A stretch of DNA of 64,000 nt, from contig NZ_CP025117.1 in the NCBI RefSeq assembly GCF_002831645.1, positions 627,514 through 691,513 of the forward strand. Direction: 5' to 3'. The translations under genes and the position numbers were made by a program. The notes under the pieces are model-generated. The model was not told where the DNA came from, did no database searches, and saw only the letters and a list, made by a program, of their open reading frames with translations. This stretch comes from Olleya sp. Bg11-27 (GTDB taxonomy: Bacteria; Bacteroidota; Bacteroidia; Flavobacteriales; Flavobacteriaceae). The stretch's first letter is position 1; the number at the start of each line of letters is the position of its first letter. Below are positions 1 to 64,000 of this stretch, one piece after another.

Positions 1-1043
1 CCACACACTAAATGCACAGCAATAGCACCAACAGGGTCATCTAATTTTAATTTATCAATTAACGATACCGCAAAAACAATAATAGCTCCAGCAATTGCAC
101 CAATCAGTATAGCATCTGTTGGACTCATTTGATCAGCACCTGCTGTTATACCAACAAGACCACCCAAAATACCATTTAAAAACATAGTTAAATCTAAATT
201 CTTATACATAAGCGTAGATGTCAAAGCCGCAACCACACCACCAGCTGCTGCTGCCAAACAAGTTGTTACTAATGTTAATGACGTTAATGATGGGTCCGCA
301 GACAATACCGATCCTCCATTAAACCCAAACCAACCTAACCATAGTATTAAAACACCAGCGGTCGCCAAAGGAATATTATGCCCAGGAATAGCCTGTATTT
401 TTCCGTTTTTAAATTTACCTATTCTAGAACCCAGTAAGCAAACAGCAACCAAAGCTGCCCATCCACCAACGGAATGCACTAATGTTGACCCTGCAAAGTC
501 ATAAAAAGGCGTTTCTAACGTATGTAAAAATCCACCTCCCCATTTCCAAGATCCTGCTATTGGATACACTAATCCAACATATATAATTGCAAAAACAATA
601 AATGGCCCAATTTTCATTCGTTCGGCAACTGCCCCAGAAACAATAGTTGCAGCTGTTGCCGCAAACATCCCTTGAAACAAGAAGTCAGTCCAATAAGTAT
701 ACCCTTCGTTATACGATAAATCCAATATTGCTTGTCCGGTTTCAGGATCTATAACCGTTGGAGACTCTAATCCAAAACCTGCAAAACCAAGAATACCATT
801 CCAATCACCTTGAACAACCCCATTTACTTCTGTAAACACATCTCCTGGATACATTAAATTAAAACCAACGAGACAATACAGTAATAAGCCCATGGTAATA
901 ATAAATATATTTTTAAATAAAATATTTATTGTGTTTTTTTGACGTGTTAAACCAATTTCTAAAAATGCAAACCCTAAATGCATAAAGAAAACTAGTGCTG
1001 TACAGATCATCATCCATACATTGTTAATTGTAAATAATTCCAT
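1..1043 (-). CDS. amt: Ammonium transporter (Amt family), 3' end missing
   Basis: Inner-membrane ammonium channel/transporter. The reading frame is open from the ATG at 1043 to the left edge, so the C-terminus is outside the window. The N-terminus reads MELFTINNVWMMICTALV and is followed by hydrophobic helices. Recognisable Amt stretches include the helix around GFAFLEIGL, AAATIVSGAVAER, and LVHSVGGWAALV followed by GHNIPLA and WFGFNGGS. A segment of about 30 residues (VFTEVNGVVQGDWNGI and on) lies between helices near residues 65-100. It starts 6 nt after the PII gene ends, so the two are surely co-transcribed, as in the widespread glnK-amtB pairing, although here the PII gene comes first. 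Expression is probably tied to nitrogen status together with the porin gene upstream. Confidence 0.95.
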   Translation of the reverse strand, partial: MELFTINNVWMMICTALVFFMHLGFAFLEIGLTRQKNTINILFKNIFIITMGLLLYCLVGFNLMYPGDVFTEVNGVVQGDWNGILGFAGFGLESPTVIDPETGQAILDLSYNEGYTYWTDFLFQGMFAATAATIVSGAVAERMKIGPFIVFAIIYVGLVYPIAGSWKWGGGFLHTLETPFYDFAGSTLVHSVGGWAALVAVCLLGSRIGKFKNGKIQAIPGHNIPLATAGVLILWLGWFGFNGGSVLSADPSLTSLTLVTTCLAAAAGGVVAALTSTLMYKNLDLTMFLNGILGGLVGITAGADQMSPTDAILIGAIAGAIIVFAVSLIDKLKLDDPVGAIAVHLVC

Positions 1044-1049
1044 GTCTTA

Positions 1050-1388
1050 TTATTTTAATGTGTTTCCGCCTTTATTTCCTGTGCGTATTCTATAAACTTC
1101 ATCGATTTGTGAAACAAATATTTTTCCGTCTCCAACTTCTCCTGTAGAACCCGATTCTAAAATGGCTTTTATGGTTACTTCTTCAAAATCATCATTAACA
1201 ACTATTGACAAATAGCGTCTTTGTATATCACTTGTACTATAAGAAACCCCTCTATAAACATGTCCCTCTTTCTCGTTACCTAATCCTGTAACATCCCAAT
1301 ACGAGAAGAAATTTACACCAACCTCATGCAACGCATTTTTAACTGCAGAAAATTTTGATTTTCTGATTATTGCTTCAACTTTTTTCAT
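1050..1388 (-). CDS. glnB/glnK: Nitrogen regulatory protein P-II
   Basis: Trimeric signalling protein that senses 2-oxoglutarate and ATP/ADP and typically plugs the neighbouring Amt channel. It is 112 aa, the normal length. The start MKKVEAIIRKSKF is typical. The T-loop reads GHVYRGVSYST, placing Tyr50 where the uridylylated Tyr51 of E. coli GlnB sits. The C-terminal part has GDGKIFVSQIDEVYRIRTG, the usual nucleotide-site segment. The T-loop flank (STSDIQRRY) differs from the proteobacterial version, as I recall for Bacteroidota PII proteins. It lies 12 nt downstream of the porin gene and 6 nt upstream of amt. Adjacency to amt suggests a GlnK-like job; glnB versus glnK cannot be decided by sequence alone. 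Confidence 0.95.
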   Translation of the reverse strand: MKKVEAIIRKSKFSAVKNALHEVGVNFFSYWDVTGLGNEKEGHVYRGVSYSTSDIQRRYLSIVVNDDFEEVTIKAILESGSTGEVGDGKIFVSQIDEVYRIRTGNKGGNTLK

Positions 1389-1400
1389 AATTAATTATCG

Positions 1401-2387
1401 TTAAAATTTATATATCGCTGCAACCACAAAAGAACCTAAGCTTTTTGTTGCCATTAAATCTGTATCAATAAACGCGTCTTCAGAACTATTATCTAATCTA
1501 AATTCCGGCTTAATAATTAAGTCTTCATCAATAACTAAACTCCCCGTAAGCGTTAACCCAATAACACTTGGATCATCATCTACAGACTCACTCTGCTTCT
1601 GAAAATATTCTCCCCTTAATCCTACTGTAAACGTATCACTAAGATCATATTGAGGATACAAATCCACGCCATAAAACCCTTCTCCGTCATTATCTGCATA
1701 CGCTGCGTTGATTCCTAAAAAAAACTCATCTGATGCATCAAACCCTCCTGTATAATCGACTTCAAACCCTAATCCTGCATCATCATATAAAAGATTTAAA
1801 AATTGACCATCATATCCTAATTGCGCCCCAACCGCATAACTACCGTCAGGATTAAACTCAGTAACATCTGTTTGATTAAACACACCAACCATCAAGCTAA
1901 AATCCTCAGACAATGTAAAATCAGCTTTTACACCTGTGTGAGAAAAAGGCCCATTAGAAAACAAATAAGACGTACTGTAATTAAAATTTCCTGCTGGAGC
2001 AATAACCTCATAACCTAAAAAAGTATTAAACTTCCCAAAAGTCAATTTTGTGTTTTCACTAATATTATAAAAAGCAAATAATTGATTTAGTACCGTTGCA
2101 CTAGCCGCTTCACCTCTTGGTCCAAAAACTAAATCTGCGACTGCACCAACTCTACCTTTCTCATAAGACGCAATTATATTTCCCATTCCTAATGAAAATC
2201 CCGCAGTATCTGCAAAGGACGTTGTCGGAGCAATTTGATTATCATCATTTGGAGCTGTAAAATTAGTACGATAATAAGCATCGACACTCCCCTCAAAAGA
2301 GAACTTTTTTTCAAGACCATCAGACTCCTCTTGAGCAGATAAAGTCACAGATGCTAAAATAATAGCCAGAGTAAACAATTGTTTCAT
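1401..2387 (-). CDS. Outer-membrane porin-like beta-barrel protein of the amt operon
   Basis: Predicted secreted beta-barrel of about 328 aa. I start it at the ATG at 2387, which gives a clean signal peptide (MKQLFTLAIILASVTLSAQ). The longer frame to 2420 only adds a charged tail. The mature part has alternating aromatic/hydrophobic strands and ends with FVVAAIYKF, a terminal Phe as in many barrel proteins. It resembles the 'porin' or phosphate-selective-porin-like proteins that flavobacteria keep beside amt and PII. It is the first gene of the porin-PII-amt transcription unit. I infer that it lets ammonium or small nitrogen compounds cross the outer membrane; the substrate is not shown by the sequence. 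Confidence 0.8.
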   Translation of the reverse strand: MKQLFTLAIILASVTLSAQEESDGLEKKFSFEGSVDAYYRTNFTAPNDDNQIAPTTSFADTAGFSLGMGNIIASYEKGRVGAVADLVFGPRGEAASATVLNQLFAFYNISENTKLTFGKFNTFLGYEVIAPAGNFNYSTSYLFSNGPFSHTGVKADFTLSEDFSLMVGVFNQTDVTEFNPDGSYAVGAQLGYDGQFLNLLYDDAGLGFEVDYTGGFDASDEFFLGINAAYADNDGEGFYGVDLYPQYDLSDTFTVGLRGEYFQKQSESVDDDPSVIGLTLTGSLVIDEDLIIKPEFRLDNSSEDAFIDTDLMATKSLGSFVVAAIYKF

Positions 2388-2441
2388 AATACTAGATTTT
2401 ATAATTCGTTTATCTCTCAAATCTATATCAAAAACATTTAC

Positions 2442-2460
2442 ACCCCTAAAAAAATAGGGT
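2442..2460. promoter_or_regulatory. Hyphenated dyad CCCTA-N6-TAGGG, operator candidate
   Basis: The sequence acccctaaaaaaatagggt contains inverted arms CCCTA and TAGGG separated by six A residues. It sits 54 bp upstream of the porin start in the divergent porin/gltB interval. A second copy with the same arms lies at 2492-2514, with centres about 52.5 bp apart. Regulator unknown. Confidence 0.4.
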
Positions 2461-2491
2461 TATCACATTCATTTTTATTATTTACTTATTT

Positions 2492-2514
2492 TACCCCCTA
2501 GTTTTTATAGGGTA
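2492..2514. promoter_or_regulatory. Second CCCTA-N7-TAGGG dyad, operator candidate
   Basis: Arms CCCTA at 2496-2500 and TAGGG at 2508-2512 with a 7-bp spacer, flanked by TA on both sides. It pairs with the dyad at 2442-2460. The rest of the 442-bp gap (2388-2829) is AT-rich with no ORF I believe. It must hold the divergent promoters for the porin-PII-amt and gltBD units, but I could not place an exact TTG-N19-TAnnTTTG promoter. Confidence 0.4.
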
Positions 2515-2829
2515 TGATAATTATAAGGTGGTTTTATTAATGATTTCACATCCTTAATATTGAGTTATTCTTATCGAAAACTAATTTTAATCGTATTATA
2601 TTCAATATTTTAAACTTTTCGCAAACGTTTTCGTAACAATTACGTGTTTTTAGTAGTGTTTTTTCATTGCGCAATCCTCACTGTAAGCGCAGTATTATTA
2701 TTTAAAGCACATTTATAAAAGACTATAATCCGAATTTCGAAAAAGTGTTTCGTTCTTTTTACTAATTAAATAATAGCCTGTATATTACAGATATAATAAA
2801 GCTTAAAAAAGCTTTAAATTTTACTGATT

Positions 2830-5800
2830 ATGCTAAAAAAACAAGGACTTTATTCACCAGAATTTGAACACGATAATTGTGGCGCAGGATTTATATGTAG
2901 TTTAACTGGAAAACGATCTAATGACATCATCCACAAAGCGCTTGAAATATTAGTAAAATTAGAACATCGCGGTGCCGTTAGTTCAGATGGAGTAACAGGA
3001 GACGGTGCAGGAATACTAATTGATATTCCACACAAATTCTTTAAGATTTTTTGTGAGTTTGATTTACCTGAAGCTGGAGAATATGCAGTTAGCAATGTAT
3101 TTCTTCCTAGAAAAGAAAACCAACGTCAATATTGTATTGATGTTTTTGAAAAAGAAATCCAAAATCAAGGCCTTAAATTAATTGGTTGGAGAGACGTACC
3201 AGTTAATAGTACTGTTTTAGGTGAAATTGCAAAAGTAACAGAACCTTTTGTAAAACAAGTTTTTATAGGAAAGGCTAGCGATGCCCAAACCGAAAGAGAA
3301 TTCAACATAAAATTATATGCTACACGAAAAATTGCAGAACACACTATTTATGATTCTAAATTATCTGAATCAAAATTCTTTTACCTACCAAGTCTATCTA
3401 CTAAAATCATAATATTTAAAGGCTTATTAATGCCGGAACATATTAATGAATATTACTTAGACTTATTCAACTCGGCTTTAGACACAAGATTAGCATTAGT
3501 ACACCAACGCTTTTCTACCAACACATTTCCAACTTGGGATTTAGCACAGCCCTTTAGGTACATCTGTCATAATGGAGAAATAAATACCGTAAGAGGTAAC
3601 GTATCTCGCATGTTTTCTCGCGAAGAAATCATGGAAAGCCCATTATTTGGAGATGATATTAAAAAGATAATCCCTACTATTTTAAGAGGGAAATCGGATT
3701 CTGCGACCCTAGACATGGTTGTTGAACTACTATTAATGACGGGACGTTCGCTTCCAGAAGCAATGATGATGTTAGTGCCCGAAGCTTGGGAAAAAAACCC
3801 ACACATGTCGGATTCTAAAAAAGCGTTTTACGAATACAACTCCTGCTTAATGGAGCCTTGGGACGGACCGGCTTCAATCCCATTTACTGACGGTAATTTT
3901 ATAGGTGCTGTTTTGGACCGAAATGGATTACGTCCTTCAAGATACACCGTAACAAAACAAGGAAACGTTATTATGTCTTCCGAAACTGGTGTTGTAGACA
4001 TTGCTCCTGAAAACATAGAATTCCATGGTCGTTTAGAACCAGGAAAAATGTTTTTAGTAAACATGAGCGAAGGTCGTATTGTTAATGATGAAGAAATCAA
4101 AGAAGAAATAGCAGCCAAACATCCTTACAGAGAATGGTTAAACGAAAATTTAGTCCATCTTAAAGATATTGAAGCTAAGGAAGGCCATATTAAATATGAT
4201 GAAATTGATCTTAAAAAACGTGAAGTTGTTTTTGGCTATACAGAAGAAGATTTAAATACTATTATTCGTCCGATGGCACAATTAGGAAAAGAACCTATTG
4301 GATCCATGGGAAGCGATACGCCAATTGCTATTTTATCAGAAAGACCACAATTAATTTACAACTACTTCAAACAGTTATTTGCTCAAGTTACCAATCCGCC
4401 TTTAGACGGAATTAGAGAAGAGTTAATTACAGATATAAGCTTAACGCTTGGTAGTGACGTCAATATATTTGATATCAATGCGGAACATTGTAAAAAATTA
4501 AAAATTCAGAATCCGGTTATTTCTAAACACGATTTAGACAAGATTAGAGATTATGATACTAATCCTGATTTTAAAGTCGAATCCATTTCGATGTTATACG
4601 AAGTAAATCGTGGATTAAATGAACTTGAAGTCGCACTTGAAAACTTAGTCACTAAAGCTTCTAAAGCTATTGACGAAGGCGCAAACATCATTATTCTATC
4701 AGATCGATTTGTAGACGAAAACCACGCACCAATTCCTGCGCTTTTAGCCTGTTCTTACGTCAATCACGCCTTACACAAATTAAAAAAGCGTTCTAGAATC
4801 AGTTTAATTATTGAGTCTGCAGAACCTCGTGAGGTACACCATTTTGCTTTATTATTTGGTTATGGTGCAAGTGCTGTAAACCCATACATTGTAAATGAAA
4901 TTGTTCAACAACAAATCAACAATGCAGATCTTACAGATTTAGAATATTTAGCTGCCATTAAAAACTACAATAAAGCAGTTGGAAAAGGGATTTTAAAGGT
5001 GATGAACAAAATTGGGATTTCAACCTTAAACTCGTACCGTGGCTCTCAATTATTTGAATGTATCGGAATTAAAACCTCAACAGTCGAAAAATACTTCCCA
5101 AATACACCAACACGTATTCAAGGTATTGGCTTAAGAGAAATTGAACAAGAAATTGTTAAACGTCACAAAAGGGCTTTTCATAAAAATACAGAACCACAAA
5201 TTGAAGTTGGTGGAGATTACAGATGGAGACGTGGACAAGAAAAACACATGTTTAACCCACTAACAGTTGCCAAACTTCAAGAATCCGTAAGAACCAATAA
5301 AGCATCTACCTTTAAGGAGTTTTCAGACTTAGTAAACGACCAATCTAAAAGCCTAATGACTATTAGAGGCTTGTTTGAGTTTGATCAATTTGACCCCATT
5401 CCTTTAGAGGAAGTAGAACCTTGGACAGAAATAGTAAAACGTTTTAAAACCGGAGCCATGTCTTATGGCTCTATTAGTAAAGAAGCACATGAAAACTTAG
5501 CGGTTGCTATGAACAGAATTGGAGGAAAATCTAATTCTGGTGAAGGTGGAGAAGACCAAGAACGTTTCTACAAAAGCTCTCAAGGAGACTGGAGAAACTC
5601 GGCTATCAAGCAAGTGGCTTCAGGACGTTTTGGAGTCACCTCCAACTATTTAACAAGCGCAAGCGAAATTCAAATAAAAATAGCACAAGGTGCAAAACCT
5701 GGTGAAGGTGGACAATTACCTGGACCAAAAGTGAATCCAGAAATTGCAAAAACAAGAAACTCGACACCCTATGTTGGTTTGATCTCACCACCTCCACATC

Positions 5801-7326
5801 ACGATATTTATTCTATTGAAGATTTATCGCAATTAATTTACGATGTAAAATCAGCAAATAGAGAAGCTAGAATTAATGTAAAACTAGTATCAGAAATTGG
5901 TGTTGGTACAGTAGCAGCAGGAGTTGCTAAAGCAAAAGCAGACGTTATTTTAATTGCTGGTTTTGATGGAGGAACAGGAGCAACGCCTTTAACTTCACAA
6001 AAACACACAGGTTTACCTTGGGAACTTGGTGTTGCAGAAGCACAGCAAACCTTAGTGATGAATGACCTTAGAAATCGTGTAGTTTTAGAATGTGATGGAC
6101 AATTAAAAACAGGTCGCGATGTTGCTATTGCTTGTTTACTTGGCGCAGAAGAATTCGGTTTTGCAACAGCACCTTTAGTTGCTTCAGGATGTATTATGAT
6201 GCGTGTGTGTCATTTAAACACCTGCCCAGTTGGAATTGCAACTCAAAACCCTGACTTACGTAAAAAGTTTAAAGGAAAACCAGAACACGTTGTTAACTAC
6301 ATGTACTTTGTAGCACAAGAATTACGTGAGATTATGGCTAAATTAGGGTTTAGAACTATTAACGAAATGGTTGGACAATCTCAAAAACTAAACAGAAACA
6401 AAGCCATAGACCATTATAAATCTTCAGGAATTGACTTAACACCAATCTTACACAAAGTAGAAGTCGCTGAAGATGTACAACTATACAATACGTATTGTCA
6501 AGACCATAACTTAAATGTGCACTTAGATTTTAAAATCATAAAACAGGCACATCAAGCTTTATTTAGAAGACAAAAAACAAACTTAGCTATGCCTATCACA
6601 AATATAGATAGAGCAGTTGGAGCAGTTATAAGTAACGAAATTTCGAAAATTTACGGAGCAGATGGCCTACCTGAAGACACTATAGATATTGATTTTTCAG
6701 GTTCTGCAGGACAAAGTTTTGGAGCCTTCGCAACCAAAGGTTTAAAATTCACCGTGCACGGAAACACAAATGATTACCTAGGTAAAGGGTTATCCGGAGC
6801 TAAATTAATTATTAAAGTGCCAGAAAAATGCACCATTATTCCGGAAGACAATATCATTACAGGAAACGTAACACTGTATGGCGCGACCTCTGGAGAAGTT
6901 TATATAAATGGTAAAGCTGGAGAGCGTTTTTGTGTTAGAAATTCAGGAGCACAAGCAGTAGTCGAAGGTATTGGAGATCATGGTTGTGAGTATATGACTG
7001 GTGGAGTTGCTGTTATTCTTGGTACTGTAGGTCGAAACTTTGGAGCAGGAATGAGCGGAGGAGTTGCTTATGTTTTAGACGACAAAGGAACGTTCAAACA
7101 GAATTGCAATTCGGAAGATTTAAATATCGATCCAATTGAAAACGAAGCGGATAGTCTTCAGCTAAAACAATTAATCGAAAATCATTTTGAAGCAACAGGA
7201 AGCCCATTAGCAACACGTATTTTAAAAGACTGGAACAATTACCTTCCTAAGTTTAAAAAAGTGTTACCAGAAGAGTACAGACAAGCCTTAGTGAGATTAG
7301 AACAAGAACAACTAGAATTAGCGTAA
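2830..7326 (+). CDS. gltB: Glutamate synthase, large (alpha) subunit
   Basis: Transfers the glutamine amide nitrogen to 2-oxoglutarate, yielding glutamate, together with GltD. It is 1498 aa, normal for the family. Cys17 in DNCGAGF is the expected N-terminal nucleophile of the type-2 glutamine amidotransferase domain (about 17-430) after removal of a short propeptide. A central domain follows (about 470-750), then the FMN-binding synthase domain (about 810-1210; [25 protein letters not shown]). The 3Fe-4S ligands are Cys1121, Cys1127 and Cys1132 ([12 protein letters not shown]). A C-terminal GXGXG beta-helix domain covers about 1250-1480. The stop is 3 nt before the gltD start, so this is a two-gene operon. 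It diverges from the porin-PII-amt operon, making one nitrogen locus. Confidence 0.98.
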
Positions 7327-7329
7327 ATT

Positions 7330-8796
7330 ATGGGAAAGATAACAGGATTTTTAGAGTTTAAGCGTGAGAACGAAAGTTATATAGCGCCAGAAAAACGCAT
7401 AGAGAATTACAAAGAATTTACGGTTCCGTTACCAGAAGACCACCTAGAAAATCAAGGCGCTCGTTGTATGGATTGCGGAATTCCGTTTTGCCATAGTGGT
7501 TGTCCACTTGGGAATTTAATTCCTGATTTTAATGATAAAGTTTATAAAGGAAAATGGAAGGAAGCTGCTGAAATTTTACACAAAACCAACAACTTCCCAG
7601 AGTTTACAGGACGCTTATGTCCAGCACCTTGCGAAGAAGCTTGTGTTTTAGGTATTAATGAAGACCCAGTAACGATAGAAAATATTGAAAAAAATATAGT
7701 AGAAACCGCCTTTCAAGAAGGTTGGATTGTAGCAAATCCTCCAAAAGTAAGAACCGAAAAAACAGTAGCTGTTATTGGTTCTGGACCTGCTGGATTAGCT
7801 GCTGCACAACAATTAAATCGCGCAGGACATACCGTTACTGTTTTTGAACGAGACGAAAAAATTGGCGGTTTATTACGTTATGGCATTCCAGATTTTAAAA
7901 TGGAAAAAACCGTGATTGACAGACGTGTTGCTGTTTTAGAAGGAGAAGGTATTATTTTTAAAACCAATGCACATGTTGGTAAAAACATAGACGCCAATCA
8001 ACTTAAAGACGACTTTGACGCTGTTGTGTTATGTGGAGGTGCTACAGTAAGACGAAGCATTCCTATACCTGGAGGAGACTTAAAAGGCGTGACTCAAGCT
8101 ATGGATTTCTTAAAACTAAATAATCAATACGTGGATGGTATAGTCGATTTTAAAGACGTTATTTCTGCTAAAGGAAAAGACATTATTGTTATTGGCGGTG
8201 GAGATACCGGAAGTGATTGTATCGGAACGTCTAATCGTCATGGCGCAACCTCTGTGACTAATTTTGAAATTTTAAGCAAACCTTCTGAAGGTCGCCCTGC
8301 AAATCAACCTTGGCCTTATTGGCCTATGAAGTTAAAAACAACTTCGTCGCACCAAGAAGGTGTCGAGCGTTTTTTTAGCATTTCAACTAAAGCGTTTATT
8401 GGCGACAAAAAAGGAAACCTAAAAGGCTTAAAAACGGTTGAAGTAGAATGGATTTTTACACCAGGTGAAAGACCTCAACTTAAAGAGGTTCCAAATACCG
8501 AAAAAGAATGGAAATGCGACATCGCATTATTAGCACTTGGTTTTACAGGCGCTGAAAAAACACTAGCAGACCAATTTGGCTTAAAAATGGACTTTAGAAC
8601 CAATATTGAAGCTACAACAAAAGATTACAAAACAAACATCCCTGGCGTTTTTGCAGCTGGAGACATGCGTCGTGGACAATCGTTGATTGTTTGGGCTATT
8701 TCTGAAGGAAGACAGGCAGCGTATCATATAGACACGTATTTAATGGGAGAATCCTGTTTACCTTTAAAGGATGACAGCGATTTACCTCGGGTTTAA
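7330..8796 (+). CDS. gltD: Glutamate synthase, small (beta) subunit
   Basis: Feeds electrons from NADPH to GltB through FAD and iron-sulfur clusters. It is 488 aa, the usual size. N-terminal cysteines form the cluster motifs CMDCGIPFCHSGCPLG and CPAPCEEAC. A dinucleotide fold begins at VIGSGPAGLAAA (about residue 150) and a second at VIGGGDTGSDC (about 290). The C-terminal GVFAAGDMRRGQSLIVWAI is the FAD-binding signature. It follows gltB by 3 nt. A repeat-filled convergent gap separates it from argH. Confidence 0.98.
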   Translation: MGKITGFLEFKRENESYIAPEKRIENYKEFTVPLPEDHLENQGARCMDCGIPFCHSGCPLGNLIPDFNDKVYKGKWKEAAEILHKTNNFPEFTGRLCPAPCEEACVLGINEDPVTIENIEKNIVETAFQEGWIVANPPKVRTEKTVAVIGSGPAGLAAAQQLNRAGHTVTVFERDEKIGGLLRYGIPDFKMEKTVIDRRVAVLEGEGIIFKTNAHVGKNIDANQLKDDFDAVVLCGGATVRRSIPIPGGDLKGVTQAMDFLKLNNQYVDGIVDFKDVISAKGKDIIVIGGGDTGSDCIGTSNRHGATSVTNFEILSKPSEGRPANQPWPYWPMKLKTTSSHQEGVERFFSISTKAFIGDKKGNLKGLKTVEVEWIFTPGERPQLKEVPNTEKEWKCDIALLALGFTGAEKTLADQFGLKMDFRTNIEATTKDYKTNIPGVFAAGDMRRGQSLIVWAISEGRQAAYHIDTYLMGESCLPLKDDSDLPRV

Positions 8797-8849
8797 TACA
8801 TGGAAAAACGATTAATCTAAAAAAGAAAACTATTTGATACAATTAGGAA

Positions 8850-8913
8850 GATTGCTTCGTTCCTCGTAATGAATCACAACACGTCATTACGAGGAGGCAC
8901 GACGAAGTAATCT
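8850..8913. repeat. Inverted pair of family A repeat (gattgcttcgttcctcg...)
   Basis: The left arm gattgcttcgttcctcgta and a diverged reverse-complement right arm (cattacgaggaggcacgacgaagtaatc) can form a long hairpin. It lies between the converging gltD and argH genes. Related copies occur at 8967, 10293, 12381 and 15369. The rest of the 205-bp gap holds no gene. Confidence 0.75.
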
Positions 8914-8966
8914 GTTTAATAAAAGCAAGAAAACTCTTTAAAACAAAAATTTTACAAAAATTAGAG

Positions 8967-8992
8967 AGATTGCTTCGTTCCTCGCAATGACG
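8967..8992. repeat. Family A repeat, single arm
   Basis: gagattgcttcgttcctcgc followed by aatgac, ending 10 bp from the argH stop codon. It is nearly identical to the arms at 8850 and 15410. Confidence 0.7.
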
Positions 8993-9001
8993 CAATTAAT
9001 A

Positions 9002-10276
9002 CTAATCTGGATACTTCCCACTAATCCCATCCAAACACAAATTACCAATACTACCAATATGCGTGTGTTTTTTAGAGGTATCTGGTACATAAGTTCCACT
9101 TTCAACTTCATCTCCAATTTTTTGATACGCTTCTCTAAAAGGCATACCTCCCACAACCAATGTATTAATATTATCTACCGTAAATAAGTATTGATACTTA
9201 GCATCATTCAAATCAATGTCTTTTACAATGACTTGCTGAATGGCGTAATTAAAAATATCTAATAAGTCTTTTACATCTTCAATTGCTGCAATTATATTTT
9301 CCTTTAATAACTGAAAATCTCTATGGTAACCACTTGGTAAATTATTAGTAATTAACACCATTTCAGTATGCAAAGCTTGTATTTTATTGGCTTTTCCTCT
9401 AATTAATTCAAACACATCTGGATTCTTTTTATGTGGCATAATACTGCTTCCCGTCGTTAGCTCATCCGGAAAGGCAATAAAGCCAAAATTCTGACTATTA
9501 TACACGCAAATATCCATTGCAAAACGCGCTAAAGTATTACACACGCTCCCTAAAGCTAAAGCAATAGTACGTTCGCTTTTCCCTCTACTCATTTGCGCAG
9601 CAACAACGTTGTATTTTAAAGTTGAAAACTTTAATTCTTTTGTGGTTAATTCTCTATCAATAGGAAACGAACTTCCGTAACCCGCTGCAGAACCTAACGG
9701 ATTTTGATCTACGGTTTTCAAGGCTGCATTTAACAAGTAAACATCATCTATTAAAACCTCAGCATAAGCAGAAAACCACAATCCAAAGGAAGATGGCATA
9801 GCTACTTGTAAATGCGTATAACCAGGAAGTAAAGCGTCTTTATGCGTTTCCGCTAAACTTAAAAGCGTATCGAAAAAGATTTTTGTTTTCGCGTTAATTT
9901 CTTTTAAATTCTCTTTGTAGTACAATTGAAGCGCAACTAAAACTTGATCGTTTCTAGATCGTGCGGTATGGATTTTCTTTCCGACGTCACCTAAGGTTTT
10001 AGTCAGTTCATATTCAATTTTAGAATGCACATCTTCAAAGGATTCTTCAATAACGAAGGTTCCGTTTTTTATAGTTTCCGCAATAGCGTGTAAACCATTT
10101 TTAAGCTGTTGCAGTTCTTCCGAAGAAATAATGCCAATAGACTCCAACATTATTGCATGCGCTAAAGATGCTTGCACATCGTACTTTGCAATATGCATAT
10201 CAATTTCTCTATCGTTTCCTACGGTAAATTGTTCTATTTTTTTATCGATACTTATTCCTTTGTCCCAGAGTTTCAT
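9002..10276 (-). CDS. argH: Argininosuccinate lyase
   Basis: Last step of arginine synthesis: argininosuccinate to arginine and fumarate. It is 424 aa. I start it at the ATG at 10276 (MKLWDKGIS), which matches the family N-terminus. The longer frame to 10297 runs into a family A repeat and is probably not translated. The fumarase/lyase-superfamily signature GSSIMPHKKNPD is present, with the catalytic serine loop, and upstream HTARSRNDQV is the substrate-binding segment. It is the last gene of the leftward arginine operon, 87 nt after argE, with the family A inverted repeat in between. Confidence 0.97.
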   Translation of the reverse strand: MKLWDKGISIDKKIEQFTVGNDREIDMHIAKYDVQASLAHAIMLESIGIISSEELQQLKNGLHAIAETIKNGTFVIEESFEDVHSKIEYELTKTLGDVGKKIHTARSRNDQVLVALQLYYKENLKEINAKTKIFFDTLLSLAETHKDALLPGYTHLQVAMPSSFGLWFSAYAEVLIDDVYLLNAALKTVDQNPLGSAAGYGSSFPIDRELTTKELKFSTLKYNVVAAQMSRGKSERTIALALGSVCNTLARFAMDICVYNSQNFGFIAFPDELTTGSSIMPHKKNPDVFELIRGKANKIQALHTEMVLITNNLPSGYHRDFQLLKENIIAAIEDVKDLLDIFNYAIQQVIVKDIDLNDAKYQYLFTVDNINTLVVGGMPFREAYQKIGDEVESGTYVPDTSKKHTHIGSIGNLCLDGISGKYPD

Positions 10277-10292
10277 AATTTGATTTTTTATT

Positions 10293-10358
10293 GTCATTGC
10301 GAATGAAATGAAGCAATCTCATGATGAGATAACTTCGTCATTCTTCCTCGTTATGACG
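10293..10358. repeat. Family A inverted repeat between argE and argH
   Basis: gtcattgcgaatgaaatgaagc and a diverged opposite arm ending cctcgttatgacg. In the transcript this could fold into a hairpin within the operon between argE and argH. Confidence 0.65.
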
Positions 10359-10362
10359 TTTG

Positions 10363-11424
10363 CTACAGTACTTTTTCTAATAATTCAATATATATTTTAA
10401 TCCCTTCTTCAATCTCATTCACGTAAATAAACTCGTCAGCGGAATGCGATCTTGTACTATCTCCTGGTCCTAATTTTAATGACGGACAAGTTAAAACCGC
10501 TTGATCCGACAAGGTTGGCGAACCGTAAGTGCTTCTCCCTATTTCTATTCCTGCAATAACCAATGGATGATCGATTGGAATAGAGGATGAATTTAATTTT
10601 ATACTTCTCGGAATAATACTATCACAAAGCGCTTCCTTTTGTAAAATATCCACAATCTCTTGGTTGGAATATTTATCGTTTACACGAACATCCACAACCA
10701 GTTTTACATCTGCAGGAACTGCATTATGTTGTTTTCCTGCGTTAATTTGAGTAACCGTTAATTTCACTTCCCCTAAAGCTTCCGAGGTTTTATCGAAGGT
10801 GTAATTTTTAAACCATTCTAATACCGAAATCGAATTATAAATCGCATTATCGGCATTTGGATGTGCAGCATGACTAGGGGTTCCTTTTACGATTGCATCA
10901 AAAACCACCAAACCTTTTTCGGCAACAGCCAAATTCATCAAGGTAGGTTCTCCAACAATAGCGACATCTACTTTTGGAATCACAGACAGCATACTATTCA
11001 ATCCGTCAGGACCACTACTCTCTTCTTCCGCAGAAGCGACAATCACCAAATTAAAATTCAGGTTTTCTCTGTTATAAAAATACGCAAAGGTTGCCAGCAA
11101 ACTCACCAAACAACCTCCAGCATCATTGCTACCTAAACCATATAATTTACCATCCTCAACAATCGCTTTAAAAGGATCTTTGGTATAGCCATTATTTGGT
11201 TTTACCGTATCGTGATGCGAGTTTAACAATAGCGTTGGTTTGCTATCGTCAAAATGTTTATTCGTTGCCCAAACGTTATGTTTCGTTCTTTTAAAAGGAA
11301 TATCCTGTTGTACAAACCATTGCTCAATATGCGCGGCTGTTTGATCTTCTTCCGAAGAAAAGGACTGCGTTTCAATGAGTGTTTTTAACAGCTGAATTGC
11401 TCTTGTTGTTAGTTTTTCTATCAT
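10363..11424 (-). CDS. argE: M20-family deacylase, acetyl/succinyl-ornithine(citrulline) type (ArgE)
   Basis: Predicted zinc hydrolase removing the N-acyl group from the arginine intermediate. In an ArgF' pathway the substrate would be N-acyl-citrulline. It is 353 aa. M20 motifs seen are LLLNSHHDTVKP (metal His/Asp), GLGSNDAGGCL (bridging Asp), ASAEEESSG (catalytic and metal Glu), VGEPT, and a C-terminal SHSADEFI (metal His). Its ATG overlaps the argB stop by 4 nt (ATGA), indicating translational coupling. Annotation pipelines may call it DapE or generic M20, but the operon position argues for ArgE. Confidence 0.9.
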   Translation of the reverse strand: MIEKLTTRAIQLLKTLIETQSFSSEEDQTAAHIEQWFVQQDIPFKRTKHNVWATNKHFDDSKPTLLLNSHHDTVKPNNGYTKDPFKAIVEDGKLYGLGSNDAGGCLVSLLATFAYFYNRENLNFNLVIVASAEEESSGPDGLNSMLSVIPKVDVAIVGEPTLMNLAVAEKGLVVFDAIVKGTPSHAAHPNADNAIYNSISVLEWFKNYTFDKTSEALGEVKLTVTQINAGKQHNAVPADVKLVVDVRVNDKYSNQEIVDILQKEALCDSIIPRSIKLNSSSIPIDHPLVIAGIEIGRSTYGSPTLSDQAVLTCPSLKLGPGDSTRSHSADEFIYVNEIEEGIKIYIELLEKVL

Positions 11425-12197
11425 TTGGTAATGGTTGTGTGTTTATTATTTTTTCGGAAAAGCATTTGGGATTTACCAATACAAACTTTTTGTACCTGAT
11501 GGTTTATCGCATGAAAACAGTTGTTTAATTTTGGAAGCATGCCTTCATAAATAATTCCGTTTTCGATTAGTGAAGGGTAGCTTTTTGTGTTGATATTTTC
11601 GATAACAGAATCGTCATTATCGACATCTTCTAAAACCCCGTTTTTTTCAAAACAGTAATATAATTCCGTGTTATAAATAGACGCAAAACCAATTGCTAAT
11701 TCGGAAGCAATCGTATCTGCATTGGTATTTAATAATTGTCCGTTTTTATCATGTGTAATCGCACAAAACACAGGACTCACATTGTTATTTAAAAGCAATT
11801 CTAACGTCTCTGTATTTACTTTTACAACATCGCCAGCAAAACCATAATCGATAGGCTCTGATGGTCTTAAATCTGAAACTATCGTGTTGCCATCCGCTCC
11901 AGAAAAACCAATAGCATTACAATTGTGGGCTTGTAATTGTGCTACTATAGTTTTATTGATTTTTCCAGCATACACCATTGTAATAATATCTAAAGTCACT
12001 TGATCGGTTACTCGTCTTCCATCAATCATTTTAACCCCAACTTGCATTTGTTGCGTTAATTTGGTTGCTAATTTTCCACCACCATGCACTAGAATTTTAG
12101 GTCCATCTATAGTCGCGAATGCTTTTAGGAATTGCTGTAAGGCATCATCATCATCGATGATGTTTCCTCCAATTTTTATGATTTTTAGTGTTTTCAT
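11421..12197 (-). CDS. argB: Acetyl(acyl)glutamate kinase
   Basis: Phosphorylates N-acylglutamate. It is 258 aa from the ATG at 12197 (MKTLKIIKIGGN). The longer frame to 12260 reads through a family B intergenic repeat (its product begins MMLTRHVMLNSFQYH), so I reject that extension. Motifs: KIGGN at the start, LVHGGGK near residue 38, GFSGADGN, and LLNTNADTIA for ATP/Mg binding. It lacks the N-terminal helix seen in arginine-inhibited hexameric kinases, so direct arginine feedback is less likely; this is inference. It overlaps argE by 4 nt. Confidence 0.95.
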   Translation of the reverse strand: MKTLKIIKIGGNIIDDDDALQQFLKAFATIDGPKILVHGGGKLATKLTQQMQVGVKMIDGRRVTDQVTLDIITMVYAGKINKTIVAQLQAHNCNAIGFSGADGNTIVSDLRPSEPIDYGFAGDVVKVNTETLELLLNNNVSPVFCAITHDKNGQLLNTNADTIASELAIGFASIYNTELYYCFEKNGVLEDVDNDDSVIENINTKSYPSLIENGIIYEGMLPKLNNCFHAINHQVQKVCIGKSQMLFRKNNKHTTITK

Positions 12198-12211
12198 GCT
12201 TATTCTTATTT

Positions 12212-12249
12212 TGATGTGATACTGAAATGAATTCAGCATGACGTGACGG
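12212..12249. repeat. Family B repeat (tactgaaatgaattcagcatgac)
   Basis: The core actgaaatgaattcag can fold on itself and is followed by catgacg. It lies immediately upstream of argB and is read in frame by the over-long argB frame. Relatives occur at 12283 and 21814. Confidence 0.65.
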
Positions 12250-12282
12250 GTTAACATCAACTTGTTACTTACTTTAAAACCT

Positions 12283-12317
12283 CAGTCGTCAAGCTGAACT
12301 TGTTTCAGGGTCTCATT
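12283..12317. repeat. Family B repeat, second copy
   Basis: cgtcaagctgaacttgtttc followed by agggtctcatta. This matches the gtca(t)gctgaacttgtttcag type of element I recall as common between genes in Bacteroidota. Confidence 0.65.
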
Positions 12318-12380
12318 ATTTACTAGTTGTGTGATGCTGTAATGAAATCTGTTTGACTATGTAATCTGTTTCAATTAAAA

Positions 12381-12413
12381 GATTGCTTCAATCGTTCCTC
12401 ATTCGCAATGACG
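12381..12413. repeat. Family A repeat between argF' and argB
   Basis: gattgcttcaatcgttcctc followed by attcgcaatgacg. It is a diverged family A arm with small insertions, ending 2 bp from the argF' stop codon. Confidence 0.6.
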
Positions 12414-12414
12414 T

Positions 12415-13350
12415 TTACAATTCCTCCAGAATCTGCTTCAAAACAATTTGCGCAGCAAAAGTCCTATTATTTGCTTGTTGGATAACCACTGATTGCTCAC
12501 CATCCAAAACCGCATCTTCCACAACCACATTACGTCTTACAGGTAAGCAATGCATAAATTTTGCATTACCCAACTTCGCTTTTGTCATCATCCAATTCTC
12601 ATCCTGACTAAGCACTTTTCCATAGTCTTTATAATTACTCCAGTTTTTCACATAGACAAAATCGGCATCTTTTAAAGCCTCTTCTTGATTGTGATTTATT
12701 GGTGTTTTTCTCGAAATTGCTTCACTCAATTCATAACCTTCCGGATGTGTAATGGTTAAATCGACATCCATATTTTGCATCATTTCTACAAACGAATTTG
12801 CAACCGCTTGTGGCAATGCTTTTGGATGTGGCGCCCAAGACAAGACTACTTTTGGTTTCGCTTTTTTAGATAATTCAGTTATAGTAATAGCATCTGCTAA
12901 TGCCTGTAAAGGATGAGCAGTTGCACTCTCCATATTTACAATTGGCACTGTTGCGTATTTTATGAAACTATTCATTACAAATTCAGACTCGTCTTTTTTC
13001 TTATCTGTTAAACTTGGGAATGCTCTTACAGCAATCACATCTCCATATTGCGAAATCACTTGCGCAGCCTCTTTAATGTGTTCTGAGGTGTTTGCATTCA
13101 TGATTGTTCCATCTTCAAACTCTAAGTTCCAAGCGTCATTTACGTTTAAAATCATCACATCCATTCCTAAGTTTTTTACAGCCTTTTCTGTACTTAATCG
13201 CGTTCGTAAACTGGAATTAAAAAACAGCATGACTAATGTTTTATGTTTTCCTAAATCTTCGAATTTAAAAGGGTTCTTTTTTAGTAAAATCGCGTCGTTT
13301 ATAATTTCTTGAAGATTTGATATGTCTTTTATTTCGGTGTATTTTTTCAT
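12415..13350 (-). CDS. argF': N-acylornithine carbamoyltransferase (ArgF' type, probably N-succinylornithine)
   Basis: Transfers carbamoyl to an N-acylated ornithine, giving N-acylcitrulline; this replaces ordinary ornithine transcarbamylase. It is 311 aa from the ATG at 13350 (MKKYTEIKDI). The longer frame to 13407 translates a family C repeat. The carbamoyl-phosphate motif is FNSSLRTRLS (about 44-53), HPLQALAD lies near 147, and the C-terminal HCLPVRRNVVVED is family-typical. At the position recalled to set acyl specificity (Glu92 in the Xanthomonas acetyl enzyme, Pro90 in the Bacteroides succinyl enzyme) this protein has Ser89 in NTSEH. As I recall published swap mutants, a small non-acidic residue there favours succinylornithine. 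Confidence 0.9.
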   Translation of the reverse strand: MKKYTEIKDISNLQEIINDAILLKKNPFKFEDLGKHKTLVMLFFNSSLRTRLSTEKAVKNLGMDVMILNVNDAWNLEFEDGTIMNANTSEHIKEAAQVISQYGDVIAVRAFPSLTDKKKDESEFVMNSFIKYATVPIVNMESATAHPLQALADAITITELSKKAKPKVVLSWAPHPKALPQAVANSFVEMMQNMDVDLTITHPEGYELSEAISRKTPINHNQEEALKDADFVYVKNWSNYKDYGKVLSQDENWMMTKAKLGNAKFMHCLPVRRNVVVEDAVLDGEQSVVIQQANNRTFAAQIVLKQILEEL

Positions 13351-13358
13351 GTTAAATA

Positions 13359-13379
13359 GGTCTCGACTGCGCTCGACCA
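13359..13379. repeat. Family C repeat (ggtctcgactgcgctcgacc)
   Basis: ggtctcgactgcgctcgacc is an imperfect palindrome located 9 bp upstream of the argF' start. Its relative at 21868 has the same cgactgcgctc core. Confidence 0.65.
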
Positions 13380-13395
13380 GACAACATAAATGTCT

Positions 13396-13415
13396 CCTCG
13401 AGAGCACTCGAGAGG
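13396..13415. repeat. Palindromic element cctcgag-agca-ctcgagagg
   Basis: Two CTCGAG hexamers in a compact hairpin (cctcgagagcactcgagagg) directly after the argD stop. It may be the second arm of the family C element at 13359. Confidence 0.55.
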
Positions 13416-13416
13416 T

Positions 13417-14556
13417 TTAAGTTGTTATCTTTTTTAATTCCTTTTTTAAAGCCTCAAAAAGCAAATCGACATGTTCTTTTTTGATGGTTAAAGGCGGAAG
13501 AATTCGTAATAAATTAGGATTCTTCGCACTTCCTGTAAATATCTTATGTTCAAAAATTAGCTTTTTACGTAGTTCAGCTATCGGAAAATCAAATTCCAAT
13601 CCTAACATTAAACCACGTCCTTTTATATTTTTAATTGACGAAATTCCTTTTGCTTTTTCAATAAAATAGGCTGAGATATCTTTAGCATTTTGCATCAAAT
13701 GCTCTTCTTCAATAACTTCTAAAACCGTCAAAGAAGCTACACAAGCTAAGTGATTTCCGCCAAAAGTGGTTCCTAATAGACCAAAAGAAGCTTTAATATT
13801 TGGATGAATTAAAATCCCACCAATCGGAAACCCATTTCCCATACCTTTGGCAATCGAAATAATATCTGGAGTCACATTATATTTCTGAAACGCGAAGAAA
13901 TCGCCAGTTCTTCCAAAACCAGATTGTACCTCATCTGCAATAAAACACGTATTGTATTTTTTGCATAGTTCATCCAAAGCTTCGTAGAATGCAGCAGTAC
14001 TTTCGTCCAACCCTCCAACACCTTGAATACACTCAATAATTACTGCACAAACATCGTTTTTAGCTAGTGCTTTCTCTACACCTTCTAAGTCTCCTAATTC
14101 TAGAATCTCAACCTCTTGTTGTGCGTTAATTGGCGCAATAATCTTCGTATTATCTGTTGCCGCAACTGCTGCTGATGTACGACCATGAAAGCCATTTTTA
14201 AAAGCAACTACTTTTTTCTTTCCGTTATGGAATGATGCTAATTTCAAAGCATTCTCATTGGCTTCTGCACCAGAATTACATAGAAACAACTCGTAGTTTT
14301 TACAACCTGATAATTGCTCTAATTTGTCCGCTAATTGCACTTGTAACGGGTTCTGAATCGAGTTGCTATAAAACCCTAATTTGGCGACTTGATCAGAAAT
14401 CGCAGTCACATATTTTGGATGCGAATGTCCAATAGAAATCACCGCATGTCCACCATATAAATCTAAATATTTGGTATTGTTTTCATCGTAAACAAAAACA
14501 TCTTCTGCCTTTACAGGTGTGATATCGAATAAAGGATACACGTTAAATAAACTCAT
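13417..14556 (-). CDS. argD: Acetyl(acyl)ornithine aminotransferase
   Basis: PLP enzyme converting N-acylglutamate semialdehyde to N-acylornithine. It is 379 aa, class-III aminotransferase. Motifs: CNSGAEANENALKLA, FHGRTSAAVAATDN, ADEVQSGFGRTG, and the PLP lysine in ISIAKGMGNGFPIGG. The start MSLFNVYPLFDI fits the flavobacterial family. Its start overlaps the proC stop by 4 nt (ATGA). A repeat cluster separates it from argF' downstream. Confidence 0.96.
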   Translation of the reverse strand: MSLFNVYPLFDITPVKAEDVFVYDENNTKYLDLYGGHAVISIGHSHPKYVTAISDQVAKLGFYSNSIQNPLQVQLADKLEQLSGCKNYELFLCNSGAEANENALKLASFHNGKKKVVAFKNGFHGRTSAAVAATDNTKIIAPINAQQEVEILELGDLEGVEKALAKNDVCAVIIECIQGVGGLDESTAAFYEALDELCKKYNTCFIADEVQSGFGRTGDFFAFQKYNVTPDIISIAKGMGNGFPIGGILIHPNIKASFGLLGTTFGGNHLACVASLTVLEVIEEEHLMQNAKDISAYFIEKAKGISSIKNIKGRGLMLGLEFDFPIAELRKKLIFEHKIFTGSAKNPNLLRILPPLTIKKEHVDLLFEALKKELKKITT

Positions 14557-15353
14557 ATCTGCTCTTCTTTAATGTTACTAATCTTGTTAAACGAGGCAAT
14601 CATACCTTGTATTAAAGACGAACTCAATCCTTTGTGTTCCATCTCATTCAAACCTTCAATCGTACACCCTTTTGGCGTGGTTACACGATCTATTTCCTCT
14701 TCTGGATGATTCCCATTGGTAATCAATAAGCTCGCAGCGCCTTCACTAGTATACATCGCTAATTCTTGTGCTTCTTTAGCATCAAACCCTAACTGAATAG
14801 CAGCTTGTGTTGTCGCTCTAATTAAACGCATCCAAAACGCAACACCACTCGCGCAAACCACAGTGGCTGCTTGCATTTGACTTTCCGGAATACTTAACGA
14901 ATGTCCTAAACGGTTAAAAATAGCCTCAGCGATTTTAATACGTTTTGCACCTTGCACATTACTACACAAACACGTCATGGATTTACCAACTGCAATCGCA
15001 GTATTCGGCATCGCACGAATAATAAATTTATCTGCTCCAACTTGCGCTTCAATCTTAGGAATTAGAAAACCTGTAATGGTCGAAATCAAGACGTGCTTCT
15101 CTGTTAATTCTGGCTTAATGTCATTCAATATTTGCTCAAAATGCGCTGGTTGCACTGCAGAAATGATGATATCAGATTGCCTTACAGCTTCGGTATTATC
15201 CGTCGTTAAATGCACATTTTTATACCCCTCAAATTCTTGAATGCCCTCTAGATTTCTTTTCGTTAGATACAAAGTGGTAATCGCATTGTTGGTTATTAAT
15301 CCTTTTGCGATGGATTTCCCTAAGTTTCCTGTTCCTATAATTGCTATTTTCAT
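14553..15353 (-). CDS. proC: Pyrroline-5-carboxylate reductase in the arginine operon
   Basis: Reduces pyrroline-5-carboxylate to proline with NAD(P)H. It is 266 aa; the N-terminal Rossmann motif is IAIIGTGNLGKSIAKGL, with FIIRAMPNTAIAVGKSMT and the C-terminal signature GNHPEEEIDRVTTPKGCTIEGLNEM. It lies between argC and argD, overlapping argD by 4 nt. Proline and arginine routes share glutamate-semialdehyde chemistry, which may explain the pairing. A role on an acylated intermediate is possible but unsupported. Confidence 0.92.
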   Translation of the reverse strand: MKIAIIGTGNLGKSIAKGLITNNAITTLYLTKRNLEGIQEFEGYKNVHLTTDNTEAVRQSDIIISAVQPAHFEQILNDIKPELTEKHVLISTITGFLIPKIEAQVGADKFIIRAMPNTAIAVGKSMTCLCSNVQGAKRIKIAEAIFNRLGHSLSIPESQMQAATVVCASGVAFWMRLIRATTQAAIQLGFDAKEAQELAMYTSEGAASLLITNGNHPEEEIDRVTTPKGCTIEGLNEMEHKGLSSSLIQGMIASFNKISNIKEEQI

Positions 15354-15368
15354 GTTCTATCTTTTTTT

Positions 15369-15434
15369 GTCATTACGAAGGAAATATGACTGAAGTAATC
15401 TCTATAAACAGATTGCTTCGTTCCTCGCAATGAC
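15369..15434. repeat. Family A inverted pair between argC and proC
   Basis: Left arm gtcattacgaaggaaatatg, ending gaagtaatct; right arm agattgcttcgttcctcgca followed by atgac. It can form a roughly 25-bp imperfect hairpin. The argC stop lies 7 bp beyond it. Confidence 0.75.
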
Positions 15435-15440
15435 AGTGTG

Positions 15441-16424
15441 TTAAAAATAAGTCGCTTTCAATTTTAATCCTTCTGTTTCATCAAAACCAAACATTAAGTT
15501 CATGTTTTGAACAGCTTGCCCGGAAGCGCCTTTCAATAAATTATCAATAATGCTTGTCACCAATAATTTGTCTTCATGTTTATGTAAATGAAGAATACAC
15601 TTATTGGTATTTACTACTTGTTTTAAATGAATCTCATCATCCGAAACTACAGTAAAAGCAGCATCTTTATAAAATGCGTTATACAATGCTTTTGCATCTT
15701 CCAAGCTTCCTTTAAACTTAGTATACATGGTTGCGAAAATTCCTCTTGAAAAATCACCACGATTTGGCATAAAGTTGATATCAGAATTAAAGTTAGATTG
15801 CAACAGTTTCACCGATTGATTAATCTCTCCTAAATGTTGGTGTGTAAAAGCCTTATAATGCGAAAAGTTATTATCTCGCCACGTAAAATGAGTAGTTGCA
15901 GATAATGATGTTCCTGCTCCTGTTGCTCCTGTAACTGCATTAACGTGTACATCATTTTGCAAAACTTCAGCTTTAGCTAAAGGCAATAATGCTAACTGAA
16001 TAGCAGATGCAAAACACCCTGGATTTGCAATGTAATTCGCTTTTTCAATCGCTTCTTTATTTAATTCCGGCAAACCATAAACAAACGTTTTTCCTTCAAA
16101 AATGGCGTCTTTAGTTAATCTGAAATCATTACTTAAATCGATGATTTTAGTTTCAGCAGAAAAGGTGTTTTTCTCTAAAAAGGCTTTAGAATTTCCGTGA
16201 CCTAAACACAAAAACAACACGTCTACTTTTGAGTAAATTTCACTTGAAAACTCCAAATCTGTACTACCAATTAAATCTTGGTGTACTTTATATATCTTAT
16301 TTCCAGCATTAGAGGTACTGTAAATAAAATTGATGTTTGCTTTTGGATGATTTAACAACAATCTAATAAGTTCTCCAGCTGTATAACCTGCTCCTCCAAT
16401 AATTCCTATTTCTATTTTTTTCAT
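15441..16424 (-). CDS. argC: N-acetyl(acyl)-gamma-glutamyl-phosphate reductase
   Basis: NADPH-dependent reduction of N-acylglutamyl phosphate to the semialdehyde. It is 327 aa from the ATG at 16424 (MKKIEIGIIGGAGYTAGEL). The longer frame to 16475 translates a family D repeat and is rejected. The catalytic cysteine lies in YIANPGCFASAIQLAL. HQHLGEINQ and the C-terminal LLKGASGQAVQNMNLMFG are family-typical. It is preceded by the palindromic repeat at 16441-16471 and argG. Confidence 0.96.
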   Translation of the reverse strand: MKKIEIGIIGGAGYTAGELIRLLLNHPKANINFIYSTSNAGNKIYKVHQDLIGSTDLEFSSEIYSKVDVLFLCLGHGNSKAFLEKNTFSAETKIIDLSNDFRLTKDAIFEGKTFVYGLPELNKEAIEKANYIANPGCFASAIQLALLPLAKAEVLQNDVHVNAVTGATGAGTSLSATTHFTWRDNNFSHYKAFTHQHLGEINQSVKLLQSNFNSDINFMPNRGDFSRGIFATMYTKFKGSLEDAKALYNAFYKDAAFTVVSDDEIHLKQVVNTNKCILHLHKHEDKLLVTSIIDNLLKGASGQAVQNMNLMFGFDETEGLKLKATYF

Positions 16425-16440
16425 TACAACTTGTCTTTCA

Positions 16441-16471
16441 GACCTGTCAGGTTTTAAAAACCTAACAGGTC
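16441..16471. repeat. Family D palindrome (gacctgtcaggtttt...acctaacaggtc)
   Basis: A near-perfect inverted repeat: gacctgtcaggttt pairs with aaacctaacaggtc around a short centre. This is the 'agacctgtcaggtttt' type I recall from many Bacteroidota intergenic regions. It lies between argG and argC. Confidence 0.75.
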
Positions 16472-16479
16472 TCACTCAA

Positions 16480-17721
16480 TTAATTATTTACTTGTTGATA
16501 AATCTTATTTTGGTTTCCTACAATTTTGATAAACCCTTTAGCTTCTTCAGCCGTCCAACCTTTATTTTCTTCGCCATAACTTCCAAACTTCGCATTCATT
16601 AAATCATGCTTAGAACTGATTCCGTCTACAGTAAAATGGTATGGTTTTAAGGTCACAAAAACATCTCCCGACACTTTGTCTTGGCTGCTTTGTAAAAAGG
16701 CTTCCATGTTACGCATTACAGGGTCTAAATATTGCCCTTCATGCAAATGCATTCCGTAGAAATTTGACATATAATCTTTGTGCTGTAATTGCCATTTTGT
16801 TAGTGTATGCTTTTCTAATAAATGGTGTGCTTTTATTATCACCAAAGCAGCAGCAGCTTCAAAACCAACACGTCCTTTAATACCAACTATTGTATCTCCA
16901 ACGTGAATATCTCTACCAATTGCATACGCAGACGCCAGATTGTTTAACACTTCAATATTTACGTCTGATGCGTTTTCAATTCCATTAACAGCAACCAATT
17001 CTCCTTTTAAAAAGGTTAATGCAACTTTCTCTTCTTCCGCATGTTTTAATTGCGAAGGATAAGCACTTTCTGGTAATGGTTTTTCTGATGTCAATGTTTC
17101 TTCTCCACCAACACTAGTTCCCCAAAGTCCTTTATTAACAGAATACTTTGCCTTTTCCCAAGAAGCTTCAATACCGTTTTCTTTTAAGTAATCAATTTCT
17201 TGTTGTCTACTTAAACTTCCATCTCTAATGGGCGTGATGATTTTAATATGTGGTGCCAACGTTTGAAAAATCATATCAAAACGTACTTGATCGTTTCCTG
17301 CTCCTGTGCTTCCGTGTGCGATATATTCGGCATCAATACTTTTTGCATATTCGATAATTTCGATTGCTTGAATAATACGTTCTGCACTTACAGATAAAGG
17401 ATAGGTGTTGTTCTTTAAAACATTTCCGAAGATTAAATACTTAATCACTTTATCATAATACGATGCAATAGCGTCGATGTTCTTATAGGTCGACACGCCC
17501 ATCTTGTAGGCATTTGCTTCGATGGTTTGAATTTCTTCATCAGAAAAGCCACCCGTATTTACACTTACCGCGTGCACATCATATCCTGCTCTACTTAAAC
17601 TTACTGCGCAATAGGATGTATCTAATCCACCACTATATGCTATTACTAATTTTCCCTTTCTGTCACTTTGTGACATCTTTCCCGAAGGGAAAACATCATC
17701 GGATTTATTCGCTTTTTTCAT
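16480..17721 (-). CDS. argG: Argininosuccinate synthase with a repeat-derived N-terminal extension
   Basis: Joins citrulline and aspartate using ATP. It is 413 aa. The ATP-pyrophosphatase loop is LVIAYSGGLDTSYCAVSL, and ISAERIIQAIE, HGSTGAGNDQVRFD and SVNKGLWG-type segments are present. The family normally begins just before the LVIAYSGG strand. Here about 23 extra residues precede it, and residues 10-24 (VFPSGKMSQSDRKGK) are encoded by a 44-bp palindromic element (17650-17693). Starts possible are the ATG at 17721 or the internal ATG at 17676, itself inside the element. No closer ATG exists before the core. The 17721 start overlaps the upstream acyltransferase by 17 nt. Confidence 0.95.
   Translation of the reverse strand: MKKANKSDDVFPSGKMSQSDRKGKLVIAYSGGLDTSYCAVSLSRAGYDVHAVSVNTGGFSDEEIQTIEANAYKMGVSTYKNIDAIASYYDKVIKYLIFGNVLKNNTYPLSVSAERIIQAIEIIEYAKSIDAEYIAHGSTGAGNDQVRFDMIFQTLAPHIKIITPIRDGSLSRQQEIDYLKENGIEASWEKAKYSVNKGLWGTSVGGEETLTSEKPLPESAYPSQLKHAEEEKVALTFLKGELVAVNGIENASDVNIEVLNNLASAYAIGRDIHVGDTIVGIKGRVGFEAAAALVIIKAHHLLEKHTLTKWQLQHKDYMSNFYGMHLHEGQYLDPVMRNMEAFLQSSQDKVSGDVFVTLKPYHFTVDGISSKHDLMNAKFGSYGEENKGWTAEEAKGFIKIVGNQNKIYQQVNN
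17650..17693. repeat. Palindromic repeat (family E) inside the argG 5' coding region
   Basis: Outer arms ttttccc and gggaaaa are inverted. Inside are two smaller palindromes, tgtcactttgtgaca and ttcccgaagggaa. The 44 bp lie in frame within argG codons 10-24. I recall the tgtcactttgtgaca and cccgaaggg pattern from intergenic repeats in this phylum. Confidence 0.6.
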
Positions 17722-18340
17722 TCTTTTCTTTTTTAAGGAACATGGATTGCTTAATATTTTTCAATCTGGTCCATACTTTTTTATCATGATTATTTGCTAC
17801 TGGTTTTGTTGCTTCCTTTTTCAAAGGATCATACAACATACCTGTACATAAGCACATTTTTTGCTCTGTTCTTGTCAAAACATCAAAGTTTTTACAGGTC
17901 TGACAGCCATTCCAAAAGGATTGATCGTCTGTTAATTCTGAAAACGTAACAGGTTTATAACCTAAATCACTATTCATTTTCATAACTGCTAAACCCGTAG
18001 TAATACTAAATACTTTAGCCTCCGGAAACTTGGTTCTAGAATGCTCGAATATTTTCTGTTTGATCTGCTTAGCTAAGCCAATGTTTCTAAAATCTGGATG
18101 TACAATTAATCCAGAATTGGCTACAAATTTGCCATGACCCCATTGTTCGATATAACAAAAGCCTGCAAATTTATCGCCCTCTAAAGCAATAACAGCATTA
18201 CCATTTTCCATTTTGGTAATAATGTATTCAGGCTTGCGTTTTGCAATACCAGTTCCTCTAACTTGAGCAGCATCAGCAATAGTATTACAAATAATATCTG
18301 CGTAAATACTATGTGATTTATCAGCAATAACAATTTCCAT
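17705..18340 (-). CDS. GNAT-family acyltransferase heading the arginine operon, probable N-acylglutamate synthase
   Basis: It is 211 aa. The N-terminal 130 residues are a GNAT fold: acyl-CoA loop HPDFRNIGLAKQI (residues 81-93, R-N-I-G-L-A), a preceding beta strand ending SGLIV, and a C-terminal NSDLGYKPV. No argA or argJ is present in the operon, so this is the natural candidate for acylating glutamate. I recall that an arg-linked acyltransferase of Bacteroides was proposed as an N-succinylglutamate synthase. Oddity: the C-terminal tail has Cys146-x2-Cys149 and Cys163-x-Cys165 (GCQTC, MCLC), a possible metal or redox site. It is the first structural gene after the leader region and overlaps argG by 17 nt. 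Confidence 0.8.
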   Translation of the reverse strand: MEIVIADKSHSIYADIICNTIADAAQVRGTGIAKRKPEYIITKMENGNAVIALEGDKFAGFCYIEQWGHGKFVANSGLIVHPDFRNIGLAKQIKQKIFEHSRTKFPEAKVFSITTGLAVMKMNSDLGYKPVTFSELTDDQSFWNGCQTCKNFDVLTRTEQKMCLCTGMLYDPLKKEATKPVANNHDKKVWTRLKNIKQSMFLKKEKNEKSE

Positions 18341-18576
18341 TGTAATTGAATTTTAAATTAAAAAATGTGATAATTTTTGTTTTTGAAAGCAGAACCGGAC
18401 TCACCTTAGTTCTATAAATAGAAGTACACCCTAAGGGCGACGACGGAAAATTGGACGTAGGGTTATCCTGTTATTATTTCTAATAACTGTATTTAAAAAA
18501 GGAAATATTTGTGTTGAATTGTTCACTGTCTGAAAAAAAATAAAAACTATTAACTAAAAAGCTTGAAGTATGCGTA
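18341..18576 (-). promoter_or_regulatory. Arginine operon leader RNA with alternative hairpins (putative attenuator)
   Basis: This is the untranslated stretch between the leader-peptide stop and the first structural gene. On the minus strand the Arg-codon run contains GACGACG (18590-18584), complementary over 7 nt to CGTCGTC (18445-18439). Competing pairs are ACCCTA with TAGGGT around that site, CCTTAG with CTAAGG further downstream, and AGAAC with GTTCT. A clean hairpin with a GAAA loop sits at 18487-18470. Several of these exclude each other, as expected of an attenuator, but I see no classical GC hairpin followed by a U tract. The mechanism (transcriptional or translational) is unclear. 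Confidence 0.5.
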
Positions 18577-18642
18577 TTAGCGACGTCGTCTGCGTAATAG
18601 CAAACTTGTGGGTCTTTCGTTTTTATTTAGTGTTGTAAACAT
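18577..18642 (-). CDS. argL: Arginine leader peptide, 21 aa ending in five Arg
   Basis: A small ORF ATG...TAA of 22 codons. The peptide begins MFTTLNKNERPTSLLL and ends RRRRR before TAA, using the codons CGC AGA CGA CGT CGC. It begins about 22 nt downstream of a predicted transcription start and 302 nt ahead of the first gene of the arginine operon, on the same strand. A terminal run of the pathway's own end product is the classic design of a ribosome-stalling leader peptide. Codon-level check: all 22 codons were read individually. No homologue is known to me; the symbol is descriptive. Confidence 0.75.
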   Translation of the reverse strand: MFTTLNKNERPTSLLLRRRRR

Positions 18643-18669
18643 GGTGTAAAACTATAAATTAATTTAATA

Positions 18670-18698
18670 CAAACTAGTAAAACATTCAATTAGTGCAA
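18670..18698 (-). promoter_or_regulatory. Predicted Bacteroidota promoter of the arginine operon
   Basis: On the minus strand TTG (18698-18696), a 19-nt spacer and TAGTTTG (18676-18670). The Bacteroidota sigma-ABfr consensus is TTG, N19, TAnnTTTG; the -7 box is one base short. The expected start point near 18664 gives a short 5' end before the leader peptide. Confidence 0.55.
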
Positions 18699-18716
18699 TT
18701 TTTTATGAAATCATTA

Positions 18717-18771
18717 TTTTCAAGCCTAATAATTATATAAATCTCACTATTAGGCGTTTCTGACTTGAAAA
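18717..18771 (-). terminator. Long hairpin after gapN
   Basis: Inner arms GCCTAATA and TATTAGGC, with outer arms TTTTCAAG and CTTGAAAA, directly downstream of the gapN stop. It is likely to end gapN transcription before the arginine promoter, though no long U tract follows. Confidence 0.45.
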
Positions 18772-18772
18772 A

Positions 18773-20365
18773 TTATAAAATATAATCTGTACTTACAAAG
18801 TTTGATGCTCTAGATTCTAACAATTCTTTTAAAATAGCATTGTTATACTCGTTATCTTTTGAAGCTACAAACGTCCGTATTGAAAAAGAACGTAACGCAT
18901 CATGCACACTTAACGTTGCAACTGCAGAATCTTTACGCCCTGTAAACGGATATACGTCTGGTCCACGTTGACAAGAACTGTTTAAATTAACACGACAAAC
19001 TAAGTTTACTAACGTATCTATTAAAGGCGCCAACGTTTTTACGTCTTGCCCGAATAAACTGACTTGCTGCCCGTAATTAGAAGCAGCCATATCATCTAAA
19101 GGTTCTTCAATATCAGTAAAAGGAACAATAGGAATAACAGGTCCAAATTGTTCTTCCTGAAAGACACGCATATCTTTAGACACTGGATATAAAACCGCTG
19201 GAAAAATGTAGTTTTCTGTCGTTTCTCCTCCTTTTGCATTAATGATACTAGCTCCTTTTGCAGTCGCGTCATCAATTAACTCTTGTATATAGGCTGGTTT
19301 CCCAGGCTCAGGTAATGGTGTTAATTTAGCACCATCCTCCCAAGGATTACCAAACTTAAGCGCATCTACTTTCGCTGAAAAGCGCTTATTAAACTCTTCT
19401 ACAATATCTTGATGAACATACAATACTTTTAACGCTGTACAACGTTGCCCATTAAAAGAGGTTGCCCCCGCGATACACTCGTCTATCGCCAAATCCAAAT
19501 CGGCATCTTTTAAAACAACTGCTGGATTTTTAGCTTCTAAACCTAAAACCAAACGCAGTCTATTACTTTTTGGATGTTGATTTTGTAATGCATTTGCAGA
19601 AGTACTATTTCCTATCAAAGCCAATACATCGACTTTTCCAGACTCCATAATTGGAGAAGCCACAGTACGTCCTCTTCCATAAATAATATTAACGACTCCT
19701 TTTGGAAAACTAGTTTGAAACGCTTCTAGTAATGGTGAAATTAATAAAACACCATGTTTTGCTGGTTTAAAAATGGTTGTATTACCCATAATTAAAGCAG
19801 GAATCAATAGTGCAAAAGTTTCATTTAAAGGGTAATTATAAGGCCCTAAACACAACACTACACCTAAAGGTCCACGACGAATATGAGCATTTACACCTGC
19901 ATTTTTTTCAAATTTAGCACTATCGCGGTCCATTTGTTTGTAATCTTCAATAGTGTCATAAATGTATTCCACCGTTCTATCAAATTCTTTTTCCGAATCT
20001 GGTAAACTTTTCCCTATTTCCCACATTAATAACTTTACAACCTCCTCTCGCTTAGTTTTCATTTGCAATACAAATGTCTCCATGCATGCAATACGATCCA
20101 CCACTTTCATGGTTGGCCATAAACCTTGACCTTTATTATACGCGACACATGCGGCGTCCAAAGCCGCTAATGCTTCCTTTTTACCTAATGTTGGAATACT
20201 TCCCAATAAAGTGGGTTTGTAATCTTTAGTGGAAGAAATTGTTGAAAACACTTGTGACGTTTCTCCACTCCAAGGCATTAATTCTCCTCCAACCAAATAG
20301 GACGTTTGACTTGTTAATGTTGTAATCTGAAATGCTTCTGGAATATTTGAAAAAGGTGTTTTCAT
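18773..20365 (-). CDS. gapN: NADP-dependent (non-phosphorylating) glyceraldehyde-3-phosphate dehydrogenase
   Basis: Aldehyde dehydrogenase superfamily member, 530 aa. It probably oxidises glyceraldehyde-3-phosphate directly to 3-phosphoglycerate with NADP, bypassing ATP formation and supplying NADPH. Motifs: [28 protein letters not shown] cofactor site, [13 protein letters not shown] with the general base Glu, and [11 protein letters not shown] with the catalytic Cys. The GQRCTALK and PFTGRKDS segments are those I associate with the GAPN branch rather than betaine or succinate-semialdehyde enzymes; assignment beyond ALDH is fairly confident. It is a monocistronic unit between the ilv and arg operons, with a perfect 14-bp palindrome about 120 bp upstream of its start. 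Confidence 0.85.
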
Positions 20366-20485
20366 TTGTGGACTATTAAAATATTATACAGCTAATTTCA
20401 TACAAAAAATTAACGTAAACAATTATAAACAAAAGATTTAGCGATTTATCACATATTTAAACTTTTAAATATCTATAACTCATTA

Positions 20486-20499
20486 CTAAAACGTTTTAG
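20486..20499. promoter_or_regulatory. Perfect palindrome CTAAAACGTTTTAG, operator candidate
   Basis: A 14-bp perfect palindrome with central CG, the style of LacI-family operators, in the 175-bp gap between ilvA and gapN and upstream of gapN. The remaining gap is AT-rich without an ORF. Confidence 0.35.
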
Positions 20500-20540
20500 C
20501 AAAAAAATAATTCATTTTTAAAAATAAAAAAAAGGAAATA

Positions 20541-21809
20541 CTATACTAAAAACTGAAATAAATCAGGCTTATCATTTAGATAATCTCCATAAAAATTGTG
20601 GCGTTTCATTTTAGTAATTAATGGTTCTAAATCGTTTGGAGATTTTAACTCAATTCCAACCACAGCAACATCGTTTTCACGGTTTGCTTTTTTAGTGTAT
20701 TCAAAATGAGTAATATCATCTGTATCACCTAAAATATCAACAACAAAATCTCTTAATGCTCCTGAACGCTGTGGAAACTTAACTATAAAATAGTGCTTTA
20801 AATCAGCATGTAATAACGCACGTTCTTTAATTTCTGCAGTACGCGTAATATCATTATTACTTCCGCTTATAACACAAACTACATTTTTACCTTTAATTTC
20901 TTCTTTAAAATACTCTAAAGCAGATAAACTTAAAACTCCTGCAGGCTCTGCTACAATCGCTTCTTTATTGTATAAATCTAAAATGGTTTGGCAAATCTTA
21001 CCTTCATCTACGGTAACTACACGATGTAATGTTTCTTTACAAATGGCGAAATTTAAATCACCAACACGCTTAACCGCAGCACCATCTACAAAACTATCGA
21101 TCTCTTCTAACTCGGTGTTTTTATTATTTCTTATTGACGTTAACATCGAAGGCGCCCCTTTTGGCTCTACACCTATAATTTTTGTCTGTGGTGATAACAA
21201 CTTAAAAACAGAGGATAACCCTGAAGACAAACCTCCGCCTCCAATAGGTACAAAAACGTAATCTATTGGGTGAAACTCCGTTTGATCTATAATCTCTAAA
21301 CCAACCGTTGCTTGACCTTCTATAACTTTTTTATCATTAAATGGATGAATAAACGCTTTGTTTAAACGCTCGCAATCTTCCATTGCGGCATGATAAGCAT
21401 CATCAAACGTATCGCCTACTAAAACCACCTCTATATAATCTTCTCCAAACATTTTAACCTGTTCCACCTTTTGATTTGGTGTTGGAGACGGCATGAAAAT
21501 TGTCCCTTTTATTTTTAACAATTTACAAGATAACGCCACACCTTGTGCATGGTTTCCTGCACTTGCACATACAATTCCTTTTTTAGCTTCAGCTTCAGTT
21601 AAAGATGACATTTTATTATAAGCACCTCTAATTTTATAGGAACGTACTTGCTGCAAGTCTTCGCGTTTAAACATTATGTTTGCTTCAAATTGCTTTGAAT
21701 ATCGCATGTTTGAAATTAAAGGTGTTACAGTAGCGACTCCTCTTAATTTTTCGGCAGCAGCCTCAACAGCTTCTAAAGTAGGCCTGTATGTTATTTTGGT
21801 TTCTTCCAT
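20541..21809 (-). CDS. ilvA: Threonine dehydratase (threonine ammonia-lyase)
   Basis: PLP enzyme making 2-oxobutyrate from threonine, the first committed step to isoleucine. It is 422 aa. The PLP lysine is in QQVRSYKIRGAYN, the phosphate-binding loop in VFVPIGGGGLSSGLSS, and CASAGNHAQGVA is present. The C-terminal about 80 residues form a single ACT-like regulatory domain (HYFIVKFPQRSGALRDFV), shorter than the double domain of E. coli IlvA. It is the last gene of the ilv operon, 96 nt after ilvC, with two repeat elements in the junction. Confidence 0.95.
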   Translation of the reverse strand: MEETKITYRPTLEAVEAAAEKLRGVATVTPLISNMRYSKQFEANIMFKREDLQQVRSYKIRGAYNKMSSLTEAEAKKGIVCASAGNHAQGVALSCKLLKIKGTIFMPSPTPNQKVEQVKMFGEDYIEVVLVGDTFDDAYHAAMEDCERLNKAFIHPFNDKKVIEGQATVGLEIIDQTEFHPIDYVFVPIGGGGLSSGLSSVFKLLSPQTKIIGVEPKGAPSMLTSIRNNKNTELEEIDSFVDGAAVKRVGDLNFAICKETLHRVVTVDEGKICQTILDLYNKEAIVAEPAGVLSLSALEYFKEEIKGKNVVCVISGSNNDITRTAEIKERALLHADLKHYFIVKFPQRSGALRDFVVDILGDTDDITHFEYTKKANRENDVAVVGIELKSPNDLEPLITKMKRHNFYGDYLNDKPDLFQFLV

Positions 21810-21813
21810 GTGT

Positions 21814-21843
21814 GATGAGGTTCTGAACTCAATTCAGGATGAC
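21814..21843. repeat. Family B repeat between ilvC and ilvA
   Basis: gttctgaactcaattcagga followed by tgac: an imperfect palindrome ending in the tgac typical of family B. It lies just upstream of the ilvA start. Confidence 0.6.
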
Positions 21844-21867
21844 AATATTTTTGTGTTATAAATGAAA

Positions 21868-21891
21868 CACTTCGACTGCGCTCAGTGTGAC
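21868..21891. repeat. Family C repeat between ilvC and ilvA
   Basis: cacttcgactgcgctcagtg followed by tgac. Outer arms cact and agtg pair, and the core tcgactgcgctc is shared with 13359. Confidence 0.65.
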
Positions 21892-21905
21892 AAGCTAATT
21901 AGCTA

Positions 21906-23408
21906 TTATGCTAAAACTGATGCTTCCGTCTTAACATCTGATTTTATAATCTTTATTGCTGTCATTGCAGCTCTTAATCGTTTTCCGACTGCTTCGATTG
22001 GATGATTTCTAATCGCATCGTTTACTGCTATTAATTCGATATTATCAACTCCTGTTGTTGCAGAAAATGATTTACCAATTATATCTGTTTTAACCGTTTT
22101 CATGAAATCTGTTAATAACGGTTTACAAGCATGATCAAATAAATAACAACCATATTCTGCCGTATCAGAAATAACTCTGTTCATTTCAAATAATTTTTTT
22201 CTAGCAATTGTATTCGCTATTAATGGTAACTCGTGAAGCGACTCGTAATACGCAGAATCTTCAATAATCCCTGCACTCACCATAGTTTCGTAAGCTAGTT
22301 CGACACCAGACTTTACAAATGCCACTAATAACGTTCCATGATCAAAATACTCTTGTTCAGAAATATGATCCGGTGTTAATGCTGTTTTCTCAAAAGCGGT
22401 TTCTCCAGTTGCAGCTCTCCATTTTAAAAGATTTACATCATCATTTGCCCAATCTTCCATCATCGTTTCTGAGAAATGACCAGAGATAATATCGTCCATA
22501 TGCTTTTCGAATAACGGGCGCATGATGTCTTTTAATTCTTCTGACAATTGGTATGCTTTTACTTTTGCTGGATTAGACAAACGGTCCATCATGTTTGTAA
22601 TTCCACCATGTTTTAACGCTTCAGTAATTGTTTCCCAACCAAACTGGATTAATTTTCCAGCATAACCAGGTTCAATACCTTCTGCAACCATTTTATCGAA
22701 TGATAAAATCGCGCCTGTTTGTAACAAACCACATAAAATGGTTTGCTCACCCATTAAATCACTTTTTACCTCAGCAACAAAAGACGATTCTAAAACACCT
22801 GCACGATGCCCTCCAGTTGCAGCAGCATAAGCTTTTGCTTGCGCCCAACCTTTATTTTCTGGATCATTTTCTGGATGTACAGCAATTAATGTTGGCACAC
22901 CAAACCCCCGTTTATATTCTTCTCTAACTTCTGTTCCTGGACACTTTGGAGCAACCATAATAACAGTAATATCCTCTCTTACCTGAGTCCCTTCTTCAAC
23001 AATATTAAATCCGTGAGAATAACTTAATGTCGCGCCTTTTTTCATTAAAGGCATTATCGCTTTTACTACGTTTGTATGTTGCTTATCTGGTGTTAAGTTT
23101 AAAACTAAATCTGCAGTAGGAATTAACTCGTCATAAGTCCCAACAGTAAATCCGTTAGAATTTGCGTTTTTAAAAGACTCGCGTTGCTCGTCAATTGCAA
23201 CTTGTCTTAATGTGTACGAAATATCCAAACCAGAATCACGCATGTTCAAACCTTGGTTTAAACCTTGTGCGCCGCAACCAACAATTACAATTTTTTTCCC
23301 TTTTAATGCATTTACACCATCTTCAAACTCTGAAGCATCCATGAATCTACATTTACCTAATTGATCTAATTGATTTCTTAATGATAATGTGTTAAAGTAA
23401 TTTGACAT
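21906..23408 (-). CDS. ilvC: Ketol-acid reductoisomerase, long class II form
   Basis: Isomerises and reduces acetolactate/acetohydroxybutyrate with NADPH. It is 500 aa, the long form with a duplicated knotted C-terminal domain, close to the E. coli type (about 491 aa). The Rossmann motif is [57 protein letters not shown] and [15 protein letters not shown] match the enterobacterial enzyme closely. It sits 21 nt after ilvN. Short class I enzymes are the bacterial majority, so the class is worth noting. Confidence 0.97.
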
Positions 23409-23429
23409 TGTATTATTTTTTTTTGTTGC

Positions 23430-23960
23430 TTATGCTTGAAAAGCTTCTAGCATCGTTGATATTTTCATTTCTTCTTTAGATACAGCAATACGTCCTGAAC
23501 GTGTAAATTGCATGATTCCAAAAACCGTTAATTCTCTATGTAATAATTCGATTTCCTCTTTTCGTCCTGATTTTTCAATCACAAAAAACTCACGATTTAC
23601 TGTGACAATTCTTGCGTTGCTTTCTTTGATTATATTCTGAATTTGACGTTCGTCGAACAACAAAGTCGATCTCATTTTAAAGATGCAAGACTCTTGATAA
23701 ATAATCTCGTCTTCTGTATGATAATAGGCTTTAATTACCTCGACTTGCTTTTCTATCTGACCAATAATTTTTTTGACATTATCTTCAGTCATATTTATTA
23801 CAATGGTAAATCTAGACACACTTTCAATTTCTGAAGGAGAGGTGTTTAAACTCTCAATATTGATATGTCTTCTTTGGAATATTGCTGAAATCCTATTCAA
23901 CAACCCTATATTGTTCTCAGTATAAACAGATACTGTATATAATTGTTTTTCTGCGCTCAT
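23430..23960 (-). CDS. ilvN: Acetolactate synthase regulatory subunit
   Basis: Small subunit giving stability and valine feedback to IlvB. It is 176 aa. The N-terminal ACT domain reads YTVSVYTENNIGLLNRISAI and continues FQRRHINIESLNTSPSE, a well-known signature. The C-terminal domain spans about 80-176. Its start lies one base after the ilvB stop, so translation is coupled. Confidence 0.95.
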   Translation of the reverse strand: MSAEKQLYTVSVYTENNIGLLNRISAIFQRRHINIESLNTSPSEIESVSRFTIVINMTEDNVKKIIGQIEKQVEVIKAYYHTEDEIIYQESCIFKMRSTLLFDERQIQNIIKESNARIVTVNREFFVIEKSGRKEEIELLHRELTVFGIMQFTRSGRIAVSKEEMKISTMLEAFQA

Positions 23961-23961
23961 A

Positions 23962-25695
23962 TTATTCTAGTCTTACTTCTGAAACTGATGCTCCTGTTGG
24001 TATCATTGGGAACACTTTACCTTCTTTCTCCACACAAACCTCTAAAAAATAAGGGCCATCTGTGTTTATCATTTTAGCCACAGCATCCTTTAACTCTTCA
24101 CGTTTTGTAACTTTTTGAGCCTCTATAAAATAGCCTTTTGCAATAGCTACAAAGTCTGGATTTGTCATTTCGGTAGATGCATAACGTCTATCAAAAAATA
24201 ATTCCTGCCATTGCCTAACCATACCCAAAAACTCGTTATTTAAAACCACTATTTTAACGCCTGTTTTTTGCTGAAAAATGGTACCTAATTCTTGAATGGT
24301 CATTTGATAACCACCATCTCCAGAAATTGAAATGACCTCACGATCCGGAGCTGCCATTTTTGCTCCAATTGCAGCAGGTAGACCAAAGCCCATTGTCCCT
24401 AAACCACCAGATGTAATGTTACTTCTAGTTTTATTGAAGTTAGCATAGCGACAAGCGATCATTTGGTGCTGCCCAACATCTGTAACAATAGCGGCATCAC
24501 CTTTGGTCTGGATATTAATTTCTTTTAACACCTCGGCCATCGTCAACCCTTCCTTTGTAGGATGTAAATCGTGCTTTATGACCTTTTCATATTCAATAGC
24601 ATATAAATCCTTGAATTTTTGATGCCATTCTGGATATGTTTTTTCTTCTAAAAGCGGCAATAAGGCGGCTAAACTTTCTTTAGAATCACCTAAAACAGCC
24701 ACATCTGTTTTTACATTTTTATCAATTTCGGCTGGATCAATATCAAAATGAATCACTTTTGCCTGTTTAGCATACGTAGATAAACTTCCAGTAACACGAT
24801 CGTCAAATCGCATTCCGATTGCAATTAACACATCACAGTCATTAGTTAACACATTTGGCGCATAATTACCGTGCATACCAACCATACCAATATTTAAAGG
24901 GTGAGTGGTTGGAATTGCTCCTGCGCCTAAAATAGTCCAAGCAGAAGGTATTCCTGCTTTTTCAACTACTGCTTTAAATTCGGCTTCAGCCTCACCTAAA
25001 ATAACACCTTGACCCCAAACAATCATTGGTTTTTTTGCTGCATTAATTAATTTTGCAGCAGCTTCAACCAAAGTCTGGTCTAATTTTGGAATCGGAATAT
25101 AACTTCTGACTCCTTTACATTTTTCGTATTTAAAATCGAATTCTTCAAACTGAGCATCCTTTGTAATGTCTACTAACACAGGTCCTGGACGTCCACTTCT
25201 TGCAATATAAAAGGCTTTAGCCATTGCTTCCGGAATCTGAGAGGCTTTGGTAACCTGACAATTCCATTTTGTAACTGGCGTAGAAATACCGACGATATCC
25301 GTCTCCTGAAAGGCATCACTACCCAATAAATGCGAAGCTACTTGCCCCGTAATGCAGACCATTGGCGTACTGTCTATTTGTGCATCTGCGATACCCGTAA
25401 TTAAGTTTGTAGCTCCTGGTCCCGACGTTGCAATGGCAACACCAACTTTACCAGAAATACGCGCATAACCTTGTGCCGAATGTGTTGCACCTTGCTCATG
25501 ACGTGTTAATACATGATGAATTTTGTCCTGATACTTATAAAGCTCGTCATAAACAGGCATGATTGCTCCTCCAGGATAACCGTAAAGGATATCAACTCCC
25601 TCGGCTAACAAACATCTGATAACTGCTTCGCTACCAGAAATACGCTCTGTAGTTTGCGTTGTGTTTGTTTCTTTTTTTATTGTTTTTGTATCCAT
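23962..25695 (-). CDS. ilvB: Acetolactate synthase catalytic subunit
   Basis: ThDP enzyme condensing pyruvate with pyruvate or 2-oxobutyrate. It is 577 aa from the ATG at 25695 (MDTKTIKKETNTT). The longer frame to 25764 translates an intergenic repeat and is rejected. Motifs: YGYPGGAIMPVYDEL, HEQGATHSAQGYAR (catalytic Glu), ATSGPGATNLITG, and the ThDP motif ISGDGGYQMTIQELGT through NNEFLGMVRQWQ. It lies between ilvD and ilvN. Confidence 0.97.
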   Translation of the reverse strand: MDTKTIKKETNTTQTTERISGSEAVIRCLLAEGVDILYGYPGGAIMPVYDELYKYQDKIHHVLTRHEQGATHSAQGYARISGKVGVAIATSGPGATNLITGIADAQIDSTPMVCITGQVASHLLGSDAFQETDIVGISTPVTKWNCQVTKASQIPEAMAKAFYIARSGRPGPVLVDITKDAQFEEFDFKYEKCKGVRSYIPIPKLDQTLVEAAAKLINAAKKPMIVWGQGVILGEAEAEFKAVVEKAGIPSAWTILGAGAIPTTHPLNIGMVGMHGNYAPNVLTNDCDVLIAIGMRFDDRVTGSLSTYAKQAKVIHFDIDPAEIDKNVKTDVAVLGDSKESLAALLPLLEEKTYPEWHQKFKDLYAIEYEKVIKHDLHPTKEGLTMAEVLKEINIQTKGDAAIVTDVGQHQMIACRYANFNKTRSNITSGGLGTMGFGLPAAIGAKMAAPDREVISISGDGGYQMTIQELGTIFQQKTGVKIVVLNNEFLGMVRQWQELFFDRRYASTEMTNPDFVAIAKGYFIEAQKVTKREELKDAVAKMINTDGPYFLEVCVEKEGKVFPMIPTGASVSEVRLE

Positions 25696-25730
25696 ATTAA
25701 TCTTGTTAGGATTATTATATTTTTCTATAC

Positions 25731-25783
25731 CGAGACTCTTCGATAGGTCCACTGCGCTCAGCACAGGCTTACTCAGAGTGACA
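25731..25783. repeat. Repeat of family C type between ilvD and ilvB
   Basis: cgagactcttcgataggtcc followed by actgcgctcagcacaggcttactcagagtgaca. The arms gactctt and actcagagt pair imperfectly, and the actgcgctcag core matches 21868. The over-long ilvB frame would read it as MLSAVDLSKSLG. Confidence 0.6.
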
Positions 25784-25806
25784 TCTTGTTTTCAATTGTG
25801 TTCTAT

Positions 25807-27483
25807 CTAAAACTCGTCAGTCACACATCCTTTTGATGCAGATGATACGGTTTTAGCATATTTATACAACACACCTCTTTTAAATTTTAAATCTGGGGCT
25901 TTCCATGATTGCCTTCTTTTTTGTAATTCTTCTTCTGAAACTTCCAAAACAATACTGTTTGTTTCTGCATCGATAGTAATCATATCGCCATCTTTTACAA
26001 AAGCGATAGTTCCACCTTCTTGTGCTTCAGGCGTAATATGCCCAACAACAAAACCATGTGTCCCTCCAGAAAAACGTCCATCTGTAATTAATGCGACATC
26101 CTTACCCAAACCTGCTCCCATAATTGCAGCAGTTGGTTTTAACATTTCTGGCATTCCTGGACCTCCTTTTGGACCTTCATATCTTATGACAACAACATCT
26201 CCTTTTTCAACTAATCCATCTCTTATGCCATCATTTGCAGCATATTCGCCTTCAAATACTTTTGCTTTTCCGATAAAGCTCAACCCTTCTTTTCCTGTGA
26301 TTTTAGCAACACTTCCTTCGGTTGCTAGATTACCATAAAGCATTCTTAAATGCCCAGAGATTTTAATAGGTTTCTCGATTGGTCTTATAACGTCTTGACC
26401 TTCTTTTAAGTCAGCAACATCTAATAAGTTTTCTGCAATTGTTTTTCCTGTAACGGTTAAACAATCCCCATGAATTAAACCTTTCTTTAAAAGGTATTTT
26501 AATACTGCAGGAATCCCGCCAACAGCGTGTACATCTTCCATTAAGTATTTTCCGCTAGGTTTTAAATCTGCTAAAAATGGTGTAGTATCGCTTATTTTTT
26601 GAAAATCTTTTAAAGTGAAATCAATATCTGCTGCTCTTGCAATTGCTAAAAAGTGAAGCACTGCATTTGTAGAACCTCCTAAAATAGTGACTAATCTAAC
26701 GGCATTTTCAAGAGATTTACGAGTAATAATATCTGATGGCTTGATGTCTTTTTCTAACAACACACGCATCGCTTCTCCTGCTTTTACAGATTCTACTTTT
26801 TTAGCATCGCTTAATGCTGGGTTAGACGAGTTAAAAGGCAAGGTCATCCCTAAAGCTTCAATAGCCGAAGCCATTGTGTTTGCGGTGTACATCCCACCAC
26901 AAGCTCCTGCTCCAGGACACGCTTTTTCAACAATGCTTTGGTATTCTGTCTCTTCCATAGTTCCAGCAACCTTACTTCCCCAAGCTTCAAAAGCAGAGAC
27001 GACATCTAGTTTTTGTCCGTTATGACAACCAGAATCTATTGTACCACCATACACTAAAATACTAGGACGATTTAATCTAATCATTGCAATTAATGCACCT
27101 GGCATATTCTTATCGCAACCGACAACCGTAATTAAACCATCATAACTCATTGCTTGTACTACAGTTTCCATAGAATCTGCAATAATATCACGAGATGGTA
27201 ATGAGTAGCGCATACCTGGTGTCCCCATAGAAATACCGTCACTAACACCGATAGTATTAAAAATAAGACCAATAATGTCCTCGTTTTTAGTCCCTTCTTT
27301 TGTCAATTTTGCTAAATCATTTAAATGCATATTACAAGGATTACCTTCGTAACCTGTGCTTGCAATACCAATGATTGGCTTAAAAAAATCTTCTTTAGTT
27401 AATCCAATAGCGTGCAACATAGCTTGAGCAGCTGGCTGCGTTGGATCTTGAGTGACTGTTTTACTGTATTTGTTTAATTCCAT
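25807..27483 (-). CDS. ilvD: Dihydroxy-acid dehydratase
   Basis: Iron-sulfur enzyme dehydrating the dihydroxy acids of the valine/isoleucine pathways. It is 558 aa, full length. Family features: [12 protein letters not shown] (first cluster Cys), [14 protein letters not shown] (second Cys), [16 protein letters not shown] (third Cys), and [18 protein letters not shown]. It is the first gene of the leftward ilvD-B-N-C-A operon. Its 5' region (27484-27706) carries a possible leader peptide and two hairpins. Confidence 0.97.
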
Positions 27484-27512
27484 TTATGGTCTACTTCTAT
27501 TTAAATAATAAT

Positions 27513-27565
27513 CTAAAGTAGAAGTTTGACATTTTACACCTAGTCTATTTTTAAAACACAGACTA
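27513..27565 (-). promoter_or_regulatory. Hairpins in the ilv operon leader
   Basis: On the minus strand TAGTCT and AGACTA form arms of a hairpin at 27565-27541, overlapping the end of the small Leu/Val-rich ORF. A second hairpin with arms ACTTCTA and TAGAAGT follows just before ilvD. Neither carries a U tract. Confidence 0.35.
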
Positions 27566-27587
27566 AATTCAGGTCACAAAATAACAT
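27540..27587 (-). CDS. Possible ilv leader peptide, 15 aa
   Basis: A small ORF, MLFCDLNLVCVLKID then TAG, 57 nt upstream of ilvD and on the same strand. Of 15 residues seven are Leu, Val or Ile, the end products of branched-chain synthesis. The terminal third overlaps a hairpin. Leucine-rich short ORFs arise easily in AT-rich DNA, so this is weaker than the arginine leader. Confidence 0.35.
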   Translation of the reverse strand: MLFCDLNLVCVLKID

Positions 27588-27706
27588 ATTAATTAATTGA
27601 TAATCAGTGCTTTAAAAGATATTTATTATGACACCCAAGATGTATAATTTTATTTAATTTCTATAAAAAAGTATTTGTAGATCCTGAGGACAATAAAAAA
27701 AATGAA

Positions 27707-28927
27707 TTAATTGCTTAATAAAACCTTTTTTTCAAGCGCTACAGTTAATTGCTTTGCGTCCCTTTGGATGACAAGTTTAACCTTGTCAGGACGATTAGTA
27801 CTTAGAATCTCACACCATTTTTGATCCGTCACTTTTGTAAAATCGACATCGTTTACACTTAAAATTTCATCATTAATTTTAAGACCTTTTTCTTCCGCTT
27901 CTGAATTTTCCGAAATTGAACTGATAAAAACGGATTCATTTTCAAGTCTAATTCCGTAACCATGACCACTAAATATTATTTGCTCATCTGTTACCTTATT
28001 TTCAATAAACCATGCTTTACGATCTTTCCAACTTAAAACCACTCTATAATTTTTTAAAAATCCTGCACCGATAGTCCTTGATCCAAATTGCCCAAAAGAC
28101 ATCAGGGTACTTGATGCCTTAAAGTCGCCTGTTTTAAAATTATCAACAATTGCTTTATAAGAAGTTGACGTTTTAATATCTCCGTACACTCCTGCTACAG
28201 CACTTCCTCCATTTGATTTGACATATTTAATACTAGGGTTTTCATCTCTTAGTTTTCTAAAATCATATGAAAAAAGAGAAATTCCACCACCATAACCATA
28301 GTCTATAATAGTACTATACAATTTTTCGTTACCTAAATAAGATGTAATAGCAGGTGTCGCATCATATCCTATAAAAATTTTAGTGTAAGGCGTGCCCTCC
28401 GGAATATTAATAGCATCAATAGTATTTGTAAATGTAATCTCGTGCTTTACCATATCTACTTCCCAAATGGCATTCCGCATAAAGTTAGCGCCTAAAAAGC
28501 CATCAATTCCTGTGCACTTAAAATCTTTTACCGCTTCAATATCAAGTACAGCTGCTCCAGTACCAAAAAAATTAATTCCATTTAAATTTATAGTATCTAT
28601 TTTAACAAAATTTAAATTTTTAGAGGTATTTCCTAAATCATAAACCTCCTCTTTACCTATAACCTCTAAGTTTAATTCTTCCACCATTCTAGGTGAAATT
28701 GCAGTAACTGCGCCAGTATCAAATAATAAACGGTACTCCTTATCTTTAATTAACACCTTAACAAAAATAGCATTACCGTAAGGCTCATATCTAAATGTTG
28801 ATTTAAACACTTTATCTTCAATACTACCTTTTTTTAATAGTTTTTTAATATTCTGGGAAGTACACAAAAAAGAAGATAGAAATACTAGTAATAAAACAAA
28901 AACCGACTTGATACTTTTAAGATACAT
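27707..28927 (-). CDS. Retropepsin-like aspartyl protease with PDZ domain, secreted
   Basis: It is 406 aa. Signal peptide: MYLKSIKSVFVLLLVFLSSF then LCTSQ. The retroviral-type aspartyl protease motif LLFDTGAVTAIS lies near residue 70, with a second half-domain ending in FGSRTIGAGFLKNY. The PDZ domain is in the C-terminal about 90 residues (GYGIRLENESVFISSISENS, EEKGLKINDEILSVNDVDF). The protease plus PDZ order is common in secreted or periplasmic Bacteroidota proteins. Substrate unknown. It is a single-gene unit upstream of the ilv leader region. Confidence 0.85.
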   Translation of the reverse strand: MYLKSIKSVFVLLLVFLSSFLCTSQNIKKLLKKGSIEDKVFKSTFRYEPYGNAIFVKVLIKDKEYRLLFDTGAVTAISPRMVEELNLEVIGKEEVYDLGNTSKNLNFVKIDTINLNGINFFGTGAAVLDIEAVKDFKCTGIDGFLGANFMRNAIWEVDMVKHEITFTNTIDAINIPEGTPYTKIFIGYDATPAITSYLGNEKLYSTIIDYGYGGGISLFSYDFRKLRDENPSIKYVKSNGGSAVAGVYGDIKTSTSYKAIVDNFKTGDFKASSTLMSFGQFGSRTIGAGFLKNYRVVLSWKDRKAWFIENKVTDEQIIFSGHGYGIRLENESVFISSISENSEAEEKGLKINDEILSVNDVDFTKVTDQKWCEILSTNRPDKVKLVIQRDAKQLTVALEKKVLLSN

Positions 28928-29062
28928 ATGCTAACTAGTGTTTAATTCTAATTGAATATTTATAAGATTACCTGATCTGTAATCAATTAGAGTAATTGTT
29001 TGGTATGTAAAACAAAACATTAAAAATGGATCGAAGAAATCCTTTAACATATATAAAACAAA

Positions 29063-29092
29063 AAAACCGATTCAAATTAATGAATCGGTTTT
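29063..29092 (-). terminator. Intrinsic terminator after the tRNA
   Basis: Minus strand: stem AAAACCGATTCA and TGAATCGGTTTT around a TTAATT loop, followed by T residues. It lies 3 bp downstream of the tRNA CCA end. Confidence 0.85.
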
Positions 29093-29094
29093 GA

Positions 29095-29171
29095 TGGTGG
29101 TCCCACCTGGGCTCGAACCAGGGACTTTCTGATTATGAGTCAGATACTCTAACCAGCTGAGTTATAGGACC
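29095..29171 (-). tRNA. tRNA with CAU anticodon, tRNA-Ile2 favoured over elongator tRNA-Met
   Basis: The cloverleaf was read by hand. The acceptor stem is GGTCCTA/TGGGACC, with discriminator A and genome-encoded CCA (29097-29095). The D arm has ACTC and GAGT, the anticodon stem is TCTGA/TCAGA with loop CTCATAA (anticodon CAT), the variable loop is short, and the T arm is CCTGG-TTCGAGC-CCAGG. The stem pairs C4-G69 and C5-G68 are those I recall as determinants for lysidine synthase on E. coli tRNA-Ile2, unlike tRNA-Met. That favours an AUA-reading isoleucine tRNA; the initiator is excluded because G1-C72 is paired. Confidence 0.93.
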
Positions 29172-29227
29172 CGAAATCGGATTGCAATATTACTACTTAT
29201 TTTAAAGTCTTGCAAGACTTTTTTTAA

Positions 29228-29629
29228 TTACTTAATCTCTTGGCACAACTCTATTAGCACACCGTTGGACGATTTGGGGTGTAAAAAAGCCACTAACTTA
29301 TTGTCTGCCCCCTTTTTAGGGGTTTCATTAAGCACAATAAAACCTTCTGATTTTAATCGTGAAATTTCTTTTTTTATATCTGTAACAGCAAAAGCAATGT
29401 GATGAACCCCCTCACCTTTCTTCTCTAAAAACTTCGCAATTGGACTTTCTGCGGTCGTTGCTTCTAATAATTCGATCTTATTTGAACCTACTTTAAAAAA
29501 AGAAGTATTGACGCCTTCACTTTCTACAGATTCGACTTTATAATGAGGTGTACCAAAAAGCTTCGCAAAAAGCGTATTAGATTCCTCTAAATTTTTGACT
29601 GCAATACCTATATGTTCTATCTTTTCCAT
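29228..29629 (-). CDS. mce: Methylmalonyl-CoA epimerase (glyoxalase/VOC fold)
   Basis: Interconverts the (R) and (S) forms of methylmalonyl-CoA in propionate metabolism. It is 133 aa. The VOC fold begins MEKIEHIGIAVKNLEES; the metal His is in IEHIGIAV, and the second half has GEGVHHIAFAVTDIK and VLIELCQ (metal Glu). The strongly family-typical phrases AFLHPKSSNGVLIELCQ and GEGVHHIAF support mce over generic glyoxalase. It diverges from rbfA. Confidence 0.93.
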   Translation of the reverse strand: MEKIEHIGIAVKNLEESNTLFAKLFGTPHYKVESVESEGVNTSFFKVGSNKIELLEATTAESPIAKFLEKKGEGVHHIAFAVTDIKKEISRLKSEGFIVLNETPKKGADNKLVAFLHPKSSNGVLIELCQEIK

Positions 29630-29712
29630 CTCTTATTTAATTTAAAGTACAAAAATTGCTTAATTATGCCTTAAAAGTAATATATTCTTGTAATAACAAC
29701 TATTTTTGCACC

Positions 29713-30108
29713 ATGGAAGAAAGTCAAAGACAAAAAAAAATAGCTTCGGTTTTACAACGTGATTTAGTAGACATCCTTCAAGGTGCTGCTACACAAGGTG
29801 GAATGCGCGGTATAATTATATCTGTATCTAAAGTTAGAGTAACTGCAGATTTAACAGATGCTAAAGTATATTTAAGCATATTTCCTAACGACAAAGCTAA
29901 AACGCTTTTAGAAGGAATTAGAGCTAACAAACCAATGATTAGACATGAATTGGCACAACGTACAAAAAACCAACTCCGCAGAATGCCGGTATTAGAGTTT
30001 TACGTCGATGACAGTTTAGAGCATATTGATAAAATTGAAAAATCATTAAAAGGGGAAGATAACCCTATTCAAAATCCTGATTTATTAGATAATCGTAAAA
30101 AAGGATAA
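29713..30108 (+). CDS. rbfA: Ribosome-binding factor A
   Basis: Small KH-fold protein needed for 30S subunit maturation. It is 131 aa from the ATG at 29713 (MEESQRQKKIASVLQRDLVD). Upstream codons in the same frame run into a likely promoter element TATTTTTG (29701-29708) and are not plausible coding. That box would put the transcript start at or next to the ATG, so the message may be nearly leaderless; this is inference. Family motifs: ISVSKVRVTADL, YLSIFP, LRRMPVLEFYVDDSLEHIDKIE. The following permease gene begins directly after its stop. Confidence 0.95.
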   Translation: MEESQRQKKIASVLQRDLVDILQGAATQGGMRGIIISVSKVRVTADLTDAKVYLSIFPNDKAKTLLEGIRANKPMIRHELAQRTKNQLRRMPVLEFYVDDSLEHIDKIEKSLKGEDNPIQNPDLLDNRKKG

Positions 30109-31314
30109 TTGAATTTTTCGTTATACATAGCAAAACGCTACATACGCAGTAAAAGCAAAAACAACGCCATTAACTTTATTACAATAATTGCTATTGTGGG
30201 TATTGTTTTAGGCGCTGCTTCTTTGTTTATTGTATTGTCAGGTTTTGCTGGTTTGCGTGATTTTACTCTAGAATTCTCGAGTATCATAGATCCTGATTTA
30301 AAAGCAGAAACGACTATTGGAAAATCCTTTATTTTAAGCGATACTCAAGACCAACAGTTGCGTGCCATTGATGGTGTAGCTGATTTTTCAAGAATTATTG
30401 AAGAGCGTGTCATTGCTTCTTCAGATGGCAACAACCATCCTGCATATATCAAAGGTGTAGACGAAAAATACAACAAAATAACAGCAATAGACTCTGTTAT
30501 TCCTTACGGTAGTTGGCTAAACCCAAATACCCCTCAAATTGTGGTTGGTTGGGCCATTTCCAATCGTTTATCTGTTTTTGTAAACGATTATAGTAAAACC
30601 ATAACCATATCAGTACCAAAACCAGGAAAAGGTCAAGTTAGCTCTCAAAGTCAAGCTTTAAACCAAGTCAACACGATAAATGTTGGTATCTACGATATTA
30701 ACGAAGAGTTAAATAACAAATACATCTTCGCTTCTATCGAAACCGCTAGGCAACTTTTAAATTATCAGCCCAATCAGATTACCAGTTTAGAATTTAAATT
30801 GACGGACACTGCGGACGAAAACACCGTTAAAGCCAAAATTAAAAGCATTTTAGGTGATACCACGGTCATTAAAAATAAAGACCAGCTTAACGATGCTATC
30901 TATAAAATGCTAAACACGGAAAATTTAGCGGTATATCTTATTTTTACATTAGTACTCATCATCGCTTTATTTAACGTCATAGGTTCTATAGTCATGATGA
31001 TTCTAGATAAAAAGAAAACCTTGAGCACCCTTTATAATATAGGTGCTTCAGTCACAGATATTAGAAATATCTTTTTCTACCAAGGCGTTTTAATGACGTT
31101 TATTGGAGGCTTTTTAGGATTAGTGATTGGTTATATTATTGTGCAATTACAAGCTAGCTTTAGTTTAATTATGATCACACCAAGCTTACCTTATCCTGTG
31201 GCTTTACATTTTAAAAACGTTGTTATTGTAATGCTGACCATCTCTGTTTTAGGGATAATTGCTTCAAAAATTGCAGCGTCTAGAATTACACGTGATTTAG
31301 TTAAAACAAAATAA
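30109..31314 (+). CDS. LolE/FtsX-type ABC transporter permease
   Basis: It is 401 aa with four predicted membrane helices: one near residues 20-45 (NAINFITIIAIVGIVLGAAS), then a large periplasmic domain, and three helices in the C-terminal 130 residues. This is the MacB-core plus FtsX architecture of lipoprotein-releasing permeases. The likely role is extraction of outer-membrane lipoproteins from the inner membrane with a LolD ATPase encoded elsewhere. The start is a TTG directly abutting the rbfA TAA (taattg), giving no spacing; no nearby ATG fits. Co-transcription with rbfA follows from this. Confidence 0.88.
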   Translation: MNFSLYIAKRYIRSKSKNNAINFITIIAIVGIVLGAASLFIVLSGFAGLRDFTLEFSSIIDPDLKAETTIGKSFILSDTQDQQLRAIDGVADFSRIIEERVIASSDGNNHPAYIKGVDEKYNKITAIDSVIPYGSWLNPNTPQIVVGWAISNRLSVFVNDYSKTITISVPKPGKGQVSSQSQALNQVNTINVGIYDINEELNNKYIFASIETARQLLNYQPNQITSLEFKLTDTADENTVKAKIKSILGDTTVIKNKDQLNDAIYKMLNTENLAVYLIFTLVLIIALFNVIGSIVMMILDKKKTLSTLYNIGASVTDIRNIFFYQGVLMTFIGGFLGLVIGYIIVQLQASFSLIMITPSLPYPVALHFKNVVIVMLTISVLGIIASKIAASRITRDLVKTK

Positions 31315-31498
31315 TTTTCAGCAAGTCGTCTTAACAGTCAAACAGGCTCTCGCAACTCGCTCTATTCTAGGAGCTCAAACACATTGCTTCATCCTTCTTA
31401 CACTTACTGTTGTAAATCGTTGCACTTTGCTTAACGGAGTTATTTGGTTACTGTTTTCTTAACCATCCTAAAACGCTATCATTTTTAATAAAAAACAA
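31315..31498. other. Intergenic stretch of unusual composition
   Basis: No ORF. Bases about 31319-31445 are more GC-rich than flanking non-coding DNA and include short inverted segments (cgttgcactttgcttaacg). It lies between converging genes and may be a decayed repeat element; function unknown. Confidence 0.3.
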
Positions 31499-32053
31499 TC
31501 AGTTTTCTTTTATAAACTCTAAGACTACTCTAGAAGGACTAAAAGGCCCAGGGTTTTGTTGTATAATTTCCATAGAATTATCTAAAACCTTTGATACTAT
31601 AGCAACATGACCATATTTATTAAATAGCGAACTACTAAACACCAGTAAGTCATTGCACTTCGGTCGTGTTTTACTATTGTTTTTAAACTGAATTAAATTA
31701 CGATCTCTATTTAATGTGCCATCATTTAAGTCTGGGTTAAAAAAATCCTTGGCGTGTCCATAAGTATTTGGCATTTGATGCTTTAAAGCCTCGTAATAAT
31801 AACGCTTAACAAACTCTACACATTGGTATTTAAGTCCATAATTGTAGCCCATTTTAGACAAGTGTCTTCCTGAGTTATTAGCTACACCGCCATTATAAAA
31901 AACATAGACACCATTTAAACTATCTAGCTTTTGACCAACGGTTTTTGTCGTGTTTACATTAACTTTTTTTGACACAAAAAAAACAACTGTAATAATTAGC
32001 ATGAAAAAAACAAAAAAAAGAAGACTTGATTTTAATTTCATTTTGATGTGCAT
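31499..32053 (-). CDS. CHAP-domain protein, membrane-anchored or secreted
   Basis: It is 184 aa. An N-terminal hydrophobic helix (LLFFVFFMLIITVVFFV, about 11-27) acts as signal anchor. The CHAP (NlpC/P60-like) fold has the catalytic Cys in KYQCVEFVKRYYYE (about 79) and His in KYGHVAIVSKV (about 149). CHAP proteins cut peptidoglycan or act as amidases/peptidases; here the substrate is unknown. The ATG at 32041 is an alternative start. Confidence 0.8.
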   Translation of the reverse strand: MHIKMKLKSSLLFFVFFMLIITVVFFVSKKVNVNTTKTVGQKLDSLNGVYVFYNGGVANNSGRHLSKMGYNYGLKYQCVEFVKRYYYEALKHQMPNTYGHAKDFFNPDLNDGTLNRDRNLIQFKNNSKTRPKCNDLLVFSSSLFNKYGHVAIVSKVLDNSMEIIQQNPGPFSPSRVVLEFIKEN

Positions 32054-32220
32054 ACTATTACTTCAAGACGTTAACAAAGACTCCTAATTTGGACTACAGT
32101 CAAAATCACCCCTCGTAGATTAAAACAAAAGTGCTAGCATTACCCATATGGCATAATCACTTTAATTCTCTAAAAAATAACACTATGAAGCATTATAATA
32201 CTCTTTTAAATCCTTTTTTA

Positions 32221-33216
32221 CTATTCCGTAAACTGGAAATCTCCAAATAATTCTAAAACCTCATCAAAAGCAGCAAATACATCTACAGAGGCATCGCTAG
32301 TTACCATTTTCATGCGGTGTTCTTTAAAATGCGGAATGCCTTTAAAGTAATTTGTGTAATGACGTCTTGTTTCAAAAACACCAAGAATTTCGCCTTTCCA
32401 ATCGATAGACATTTGTAAGTGTCTACGCGCCGCTTCTACACGTTCCTGCATCGTAATTGGTCTGTAGTGTTCTCCGGTTTCAAAAAAGTGTTTTACTTGC
32501 TTAAAAAACCAAGGATTACCAATAGTTGCACGACCAATCATACAGCCATCTAAACCATATTGATCACGCATTTCCATCGCACGTTCTGGTGTCGTGACAT
32601 CTCCATTTCCAAACACAGGAATGTTCATACGTGGATTATTTTTAACGGCCGCAATTGGTTTCCAATCGGCATCCCCTTTATACATTTGCGCTCTAGTACG
32701 ACCATGTATTGCAATAGCTTTACAACCGACATCTTGTAGTCGTTCTGCCACCTCAACAATTCTAATAGAATCATGATCCCAACCTAAACGTGTTTTTACG
32801 GTAATAGGAATATTGGTGCGTTTAACCATCTCTGCAGTTAGTTGCTCCATTAAACAGATGTCTTTTAAGATTCCTGCGCCTGCGCCTTTACTTACTACTT
32901 TTTTTACGGGACACCCAAAATTGATATCAATAATATCTGGCTTTGACTGGGCAACAATATCAATAGTTTGTAACATACTATCCAAATTAGCTCCAAAAAT
33001 CTGGATACCAACAGGACGCTCTTTTTCGTAAATATCTAATTTCATAACGCTTTTTGCTGCATTACGTATTAAACCTTCGCTACTAACAAACTCTGTATAT
33101 ACAACATCTGCGCCTTGCTCTTTACACAACGCCCTAAATGGTGGATCTGAAACATCTTCCATCGGTGCTAACAATAATGGAAAGTCTGGAAGTTCTATAT
33201 TACCTATTTTTACCAC
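32221..33216 (-). CDS. dusB: tRNA-dihydrouridine synthase (DusB family)
   Basis: FMN enzyme reducing uridine in tRNA D-loops. It is about 331 aa from a GTG at 33216; the frame stays open to a TTG at 33234 (MHQNCIV...), so the start is uncertain. Motifs: LLAPMEDVSDPPFRAL, DINFGCPVKKVVSKGAGAG (active-site Cys in GCPV), TVKTRLGWD, IHGRTRAQMY, and FGNGDVTT...GCMIGRATIGNPWFF for FMN binding. It diverges from the lipoprotein gene at 33350. Confidence 0.95.
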   Translation of the reverse strand: MVKIGNIELPDFPLLLAPMEDVSDPPFRALCKEQGADVVYTEFVSSEGLIRNAAKSVMKLDIYEKERPVGIQIFGANLDSMLQTIDIVAQSKPDIIDINFGCPVKKVVSKGAGAGILKDICLMEQLTAEMVKRTNIPITVKTRLGWDHDSIRIVEVAERLQDVGCKAIAIHGRTRAQMYKGDADWKPIAAVKNNPRMNIPVFGNGDVTTPERAMEMRDQYGLDGCMIGRATIGNPWFFKQVKHFFETGEHYRPITMQERVEAARRHLQMSIDWKGEILGVFETRRHYTNYFKGIPHFKEHRMKMVTSDASVDVFAAFDEVLELFGDFQFTE

Positions 33217-33349
33217 AATACAATTTTGATGCAAAATTAGTGTTTTTATATCTAACTACAACAAGTACCAAACCTAGCACTGTTGCTGTCTATTTTTAGG
33301 TAAGCTATTACAATGCATTAAAATTTAGTTACATTTATAAAAAAATAAC

Positions 33350-33883
33350 ATGAAAAAATACCTACTTCTACTTTTCGTCTCTTCTATGTTACTTTTAAAT
33401 TGTGATGCGATTGACGAATTAACCAAATTTGATTTAAACTATCAAACCAATTACTCTATTCCGTCAACAACGTTAATCGATACTCCTTTTAGTGTGTTAA
33501 CTCCTGATGTTACTACAGAATCAGAATCCTCTTTTGAAAACAATGACACGCATAAAGATTTAATTGAAAGCATTAAATTAAGTAGCATTAAACTGACTAT
33601 TGACACTCCTGAAGATGGTAATTTTAATTTTTTAAAAGAAATACATGTTTATATTGAAGCAGAAGGTCTGAACGAATTAGAAATTGCAAATCTTTTTGAT
33701 TTAGAAAATACGGATGCTACAACTCTAAACTTAAACACTACAGGGCAAGAATTAAAAGAATTTATTAAAAAAGACAGTTATAGTTTACGCATCACCACTG
33801 TAACAGACGAAACCATTAGCGAAACTCATGATATAATTATAGACACTAAATTTAGAGTTGATGCTAAAATTTTAGGCTTATAA
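33350..33883 (+). CDS. Predicted lipoprotein, unknown function
   Basis: It is 177 aa. Lipoprotein signal: MKKYLLLLFVSSMLLLNC with Cys18 as lipidation site. The mature part is mostly beta and Thr/Asp-rich, with no motif I recognise. It lies 20 nt upstream of the Lgt-like gene on the same strand, so the two are probably co-transcribed. The distance and the lipid-related neighbour make a functional link attractive but unproven. Confidence 0.75.
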   Translation: MKKYLLLLFVSSMLLLNCDAIDELTKFDLNYQTNYSIPSTTLIDTPFSVLTPDVTTESESSFENNDTHKDLIESIKLSSIKLTIDTPEDGNFNFLKEIHVYIEAEGLNELEIANLFDLENTDATTLNLNTTGQELKEFIKKDSYSLRITTVTDETISETHDIIIDTKFRVDAKILGL

Positions 33884-33903
33884 TTTTATCTTAACTAGAG
33901 CCA

Positions 33904-34653
33904 TTGAAAATCCCATTCAACCTTGAGCTATTTGGTATTAACATAAATACGCATCTTGTTTTAGAGTATCTCGCTTTTTTTATTGCGTATCGCTATTATG
34001 TGTTTTTAAGGAAAAGTAATACAGATACTATTAATTCCAACAACCGGTTATCCATTATTTTAGGTGCTGCTTTAGGCGCTTTAATAGGTTCACGCTTGGT
34101 TGGCTTTTTAGAAAATCCTTTAATTGAATTATCTTTAAGAAACCTGATCCAATTATTTAATACTAAAACCATAATGGGTGGTTTATTTGGTGGTTTACTA
34201 GGTGTGGAATTAGCGAAGAAGCTAATTGGCGAAAAGCAATCTTCTGGAGATCTATTTGTCTTCCCAATCATTTTAGGAATTTTTATTGGTCGCGTGGGTT
34301 GCTTTCTATCTGGTATTAATGAGTTTACTTACGGTAAGGTGACGTCTTCTATTTTTGGAATGGATTTAGGTGATGGCCTTATGCGTCATCCCACGTCATT
34401 GTATGAGCTAGTTTTTTTAACCTTTTTACTTATAACTTTAAGAGCCATAAATGATAGCTTCCAATTAAAAAACGGGGAGTTGTTTAAGATTTTTATGCTC
34501 AGTTATTTTGGCTTTAGATTTTGTATTGAGTTTTTAAAACCAAATGTATTTTATACTTTCGGTTTAAGTAGTATTCAACTATTATGTGTAATTTGTTGGT
34601 TGTATTACAGTCAATTTATTGCTAGCCTTTTACTTAGTAGACAGGTGCGTTAG
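33904..34653 (+). CDS. Lgt-like integral membrane protein (prolipoprotein diacylglyceryl transferase family)
   Basis: It is 249 aa, starting at TTG (no in-frame ATG nearby). It is a multi-helix membrane protein. Family-like core: GALIGSRLVGFLENP (the GxxxGxR helix), GGLFGGLLGVELAKK, then GRVGCFLSGINEFTYG and MRHPTSLYE, corresponding to the Lgt signature (GRxGNFxN...) and the RHPxQLYE motif. Cys replaces the usual Asn in GRxG(N/C), and the protein is shorter than housekeeping Lgt (about 270-300 aa). I therefore read it as a divergent paralogue that uses phospholipid as donor; substrate unknown. It lies 95 nt upstream of the radical SAM gene on the same strand. Confidence 0.8.
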   Translation: MKIPFNLELFGININTHLVLEYLAFFIAYRYYVFLRKSNTDTINSNNRLSIILGAALGALIGSRLVGFLENPLIELSLRNLIQLFNTKTIMGGLFGGLLGVELAKKLIGEKQSSGDLFVFPIILGIFIGRVGCFLSGINEFTYGKVTSSIFGMDLGDGLMRHPTSLYELVFLTFLLITLRAINDSFQLKNGELFKIFMLSYFGFRFCIEFLKPNVFYTFGLSSIQLLCVICWLYYSQFIASLLLSRQVR

Positions 34654-34727
34654 TGATAGAAACGGTATCCTTTTTTGAGGAACGAGAAAAAGATTTAGTG
34701 GATAGCGCGACCCTTGTGGTAACGCCC
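34653..34727 (+). repeat. Flavobacterial intergenic element (gatagaaacggtatcc...gcgcgacccttgtggtaacgccc)
   Basis: It begins at the Lgt-like stop codon and runs to about 34727. It is more GC-rich than its surroundings, with gatagaaacggtatcc, ggatagcgcgaccc and ggtaacgccc segments. I recall close look-alikes downstream of many genes in this family, so I mark it as a repeat element; it could be a structured RNA or termination signal. Confidence 0.5.
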
Positions 34728-34748
34728 AAATAACATAAAAAATAGAAA

Positions 34749-36140
34749 ATGCCAGTTAGAAATTATACCTATTACGATTTTACTTTAAGCTTATGTCCTG
34801 AGTGTTTAAAACGTGTGGATGCCAAAATTGTTTTTGAAGATAATAATGTTTACATGCTAAAGCGTTGTAAGGAACATGGTAATAGTAAGGTATTAATTGC
34901 TGACGATATTGAGTATTATAAAAACATCCGTAACTACAATAAACCTAGTGAAACGCCCTATACTTTTAACACCAAAACCGATTATGGCTGTCCTTATGAT
35001 TGTGGTTTGTGTCCAGACCATGAGCAGCACAGTTGCTTGACTGTTGTTGAGGTAACGGACCGTTGTAATCTAACCTGCCCGACGTGCTATGCAGGCTCAT
35101 CACCAACCTACGGTAGACATCGTACTTTAGACGAAGTTAAAGCCATGTTGGACACTATTGTTAGAAATGAAAAGGAACCAGATGTGGTACAAATTTCGGG
35201 TGGAGAACCAACCATACATCCACAGTTTTGGGAAATTATGGATTACGCCAAAACGTTGCCGATTAGACATTTAATGCTGAACACCAATGGGATTAAAATT
35301 GCTAAAGATTTCGCTTTCGCGGAAAGACTGAAAACCTATGCTCCAGATTTTGAAATTTATTTACAATTTGATTCGTTTGAAAACAGTGTGTTGCGCGAGC
35401 TTCGTGGTGCCGATTTAAATGATGTCCGTAAACAAGCTATCGAAAACCTGAATACATTAAACCTATCGACAACTTTAGTGGTTACCTTACAGAAAGGGTT
35501 AAATGACGGCGAGATTGGTAAAATTATTGACTACGCTTTAAAACAAAAATGTGTTAGAGGGGTCACGTTACAACCAACACAAATTGCAGGACGATTGGAT
35601 AATTTTAATCCAGAAACGGATCGTATGACCATTACTGAAGTCCGCCGAAAAATAATGGAACAAACCACTATTTTTAATGCGGATGACTTGCTTCCTGTAC
35701 CCTGTAATCCAGATGCATTGGTTATGGGTTATGCGCTTAAATTAGGTGACGAGGTGTTTCCTTTGACGCGTTATATTAATCCAAACGATTTATTGGATAA
35801 TAGTAAAAACACTATTATTTACGAGCAAGATGAAGCACTACAAAGTAAAATGATAGAGCTGTTTAGTACAGGAAACTCGGTTGAGGTAGCGGAAGAAAAC
35901 CTAAAATCTATCCTGTGTTGCCTACCAAATATTGATGCTCCAGATTTGGGTTACGATAACTTATTTAGAGTGATTATTATGCAATTTATAGATGCTTATA
36001 ACTTTGATGTTAGAGCCATTAAAAAATCTTGTGTTCATATTGTGGATAAAGACAATAAAATAATTCCTTTTGAAACCATGAATTTATTTTATAGAGATGA
36101 TAAAAAAGCACGCTTAGAAGTACTTAGAAACGAGATGTAA
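34749..36140 (+). CDS. Radical SAM enzyme resembling the tetraether lipid synthase (Tes) family
   Basis: It is 463 aa. The SAM cluster motif is CNLTCPTC (Cys106-x3-Cys110-x2-Cys113), followed by ISGGEPTIHPQF. There is a rich set of extra cysteines: CPEC at 16-19, Cys40 with His43, Cys81/Cys85/Cys88/Cys96 (CPYDCGLCPDH), and several near the C-terminus (PVPCNPDA, LCCLP, KSCVHI). This layout (N-terminal Cys4-type metal site, cysteine-rich linker GCPYDCGLCPDHEQHSC, CX3CX2C, C-terminal auxiliary cluster) matches what I recall of archaeal Tes, which couples lipid tails. MoaA-like or other roles remain possible. It follows an Lgt-like lipid enzyme; bacterial membrane-lipid modification is inferred, not shown. 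Confidence 0.75.
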   Translation: MPVRNYTYYDFTLSLCPECLKRVDAKIVFEDNNVYMLKRCKEHGNSKVLIADDIEYYKNIRNYNKPSETPYTFNTKTDYGCPYDCGLCPDHEQHSCLTVVEVTDRCNLTCPTCYAGSSPTYGRHRTLDEVKAMLDTIVRNEKEPDVVQISGGEPTIHPQFWEIMDYAKTLPIRHLMLNTNGIKIAKDFAFAERLKTYAPDFEIYLQFDSFENSVLRELRGADLNDVRKQAIENLNTLNLSTTLVVTLQKGLNDGEIGKIIDYALKQKCVRGVTLQPTQIAGRLDNFNPETDRMTITEVRRKIMEQTTIFNADDLLPVPCNPDALVMGYALKLGDEVFPLTRYINPNDLLDNSKNTIIYEQDEALQSKMIELFSTGNSVEVAEENLKSILCCLPNIDAPDLGYDNLFRVIIMQFIDAYNFDVRAIKKSCVHIVDKDNKIIPFETMNLFYRDDKKARLEVLRNEM

Positions 36141-36203
36141 TTATTTATTGTAAATGAAAATATAGTTATACCACCACTGTTTTTACTCCTAAAAAAACAA
36201 AAT

Positions 36204-36398
36204 ATGCTACAAGCGATGATTTTGAATATAAGCAGAAGTACTATATTACTGCTGCTTTTTATCTTTTATGGCGTTCCAATGATTACAACAATTATTGCTT
36301 TATATTTAAGAAATAAAAAGCGGAAAACAGCTAAAATCATTGGCATTTTAACTGCTGTTTATATATTAATTAGTTTAGGCTATTGCGGAATTTTATGA
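36204..36398 (+). CDS. Small two-helix membrane protein, paralogue 1
   Basis: It is 64 aa, with two hydrophobic helices (about 10-35 and 43-60) separated by a basic loop (RNKKRKTAK). The C-terminus reads VYILISLGYCGIL. It lies 63 nt after the radical SAM gene on the same strand. It overlaps the next ORF by 4 nt (ATGA). Unknown function. Confidence 0.6.
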   Translation: MLQAMILNISRSTILLLLFIFYGVPMITTIIALYLRNKKRKTAKIIGILTAVYILISLGYCGIL

Positions 36399-36610
36399 AT
36401 ACATTTTTTTTAATAGAAGCTACTGGAGGCGGTGGAAATTACAACGGAATAGCTCTGTTTTTTGGAGCCATTATGTTTGGACCAGCCATTTTATTAGCTA
36501 TAATTGGTTTAGCGATACTTAAAAGCAATAAAAAAGCAGCTAAAGTATTATTTTTATTAGCTGTTGTTTATGTTATTGTAAGCTTAGGTATCTGTGGTAG
36601 TATGATGTAG
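36395..36610 (+). CDS. Small two-helix membrane protein, paralogue 2
   Basis: It is 71 aa from the ATG at 36395. A short N-terminal helix and Gly-rich stretch (TGGGGNYNG), then two helices with a basic loop (KSNKKAAK), ending VVYVIVSLGICGSMM. The last part clearly repeats the end of the preceding protein (VY-I--SLG-CG), so these are tandem duplicates. Its end overlaps the convergent gene at 36584 by 27 nt. Confidence 0.6.
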   Translation: MNTFFLIEATGGGGNYNGIALFFGAIMFGPAILLAIIGLAILKSNKKAAKVLFLLAVVYVIVSLGICGSMM

Positions 36611-36979
36611 CAGTACCCACAATCCATAAAACCCTAAGAATAGCTCTGCAAAAGTCCCAAATTTGTAACCAAACGTTGGGATACCATCTATTACAAAACT
36701 TAACACTCTTCCAAAACCTAATCCGAGCATAAATATCATATTAGTCACTAGTGCCATTTTATGATAACTGGTGTTAAAAACACCTAAAATCCAAAGTATA
36801 GAAAACCCCAAATACAAGCCCATAACGGCTTTAAAAAAATTATGCTCATCTACAGTGTCTAAATGAATGTCAAACTCTGAGCTTGGATTAAAACCATAAA
36901 AAAAAGACACGGGAACAACTATACAAACGGATATGATTAAGTGTATTTTTGTTATTATCTCTTTATTACTAATCTTCAT
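36584..36979 (-). CDS. Four-helix membrane protein, DUF4345-like
   Basis: It is 131 aa with four predicted transmembrane helices (about 10-28, 48-66, 75-95, 108-125). The phrases VMGLYLGFSILWILG and FGRVLSFVIDGIP fit the DUF4345 family as I remember it. Function unknown. It converges with the small membrane proteins and overlaps the second by 27 nt. Confidence 0.6.
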   Translation of the reverse strand: MKISNKEIITKIHLIISVCIVVPVSFFYGFNPSSEFDIHLDTVDEHNFFKAVMGLYLGFSILWILGVFNTSYHKMALVTNMIFMLGLGFGRVLSFVIDGIPTFGYKFGTFAELFLGFYGLWVLLHHTTTDT

Positions 36980-37148
36980 TGTCGTTTATAAGGTAAACAT
37001 TGATTTTAAGATGGTTTACTCGGAACAAAAGTCTCTATAAAACAAATTGATAATAATTGTAAAATCTAGAGTAATCCCATTGATCTTACACTAGATTATT
37101 TCTAGACGAATTTAACAGACTTGCTTATTGCTGATATAGGAAGACTAA

Positions 37149-39554
37149 TTAATCTCTACTATTAATTCTACTACGTTCGCTATGACTTCGATCTTTCTCA
37201 TTACTTTTTAGCGTACTATTACCAAACTTATAGCTAAAACCTAATTTAATATAACGATTATCTAAATTAGTATTTTGTGAGAAATTTTGATTTAAATAAT
37301 TTGTAGACGTCTTAAAGTCTGCTTTATTAAATAAATCTGAAGCGATTAAAGATACGGTTCCTTTTTTATTCCAAATAGTTTTAGATATGGCGAGTTCAGA
37401 TACAAGCATCCCTTTAATTGTTTGAAGCCCTGATAATCTTTTACTAAGATAAGTCATTGAAAGATTTGTCGATAGACTGTTATCTTTTAAAAAGCTTATA
37501 CCAGTATCAAAGGCTGTATAATTACTCCATTGATCTAATGCCACGTTTACATTTTCGACCTTTGTCTCCTCCTTAGAATAATACATTGCGGTTACAAAAT
37601 ATATAGACAATTTATCAAATGCGGTAAAATAGGTCTCGTAAATGAAATTTAATTCAGTCGTGTTTCCTATATTTTGAGGTGTAAAAGTTATAATATTAGT
37701 GTCGTTATTTTGGAAACCTAACTCATTAAAATTACCCTTAGATGTTATCAAACTAACTTCAAATGTATGTGTATCATTTAAAATAGTACCTAACTCCCAA
37801 CGGTTAGTAAATGCAGGTTGTAAATTAGGGTTACCGCTAACAATGATGTTATCATTTAAAAGAAACTGAAATGGATTTAGCGACTGGTAATCAGGTCTTG
37901 AAATGGTCCTTTTATATTTAGTATACAAGCTTAATTTTTCAGTTGTTTTATGAGTCAAAACTACTGTTGGAAACCAATTTAGATAATTTTGTTTATTATT
38001 ATTATTATTGTTAAGAGATATACCGTTAACATTAGTTTGTTCTGCACGCAACCCTCCGTTAAAAATAAAGTCTCCAAATTGATCTTCATAATCTACATAG
38101 GCAGCCAACACCTTTTCATCATAATCAAAAATATTAGAATTAGCAGTGTCTATAACTTCTTGACCACCCTCTATACTAAATCTTACGACATCATTATTAG
38201 TTTTTACAAAACCACCTTTAACACCAAGAGATAACGAAGAATCGTCATTAAAAGGAATATAATAATCTACTTGTGAGCTTATAATGTTAATATCTTGACT
38301 AGAGTTGGTTTTAAAAGCAGTATCATAATCAAAAGTATCATCTGCTAAAAAGTAATCACTATTAATATTCTGAACTCGAAAATAATCAAAAGTTGTATAA
38401 TTGGCATTTACAGATAATTTACTATCGTCTGTAAACTTACTTACGTAATCTGCATCAAAACCTAAATTATCTTTATCATACGTAGATAATGTATTAGCGT
38501 TAAAACTAGATAGTAAATTGTTATTATCATCAGAGATTAACGTTCTGTTATTAGTCGCATATTTAAAATAAGGCGTTATTACAATCCTTGAAGACAGACT
38601 AAAAGTGTTATTATCATTTATAAAATAATCAAAGTTAATATTTGCATTATGAGTTTCAAGTCTCTTATTTCTTTTGACATTAGATGCCCACAATTGCTCT
38701 AAAGCATTATCATTGTTTAAATAATTTATCTGATCATTATTTTCGCGATTTAGCTTGTCTTTAGAAAAACTATAATTGGCAGATAAACTTATTTTATCTG
38801 TCTTATAGAAATTAGAAATTCCAGCTTCGTAATTAGGAAAAACACCTTGTTTATATTTACTAAACACACGTCCTCTGTATCCAATAATTAAATTTTTACT
38901 CATTATAATGTTTAATACTACCCCACTTGAGGCTTCATATTTAGCACCAGGTGTTGTAATTAGCTCTATAGATTTGATACTATTTGCGGGTGAAGATTCT
39001 AGAAGCTGAATGACCTCTTCTCCAGATAAATTTACTTTTTTATCATTAATATAAATCGTTAGGTAACTATTTTTCACTTTGATACCTTTGTCTAAAATAA
39101 AGACGGATGGTGTACTACGGACAACATCAAGCATACTACCTTCTACTAATGCTGTGTTTTCGACATTAAAAACTAAACGATCAGCTAGCTTGTTAATTGT
39201 TGGTTTTTTTACATTAACCGTTACTTCCGAAAGCGTTTCAGCGGATGTCTTTAAAGTTATTACACCAACATTTATTGTTTTAGTAAGCGATATTGTTTTA
39301 CTTACTGATTCAAAACCGAGATAGGATAGCTTTAAAATATAATCACCTGTTTTTAAACTAGTAAGACTATATTTCCCTTCTTCATTGGTACTTGATCCTG
39401 TTATAATTTGGGATTCGTCCGAAGTATATAGAATTGCATTGGTATATGCCACAGGTTGATTGTTATTATCTACCACCGTCCCAGAAAGGGTTAAATCCTG
39501 AGCATAGCTAGCTGTAGAGACACAAAAAAGTATTAAAAAAATAAAGCGATTCAT
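37149..39554 (-). CDS. Outer-membrane beta-barrel receptor with CarboxypepD_reg and plug-like domains
   Basis: It is about 801 aa from the ATG at 39554; the frame to 39563 begins with TTG. Signal peptide MNRFIFLILFCVSTASYAQ. The CarboxypepD_reg-like domain spans about 20-110 (LTLSGTVVDNNNQPVAYTNA). A plug-like domain (about 115-220: LDVVRSTPSVFILDKGI, SIELITTPGAKYEAS) is followed by a long barrel (outer membrane beta-barrel family 3). I see no clear TonB box. It ends in a charged, Arg/Ser-rich tail. It is the paralogue of the receptor at 43386; ligand unknown. Confidence 0.85.
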   Translation of the reverse strand: MNRFIFLILFCVSTASYAQDLTLSGTVVDNNNQPVAYTNAILYTSDESQIITGSSTNEEGKYSLTSLKTGDYILKLSYLGFESVSKTISLTKTINVGVITLKTSAETLSEVTVNVKKPTINKLADRLVFNVENTALVEGSMLDVVRSTPSVFILDKGIKVKNSYLTIYINDKKVNLSGEEVIQLLESSPANSIKSIELITTPGAKYEASSGVVLNIIMSKNLIIGYRGRVFSKYKQGVFPNYEAGISNFYKTDKISLSANYSFSKDKLNRENNDQINYLNNDNALEQLWASNVKRNKRLETHNANINFDYFINDNNTFSLSSRIVITPYFKYATNNRTLISDDNNNLLSSFNANTLSTYDKDNLGFDADYVSKFTDDSKLSVNANYTTFDYFRVQNINSDYFLADDTFDYDTAFKTNSSQDINIISSQVDYYIPFNDDSSLSLGVKGGFVKTNNDVVRFSIEGGQEVIDTANSNIFDYDEKVLAAYVDYEDQFGDFIFNGGLRAEQTNVNGISLNNNNNNKQNYLNWFPTVVLTHKTTEKLSLYTKYKRTISRPDYQSLNPFQFLLNDNIIVSGNPNLQPAFTNRWELGTILNDTHTFEVSLITSKGNFNELGFQNNDTNIITFTPQNIGNTTELNFIYETYFTAFDKLSIYFVTAMYYSKEETKVENVNVALDQWSNYTAFDTGISFLKDNSLSTNLSMTYLSKRLSGLQTIKGMLVSELAISKTIWNKKGTVSLIASDLFNKADFKTSTNYLNQNFSQNTNLDNRYIKLGFSYKFGNSTLKSNEKDRSHSERSRINSRD

Positions 39555-39712
39555 TAAGGGCAAGTTAAGAATGCAATATAATAATTGTTACACTACAATC
39601 GTTGTGGAAAAAACCACAAATTCATAAGCATTTGGATAACTAAGAAAAAAGAAAAAAAGCCCAATAATTACTTTATATTTGCAAGAACCTTGATTTATAA
39701 GGTGATTTGACT

Positions 39713-41509
39713 ATGAAAAACATAAGAAATTTTTGCATTATTGCACATATTGACCACGGAAAAAGTACACTTGCTGACCGTTTATTAGATACTACAGGCT
39801 CTGTTACTGCTAGAGAACAACAAGCACAGTTGCTAGACAGTATGGATTTAGAGCGCGAACGTGGTATTACTATTAAGTCGCATGCCATCCAAATGGATTA
39901 TACCTATGAAGGTGAGGACTATATTTTAAACTTAATTGATACTCCTGGCCACGTCGATTTTTCTTATGAAGTGTCAAGATCTATTGCTGCGTGTGAAGGT
40001 GCTTTACTTATCGTTGATGCTGCTCAAAGTATACAAGCACAAACTATTTCTAACTTATATCTAGCGTTAGAGAATGATTTAGAAATTATCCCTGTACTTA
40101 ACAAGGTAGACTTACCAAGTGCAAACCCAGAAGAAGTTACTGATGATATTGTTGAATTATTAGGATGTGATCCTTCAGAAGTGATTCATGCTAGTGGTAA
40201 AACTGGATTTGGTGCAGAAGCGATATTAAAAGCTATTATTGAGCGTATTCCAGCTCCAAAAGGAGATCCAGATGCGCCATTACAAGCCTTAATATTTGAC
40301 TCGGTTTACAATACCTTTAGAGGAATTGAAACTTATTTTAGAGTTTTTAATGGTGAAATTAAAAAAGGACAAAAAATTAAATTTGTCGCTACAGGTAAAG
40401 AATATAACGCGGACGAAGTTGGAACACTAAAACTAACACAAGTTGCTAAAAAAAGCGTTAAAACTGGAGATGTAGGGTACTTAATTACAGGTATTAAAAC
40501 GGCTAAAGAAGTAAAAGTAGGAGATACAATCACAGATTTTGTAAATCCAACAACTAATATTGTAGAAGGTTTTGAAGATGTTAAACCTATGGTATTTGCT
40601 GGTATTTATCCAGTAGACACAGAGGATTACGAAGAGCTTAGAAATAGTATGGAAAAGCTACAACTTAATGATGCTTCTCTTGTTTTTGCACCAGAAAGCT
40701 CTGCTGCATTAGGCTTTGGTTTCCGTTGTGGATTTTTAGGAATGTTACACATGGAAATTATCCAGGAACGTTTAGAGCGTGAGTTTGATATGACTGTAAT
40801 TACGACTGTACCTAACGTATCGTACAACGCCTTTACAAATAAGCACCCAGACATACCATTTATTGTAAATAACCCTTCTGATTTACCAGATCCATCAACA
40901 GTAAATCGTGTAGAAGAGCCTTATATTAAAGCAACTATAATCACTAAATCAGACTTTGTTGGTAACGTTATGAGTTTGTGTATTGAAAAACGTGGTATGA
41001 TTGTAAATCAAACGTATTTAACACCAGAACGTGTTGAATTAACTTTTGAAATGCCATTAGCCGAAATTGTATTTGATTTTTACGACCGTTTAAAAACGGT
41101 ATCTAAAGGGTATGCCTCTTTTGATTACCATCCTTTAGGAATGAAAACATCAAAATTAGTACGTTTAGACGTGTTATTAAATGCACAGCCTGTAGATGCA
41201 CTATCTGCCTTAATACACGCAGATAATGCACACAACATTGGTAAGAAAATGTGTGAGAAGTTAAAAGAACTTATTCCACGTCAACAATTTGATATTCCAA
41301 TTCAAGCGGCTATTGGAGCAAAAATTATCGCTAGAGAAACGGTAAAAGCATTACGTAAAGATGTGACCGCAAAATGTTATGGTGGAGATATTTCGCGTAA
41401 ACGTAAATTATTAGAAAAGCAGAAAAAAGGTAAGAAACGTATGCGTCAAGTAGGTAACGTAGAGATACCTCAAGCAGCATTTATGGCTGTTTTAAAGTTG
41501 AATGATTAA
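39713..41509 (+). CDS. lepA: Elongation factor 4 (LepA)
   Basis: Ribosomal GTPase that back-translocates or aids initiation under stress. It is 598 aa from the ATG at 39713 ([18 protein letters not shown]). Motifs: G1 [10 protein letters not shown]3 DTPGHVDF, G4 NKVDLP, and the LepA-specific C-terminus with [30 protein letters not shown] -7-like box lies at 39674-39681. It is flanked by receptors on the opposite strand. Confidence 0.98.
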
Positions 41510-41533
41510 TTAGATAATTTTAATTTTTAATAT

Positions 41534-41569
41534 AAAAAAAACCTTCATTTTATAAATGAAGGTTTTTTT
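41534..41569. terminator. Bidirectional terminator between lepA and the LytTR regulator
   Basis: Stem aaaaaaaccttcattt and aaatgaaggttttttt around a short tat loop. A and T tracts on both sides let it end both convergent units. Confidence 0.9.
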
Positions 41570-41584
41570 AGTTTTTACACTTTT

Positions 41585-42352
41585 TTACTGTTCCAACCAC
41601 TTTCTAAACTCCGAAGTCATCGCTGTACTTGTCATTACTTTTTCTTTTAAGCCAGTCATTTTAATTAGTAGTCTGTTTTTAAAATGATTCTCTAAATTTT
41701 CAATAAAATCTATACTCACAATTTCGCTTCTATTAATTTTAAAAAATTTAGTCATTTGTAGTTGTTGATAAATAGACCCTAAATTTTGCGAAATGGTATG
41801 CCGTTTTCCATTAAAATCTGTTGCAATACAAAAATCTCCTGAGGCTTCAATAGTACTAATATCTACAACATTTAATAACTGAATCCCTTTTGCTTTTTTA
41901 ATAACAAATCTTTTTTTATAATTATCATGTTCTTCTTTCAGCGCCATTTTTAAATCAATAATGGTTTTCTGATTTAAAGTATTATAATCTCCTTGTTTAA
42001 AAAGCGATTGGTACTTTTCTATGGCTTTTTTAAAGTCCGTTTGCGTGTATGGTTTTAAGATATATGCAATCCCATTAGTATTAAATGCTTCAAACAAATA
42101 TGCGTCGTGCGCAGAGCAAAATATGATTGGTGTATCGATAGATATGTCATTATATAAATCAAAAGAGATCCCATCTAATAACTGAATATCTGATAAAATA
42201 AAATCGTATTTATTTTGTGTAAGTAGTACTTTTCCGTCTGCATTGGAACGCGCCCAATCATGCGGTATTGTTTCCTTAAAATAGTCATTTACAAAAGTGA
42301 CTAATTTTTGGTATGCTGGAATTTCGTCTTCTAAAATTAAAATCTTCATCAT
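41585..42352 (-). CDS. LytTR-family response regulator
   Basis: It is 255 aa from the ATG at 42352. The receiver domain (about 1-120) has the acidic LEDE start, phosphoacceptor Asp55 in FILSDIQLLDG and Lys in YILKPY. A LytTR DNA-binding domain (about 150-250) includes KGIQLLNVVDISTIEASGDFC and FFKINRSEIVSI. The start lies 1 nt after the histidine kinase stop, so they are coupled. The longer frame to 42367 uses a TTG and overlaps the kinase; rejected. Confidence 0.93.
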   Translation of the reverse strand: MMKILILEDEIPAYQKLVTFVNDYFKETIPHDWARSNADGKVLLTQNKYDFILSDIQLLDGISFDLYNDISIDTPIIFCSAHDAYLFEAFNTNGIAYILKPYTQTDFKKAIEKYQSLFKQGDYNTLNQKTIIDLKMALKEEHDNYKKRFVIKKAKGIQLLNVVDISTIEASGDFCIATDFNGKRHTISQNLGSIYQQLQMTKFFKINRSEIVSIDFIENLENHFKNRLLIKMTGLKEKVMTSTAMTSEFRKWLEQ

Positions 42353-42353
42353 T

Positions 42354-43364
42354 TTAGTTGTCTTCAATTAAATTAATGATTGGAATAGAAATAGAATATT
42401 CCTTATCTGTATTAATTATGATAATGGTTTTATCTGACAGTAATTTATAACGTGCTTTTAAATTTTTTAATCCTGTCTCAAACGATTCATTTTTAGATAT
42501 AATGGCAGATTTAGTATTTATTACTTTAAGCACGTTATCTTCGATTAAAATGGTAGTTGCTATTGGTTGGTCGTTTTTTGGTTTATTATGCTTTACAACG
42601 TTTTCTAATAAGGCTTGGATAGCACCTGTTGGGATAAACTTGTTTGAAATATCGGTATTTATTTCGATATTAAAATTATAATCATTTTCAAAGCGTGTTT
42701 TAATTAAAAATATATAGTTTTCTGCTAACTGAATTTCTTCAAATAACTCCATAACCTCAACATCTTTTGTTTTAATAAGATAGCGATAAATTGAAGACAA
42801 TCTATTAACGTACTCTTTAGCTTTTGTTGCATTCCTATCAATTAAAGCATCTAATGTATTAAGATTATTAAACAAAAAGTGAGGATCTATTTGAGAACGT
42901 AATAGTTTAAGTTCGTTTTCTTTTTGTTGCTTTTCAATATTAATAATCTCATTTCTACCTTCATAGAATTTTTTTGTAAAAAGTATTCCTAGTAATAATC
43001 CAATATCATTTGAGGAGGTGTAAATTCCGTTTAAAATAACTCTATCCCATTTTGGTAATTTATCTAATGAATTTCCTCCGCTCCAAAACCCTAAAGTATC
43101 TGCAATAGTGCCAAAAAAAGTTAAAACAACTAATGCTAATAGTATAAAAGCAACATACTTTTTTTGAATCAAATATTTAGGAATCAAAAAGTACATGAAA
43201 ATAAGAATAACAATAAACGAAGTAATAATTGTTGTAGGAATATCTACAATATATTCAATAAGAGCATTGTCACTATTATTATAATCTATAATGTTTAAAA
43301 TTGAAGACACACTGTAATAAATTATAAGAACAATATAATCTGATTTGTTAAGCTTACTTTTCAT
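42354..43364 (-). CDS. LytS-type sensor histidine kinase
   Basis: It is 336 aa. Four predicted transmembrane helices lie in the N-terminal about 130 residues with no recognisable extracellular sensor domain. A short coiled segment (NIEKQQKENELKLLRSQ) leads to the His_kinase motif QIDPHFLFNNLNTLD with His162, then an HATPase-like part (LLENVVKHN as N box). The C-terminal half is short for the family. It pairs with the LytTR regulator that follows directly; the receptor gene starts 21 nt upstream of it. Confidence 0.9.
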   Translation of the reverse strand: MKSKLNKSDYIVLIIYYSVSSILNIIDYNNSDNALIEYIVDIPTTIITSFIVILIFMYFLIPKYLIQKKYVAFILLALVVLTFFGTIADTLGFWSGGNSLDKLPKWDRVILNGIYTSSNDIGLLLGILFTKKFYEGRNEIINIEKQQKENELKLLRSQIDPHFLFNNLNTLDALIDRNATKAKEYVNRLSSIYRYLIKTKDVEVMELFEEIQLAENYIFLIKTRFENDYNFNIEINTDISNKFIPTGAIQALLENVVKHNKPKNDQPIATTILIEDNVLKVINTKSAIISKNESFETGLKNLKARYKLLSDKTIIIINTDKEYSISIPIINLIEDN

Positions 43365-43385
43365 AATTTTGATATCACCAATTTA

Positions 43386-45758
43386 CTAATCATTACCATC
43401 AATTCTGTTCTCCTCATCTCTTGAAGAGTTACTTCTACTTTTATTTTTACCAAATTTAGAACCAAAACTATACGCTAATCTAAGTTGCACATTTTGTCTT
43501 GACTCATTACTTTCCACAGCTGCAAGACCATTTCCATAATCTATATTACCCACAAACCCTCTATTAAGCATTTTACTAAATCCAAGATTGGCTTTCAGCT
43601 TATCATCAAAGAATTTTTTACCAAAAGAAAAATCTAATTCAGCAAACCAATCTACCTCAATTTGCCCTTCTAAAGCACCGGTTCCATAATTACCACTTAA
43701 TTCAAAATCAATAGCCCAAGGCAACTCATAACTAGCCTCTAAAAACCAGATAAAATTCCACTTATTTAAATCGACATTATAGGTTGAGGATTGGTAGTCT
43801 GTATTAGTTACAATGATACCTGTATACCCTTCTAAACCTTCAGTAAACGCCACAGGAGCATACAATCTAAAATTCCAATTAGCATTATTCTCTACGTTTA
43901 CTTCTTGTTGTCTAATTTGTGCTGTGGTATTGTCTTGCGAGATTAATTCAAAAATAACATCCTCTGTTTTACTATAACCAACTATAAAAAAAGGTTGGCC
44001 ATCATACGTCAAATTAAACTGATAATTATTAGTATAAGATGGTGTTAAATTAGGGTTTCCTTCTCCTGCTGAAAAGGGATCTAAAAACGTAGCAAAAGAA
44101 TTTAAACTACTATAAGAAGGTCTCTGTATTCTATAACTGTAAGACAAACTTGCCCCTAAAATAGCTGTTAGTTCTCTGCTAACTGACGCACTTGGAAATA
44201 ATTTTTTAATGGGTCTCTTTTGAACTTGAGTGATCAAACTACCATTATTTAAAAATGTAGACGTTCCATCTGTATTACTATCTTCATAACGTAACCCTCC
44301 TGAAAAGGACCATTTACCTTGCGTTGCGCTTATTTTTGAGTACAGTGCAAAAATGGTTTCATCAATAACAAAGCGACTACTTTCATCTTCTAGTAAGCCA
44401 AAATCACCATTGTTATCTATTAAAGATTCTAGATCATTATCTGTTTTTACATCCGCATAGCGCGTACCTGCACTTAGTTTTAAATTATCAGAAAATGTTC
44501 TTGAATAGTCAACACGATAGGTTTTAATATTATACGTTCCGTCTTGATTATAGCGTCTATCTGTAAAATCGATAGTACTTCCTGCAACATCAGATAAGGT
44601 ATTGGTATTAGTGTTTGTAAAATCAACGTAATTAAAATCGACAACCAATTTATTAGCCTCGGTTTTATACTCGTAATAAGGATTGATATTAAAGTTAGAG
44701 CGGTCTCTATCAAAGTAGTTTTCAGAAAATAGCGTTTCAGTCGTATTGATATCAGAAATTATAGTCTCACTGCTTATTGTTCTTGTAGAGTTTCGGTTAT
44801 TAAATCTTCCGCCGATTCCAATAGAGTGGTTTTCGTTTAAATAATAATCTAAACTTCCGCTAATCGTAATGTTTTTAGGATCATACGGCTCTTTAGTTAC
44901 TTGATCATACGTTTCTGTACCAACCGTTCTTACTAAAAACAAATCTTCACGCCATGTTGGTTCCGAATAATTAACACTAGACTGCCAGTTTAATTTGTTT
45001 TTATAACTCGCTATAGAAAATCCAGAACCCCATTCCAAACCTTCGTCCTCTCCTATCCAAGATGTCACACTACCATGCGTGCCTAATTGGACGTTTTTCT
45101 TTAAAATAATGTTTATAATGGCTCCAGAACCTGATGCTTCATACTCTGCTCCTGGTTGTTCTATTAATTCTATTTTTGAAATATTGTCTGCTGGAAAATC
45201 TCTAAGTAATGTTTCAACATCCATATACTCCGTTGTTTTTCCATTAATAAGAATCTTTACTCCTGTTTTCCCTGCTATCGAAATCCCGTTATTAGTCACT
45301 AAAACTCCAGGAATTTTACGCATCACATCCTCTAAATTGGTGTTAATCATTTCTGATTTTTCCAAATCTACTATTAGTTTTTCTGCTGTTTGTCTTATTA
45401 CAGGACGCTTACTTTTAACAACAACCTCATCTAATGTTAGATTTTCCTCTTCTAAAATAAAGTCAAACGTTTTATTAGATTGAAGCTCAAATTTATCAGA
45501 TAATTTAGTCTGAAACCCAAGACTCGACACTTCTAAATAATACGTATCTGACGTCGTATTTTTTAAATGATAAACGCCTTCTTTATTAGTAACTACTCCC
45601 GTAACAACGGATTTAGTTGCTTGATTATAAAGTATCACATTGGTAAACTCTAGGGGTTGCCCATTTTGATCAGAAATAGTTCCAAAAATATCGTGCTGTG
45701 CAATACTAGTAAAAGAGTAAAAAAGAAAGCATAAAATACATAATGATTTTAAAGTCAT
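43386..45758 (-). CDS. Outer-membrane beta-barrel receptor, first gene of a receptor-kinase-regulator unit
   Basis: It is 790 aa. Signal peptide MTLKSLCILCFLFYSFTSIA. CarboxypepD_reg-like domain (about 22-105: IFGTISDQNGQPLEFTNVIL), plug-like domain (about 110-225: LEDVMRKIPGVLVTNNGISI, KIELIEQPGAEYEASG), and a barrel from about 230 on. It shares overall architecture and tail style (Arg/Ser-rich) with the receptor at 37149. The kinase gene follows after 21 nt and the regulator after that, suggesting that all three are made together. Confidence 0.87.
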   Translation of the reverse strand: MTLKSLCILCFLFYSFTSIAQHDIFGTISDQNGQPLEFTNVILYNQATKSVVTGVVTNKEGVYHLKNTTSDTYYLEVSSLGFQTKLSDKFELQSNKTFDFILEEENLTLDEVVVKSKRPVIRQTAEKLIVDLEKSEMINTNLEDVMRKIPGVLVTNNGISIAGKTGVKILINGKTTEYMDVETLLRDFPADNISKIELIEQPGAEYEASGSGAIINIILKKNVQLGTHGSVTSWIGEDEGLEWGSGFSIASYKNKLNWQSSVNYSEPTWREDLFLVRTVGTETYDQVTKEPYDPKNITISGSLDYYLNENHSIGIGGRFNNRNSTRTISSETIISDINTTETLFSENYFDRDRSNFNINPYYEYKTEANKLVVDFNYVDFTNTNTNTLSDVAGSTIDFTDRRYNQDGTYNIKTYRVDYSRTFSDNLKLSAGTRYADVKTDNDLESLIDNNGDFGLLEDESSRFVIDETIFALYSKISATQGKWSFSGGLRYEDSNTDGTSTFLNNGSLITQVQKRPIKKLFPSASVSRELTAILGASLSYSYRIQRPSYSSLNSFATFLDPFSAGEGNPNLTPSYTNNYQFNLTYDGQPFFIVGYSKTEDVIFELISQDNTTAQIRQQEVNVENNANWNFRLYAPVAFTEGLEGYTGIIVTNTDYQSSTYNVDLNKWNFIWFLEASYELPWAIDFELSGNYGTGALEGQIEVDWFAELDFSFGKKFFDDKLKANLGFSKMLNRGFVGNIDYGNGLAAVESNESRQNVQLRLAYSFGSKFGKNKSRSNSSRDEENRIDGND

Positions 45759-45861
45759 AACTGTTTGATTTTGATTGATAAGCTAAAGATATACTTATCA
45801 ATTAATTATAAAAAACAGTTTGTGCTCAATGGGGATAAAAAAGAGATGAATGGGGTATATC

Positions 45862-47706
45862 TTATACTGTATCTATTTTTTCGACATCTAAAGGTTTTCC
45901 TAAATACACTAAATAATACCCTTCTTTTGCGTTTTCAATATCTGTGTTATAAGATGAAATAATATGCAGTTCGCCTTCATCATCTTTAATAAATAAAGGA
46001 ATGATATCTCTATCTGCATTTGTCGTTTTTATTAAATCTAACAAATGTTCTTTATCAATAATTTCAATTTCTTGAATGCTCGGAAACTTTTTTGTAACCT
46101 CTGTTAATCTATTAAAATCATCCTTATGTGAAAATAAACCTTCCTGTGGATTATTATTGTCATCCAACATTTCTTCAGTCGAGACTAATCTAAAAGCACC
46201 ATTCTCTCCAAACTGTTTAGAAAACTTGTTAATAGCATATTTATTAATCTCGTTATTACCCGTAAGCGCCATTAAATAGCCGACATCATTCAGCTCGATA
46301 TTGTCTGTAAGCGTTTCCGAATAAATATTAGTATTAATAGCTTCCAAACCTAACTCTTGCGCTTTATTAATGTTATTTTGATTACTATCAATCAACACCA
46401 CATGTCTTCCATGAGATTCTAAATAATGACCAATTAATCGTGAGACTTTAGAGGCTCCAACAATTAAAATCCCATTAGATTCTTTTAAAAAGACGCCCAC
46501 TAATTTAGCAAAAACTCTGGCAGTCGTTGCATTTAAAAGTACCGTTCCTAAAACGATAACAAACACCAAAGGTGTAATGTACTCTGCTCCTGTTATGCCT
46601 TTACTAGCTAATTTTAAGCCAAAAAGAGAAGCAATCCCTGCAGCAACAATACCACGTGGTCCAACCCAACTGATAAATAGTTTTTCGTTAAACTTAAGTT
46701 TAGAACCGTGCGTGCTTAAAAACACACCAATAGGTCTAATAATCAAAATTATTACAGCAAAAAGTGCTGCTGTTTTCCAATTATAAATTAATAATAACTC
46801 GCTATAATTAATATTTGCTGCCAGTAGAATAAAAAGTATAGAAATCAATAACACACTCAACGATTCTTTAAAATATAACAAGTCTTTTAAATACGGTGAT
46901 TTTGAGTTACCCAAAACCATTCCCATAACTACTACCGCAAGCAATCCGGACTCATGTGCAAATACATCAGACAATACAAAAACACCTAACACAGCTGCTA
47001 ATGCAAATACATTTAGCAAATAATGTGGCACCCATTTTTTATTAATAATAAAGTTTAAAGCATGCGCAAACGTAAAACCAAAAGTAGCTCCAAATAGTAC
47101 AATTTTACCAAACTCAATTAACGCCGTTTTAGTAAACTCGCCTCCAGCATCTACGCTTATAAATTCAAAGACCAATACCGCAACTAAAGCGCCAATAGGA
47201 TCAATTAAAATCCCTTCCCATTTTAAAACGGTAGAGATATCTTTTTTAAGTGGTATGTTTCTTAAAATAGGAGTAATTACAGTGGGTCCCGTAACAATTA
47301 TTAATCCAGAAAATAGAAATGAAATTTCCCAAGTCAGACCAAAAATATAATGTGCAGCAGCACCAGCTCCAAAAAAGGTTACTAAAGAACCTAATGAAAT
47401 AAGTTTTGTAATCACAGGTCCTACATTTTTAATTTCACTCATTTTTAAGGTTAAACCACCTTCAAAAAGAATGATACTTATCGCTAAGGACACAAAATAA
47501 AATAAGCTTTCTCCAGGAAACAAGCCCTCTTCACCATTCCAAATGGGTTCTATCCACTTGGTTCCGTCTTCACTTAAAAACTCAGCAGCAATTGGGCCAA
47601 CTAATAAACCGATTAATATCAAAGGTAAAATAGCAGGTATTTTTAATTTCCATGCCATCCATTGTGCTAGTATCCCTAAAATGATGATTCCTCCTAATTC
47701 TAACAT
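45862..47706 (-). CDS. Cation:proton antiporter with C-terminal NAD-binding (TrkA-N-like) domain
   Basis: It is 614 aa. The N-terminal about 400 residues hold 10-13 transmembrane helices of the Na+/H+ exchanger superfamily (ILFEGGLTLKMSEI, LSGLIIVTGPTVITPILR, WVGPRGIVAAGIASLFGLKLA). From about residue 415 a Rossmann-type domain begins (ILIVGASKVSRLIGHYLES, VVLIDSNQNN), as in K+/Na+ efflux proteins sensing nucleotides. The ion (Na+ or K+) cannot be named. It converges with the receptor unit. Confidence 0.9.
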   Translation of the reverse strand: MLELGGIIILGILAQWMAWKLKIPAILPLILIGLLVGPIAAEFLSEDGTKWIEPIWNGEEGLFPGESLFYFVSLAISIILFEGGLTLKMSEIKNVGPVITKLISLGSLVTFFGAGAAAHYIFGLTWEISFLFSGLIIVTGPTVITPILRNIPLKKDISTVLKWEGILIDPIGALVAVLVFEFISVDAGGEFTKTALIEFGKIVLFGATFGFTFAHALNFIINKKWVPHYLLNVFALAAVLGVFVLSDVFAHESGLLAVVVMGMVLGNSKSPYLKDLLYFKESLSVLLISILFILLAANINYSELLLIYNWKTAALFAVIILIIRPIGVFLSTHGSKLKFNEKLFISWVGPRGIVAAGIASLFGLKLASKGITGAEYITPLVFVIVLGTVLLNATTARVFAKLVGVFLKESNGILIVGASKVSRLIGHYLESHGRHVVLIDSNQNNINKAQELGLEAINTNIYSETLTDNIELNDVGYLMALTGNNEINKYAINKFSKQFGENGAFRLVSTEEMLDDNNNPQEGLFSHKDDFNRLTEVTKKFPSIQEIEIIDKEHLLDLIKTTNADRDIIPLFIKDDEGELHIISSYNTDIENAKEGYYLVYLGKPLDVEKIDTV

Positions 47707-47876
47707 TCAGTTTACGTTTTTTGTGAAAATACTAATTCTTTAATTCTACGTCTATATTTTAACCCAAATTTAGAGTAAAAAGTTGAGTTTTGAATCTTAA
47801 GCTTCCTTAGCTCTCAATTTTTTTAAACTTAAAAAAAGAGTATCTTACAATTTTTCAAAAACCATTAATAACTCAA

Positions 47877-48725
47877 GTGTCTTTAAAACCTTTTAAAACT
47901 ATCGGAATTGGTGTCGCGTTTTCGCCTAACCTAAAAGCAAATCTTTATGAGGCTGCTAGGCTATCCCTATTTTTTGAGGCTAAATTGGTCATGATTCATA
48001 TTGGAGAGCAGTCTGAAGATAAGTTAAAAACTTTAAAAATTATTTTAAACACTTTTAAAAAAGATAATCTTGAGTATGAAGTCGTTTTTAAATCGGGAAA
48101 TCCTGTAGATGCGATTTTAAGTACATCTCAAGAAAAAAACTTTGACTTACTTATTATTGGTGCAGCCAAACGTGAAAATTTTGTAAAATACTACGTCGGG
48201 TCTATTGCTAGAAAAATTACTAGACAAGCTAAATGTAGTTTGTTACTGTTAATAAATCCTTCTATTGAAAGATTACCGTGTCGACATATTGTAGTTAACG
48301 GGTTGGAAGATCCTAAAACGGAACAAACCATTGCTTCTGCTTTTTATGTCGCTTCCAAATTAAATGCCGAACAGTTGACTATTGTTGAAGAAATTAAACA
48401 AAACCAAATTGATATCAAAGTCGATGATGACAAATCATTAAGACACGCAAACATTATAAAAGCAAGGATTAGTAATCGTGAAACTTCACGAATTAATCAT
48501 ATTATCGAAAATCTACCAAAAGCACATACTAACAATATTGTTATAAAATCGCAACCCATTTTTGGAACTCAAGGATATTCCATTGGCCACTATGCGCAAA
48601 TTAAAAGAGCGGATTTATTAGTGATGAATGCGCCAACAAAAATGACCTTTTGGGATCGCTTATTCCCACACGATATAGAACATATTTTAACCGAACTTCC
48701 AACAGACGTCTTAATTATTCAATGA
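47877..48725 (+). CDS. Universal stress protein family, coupled to a SulP transporter
   Basis: It is 282 aa, long enough for two UspA folds. It starts at GTG (no nearby ATG). The first half has the Usp phrase LLIIGAAKRENFVKYYVGSIARKI and CSLLLLI; the second ends DLLVMNAPTKMTFWDRLFPHDIEHI then LTELPTDVLII, the usual C-terminal Usp strand pattern. The stop overlaps the SulP start by 4 nt (ATGA). Partnership with a transporter suggests regulation of ion or bicarbonate uptake. Confidence 0.85.
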   Translation: MSLKPFKTIGIGVAFSPNLKANLYEAARLSLFFEAKLVMIHIGEQSEDKLKTLKIILNTFKKDNLEYEVVFKSGNPVDAILSTSQEKNFDLLIIGAAKRENFVKYYVGSIARKITRQAKCSLLLLINPSIERLPCRHIVVNGLEDPKTEQTIASAFYVASKLNAEQLTIVEEIKQNQIDIKVDDDKSLRHANIIKARISNRETSRINHIIENLPKAHTNNIVIKSQPIFGTQGYSIGHYAQIKRADLLVMNAPTKMTFWDRLFPHDIEHILTELPTDVLIIQ

Positions 48726-50908
48726 GCCCAAAACAGAATAACATAAAGACCTTTTTTAAAGCATTACCTAAAAATATTTTTTCTGGTTTTGTGGTCAGCC
48801 TTATCGCTTTGCCTTTAGGCTTAGGACTGGCTATGGCTAGTGATGCACCTCCGATTTCTGGTGTAATTGCTGCCGTAATTGGTGGTATTGTGGTTTCTAT
48901 TTTAGGCGGTAGTAATGTTACTATTGCTGGTCCAGGAAATGGATTAGTGGGTGTTCTTTTAGGCACTATAGCAACCTTAGGACTAGAAAGCGCTTATGCT
49001 GCCATAATTTGTTCCGGTGCCTTACTATTAGTATTAGGTTTTTTAAGATTAGGAAAATTAGCAGATTTCTTTCCATCTTCAGCAATACAAGGCATGTTGG
49101 CTGCCATTGGGTTAATTATTTTAGGAAAACAGTTTCATATTATGCTGGCACATAGGATAAAACGTGAAGATACTATTGACTATCTTTTTGAGATTCCGTT
49201 TACCTTAAATGATGCCATTCATTACCAAAATACAGGCTTAATTTATGCAGCTTTAGCCGGAGTTATTAGTTTTTTAATTATGATATTTTATTCTAAAATC
49301 AGAAATAAATATCTACAACTTATTCCGGCACCGATGTGGATTGTTATTCTATCTATAGGTTTTAGTTATTATTTTGAATTAGTAGCGCACGAAGCTAACC
49401 CAATCGCTCTTAAATACATGATTTCTGGTATACCAGAATTTTCAGAAATCGTATCTCAAATTCCAACTGTTAACTTTAGTAAAATAGGTACATTTCCATT
49501 CTGGACAAGTGTTTTCGCACTAACACTTATTGCGAGTATAGAATCTTTATTAAGTATCAAAGCGGTGGATAAATTAGATCCTGAAAAACGCAGAAGTAAT
49601 GTTAATCGTGACTTAAAAGCTTTAGGTTTAGCGACTGTAGGAAGTGGCTTTTTAGGAGGTCTTAACGTAGTAACTGTTATTGCAAGAAGCTCTGTTAATG
49701 TCAATAATGGCGGTAGTAACAGGTCCTCTAACTTTTTTCACGCATTATTTTTAGTGATTTTTATTGTACTATTTAGTACGCAATTAACACGTATTCCATT
49801 GCCCGCTTTAATGGCTATATTGGTTTATACAGGGTATAAATTAGCCTCTCCAGAAAACATTAAAAAGATTTTCAGAATTGGTAAAGAGCAATTAATTATC
49901 TTTTTTGTAACATTAATTGTAACCCTAAAAATTGGATTAATCTCTGGTATTTTATCAGGTGTGTTTATTACCTTTATTATACATATTGTTATTAATAAAA
50001 ACGTCACTTTATTTGCTAAAAACTGGCTAAAACCAAATGTCTTAATGTTTCAAGAAGATGCTCATTATTACGTTAGCGTCAAACATTTTTGTAGCTTTTT
50101 AAATTTCTATAAATTAAAAGCAAAACTAGACGCTATTCCAGAAGACGAAGACGTGATTTTAGACTTTTCATTATGTCAATTTGTAGATCACACCGTCATG
50201 GAAAATCTAAATAATTACCAAGAATTATTTACCAAACGTGGTGGTCATTTTGAAGTATTAGGATTAGATTTACATGATACTGAATCTGAGCATCCTTTTG
50301 CACTGCGTCGCTTATTACCAGTACCAAAACTTATTAAAAACAGCTTAACACGTCGTCAAACGACTATTGAAGAATTGACTACAGATTTTGATTTAAATTA
50401 CGATTCTAAAAAAGAACGTGACACCCTATTTTTAAATAACTTTTTATTTTTTAGAACGAAGCAAATTAATTACATATACAACCAAATCCATAACAAAGAT
50501 AACTCCTTAAACCTATTTGATATCGAATTTTCTGAAGGAGAATTTATTGCCAAAGAAGTCGTGCGTAGTACCATGCTTCATATAAAATTAGATAAAGATA
50601 TTCCTGAATTTACTTTAGACAGAGAAGGTTTTTTAGAAAAAGTATATGCGTTTGCTGGTTTTAAAGATATTCCTATTAAAAATCATACGGATTTCTCTAA
50701 TCGCTTTTATTTATTAGGTGAGGATTCTAAAGCTATACAACGCTTTTTTACAAATGAAATTACACACTTTTTTGAAAGCAACCCGTATTATCATATCGAA
50801 TCTAACGGTAAAGATTTACTAATCTTTGGAAGAGAACGTCTAGCTAGTATTAAAGAAATTAAAGCGCTTTATGACTTCGGAAAACGACTTAAACAAGTGA
50901 TTTCTTAA
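48722..50908 (+). CDS. SulP-family anion transporter with STAS-like domain and C-terminal extension
   Basis: It is 728 aa from the ATG at 48722; the longer frame from 48650 only overlaps the Usp gene. The transmembrane SulP core (about 15-430: LIALPLGLGLAMASDAPPISGV, GPGNGLVGVLLG, and ASIESLLSIKAVDKLDP) belongs to bicarbonate/sulfate transporters. A STAS-like segment follows (about 445-530: VILDFSLCQFVDHTVMENL). Beyond it is a further 190-residue C-terminal region without a motif I recognise (LPVPKLIKNSLTRRQTTIEE and on). Substrate not determined; bicarbonate is plausible for a SulP with a SDAPPISG-type start. Confidence 0.9.
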   Translation: MSPKQNNIKTFFKALPKNIFSGFVVSLIALPLGLGLAMASDAPPISGVIAAVIGGIVVSILGGSNVTIAGPGNGLVGVLLGTIATLGLESAYAAIICSGALLLVLGFLRLGKLADFFPSSAIQGMLAAIGLIILGKQFHIMLAHRIKREDTIDYLFEIPFTLNDAIHYQNTGLIYAALAGVISFLIMIFYSKIRNKYLQLIPAPMWIVILSIGFSYYFELVAHEANPIALKYMISGIPEFSEIVSQIPTVNFSKIGTFPFWTSVFALTLIASIESLLSIKAVDKLDPEKRRSNVNRDLKALGLATVGSGFLGGLNVVTVIARSSVNVNNGGSNRSSNFFHALFLVIFIVLFSTQLTRIPLPALMAILVYTGYKLASPENIKKIFRIGKEQLIIFFVTLIVTLKIGLISGILSGVFITFIIHIVINKNVTLFAKNWLKPNVLMFQEDAHYYVSVKHFCSFLNFYKLKAKLDAIPEDEDVILDFSLCQFVDHTVMENLNNYQELFTKRGGHFEVLGLDLHDTESEHPFALRRLLPVPKLIKNSLTRRQTTIEELTTDFDLNYDSKKERDTLFLNNFLFFRTKQINYIYNQIHNKDNSLNLFDIEFSEGEFIAKEVVRSTMLHIKLDKDIPEFTLDREGFLEKVYAFAGFKDIPIKNHTDFSNRFYLLGEDSKAIQRFFTNEITHFFESNPYYHIESNGKDLLIFGRERLASIKEIKALYDFGKRLKQVIS

Positions 50909-50980
50909 TAAAACCTTAATATTATAACCCATCTCTTGGTTATTTAGTAATTTGCAGAGCCTTTTTAAATTCAATTTACA

Positions 50981-51841
50981 ATGAAATTACATCCAATACA
51001 AGCAGGTCATTTTAAATTAGATGGCGGTGCCATGTTTGGTGTTGTCCCTAAATCTTTATGGACCAGAACCAATCCAGCAGATGCTAATAACATGATAGAT
51101 ATTGCAGCGCGCTGTTTATTAATTGAAGACGGTAATCGTCTGACGTTAATAGATACAGGTATGGGAACCAAACAAAGCGATAAATTTTATGGTTATTATA
51201 ACTTATACGGAGACGACACATTAGAAAAATCTTTAAACACTGCCGGTTTTTCTTCAAATGATGTCACAGATGTTTTTTTGACGCATCTTCATTTTGACCA
51301 TTCAGGTGGTGCTTTTAATTATAATAAAGATCATACAAAGTTAGAATCTGCTTTTAAAAATGCTCATTTTTGGTCTAATAAAGACCATTGGAAATGGGCA
51401 ACAGAACCTAATCGTCGTGAAGTCGCTTCGTTTTTAGAAGAAAACATACTTCCAATGGAACAAAGTGGTCGTTTAAAATTTACAGATATTCCGCAGGATG
51501 ATATTTTAAAGAATTCAGCACTGGGTTTCGACATCTTTTATGCCAATGGACATACAGACAAACAAATGATTCCTATGATTAATTATAAAGGAAAAACCAT
51601 TTGTTTTATGGCCGATTTATTACCAACAGCTGGACATTTACCATTGCCTTTTGTTATGGGTTACGATACAAGGCCACTATTGACCTTAGACGAAAAAGAA
51701 AAATTTCTCAATTTAGCAGCGGACAATAATTATTACTTATTTTTGGAGCATGATGCTCATAATCAAATTATCACTGTACAACATACAGAAAAAGGAGTCC
51801 GACTAAAAGACACTTTTACCTGTAATGATATTTTTAACTAA
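50981..51841 (+). CDS. Metallo-beta-lactamase-fold hydrolase
   Basis: It is 286 aa. The metal motif is THLHFDHSGG (HxHxDH, about 102-111). Further metal ligands are GHTDKQM (His) and FMADLLP (Asp), and LFLEHDAHNQII provides the last His. The overall pattern is AHL-lactonase/glyoxalase-II-like, with LLIEDGNRLTLIDTGMG near the start. No substrate can be assigned. It is 139 nt upstream of the next start (subtilase at 51869 is 27 nt after its stop), so the two may share a message. Confidence 0.85.
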   Translation: MKLHPIQAGHFKLDGGAMFGVVPKSLWTRTNPADANNMIDIAARCLLIEDGNRLTLIDTGMGTKQSDKFYGYYNLYGDDTLEKSLNTAGFSSNDVTDVFLTHLHFDHSGGAFNYNKDHTKLESAFKNAHFWSNKDHWKWATEPNRREVASFLEENILPMEQSGRLKFTDIPQDDILKNSALGFDIFYANGHTDKQMIPMINYKGKTICFMADLLPTAGHLPLPFVMGYDTRPLLTLDEKEKFLNLAADNNYYLFLEHDAHNQIITVQHTEKGVRLKDTFTCNDIFN

Positions 51842-51868
51842 CGAACTAACTAATCAAAATAAATTATA

Positions 51869-53485
51869 ATGAAGATTACCTACAAACCAATTGTATTGTC
51901 CGCTTTTGCAGCATTAGTATTATCTAGTTGTGGTGGAAGTTCTCCAATATTATCTACACCCATAGAGAATATTATCAATACACCAATGAAAGAGTCTCCC
52001 TTAACAGACATGGAAGCACACAATTGGGGTCATTTAGACTTAGCAAAAGACACCATTCCCGGTATGGCTGTTGATAAGGCTTACGCCGAAATAATTAAGA
52101 ATAGAAAAGGACAGCAGATTATAGTTGCTGTTATAGATTCAGGAATAGACATTACGCACGAAGATTTAGATGGTGTTATTTGGACAAATCCAAAAGAAAT
52201 TGCTGGAAATGGAATAGATGATGATTACAATGGATATGTCGATGATATCCATGGATGGAACTTTTTAGGAGATGCCTATGACGAACAATTAGAAATGACT
52301 CGTATAGCAGCAACATTGGATACAAGTCTTCCAAGATATGCAGAAGCTAATGCAGAGTTAGAAGAAGCATATCAAAGTGCTTTAAGTGGGAAAAAGCGTT
52401 ACGATCAAATTTATGAAAAGGTTAGTAGTGCTAACAAAGTTCTAGCTGCCCATTTCAAAAAGTCTGATTACACACCTGAAGAAGTAAATGCTATAACTAC
52501 AACAGAAGGGTCTGACTTAGCAACAGCGGTTGCTGCAGCTAAATTTATGTATGCTAATGGGATGACTTCTATGCCTGATGCAGAAGAGCAAATGAAGGCT
52601 GGTGTAGAATATTTTACAGACCAATTAAATGCAAACCTTAATAAAGAATTTAAAGGACGCAAAACAGGAGATAATCCTGACGATTTTAATGACAAAATAG
52701 GTTACGGTAATGCTAACGTTATGCCAACTAAAAAATCTGAGAGTCATGGTACACACGTTGCTGGTATTATTGCTGCAGAACGCAACAATGGTTTAGGTGT
52801 AAATGGGGTTGCTAACAATGTGAAAATTATGGCAATTAGAGCAGTACCTAATGGAGATGAATACGATAAAGATATTGCAAAAGCTATTAGATATGCAGTA
52901 AATAATGGTGCTAAAGTAATTAATGGTAGTTTTGGTAAAAGCTATTCTATGCACCCAGAATGGGTAAGAGATGCTATTAAATATGCTAGTGATAATGGAG
53001 TCATTTTTGTTCATGCTGCAGGTAACGATAGTAAAGATGTAGATACTGAAGCAAACTTTCCTGACGATAATGTAAACGATGTAGAGCTATCAAATACTTA
53101 TATTCGTGTTGGGTCTTTAGCACCTAATTATGGTAGTAAAATGGTATCAGGATTTTCTAACTACGGTAAGAAAAATGTAGATGTATTTGCTCCTGGTTCA
53201 GAAGTTTATTCTACAGTTCCAGAAAACGAATATAAATCAATGGGGGGCACAAGTATGGCTTCTCCTGCTGTAGCTGGTGTTGTTGCTTTAGTTTGGTCTC
53301 AATACCCAAAACTAACTGCTCCTCAGGTAAAACAAATTATAATGGATTCTGGCTTAGTTATACCTTCCAAAGTCATTGTTGGTGGAGATGCTAGTAACGT
53401 ACAACCATTTGCTAATTTAAGCAAATCTGGTAAAATTGTAAATGCTTATAACGCTTTAATTTTAGCATCACAAGTTCCTAAATAA
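51869..53485 (+). CDS. Subtilase-family (S8) serine protease, lipoprotein with a large insertion
   Basis: It is 538 aa. Lipoprotein signal MKITYKPIVLSAFAALVLSS with Cys21. The catalytic triad is Asp90 (VAVIDSGID), His293 (SHGTHVAGI) and Ser462 (GGTSMASPAVAG). The Asp-His distance is about 203 residues, against roughly 30-45 in classical subtilisin. The insert has a helical, Glu/Ala/Lys-rich part (EEAYQSALSGKKRYDQIYEK) that may be coiled coil. A following terminator ends the unit. Confidence 0.92.
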   Translation: MKITYKPIVLSAFAALVLSSCGGSSPILSTPIENIINTPMKESPLTDMEAHNWGHLDLAKDTIPGMAVDKAYAEIIKNRKGQQIIVAVIDSGIDITHEDLDGVIWTNPKEIAGNGIDDDYNGYVDDIHGWNFLGDAYDEQLEMTRIAATLDTSLPRYAEANAELEEAYQSALSGKKRYDQIYEKVSSANKVLAAHFKKSDYTPEEVNAITTTEGSDLATAVAAAKFMYANGMTSMPDAEEQMKAGVEYFTDQLNANLNKEFKGRKTGDNPDDFNDKIGYGNANVMPTKKSESHGTHVAGIIAAERNNGLGVNGVANNVKIMAIRAVPNGDEYDKDIAKAIRYAVNNGAKVINGSFGKSYSMHPEWVRDAIKYASDNGVIFVHAAGNDSKDVDTEANFPDDNVNDVELSNTYIRVGSLAPNYGSKMVSGFSNYGKKNVDVFAPGSEVYSTVPENEYKSMGGTSMASPAVAGVVALVWSQYPKLTAPQVKQIIMDSGLVIPSKVIVGGDASNVQPFANLSKSGKIVNAYNALILASQVPK

Positions 53486-53498
53486 CAAATCAATAATT

Positions 53499-53533
53499 AA
53501 AAAAGCCTCAACGTCACTGGTTGAGGCTTTTTT
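53499..53533 (+). terminator. Intrinsic terminator after the subtilase gene
   Basis: Stem aaaaagcctcaa and ttgaggcttttt with loop cgtcactgg, followed by a T tract. It lies in the gap before the M1 peptidase. Confidence 0.9.
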
Positions 53534-53550
53534 ATTTTAATTTAAATTCA

Positions 53551-55374
53551 ATGAAAAAATTACTTCTTTTAGTTACTGTTTTTAGTTTTTTTACAGCCTG
53601 TAAGACTACTAAACAAACTGTTTCTGTTTCTGGAAACACGATAGATTCTAAATCTACTTATTGGCAACAACACGTCGATTATAAAATGGATATTGATATG
53701 GATGTTAATACCTATCAATACAAAGGAAAGCAAACGTTGGTGTATACCAACAACTCTCCAGATGTTTTAGATCGTGTGTATTACCATTTATACTTTAATG
53801 CCTTTCAACCGGGTAGCGAAATGGATGTACGCTCTCGCACCATTGCTGATCCAGACAAACGTGTTGGAGATCGTATTAGTAAATTAGCACCAAATGAAAT
53901 TGGTTATATCAAAGTAAACAGCTTAAAACAAAACGGTAAAACTTTAGATCACGATACGGTGGGGACCGTTTTAGAAGTAGATTTAGCTAAACCAATCCAA
54001 CCAGGAGAAAGTGTAACTTTCACCATGGATTTTGACGCACAAGTACCACAACAAATTAGACGATCTGGACGTGATAATGCTGAAGGTGTAGCATTATCTA
54101 TGACGCAATGGTACCCTAAATTAGCAGAATATGATTTTGAAGGATGGCATGCGGACCCATACATCGGACGTGAGTTTCATGGTGTTTGGGGAGATTTTGA
54201 AGTTAACTTAACTATTGATAAAAATTATATTGTTGGAGGTACTGGTTACCAACAAGGAGACGCTACAATAAAAGGAAACAAAAAAACATTACGTTTTAAA
54301 GCACCAAAAGTACATGACTTTACATGGGCTGCAGATCCTGATTATATTCACGATACTATGCAAGTACCAAATGGTCCTATGCTTAACTTTTATTATAAAA
54401 AAGATTTACCAGCTGAGAATTTACAATTTTGGAAAGATTTACAACCTAAAACAGTGCAATTAATGCAGTATTTTTCTGAAAACGTTGGTCAGTATCCTTA
54501 CGATCAATATTCAGTTATACAAGGTGGTGATGGTGGTATGGAGTATGCCATGTGTACATTAATTACAGGTAAACGTAAATTTGGTAGCTTAGTTGGTGTA
54601 ACAGCACATGAAATGGCACATACATGGTTTCAATTTTTATTAGCTTCAAACGAAGTTAAACACGAATGGATGGACGAAGGTTTTACAAGTTATATCAGCG
54701 ACTATGCAATGGATGCTATTAATAATACTAAATTAAAAAATCCCGCAGCTAGTGCTTATAATGGCTATTATTATTTAGTGAAATCAGGAAAAGAAAAACC
54801 ACAAACAACACATGCCGATCGTTACGAAACTAACATGGCTTATGGTATTACAGCTTACAATAAAGGCTCTGTATTTTTATCTCAATTAGGTTATGTTATC
54901 GGAAAAGAAAACTTAAAGAAAACAATTAAAAAGTATTTTGATGATTTTTCTTTTAAACACCCAAGACCATTGGATATTATTCGCACTGCAGAAAAAGTTT
55001 CTGGTCTAGAATTAGATTGGTACCTAATGGATTGGACACAGACTACTAATACAATCGACTATGCTATTAATTCAACAGAAGAAAATAATAGCATTACAAC
55101 CGTTAATTTAGAACGCAAAGGTTTAATGCCAATGCCTATAGACATAGCAGTAGAATATACTGATGGAACTACAGAGCAATTCTACATACCATTACAAATG
55201 ATGCGTGGAGAAAAGCCAGTAGCAACAACTACTAAAATATTAAACGATTGGGCTTGGGCGATACCAACCTACAGTTTTAGTATCAGTAAATCAAAAAGTT
55301 TGATTAAATCTATTACTATAGATCCAAATCAATTAATGGCAGATATTGATAAAACAAACAATACAATAAACTAA
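53551..55374 (+). CDS. M1-family metallopeptidase, lipoprotein
   Basis: It is 607 aa from the ATG at 53551 (MKKLLLLVTVFSFFTAC; the longer frame from 53521 starts with TTG inside the terminator). Zinc motif HEMAH (His353, His357), with the third ligand Glu in EWMDEGF about 20 residues later. The GGMEYAM exopeptidase motif (GAMEN type) precedes it. The N-terminal beta domain is like aminopeptidase N. Likely a secreted peptidase recovering peptides. Confidence 0.93.
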   Translation: MKKLLLLVTVFSFFTACKTTKQTVSVSGNTIDSKSTYWQQHVDYKMDIDMDVNTYQYKGKQTLVYTNNSPDVLDRVYYHLYFNAFQPGSEMDVRSRTIADPDKRVGDRISKLAPNEIGYIKVNSLKQNGKTLDHDTVGTVLEVDLAKPIQPGESVTFTMDFDAQVPQQIRRSGRDNAEGVALSMTQWYPKLAEYDFEGWHADPYIGREFHGVWGDFEVNLTIDKNYIVGGTGYQQGDATIKGNKKTLRFKAPKVHDFTWAADPDYIHDTMQVPNGPMLNFYYKKDLPAENLQFWKDLQPKTVQLMQYFSENVGQYPYDQYSVIQGGDGGMEYAMCTLITGKRKFGSLVGVTAHEMAHTWFQFLLASNEVKHEWMDEGFTSYISDYAMDAINNTKLKNPAASAYNGYYYLVKSGKEKPQTTHADRYETNMAYGITAYNKGSVFLSQLGYVIGKENLKKTIKKYFDDFSFKHPRPLDIIRTAEKVSGLELDWYLMDWTQTTNTIDYAINSTEENNSITTVNLERKGLMPMPIDIAVEYTDGTTEQFYIPLQMMRGEKPVATTTKILNDWAWAIPTYSFSISKSKSLIKSITIDPNQLMADIDKTNNTIN

Positions 55375-55394
55375 TTTTAGTTTATACTATAATT

Positions 55395-55432
55395 AAAAAA
55401 GCTACAACCTCTGTTGTAGCTTTTTTATTTTT
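55395..55432 (+). terminator. Intrinsic terminator after the M1 peptidase gene
   Basis: Stem aaaaaagctacaac and gttgtagctttttt around a short ctct loop, then further T residues. Confidence 0.9.
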
Positions 55433-55476
55433 GAAACGGTTATATTTGAATTAACTTAATTTTTAAAATCCCTTAA

Positions 55477-55986
55477 ATGAAACACATCACAATTGTATTA
55501 CTCTGTATTATTGCACTTAGTTGTAAAGAAGAAAAGAGACAAATAGCAACTCCAAAAAACACAAAAACAGAAACGACAACCAGCAATCAAAAAAAAATAA
55601 AACCGGGTGAAACAGTAGACAAAAAGGTAAATATTGCATTTTTAAAGAATATTAAAAGTTTAAAAAACGACACCTCTAGTAATCCAATAGCAACATTTAA
55701 GACAGAAGCCTCTACCTCTGCTAAAGAAATTATAAGTTTAAATAAAGCCAACATTAGTGCTGCTTTAGATAAAGCCAAAAATTTTAAATATGCTGTTATT
55801 ACAGTGGCAGACCACACTATAGTAAAATTAGATTTACACGATTGTAAACCATCTGGTTCTTGGAGTGCTTGTATGCCAAAAGCAGAAGGTTACATTAAAA
55901 AAGGAGAGCTAATCTATCAAAATGATTATGCTAATAATATTATAGGTTTGCCTGGTAGACAAGACTGTCAATTGTATTTATTTTAA
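55477..55986 (+). CDS. Predicted lipoprotein, unknown function
   Basis: It is 169 aa. Lipoprotein signal MKHITIVLLCIIALSC with Cys16. A Lys/Thr-rich linker is followed by a C-terminal part with four Cys (KLDLHDCKPSGSWSACMP ... RQDCQLYLF), suggesting a disulfide-stabilised outer-face domain. Not recognised. The 146-bp gap to rnpA holds a small palindrome (agtgtct-ga-agacact) near 56036. Confidence 0.7.
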   Translation: MKHITIVLLCIIALSCKEEKRQIATPKNTKTETTTSNQKKIKPGETVDKKVNIAFLKNIKSLKNDTSSNPIATFKTEASTSAKEIISLNKANISAALDKAKNFKYAVITVADHTIVKLDLHDCKPSGSWSACMPKAEGYIKKGELIYQNDYANNIIGLPGRQDCQLYLF

Positions 55987-56132
55987 AACAGTACAAATTT
56001 ATAATTTCCTTTAATTTGTATATTCGCATTTAATTAGTGTCTGAAGACACTTACGTCCTAAATTTAGCTAAAAATTAGTACTAAAAACTAAGACAAGCGA
56101 TACTAACAATAGCCCTAATACACTATACCATA

Positions 56133-56498
56133 ATGCCTTTTACTTATAACAAGCATGAGAAGCTAAAAAGCCAGAAAGCAATTGAGAAATTGTTTGTGGA
56201 AGGTAATTCCGTTTCGGCTTATCCTTTACGTTTGGTCTATTCAAAAAGTGAAGACTCGCTAAAAGTTGGTGTATCTGCTAGTAAACGTAATTTTAAAACA
56301 GCGGTAGACCGTATTCGTGTAAAACGACTACTTAGAGAAGGCTACAGGCTTAATAAAAAACTGTTAATAGACCAGAATATTGGGCAATACACGCTGATGA
56401 TTTTATATATTAGTAAAGAAATGCCAGATTTTGAGACCATTGACAAAAAAATGAAGGTGCTTTTTAATAAGTTCACAGATCAAATTTCTAAACTATAA
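56133..56498 (+). CDS. rnpA: Ribonuclease P protein component
   Basis: Protein subunit aiding RNase P RNA in tRNA 5' maturation. It is 121 aa. The diagnostic basic motif is SKRNFKTAVDRIRVKRLLRE (about 50-69), and the N-terminal KHEKLKSQKAIEKLFVEG is typical. rpmH is not adjacent, as is common in Bacteroidota where the rpmH-rnpA pairing is broken. It precedes the S41 protease by 48 nt on the same strand. Confidence 0.95.
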   Translation: MPFTYNKHEKLKSQKAIEKLFVEGNSVSAYPLRLVYSKSEDSLKVGVSASKRNFKTAVDRIRVKRLLREGYRLNKKLLIDQNIGQYTLMILYISKEMPDFETIDKKMKVLFNKFTDQISKL

Positions 56499-56546
56499 AG
56501 TAATCAAATTGAGCCATTTCTTTATACACAGAAAAAAAAATATAGC

Positions 56547-58181
56547 ATGAAAAATAGATTTAAACGACGCCTATTAATTCCAATATTTGCCATTACCATA
56601 TTATTTACTGGAACTGCCTTTAAAAGTGATTTTTTTGAAATTGCAAAGCAAATAGAAATATTTACTACGCTTTTTAAAGAATTGAATATGAATTATGTTG
56701 ACGATATTAATCCAGCTGACTTAATGGACCACGCCATTAAAAATATGCTTAACGATTTAGATCCTTACACCAAATTTTATAACGAGCAAGATGTAGAAGC
56801 AGAACGTATCCGTCGTACAGGAGATTACACAGGTGTTGGTGCAAGAATTAGAACCTTAAAAGACAAATTAGTAGTCATAGAGCCTTATAAAGATTATCCT
56901 GCTGATAAAGCTGGATTAAAAGCGGGTGACGAGATTATTACAGTAGATGGTGTCTCAGTATCTGGTTATGACGGTGACGCCTCAGACCTTTTAAAAGGGA
57001 CTGCAAACTCTAAGTTAGAAGTCACTTACAAACGTCAAGGAAAAACTAATAACGCCACTGTAACACGCTCTGAAATAGAAATTGATGCTGTACCCCATTT
57101 TTCAATGATTAATGAGGAAACTGGTTATATTGTACTTCAAAAATTTAATGCTAAAGCTTCTGCTCAGACAGGATATGCTTTAAAAGATTTAAAAACGCAA
57201 GGGGCTAAACAAATAATATTAGATCTTAGAGGTAATCCTGGTGGCTTATTAAACGAAGCTGTAAACGTAGTTAACTTATTTGTGCCAAAAGGACAATTGG
57301 TAGTTACTACCAAGTCCAAAGTAAAAAAATATAATAAAACATATTACACTAAAAAAGAACCTATTGATACAAGTATTCCTGTAATTGTATTAATTAATGG
57401 TCGCAGTGCCTCAGCATCAGAAATTGTTTCTGGTACGCTTCAAGATTTAGACAGAGCTGTTGTTGTAGGTTCTAGAAGTTTTGGAAAAGGATTAGTACAA
57501 CGACCTAAAAAATTAACTTATGGAACACAGCTTAAAGTAACTATTTCTAGATATTATACACCTTCTGGGCGTTGTATCCAAGCTCTAGATTACTGGAATA
57601 GAGATGACAACGGAAATGCAGTACGTGTTAAACAAGAAAACTACAATGTCTTTAAAACCAAAAACGGAAGAAAAGTATTTGATGGTGGTGGTGTTTTTCC
57701 TGATGAAGCTATAGAGGTTACTAAAAATACAGCGATTACTGATGCCATACTAAACAGTCAAAGTATTTTTGACTTTGCTACTAAATACTATTACAATCAT
57801 AAAATAGAAGCTATTAATAAATTTAAGTTATCTGATGCAGATTTTAATGCCTTTAAAAGCTATTTAAACACCACTGGTTTTAAGTTTGAAACCGAAACAG
57901 AAAAAGCACTTAAAAAAGCATTAGAAGTCTCTAAAACAGAAAATTTAGACGACGATATTAGCAAAGATTATAAAACATTACTTACTAATTTAGATAACTC
58001 TAAAGCTAAAGCAGTAGAAGATAATAAAAAGCAATTAATGAATTTATTAACAGACGAAATTGTTAAACGTTATGTCTATAGAGAAGGTTTGTATGAATAC
58101 TATAAAAGTAATAATGAAGAAATAAAAACAGCTACCCAAATTTTATCAAACTCTTCAAAATATAACAGATATTTAAACTAA
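56547..58181 (+). CDS. C-terminal processing peptidase (S41, CtpA type)
   Basis: It is 544 aa. N-terminal signal or anchor (LIPIFAITILFTGTAF), PDZ domain (about 80-165: LVVIEPYKDYPADKAGLKAG), and protease domain with Ser in GRSASASEIVSGTLQD (about 290) and Lys in GSRSFGKGLVQ, the Ser-Lys dyad. The family cleaves C-terminal tails of envelope proteins. An extra about 100-residue helical tail follows. Pairing with rnpA is a common flavobacterial arrangement. Confidence 0.93.
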   Translation: MKNRFKRRLLIPIFAITILFTGTAFKSDFFEIAKQIEIFTTLFKELNMNYVDDINPADLMDHAIKNMLNDLDPYTKFYNEQDVEAERIRRTGDYTGVGARIRTLKDKLVVIEPYKDYPADKAGLKAGDEIITVDGVSVSGYDGDASDLLKGTANSKLEVTYKRQGKTNNATVTRSEIEIDAVPHFSMINEETGYIVLQKFNAKASAQTGYALKDLKTQGAKQIILDLRGNPGGLLNEAVNVVNLFVPKGQLVVTTKSKVKKYNKTYYTKKEPIDTSIPVIVLINGRSASASEIVSGTLQDLDRAVVVGSRSFGKGLVQRPKKLTYGTQLKVTISRYYTPSGRCIQALDYWNRDDNGNAVRVKQENYNVFKTKNGRKVFDGGGVFPDEAIEVTKNTAITDAILNSQSIFDFATKYYYNHKIEAINKFKLSDADFNAFKSYLNTTGFKFETETEKALKKALEVSKTENLDDDISKDYKTLLTNLDNSKAKAVEDNKKQLMNLLTDEIVKRYVYREGLYEYYKSNNEEIKTATQILSNSSKYNRYLN

Positions 58182-58239
58182 AATCTATATATTTTTTAAC
58201 CTCTATAATTTTTGGTATATTTAATGCTACTCTCAGGTT

Positions 58240-59127
58240 ATGAAACACTTATTATTTTTAATATTATTTAGTACATCAATGGTTTTTTCGCAAAGCGAAT
58301 TAACGCATGATGTGTATTTTAATACTGATGAATACGATGTCCCACTAACGGAAGAAAATCGTATTCTACTATTTATCTCCAACTTAGACAGTATTCCAAT
58401 TCAAAAAATATCTATCTACGGTTTTACAGATGATAGAGGTAGTAATGATTACAATCTAGACCTTTCTCAAAACAGAGCAAATACTATAAAAGAATTATTT
58501 TCTGGTTACGGAATTGACGAAAATTTAATAACTAACGTCAATGGTAAAGGTGAAATTTTATTAAAGGTTTTAAACGAAAACGAAGTCCATAAAATTAGAG
58601 GACTAAATCGTAAAGTAGAAATTATTGTTACCCCTAAATTACCTGAAGTTATCGTTGAGGAGCAACCCGAAGAAGATTCTGAAGTTGTAGAACAAGAAGT
58701 AGAAGAGGAAACTTCTATTGGTCCAAAAACAACTGATGACATTGCTAAAGGCACTATAAAAAAAGGAGATAAAATAACTTTACAAAACATCTATTTTAAA
58801 ACAAGTTACAGCTATGTAACCTCAGATTCTAAAAAAACATTAGAAAGTTTAGCTAAGCTAATGCTAAAAAACAAACACCTTTATTTTACTATCCAAGGTC
58901 ACGTGTGTTGTACACAAATGAGTCGGGATGCCATCGATAAAAAAACTAAAAAACGTAATTTATCTGTAGCTAGAGCTAAATTTATCTACGACTACTTAGC
59001 TAGAAAAGGTGTAGACAAAAAACGTATGAAATACATGGGTATGCGTCGTAAGTTTCCGCTAGGTGGTGCGCCAGAACTTGATAGACGGGTTGAAATTTTA
59101 ATTACTTACGTTGGTAAAGCAGAGTAG
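58240..59127 (+). CDS. Protein with two OmpA-like domains
   Basis: It is 295 aa. Signal peptide MKHLLFLILFSTSMVFSQS. The first OmpA-like domain (about 20-135: VYFNTDEYDVPLTEENRILL, IYGFTDDRGSNDYNLDLSQNRAN) is followed by an acidic linker (EEQPEEDSEVVEQEVEEE) and a second OmpA-like domain (about 175-292: IYFKTSYSYVTSDSKKTLES, GHVCCTQ, LSVARAKFIYDYLARKGVD). No beta barrel is present. Likely periplasmic peptidoglycan-linked function, unconfirmed. Confidence 0.85.
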   Translation: MKHLLFLILFSTSMVFSQSELTHDVYFNTDEYDVPLTEENRILLFISNLDSIPIQKISIYGFTDDRGSNDYNLDLSQNRANTIKELFSGYGIDENLITNVNGKGEILLKVLNENEVHKIRGLNRKVEIIVTPKLPEVIVEEQPEEDSEVVEQEVEEETSIGPKTTDDIAKGTIKKGDKITLQNIYFKTSYSYVTSDSKKTLESLAKLMLKNKHLYFTIQGHVCCTQMSRDAIDKKTKKRNLSVARAKFIYDYLARKGVDKKRMKYMGMRRKFPLGGAPELDRRVEILITYVGKAE

Positions 59128-59150
59128 ACTTTAAACCATATACTATTATA

Positions 59151-59187
59151 GAAAAAGGAGGCTTATAACAAGTCTCCTTTTTTTATA
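59151..59187 (+). terminator. Intrinsic terminator after the OmpA-like gene
   Basis: Twelve-pair stem AAAAAGGAGGCT with AGTCTCCTTTTT (one G-T pair), loop TATAACA, ending in a T tract. Confidence 0.9.
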
Positions 59188-59344
59188 TATGATAATTAGA
59201 GTTATAAACAACGATTAACTTAAGTAATCTAAGCAACGGTTTATCATAAGAAACTGCCGCTTATCTAAAATCTTGCATTTAAACCTTGAATAAGTGAAAT
59301 TAAACAGAGAATTTTTATTTAACCCTAATGGTATTGTATGTTTG

Positions 59345-59468
59345 CAGTGTAATAACAAATAGTTTAGCTATAGTATAGCAAAGTTATTAACAAGACATAT
59401 TTCTAAGTTAGGTTAGTTTGGTTAACCTTCTTATAAAACCGCTTCGTGCCGAAGCGGTTTTTTTATTT
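59345..59468 (+). ncRNA. Candidate small RNA with own promoter and terminator
   Basis: No ORF. A perfect -7 box TATGTTTG (59337-59344) is followed by about 85 nt and the strong hairpin aaaccgcttcg-tgc-cgaagcggttt with T tract. Inside, AATAAC pairs with GTTATT around an inner hairpin GCTA-tagta-TAGC, and AGGTTA pairs with TAACCT around a 7-nt loop. Three stem-loops between promoter and terminator fit a roughly 120-nt sRNA. A -33 TTG is absent. Unknown family. Confidence 0.45.
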
Positions 59469-59470
59469 TT
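59434..59470. terminator. Strong bidirectional terminator
   Basis: Stem aaaccgcttcg and cgaagcggttt with tgc loop and flanking A/T tracts. It ends the ElaA-like gene on the minus strand and the sRNA candidate on the plus strand. Confidence 0.92.
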
Positions 59471-59909
59471 TATAAATCATCCCGATATGCGGGATACCAT
59501 CTTCAAGATACTCGTCGCCAATTTCCTTAAATCCTAAATTTCCATAAAAACGTTTCAAATAACATTGCGCAGAAATTTTAATCTCAGTTTGATTATAGTG
59601 CGTTTTTACAGCCTCGATAGACGCATTCATAATATCATAACCATACTTATATTGACGTTGTGCTTTATCAACAATGACGCGTCCAATGCTTGCTAATTCA
59701 AAATAATCTCCTGGTTTAAAAAGTCGTGTGTAAGCCACAATTTTTTTGTTCTTAAAACCAATAACATGTAATGCTTTTTGATCTTTACCGTCAATATCCT
59801 GATACACACAGTCTTGTTCGACCACAAAAACTTCACTTCGTAATTGCAGTACATCATACAATTCTTGTGTCGTTAATTCGGCAAAGGTTTTTACTTTAAC
59901 TTCTATCAT
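59463..59909 (-). CDS. GNAT acetyltransferase, ElaA-like
   Basis: It is 148 aa. ElaA-family phrases: LRSEVFVVEQDCVYQDIDGKD near the N-terminus, SIGRVIVDKAQRQYKYGYDIM (acetyl-CoA loop region), and a C-terminal FYGNLGFKEIGDEYLEDGIP. Substrate unknown. Its stop overlaps the terminator stem end. It lies 22 nt after the CDF gene on the same strand. Confidence 0.88.
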   Translation of the reverse strand: MIEVKVKTFAELTTQELYDVLQLRSEVFVVEQDCVYQDIDGKDQKALHVIGFKNKKIVAYTRLFKPGDYFELASIGRVIVDKAQRQYKYGYDIMNASIEAVKTHYNQTEIKISAQCYLKRFYGNLGFKEIGDEYLEDGIPHIGMIYKK

Positions 59910-59931
59910 AATTATTAATTAATCTATTCTT

Positions 59932-60849
59932 TTAATCTTGTACAATGACATCTTTAACATCATCTTTTCCATATTCTGGTTGGATGTTAACATGGTTAAT
60001 ATCAAATTTATTAAGCAATAAATTTTCCACTTCATGTAATATTTTATCAAATTGTGTTAATGTAATATCATGTTCAAAATCGATATGCGCTTCAAAATGA
60101 GTTTCGTTTTCATTTAATTGCCATACATGTATATGGTGCACGTTTTTAATTTCCGCGAAAGCGTTAATCTCTTTTACAATTTGATCTATAGGAATCGTCT
60201 CTGGTGTAAATAACATTAATACTTTAGTAGACGTTTTTAATAAATCAAAGCCCATCCAAATTAGATAAATAGCTATAGCTAAGGTCAATGCACTATCAAT
60301 CCAATAGACTTGGTAAAATTTCATTAATAAACCACCAATCAATACAGCAACACTTGCTAACATGTCTGTTAATAAGTGTAGATAAGCACTACGCATGTTC
60401 ATATTAGCTTGGCTATCCTTTTTTAATAATAAGACACTAAAGCCATTAGCTAAAATGCCTAAAATAGATAACCATATAACTAGGTTACTTTGTATTTCTT
60501 GTGGGTCTTGAACACGTTTAGCAGCCTCTATTATTAATAAAATAGCGACTATTATTAGGGTAGCAGCATTTATAAATGCTGCTAAAATTTCGGCACGTTT
60601 AAAACCAAACGTCCGTTGTAAAGACGCCTCTTTTTTTGATAATCTATTAGCAATGTAACTTACAATTAAAGAGAGTACATCACTAAAATTATGTAATGCA
60701 TCACTTAACAGCGCCAAACTTCCTGATAGTAAACCACCAATAACCTGAGCTACCGTAATGACTATATTTAAAAGTATAGATATAATAAGATTACGACCTT
60801 TTAAGTCGTTGTGATTATGCGTGTGACTATGTGCATGATCATGTCCCAT
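59932..60849 (-). CDS. Cation diffusion facilitator (zinc-type) efflux transporter
   Basis: It is 305 aa. Histidine-rich N-terminus (HDHAHSHTHNHND), six predicted helices, HxxxD motif in LLSDALHNFSDVLSL (about 45-59), a second SAYLHLLTDMLASVA, and a C-terminal cytoplasmic domain with VHHIHVWQL. The zinc/cobalt efflux subtype (CzcD-like) is the natural reading. It begins 2 nt after rpiB ends. Confidence 0.92.
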   Translation of the reverse strand: MGHDHAHSHTHNHNDLKGRNLIISILLNIVITVAQVIGGLLSGSLALLSDALHNFSDVLSLIVSYIANRLSKKEASLQRTFGFKRAEILAAFINAATLIIVAILLIIEAAKRVQDPQEIQSNLVIWLSILGILANGFSVLLLKKDSQANMNMRSAYLHLLTDMLASVAVLIGGLLMKFYQVYWIDSALTLAIAIYLIWMGFDLLKTSTKVLMLFTPETIPIDQIVKEINAFAEIKNVHHIHVWQLNENETHFEAHIDFEHDITLTQFDKILHEVENLLLNKFDINHVNIQPEYGKDDVKDVIVQD

Positions 60850-60851
60850 TA

Positions 60852-61286
60852 TTAACAGCCAACTGGTATTTTATCCACACGATTTTGATGACGTCCGCCT
60901 TCAAATTTAGTTTCTAAAAAAGTATCCACCATTGCTACTGCTTGTTGTACTGACGTATATCGTGCTGGGATACATATAATGTTAGCGTTATTATGTTGTC
61001 TGGTTAACTCCGTAATCTCTTTTGTCCAACAAACACCAGCTCTAACTTTTTGATGTTTATTAGCAGTCATAGCAACACCATTGGCGCTACCACAAATTAA
61101 AATTCCAAAATCAGCTTTATCGTTAGCCACATCGTCTGCAACTGGGTGTACAAAATCTGGATAATCTACACTGTCATTAGCGTCTGTTCCATAGTTATTA
61201 ACAATGTAACCCTTTGATTCTAAATGTTTAATAATAACAAATTTATAATCTGTACCTGCGTGGTCATTTCCTATCGATATTTTCAT
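60852..61286 (-). CDS. rpiB: Ribose-5-phosphate isomerase B
   Basis: Interconverts ribose-5-phosphate and ribulose-5-phosphate. It is 144 aa. Motifs: SIGNDHAGTDYK at the N-terminus, VDYPDFVHPVADDV, and LICGSANGVAMTANKHQKVRAG with the active-site Cys in ICGS, plus HNNANIICIPAR. Allose-6-phosphate isomerase activity of the family cannot be excluded. First gene of the leftward rpiB-CDF-elaA unit. Confidence 0.95.
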   Translation of the reverse strand: MKISIGNDHAGTDYKFVIIKHLESKGYIVNNYGTDANDSVDYPDFVHPVADDVANDKADFGILICGSANGVAMTANKHQKVRAGVCWTKEITELTRQHNNANIICIPARYTSVQQAVAMVDTFLETKFEGGRHQNRVDKIPVGC

Positions 61287-61890
61287 AGTAGTAGTGTGTT
61301 GTTTGTTTAATTTTCAAAGTTAATAATTGATTACAACTATTAATAAGTAATAGGTATTAACTTATTGATAAAATTTAATTTCGTCTTTATTTTAAAAATG
61401 AACACGTTACAATCAATTGTTAACTACTCGTGTTTAATTATTAATTACTTGTTAATATCTTCCGATTGTTTTTTAAAACTTTTGTTAGGATTATCCAGAT
61501 AATTTTCCAAACAAAAATTGGTTATTAACAACCAAAAAAGTTAGCACTTATTTTTTGGAGACTTATCATTATAAAAATGATACATACAAACATGAAAAAT
61601 AAAAATACTTATTAAAAATACATTGTCAACATACGTTATTAACAGTTGTTGATAACCTAAGTATTTTGTTTATTATCAAACAGTTTAGAGTATTAATAAC
61701 TTGTTAATAGAGTCCTTTAGTAAACATATCAAATCAAAAGCTTAAAAAGTTATACCGCTATTAACACGCAATAATAAGCACTATTTTTTTTTAAAATTTT
61801 AAAGAAAGAATAATAGTATATATATAATATGTGGATAACTCTAAAAAAGAGATTTAATAATAGTTTAATATTGATTTAATATTAAAAACG
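61287..61890. other. AT-rich intergenic region with DnaA-box-like sites; candidate replication origin
   Basis: About 700 bp without ORF between diverging rpiB and rnr. It contains one perfect DnaA box (TGTGGATAA, 61830-61838), near matches TTATCCAGA (61491-61499) and TGTTGATAA (61647-61655), and several TTATTAACA-like sites (61522-61530, 61636-61644; also TGTTAATA at 61450 and 61702). AT-rich tracts such as tatatataatat sit beside the perfect box. Diverging flanking genes fit an origin, but the same pattern may be chance in AT-rich DNA; dnaA is not in view. Confidence 0.4.
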
Positions 61891-61898
61891 TAGCTTTG
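61871..61898 (+). promoter_or_regulatory. Predicted rnr promoter
   Basis: TTG (61871-61873), 17-nt spacer and perfect -7 box TAGCTTTG (61891-61898). It would start transcription near 61904, about 84 nt before the rnr ATG. Confidence 0.5.
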
Positions 61899-61987
61899 TA
61901 TAAACTTAATAACCAATCTTCTCCTTTTATTAAGATATAAATAACCGAATTTCACTTAACTTAGAGATTCAATAGATTACAAATTAA

Positions 61988-64000
61988 ATGACAAAAAAGA
62001 AACACAGGAAACCTTCAAACAATAAGATTTCCAACCTTACAAATACAATTCTTAGTATTTTAAAAAAAGATAGAAACCAAAGCTTTAACTATAAGCAAAT
62101 TGCTGCCAAATTAGGAGTCAATGACGCTAGTAGTAGAAATCAGATTATCAAACGATTAGCTAAGCTTAAAGCTAATGCCGAAATAGAAGAAGTAGATCGT
62201 GGTAAATTTAAAGCGATTGCTAATAACGAATATCATACAGGAATTTTTGATGCTGCACAACGTGGTAACGGTTACGTTATTTGCGATGCTTTTGAGAATG
62301 ATATATACATAGCCTCTAACAATGTTAATAAAGCATTGAATGGGGATGAAGTAGAATTATACGTTTATAAACGCAGAAAACAAGGGAAGCTCGAAGGTGA
62401 GATTACTAATATTATCAAACGTGCTAAAACAGAATACGTTGGTATTATCCAAATACACGAAAAAAAGAATTTTGCTTTTGTAGTAGTGGATGGTAATAAA
62501 ATGAAAACTGACATTTTTGTGCCTATTAACAAAACATTAAAAGCCGAAGATGGTGATAAAGTGGTTGTTACTATGGAAGAATGGCCAGATAAAGCAGATT
62601 CTCCAAATGGGCGTGTGATTAAAGTTTTAGGAAAAGCAGGTGAACATAATACTGAAATTCATTCCATTTTAGCAGAATATGGTTTGCCATACGAGTTTCC
62701 GGAAGACGTAGAAGCCTATGCTAATAACATTGATTTAAACATCCAGCCAGAAGAAATAGCAAAAAGACGCGACATGCGTAAAGATTTAACCTTTACGATT
62801 GATCCAAGAGATGCTAAAGATTTTGATGATGCCTTATCATTTACCGTTTTAGACGATGGTTTATTTGAGATTGGGATCCATATTGCAGATGTATCGCATT
62901 ACTTAAAAGAAGGTACCGTTTTAGATGACGAAGCCTATGAGCGTGCAACCTCTGTGTATTTGGTAGATCGTGTAGTGCCTATGTTACCAGAGATTTTATC
63001 AAACGGAGCATGTTCTTTACGTCCACATGAGGAAAAATATACTTTTTCTGCAGTGTTTAAAATAAATGATAAAGCCGAAATTAAAGACCAGTGGTTTGGA
63101 CGTACAGTAACGTACAGTGATGCACGTTTTGCTTATGAAGAAGCTCAGGCAATTATAGAAAATAATATTACGTTTAATAAAGCTGAAACTATTTCTAATC
63201 CAGAAAAGATAGATACTAGTATTCCTGCTGAAGTGTCCATAACGGATAAAGCGTATAATACAACACCAGAAATAGCACAGGCCGTTTTAAAATTAGACGA
63301 GTTGGCTAAAAAAATGCGTGGTAAACGTATGCAATCAGGAGCAATTAGTTTTGATAAAGTAGAGGTTAAATTTACTTTGGATGAAGCGGCTAATCCAATA
63401 GGCGTACATTTTAAAACAAGTAAAGATGCTAATAAGTTAATAGAAGAATTTATGCTTCTAGCTAACAAAAAAGTATCAGAATTTGTATCAAAAATGACAC
63501 CACCAAGGACATTTGTTTATCGTGTGCATGATGAGCCAGATGAAAGTAAACTAGCATCTTTACAAGGGGTAGCTGCTAGATTTGGTCATAAATTAGATTT
63601 TAAAAGTAAAGCAGGTGTTGCCGCCTCTTTAAACCAGTTATTATCTGATGTACAAGGTAAAAAGGAACAAAATTTAGTAGATACTTTAGCAATTAGAACC
63701 ATGTCTAAAGCAGAGTATACTACCAAAAATATAGGACATTACGGATTAGCATTTGGAGATTACTCTCATTTTACATCACCAATAAGACGTTATCCTGATG
63801 TGATGGCACACAGATTGTTACAACGTTATTTAGATGGTGGGAAGAGTGCTAATCAAGAGGAGTATGAAGAGAAGTGTAAACATTCTAGTAATATGGAATA
63901 TTTAGCGACTAAAGCGGAACGCGATTCGACTAAATACATGCAGATCCGATTTATGCAAGATCATCAAGATGAAGAATTTGTTGGTGTTATTTCTGGAGCT
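61988..64000 (+). CDS. rnr: Ribonuclease R, 3' end missing
   Basis: Processive 3'-5' exoribonuclease of the RNB family; the frame is open from the ATG at 61988 (MTKKKHRKPSNNKISNL) to the right edge, 671 codons. Order: N-terminal helix-turn-helix (about 20-75), cold-shock-like domains (about 80-245), then the RNB catalytic domain (TIDPRDAKDFDDALSF, the acidic metal site, and later HYGLAFGDYSHFTSPIRRYPD). The C-terminal S1 domain lies mostly outside. A basic tail at the start resembles many Bacteroidota RNase R. Confidence 0.96.
   Translation, partial: MTKKKHRKPSNNKISNLTNTILSILKKDRNQSFNYKQIAAKLGVNDASSRNQIIKRLAKLKANAEIEEVDRGKFKAIANNEYHTGIFDAAQRGNGYVICDAFENDIYIASNNVNKALNGDEVELYVYKRRKQGKLEGEITNIIKRAKTEYVGIIQIHEKKNFAFVVVDGNKMKTDIFVPINKTLKAEDGDKVVVTMEEWPDKADSPNGRVIKVLGKAGEHNTEIHSILAEYGLPYEFPEDVEAYANNIDLNIQPEEIAKRRDMRKDLTFTIDPRDAKDFDDALSFTVLDDGLFEIGIHIADVSHYLKEGTVLDDEAYERATSVYLVDRVVPMLPEILSNGACSLRPHEEKYTFSAVFKINDKAEIKDQWFGRTVTYSDARFAYEEAQAIIENNITFNKAETISNPEKIDTSIPAEVSITDKAYNTTPEIAQAVLKLDELAKKMRGKRMQSGAISFDKVEVKFTLDEAANPIGVHFKTSKDANKLIEEFMLLANKKVSEFVSKMTPPRTFVYRVHDEPDESKLASLQGVAARFGHKLDFKSKAGVAASLNQLLSDVQGKKEQNLVDTLAIRTMSKAEYTTKNIGHYGLAFGDYSHFTSPIRRYPDVMAHRLLQRYLDGGKSANQEEYEEKCKHSSNMEYLATKAERDSTKYMQIRFMQDHQDEEFVGVISGA

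Follow-up and report, generated by a model that had tools for sequence, protein, structure and literature searches.

The window, a 64,000-nucleotide stretch of the Olleya sp. Bg11-27 genome, encodes a nine-gene arginine operon on its minus strand, its genes assigned with family profiles. The genes, in operon order, are the following.

17705..18340, minus strand: GNAT acetyltransferase, operon gene 1 (PF00583)
16480..17721, minus strand: argG (TIGR00032, score below the curated cut-off)
15441..16475, minus strand: argC (TIGR01850)
14553..15353, minus strand: proC (TIGR00112)
13417..14556, minus strand: argD (TIGR00707, score below the curated cut-off)
12415..13407, minus strand: N-acetylornithine carbamoyltransferase (NF003384, above the cut-off)
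11421..12260, minus strand: argB (TIGR00761)
10363..11424, minus strand: ArgE/DapE-family deacylase (TIGR01910, score below the curated cut-off)
9002..10297, minus strand: argH, the last operon gene (TIGR00838)

The GNAT acetyltransferase is a possible N-acetylglutamate synthase, and the ArgE/DapE-family deacylase would be argE. Because these genes belong to the arginine pathway, a leader located upstream of them would precede the whole pathway. The neighbouring ilv operon begins with ilvD, and the gap upstream of that gene (27484-27706) has an inverted repeat, CTTCTA...TAGAAG, directly 5' of ilvD; no AGGTGWGTCC core occurs in this gap. A Flavo-1 RNA (RF01705, an Rfam family without assigned function) matches at 34635-34716 with 44.9 bits.

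Upstream of the arginine operon, and on the same strand, are a putative promoter box, two short open reading frames (leader 1 and leader 2) and four predicted RNA hairpins.

18647..18654, minus strand: -7 promoter box, TAGTTTTA (matching TAnnTTTG), 4 nt upstream of the leader-1 start codon
18577..18642, minus strand: leader 1, MFTTLNKNERPTSLLLRRRRR, translated from the window, with counterparts in relatives
18588..18605, minus strand: hairpin D, inside leader 1, its 3' arm overlapping the first Arg codons (covariation)
18431..18526, minus strand: leader 2, VNNSTQIFPFLNTVIRNNNRITLRPIFRRRP, ending in FRRRP before the stop (GTG start at 18526, TAG stop at 18431)
18470..18487, minus strand: hairpin C, inside leader 2, with a GAAA loop (covariation)
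18427..18439, minus strand: hairpin A, CGCCC-TTA-GGGTG, with a U-rich stretch downstream
18390..18414, minus strand: hairpin B, a 7-bp stem with an A bulge, two GG/CC pairs and the loop UGAGU

Leader 1 had been singled out in an earlier note as an Arg-ended ORF of 22 codons on the operon strand, and translation confirms it. Its last codons are CGC AGA CGA CGT CGC TAA, and its ATG is located 302 nt from the ATG of the first operon gene (18340). Within the window alone leader 1 is only mildly unusual, and it is conservation that decides whether it is real. It is the one ORF among 665 comparable ORFs in the window with at least five Arg among the eight terminal codons, and 1 of 20 simulated first-order Markov windows contained such an Arg-ended ORF. 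That frequency speaks for chance. Against chance or a small functional Arg-rich protein, dozens of genera share the position, the Arg run, the promoter spacing and the second leader, and the peptides vary outside their ends. We consider both explanations, chance and protein, barely credible.

Conservation was assessed in 170 upstream regions of the same acyltransferase gene, 80 of them from Flavobacteriaceae or their kin and 90 from a family-wide sample of 149 genomes, in which 98 genomes have the gene. After removal of six duplicates, 164 distinct regions remained. A loose script identified an Arg-rich ATG ORF in 121 of the 170 regions, some of which are not leader 1. With a stricter script, leader 2 and hairpins A and B were found in 163 of 170, and leader 1 was also present in 113 of these 163. 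When the 113 tandem calls were read by eye, three proved wrong (L140, L148 and L151) and three doubtful (L122, L158 and L165); leader 1 is present in three loci where the script missed it (L063, L111 and L130), and L065, scripted as without the element, has it. Among distinct loci, with the wrong calls removed, leader 2 and hairpins A and B occur in 157 of 164 and leader 1 also in 104 of the 157, leaving 7 of 164 without the leader 2 and hairpin element as scripted. The 90 family-wide regions comprise, by script, 40 tandem loci (37 without the wrong calls), 45 that are single or unclear, and 5 without the element. A conserved run of Arg codons, whose lack in close relatives the earlier note had named beforehand as evidence against its reading, is thus present. 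Nothing was concluded from a tree-based tally of how often leader 1 was gained or lost (19 changes; FastTree, about 100 residues), as its labels included known errors.

The putative -7 box, called as the best box with at least five of six letters, has a nearly fixed position relative to leader 1. Of the 104 distinct tandem loci, 76 have a gap of 4 nt between the end of the box and the leader-1 ATG and 19 have a gap of 5 nt (95 of 104 together; 80 and 20 of 113 tandem loci when duplicates are counted). In non-tandem loci with an ATG, the box ends 7 nt upstream of that ATG in 17 of 38. The promoter predicted earlier, TTG-N19-TAGTTTG, needs correction: its box (18676-18670) is not the conserved one, which is located about 22 nt further downstream. 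A passage of PMC9723704 assigns the flavobacterial -7 box TAnnTTTG to positions -12 to -5. Given the 4-5 nt spacing, the mRNA probably begins at the leader-1 AUG, with a predicted transcript start at the A of the ATG (18642) or a few nucleotides upstream, and would probably be leaderless. Such a start would be uncommon, since leaderless mRNAs make up 5.5% of those measured, according to a passage of the same paper (PMC9723704).

Leader 2 shows a coding signature. In the 81 distinct tandem loci with the usual stop this frame is interrupted by a stop in none, versus 80 of 81 for each of the other two frames, and a start codon (TTG, GTG or ATG) occurs exactly 30 or 31 codons from the leader-2 stop in 75 of 104. 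Among loci with the usual stop position, the terminal residue is Pro in 133 of 133 and is preceded by Arg in 132 of 133; anchoring of the frame on the terminal Arg-Pro motif accounts for part of this conservation. In 30 of 157 loci the leader-2 stop is at least 6 nt beyond the usual place, so that a stop in the hairpin A loop is not general. By script count, 19 of the 104 tandem loci have at most one Arg among the last eight codons of leader 2. In distant genera leader 2 is the sole leader, for example in L143, where it ends in FTPVRRRRP. Four further loci (L026, L031, L052 and L086) show no leader 1 by eye; their leader 2 is preceded, at a distance of up to about 35 nt, by a promoter-like box. 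Because leader 2 is the more conserved of the two and the sole leader in distant genera, we regard it as the core of the region and leader 1 as an addition. The interpretation of the flagged ORF as an arginine leader is therefore supported by conservation, with the amendment that this ORF supplements a second leader that the earlier note did not describe.

Codon changes single out the end of leader 2. In the last eight codons of leader 2, 6,080 of 10,225 single codon changes are synonymous (59%, versus about 23% for random changes), a count that, like the others of this kind, comes from pairs of loci that are not independent. The corresponding figure for the first 25 codons is 229 of 882 (26%), hardly above the 23% expected, and for this reason constraint on peptide or codons is apparent only at its end. 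For leader 1 the synonymous share is 29-47% in four length classes, compared with about 23% expected. Among the Arg codons in the last ten codons of the leaders, CGC accounts for 63% in leader 1 and 52% in leader 2; in 17 genes of the window CGC accounts for 7% of Arg codons and AGA for 45%. Part of this CGC bias may reflect the hairpins.

The RNA structure is supported by an alignment of 141 loci with the window sequence first (A1): 103 cells of the named structure carry changes at both partners of a pair, versus 26 in shuffles. Hairpin B shows two-sided changes at all five stem pairs. A comparison of pairing within a species and between species supports hairpin B in both locus groups, and hairpins C and D in the 90 tandem loci: the pairs of hairpin C form in 68-69% of own combinations versus 24-28% of cross-species ones, and the 5-bp helix of hairpin D in 28% versus 6%. 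Hairpin C at a fixed place is unsupported in the 43 other, non-tandem loci; its mean fold z-score is about -1.6 in 57 tandem loci and -1.0 in 50 others. In hairpin A, the final Arg and Pro codons of leader 2 make up the 5' arm, and the leader-2 stop codon overlaps the loop. The helix of hairpin A is short (5 bp) and mostly invariant; in A1 a single pair has changed on both sides, so its pairing rests on few compensatory changes.

Hairpin B is arg-specific and nearly invariant. Across 164 loci a stem of 5-7 pairs is found in 160, the bulged A in 159, pairable GG/CC in 163 and the loop UGNGU in 159, counts that are partly selected because the loci were picked by a core allowing three mismatches. 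The bulged A is separated by two pairs from a pentaloop that hardly varies; such a shape would suit a bound protein and may resemble phage coat-protein or PyrR hairpins. Hairpins A and B could together constitute the regulator, with a protein or ligand binding B and the leaders merely setting the position of the ribosome. Consistent with this, hairpin B has a single match in the whole genome, at the leader region, its core is nearly invariant (partly selected by the search), and A and B are spaced 17-21 nt apart in 131 of 133 loci. On the other side, loci L200-L254 do not contain the exact core of hairpin B and the 12 loci L187-L198 do not contain it at up to two mismatches, yet many of these loci have Arg-rich or Arg-containing leaders. 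We consider this explanation unlikely. As an ordinary terminator hairpin B can be discarded, given its one match in the genome and a U-tail score of 1.21, close to that of shuffled sequences (1.16), versus 1.79 behind hairpin A (133 loci).

An RNA model of the region (R1) has one match in the genome of the window and matches 14 of 196 genomes in an order-wide sample, one match each and all in Flavobacteriaceae; these figures come from a search with strict filters in a sample heavy in one genus that is mostly without R1. No known Rfam riboswitch, T-box or leader family accounts for the leader stretch: there is no Rfam match up to E = 5 in window positions 18300-18760, and the two matches in the window at gathering score are both outside it. 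A hairpin masking the start codon of the first operon gene was also rejected (mean fold z-score of -0.18 in 163 loci).

We hypothesize that the leader region is an attenuator of the arginine operon that senses Arg codons, in a family without ArgR, and consider this likely. Translation of the leaders, ribosome stalling and control of the operon are deduced from sequence comparison. Under this hypothesis, the mRNA would begin at or beside the leader-1 AUG, and ribosomes would read leader 1 and then leader 2, both of which end in an Arg run that is mostly CGC. When charged tRNA-Arg is scarce, the ribosome would stall on the Arg codons. Because the Arg codons of leader 2 form the 5' arm of hairpin A, a ribosome stalled there would keep hairpin A open. 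When arginine is plentiful, the ribosome would finish at the leader-2 stop, within or just behind hairpin A, and depart; GC-rich hairpin A, followed by its U-rich stretch, could then form and cause early termination. Leader 1 would act as a second sensor in series, missing in some lineages.

Hairpin A is a candidate terminator, but we lean slightly against this assignment. The tail behind it falls short of a clean U run, and the leader region is no richer in terminator-like sites than shuffles are (14 versus 11.3 by one count and 1 versus 0.9 by another). If hairpin A is the terminator, the layout would be simpler than that of a textbook attenuator. The fuller picture would be a compact attenuator without an antiterminator, in which the sensing codons form the terminator's 5' arm and the stop falls within its loop, allowing a stalled ribosome to prevent termination directly. 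It would be doubled in series on a leaderless mRNA, with hairpin B binding a factor and with class-wide Arg leaders that swap with argR. We offer this only as a tentative possibility.

Classical attenuation of the his or trp type, in which a stalled ribosome makes the RNA switch between antiterminator and terminator hairpins, shares the overall layout of a leader with cognate codons before a biosynthetic operon, and several stable hairpins are present here. However, a covariation search over all pairs of helices, to which invariant pairings would be invisible, found only the local hairpins B, C and D to covary and no mutually exclusive antiterminator and terminator pairings; alternative helices among A, B, C, D and their flanks were likewise unsupported by covariation. 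Pairing between the Arg runs of leader 1 and leader 2 was rejected as a switch, since duplexes formed within and between species have equal energies (-9.21 vs -9.21 kcal/mol, 90 loci). Classical attenuation is thus quite unlikely in our judgement. Control of the operon by the leader, as the earlier note had proposed, is supported by the comparison of loci, and the classical switch between alternative hairpins was sought and not found.

Some leader peptides act as arrest peptides, such as TnaC, which senses tryptophan. Leader 2 could be of this kind and sense free arginine or a precursor, instead of charged tRNA, at its terminal Arg-Pro-stop. The invariant terminal Pro and the almost invariant Arg before it, partly by construction, would fit. 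The conservation of the Pro codon is explained by its being part of hairpin A as well, the upstream Arg is not at a fixed position, runs of cognate codons are characteristic of codon sensing, and a biosynthetic operon needs the opposite sign of regulation. We therefore view an arrest peptide as very unlikely.

The earlier note had suggested that a flavobacterium with an arginine leader would have a solution other than ArgR, and the domain searches support this: neither the genome of the window nor any of the 149 sampled family genomes gave a match to PF02863, the Arg-repressor domain, and an ArgR-controlled arginine operon was discarded on these grounds. The same search gave a match in 8 of 14 control genomes, a Bacteroides among them. 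In a class sample, 8 of 149 genomes have PF02863, and five of these eight also have the acyltransferase. In four (G368, G408, G441 and G472, all from other families), argR is located directly before the acyltransferase gene, at the position where relatives have the leader; in G444 the PF02863 match is only at the cut-off and is located elsewhere than the acyltransferase.

Arg-rich ORFs are also frequent outside the family. We scanned 54 loci and left out the four that are argR-adjacent; ArgR was searched in part of the remaining 50 genomes. Among the 50, an ATG ORF with at least three Arg in eight codons occurs no more than 400 nt upstream in 33, versus 6.65 in simulations, and one with at least four Arg in eight codons in 14, versus 0.95. 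These ORFs share little sequence with the flavobacterial leaders. In loci L200-L211 and L215-L254 the ORFs are of several unrelated types, many ending in RR, PRA, RI or FRV before the stop. A different leader was seen by eye in 9 of 12 loci (L187-L195, genus g128, probably Flavobacterium), about 240-340 nt before the GNAT gene. An example is MNNKRVHITSNSRMNRPVTSPEVRMLLV in L191, where two CGG Arg codons are conserved and the ATG follows a TAnnTTTG box at a distance of exactly 4 nt.

These findings suggest how a large bacterial group may regulate arginine synthesis without the standard repressor, and would exemplify how related genomes can have either a protein repressor or a translated RNA sensor at the same place. 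The layout, in which the sensing codons are themselves the arm of a hairpin, would be a simple one for an attenuator, and could link leaderless translation to amino-acid sensing in bacteria without Shine-Dalgarno sequences. A passage of PMC2965389 describes leader peptides as then known in Proteobacteria and Actinobacteria, and adds Firmicutes. For Flavobacterium psychrophilum, part of PMC9723704 reports structured 5' regions with strong clues for leader-peptide attenuation before amino-acid operons, and the section concerned names pheA, hisG and others, not arg. Our search of the open PubMed Central literature retrieved no report of a leader peptide for arginine upstream of an arginine operon in Bacteroidetes.

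The predicted system is similar to the leader attenuators of the his, trp, leu, ilv and thr operons, where a biosynthetic operon is likewise preceded by a short ORF with consecutive codons for the amino acid of the pathway. In comparison with them, it concerns arginine, has tandem leaders on a transcript predicted to be leaderless, has no antiterminator that we could find, and includes an arg-specific hairpin B. In E. coli pyrBI attenuation, the leader ORF overlaps a hairpin that the ribosome would keep open, and the coupling is UTP-dependent. The leader 2 ORF likewise runs into hairpin A, the candidate terminator, but with cognate Arg codons in place of UTP-dependent coupling. The Bacteroid-trp RNA (RF01692) is an RNA motif of an amino-acid operon, likewise in Bacteroidetes, whereas the leader stretch studied here has no Rfam match. 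The name and phylum of that RNA are given in a passage of PMC2864571. Part of PMC3641672 describes tandem attenuators in the Salmonella mgtCBR leader, with two short ORFs in one leader as here, and with other signals and genes. In the Salmonella speF leader, Arg codons in orf34 make expression arginine-dependent, as described in part of PMC6386406; that system uses two Arg codons, Rho and RNase G to control a polyamine gene, whereas the operon described here is one of arginine synthesis.
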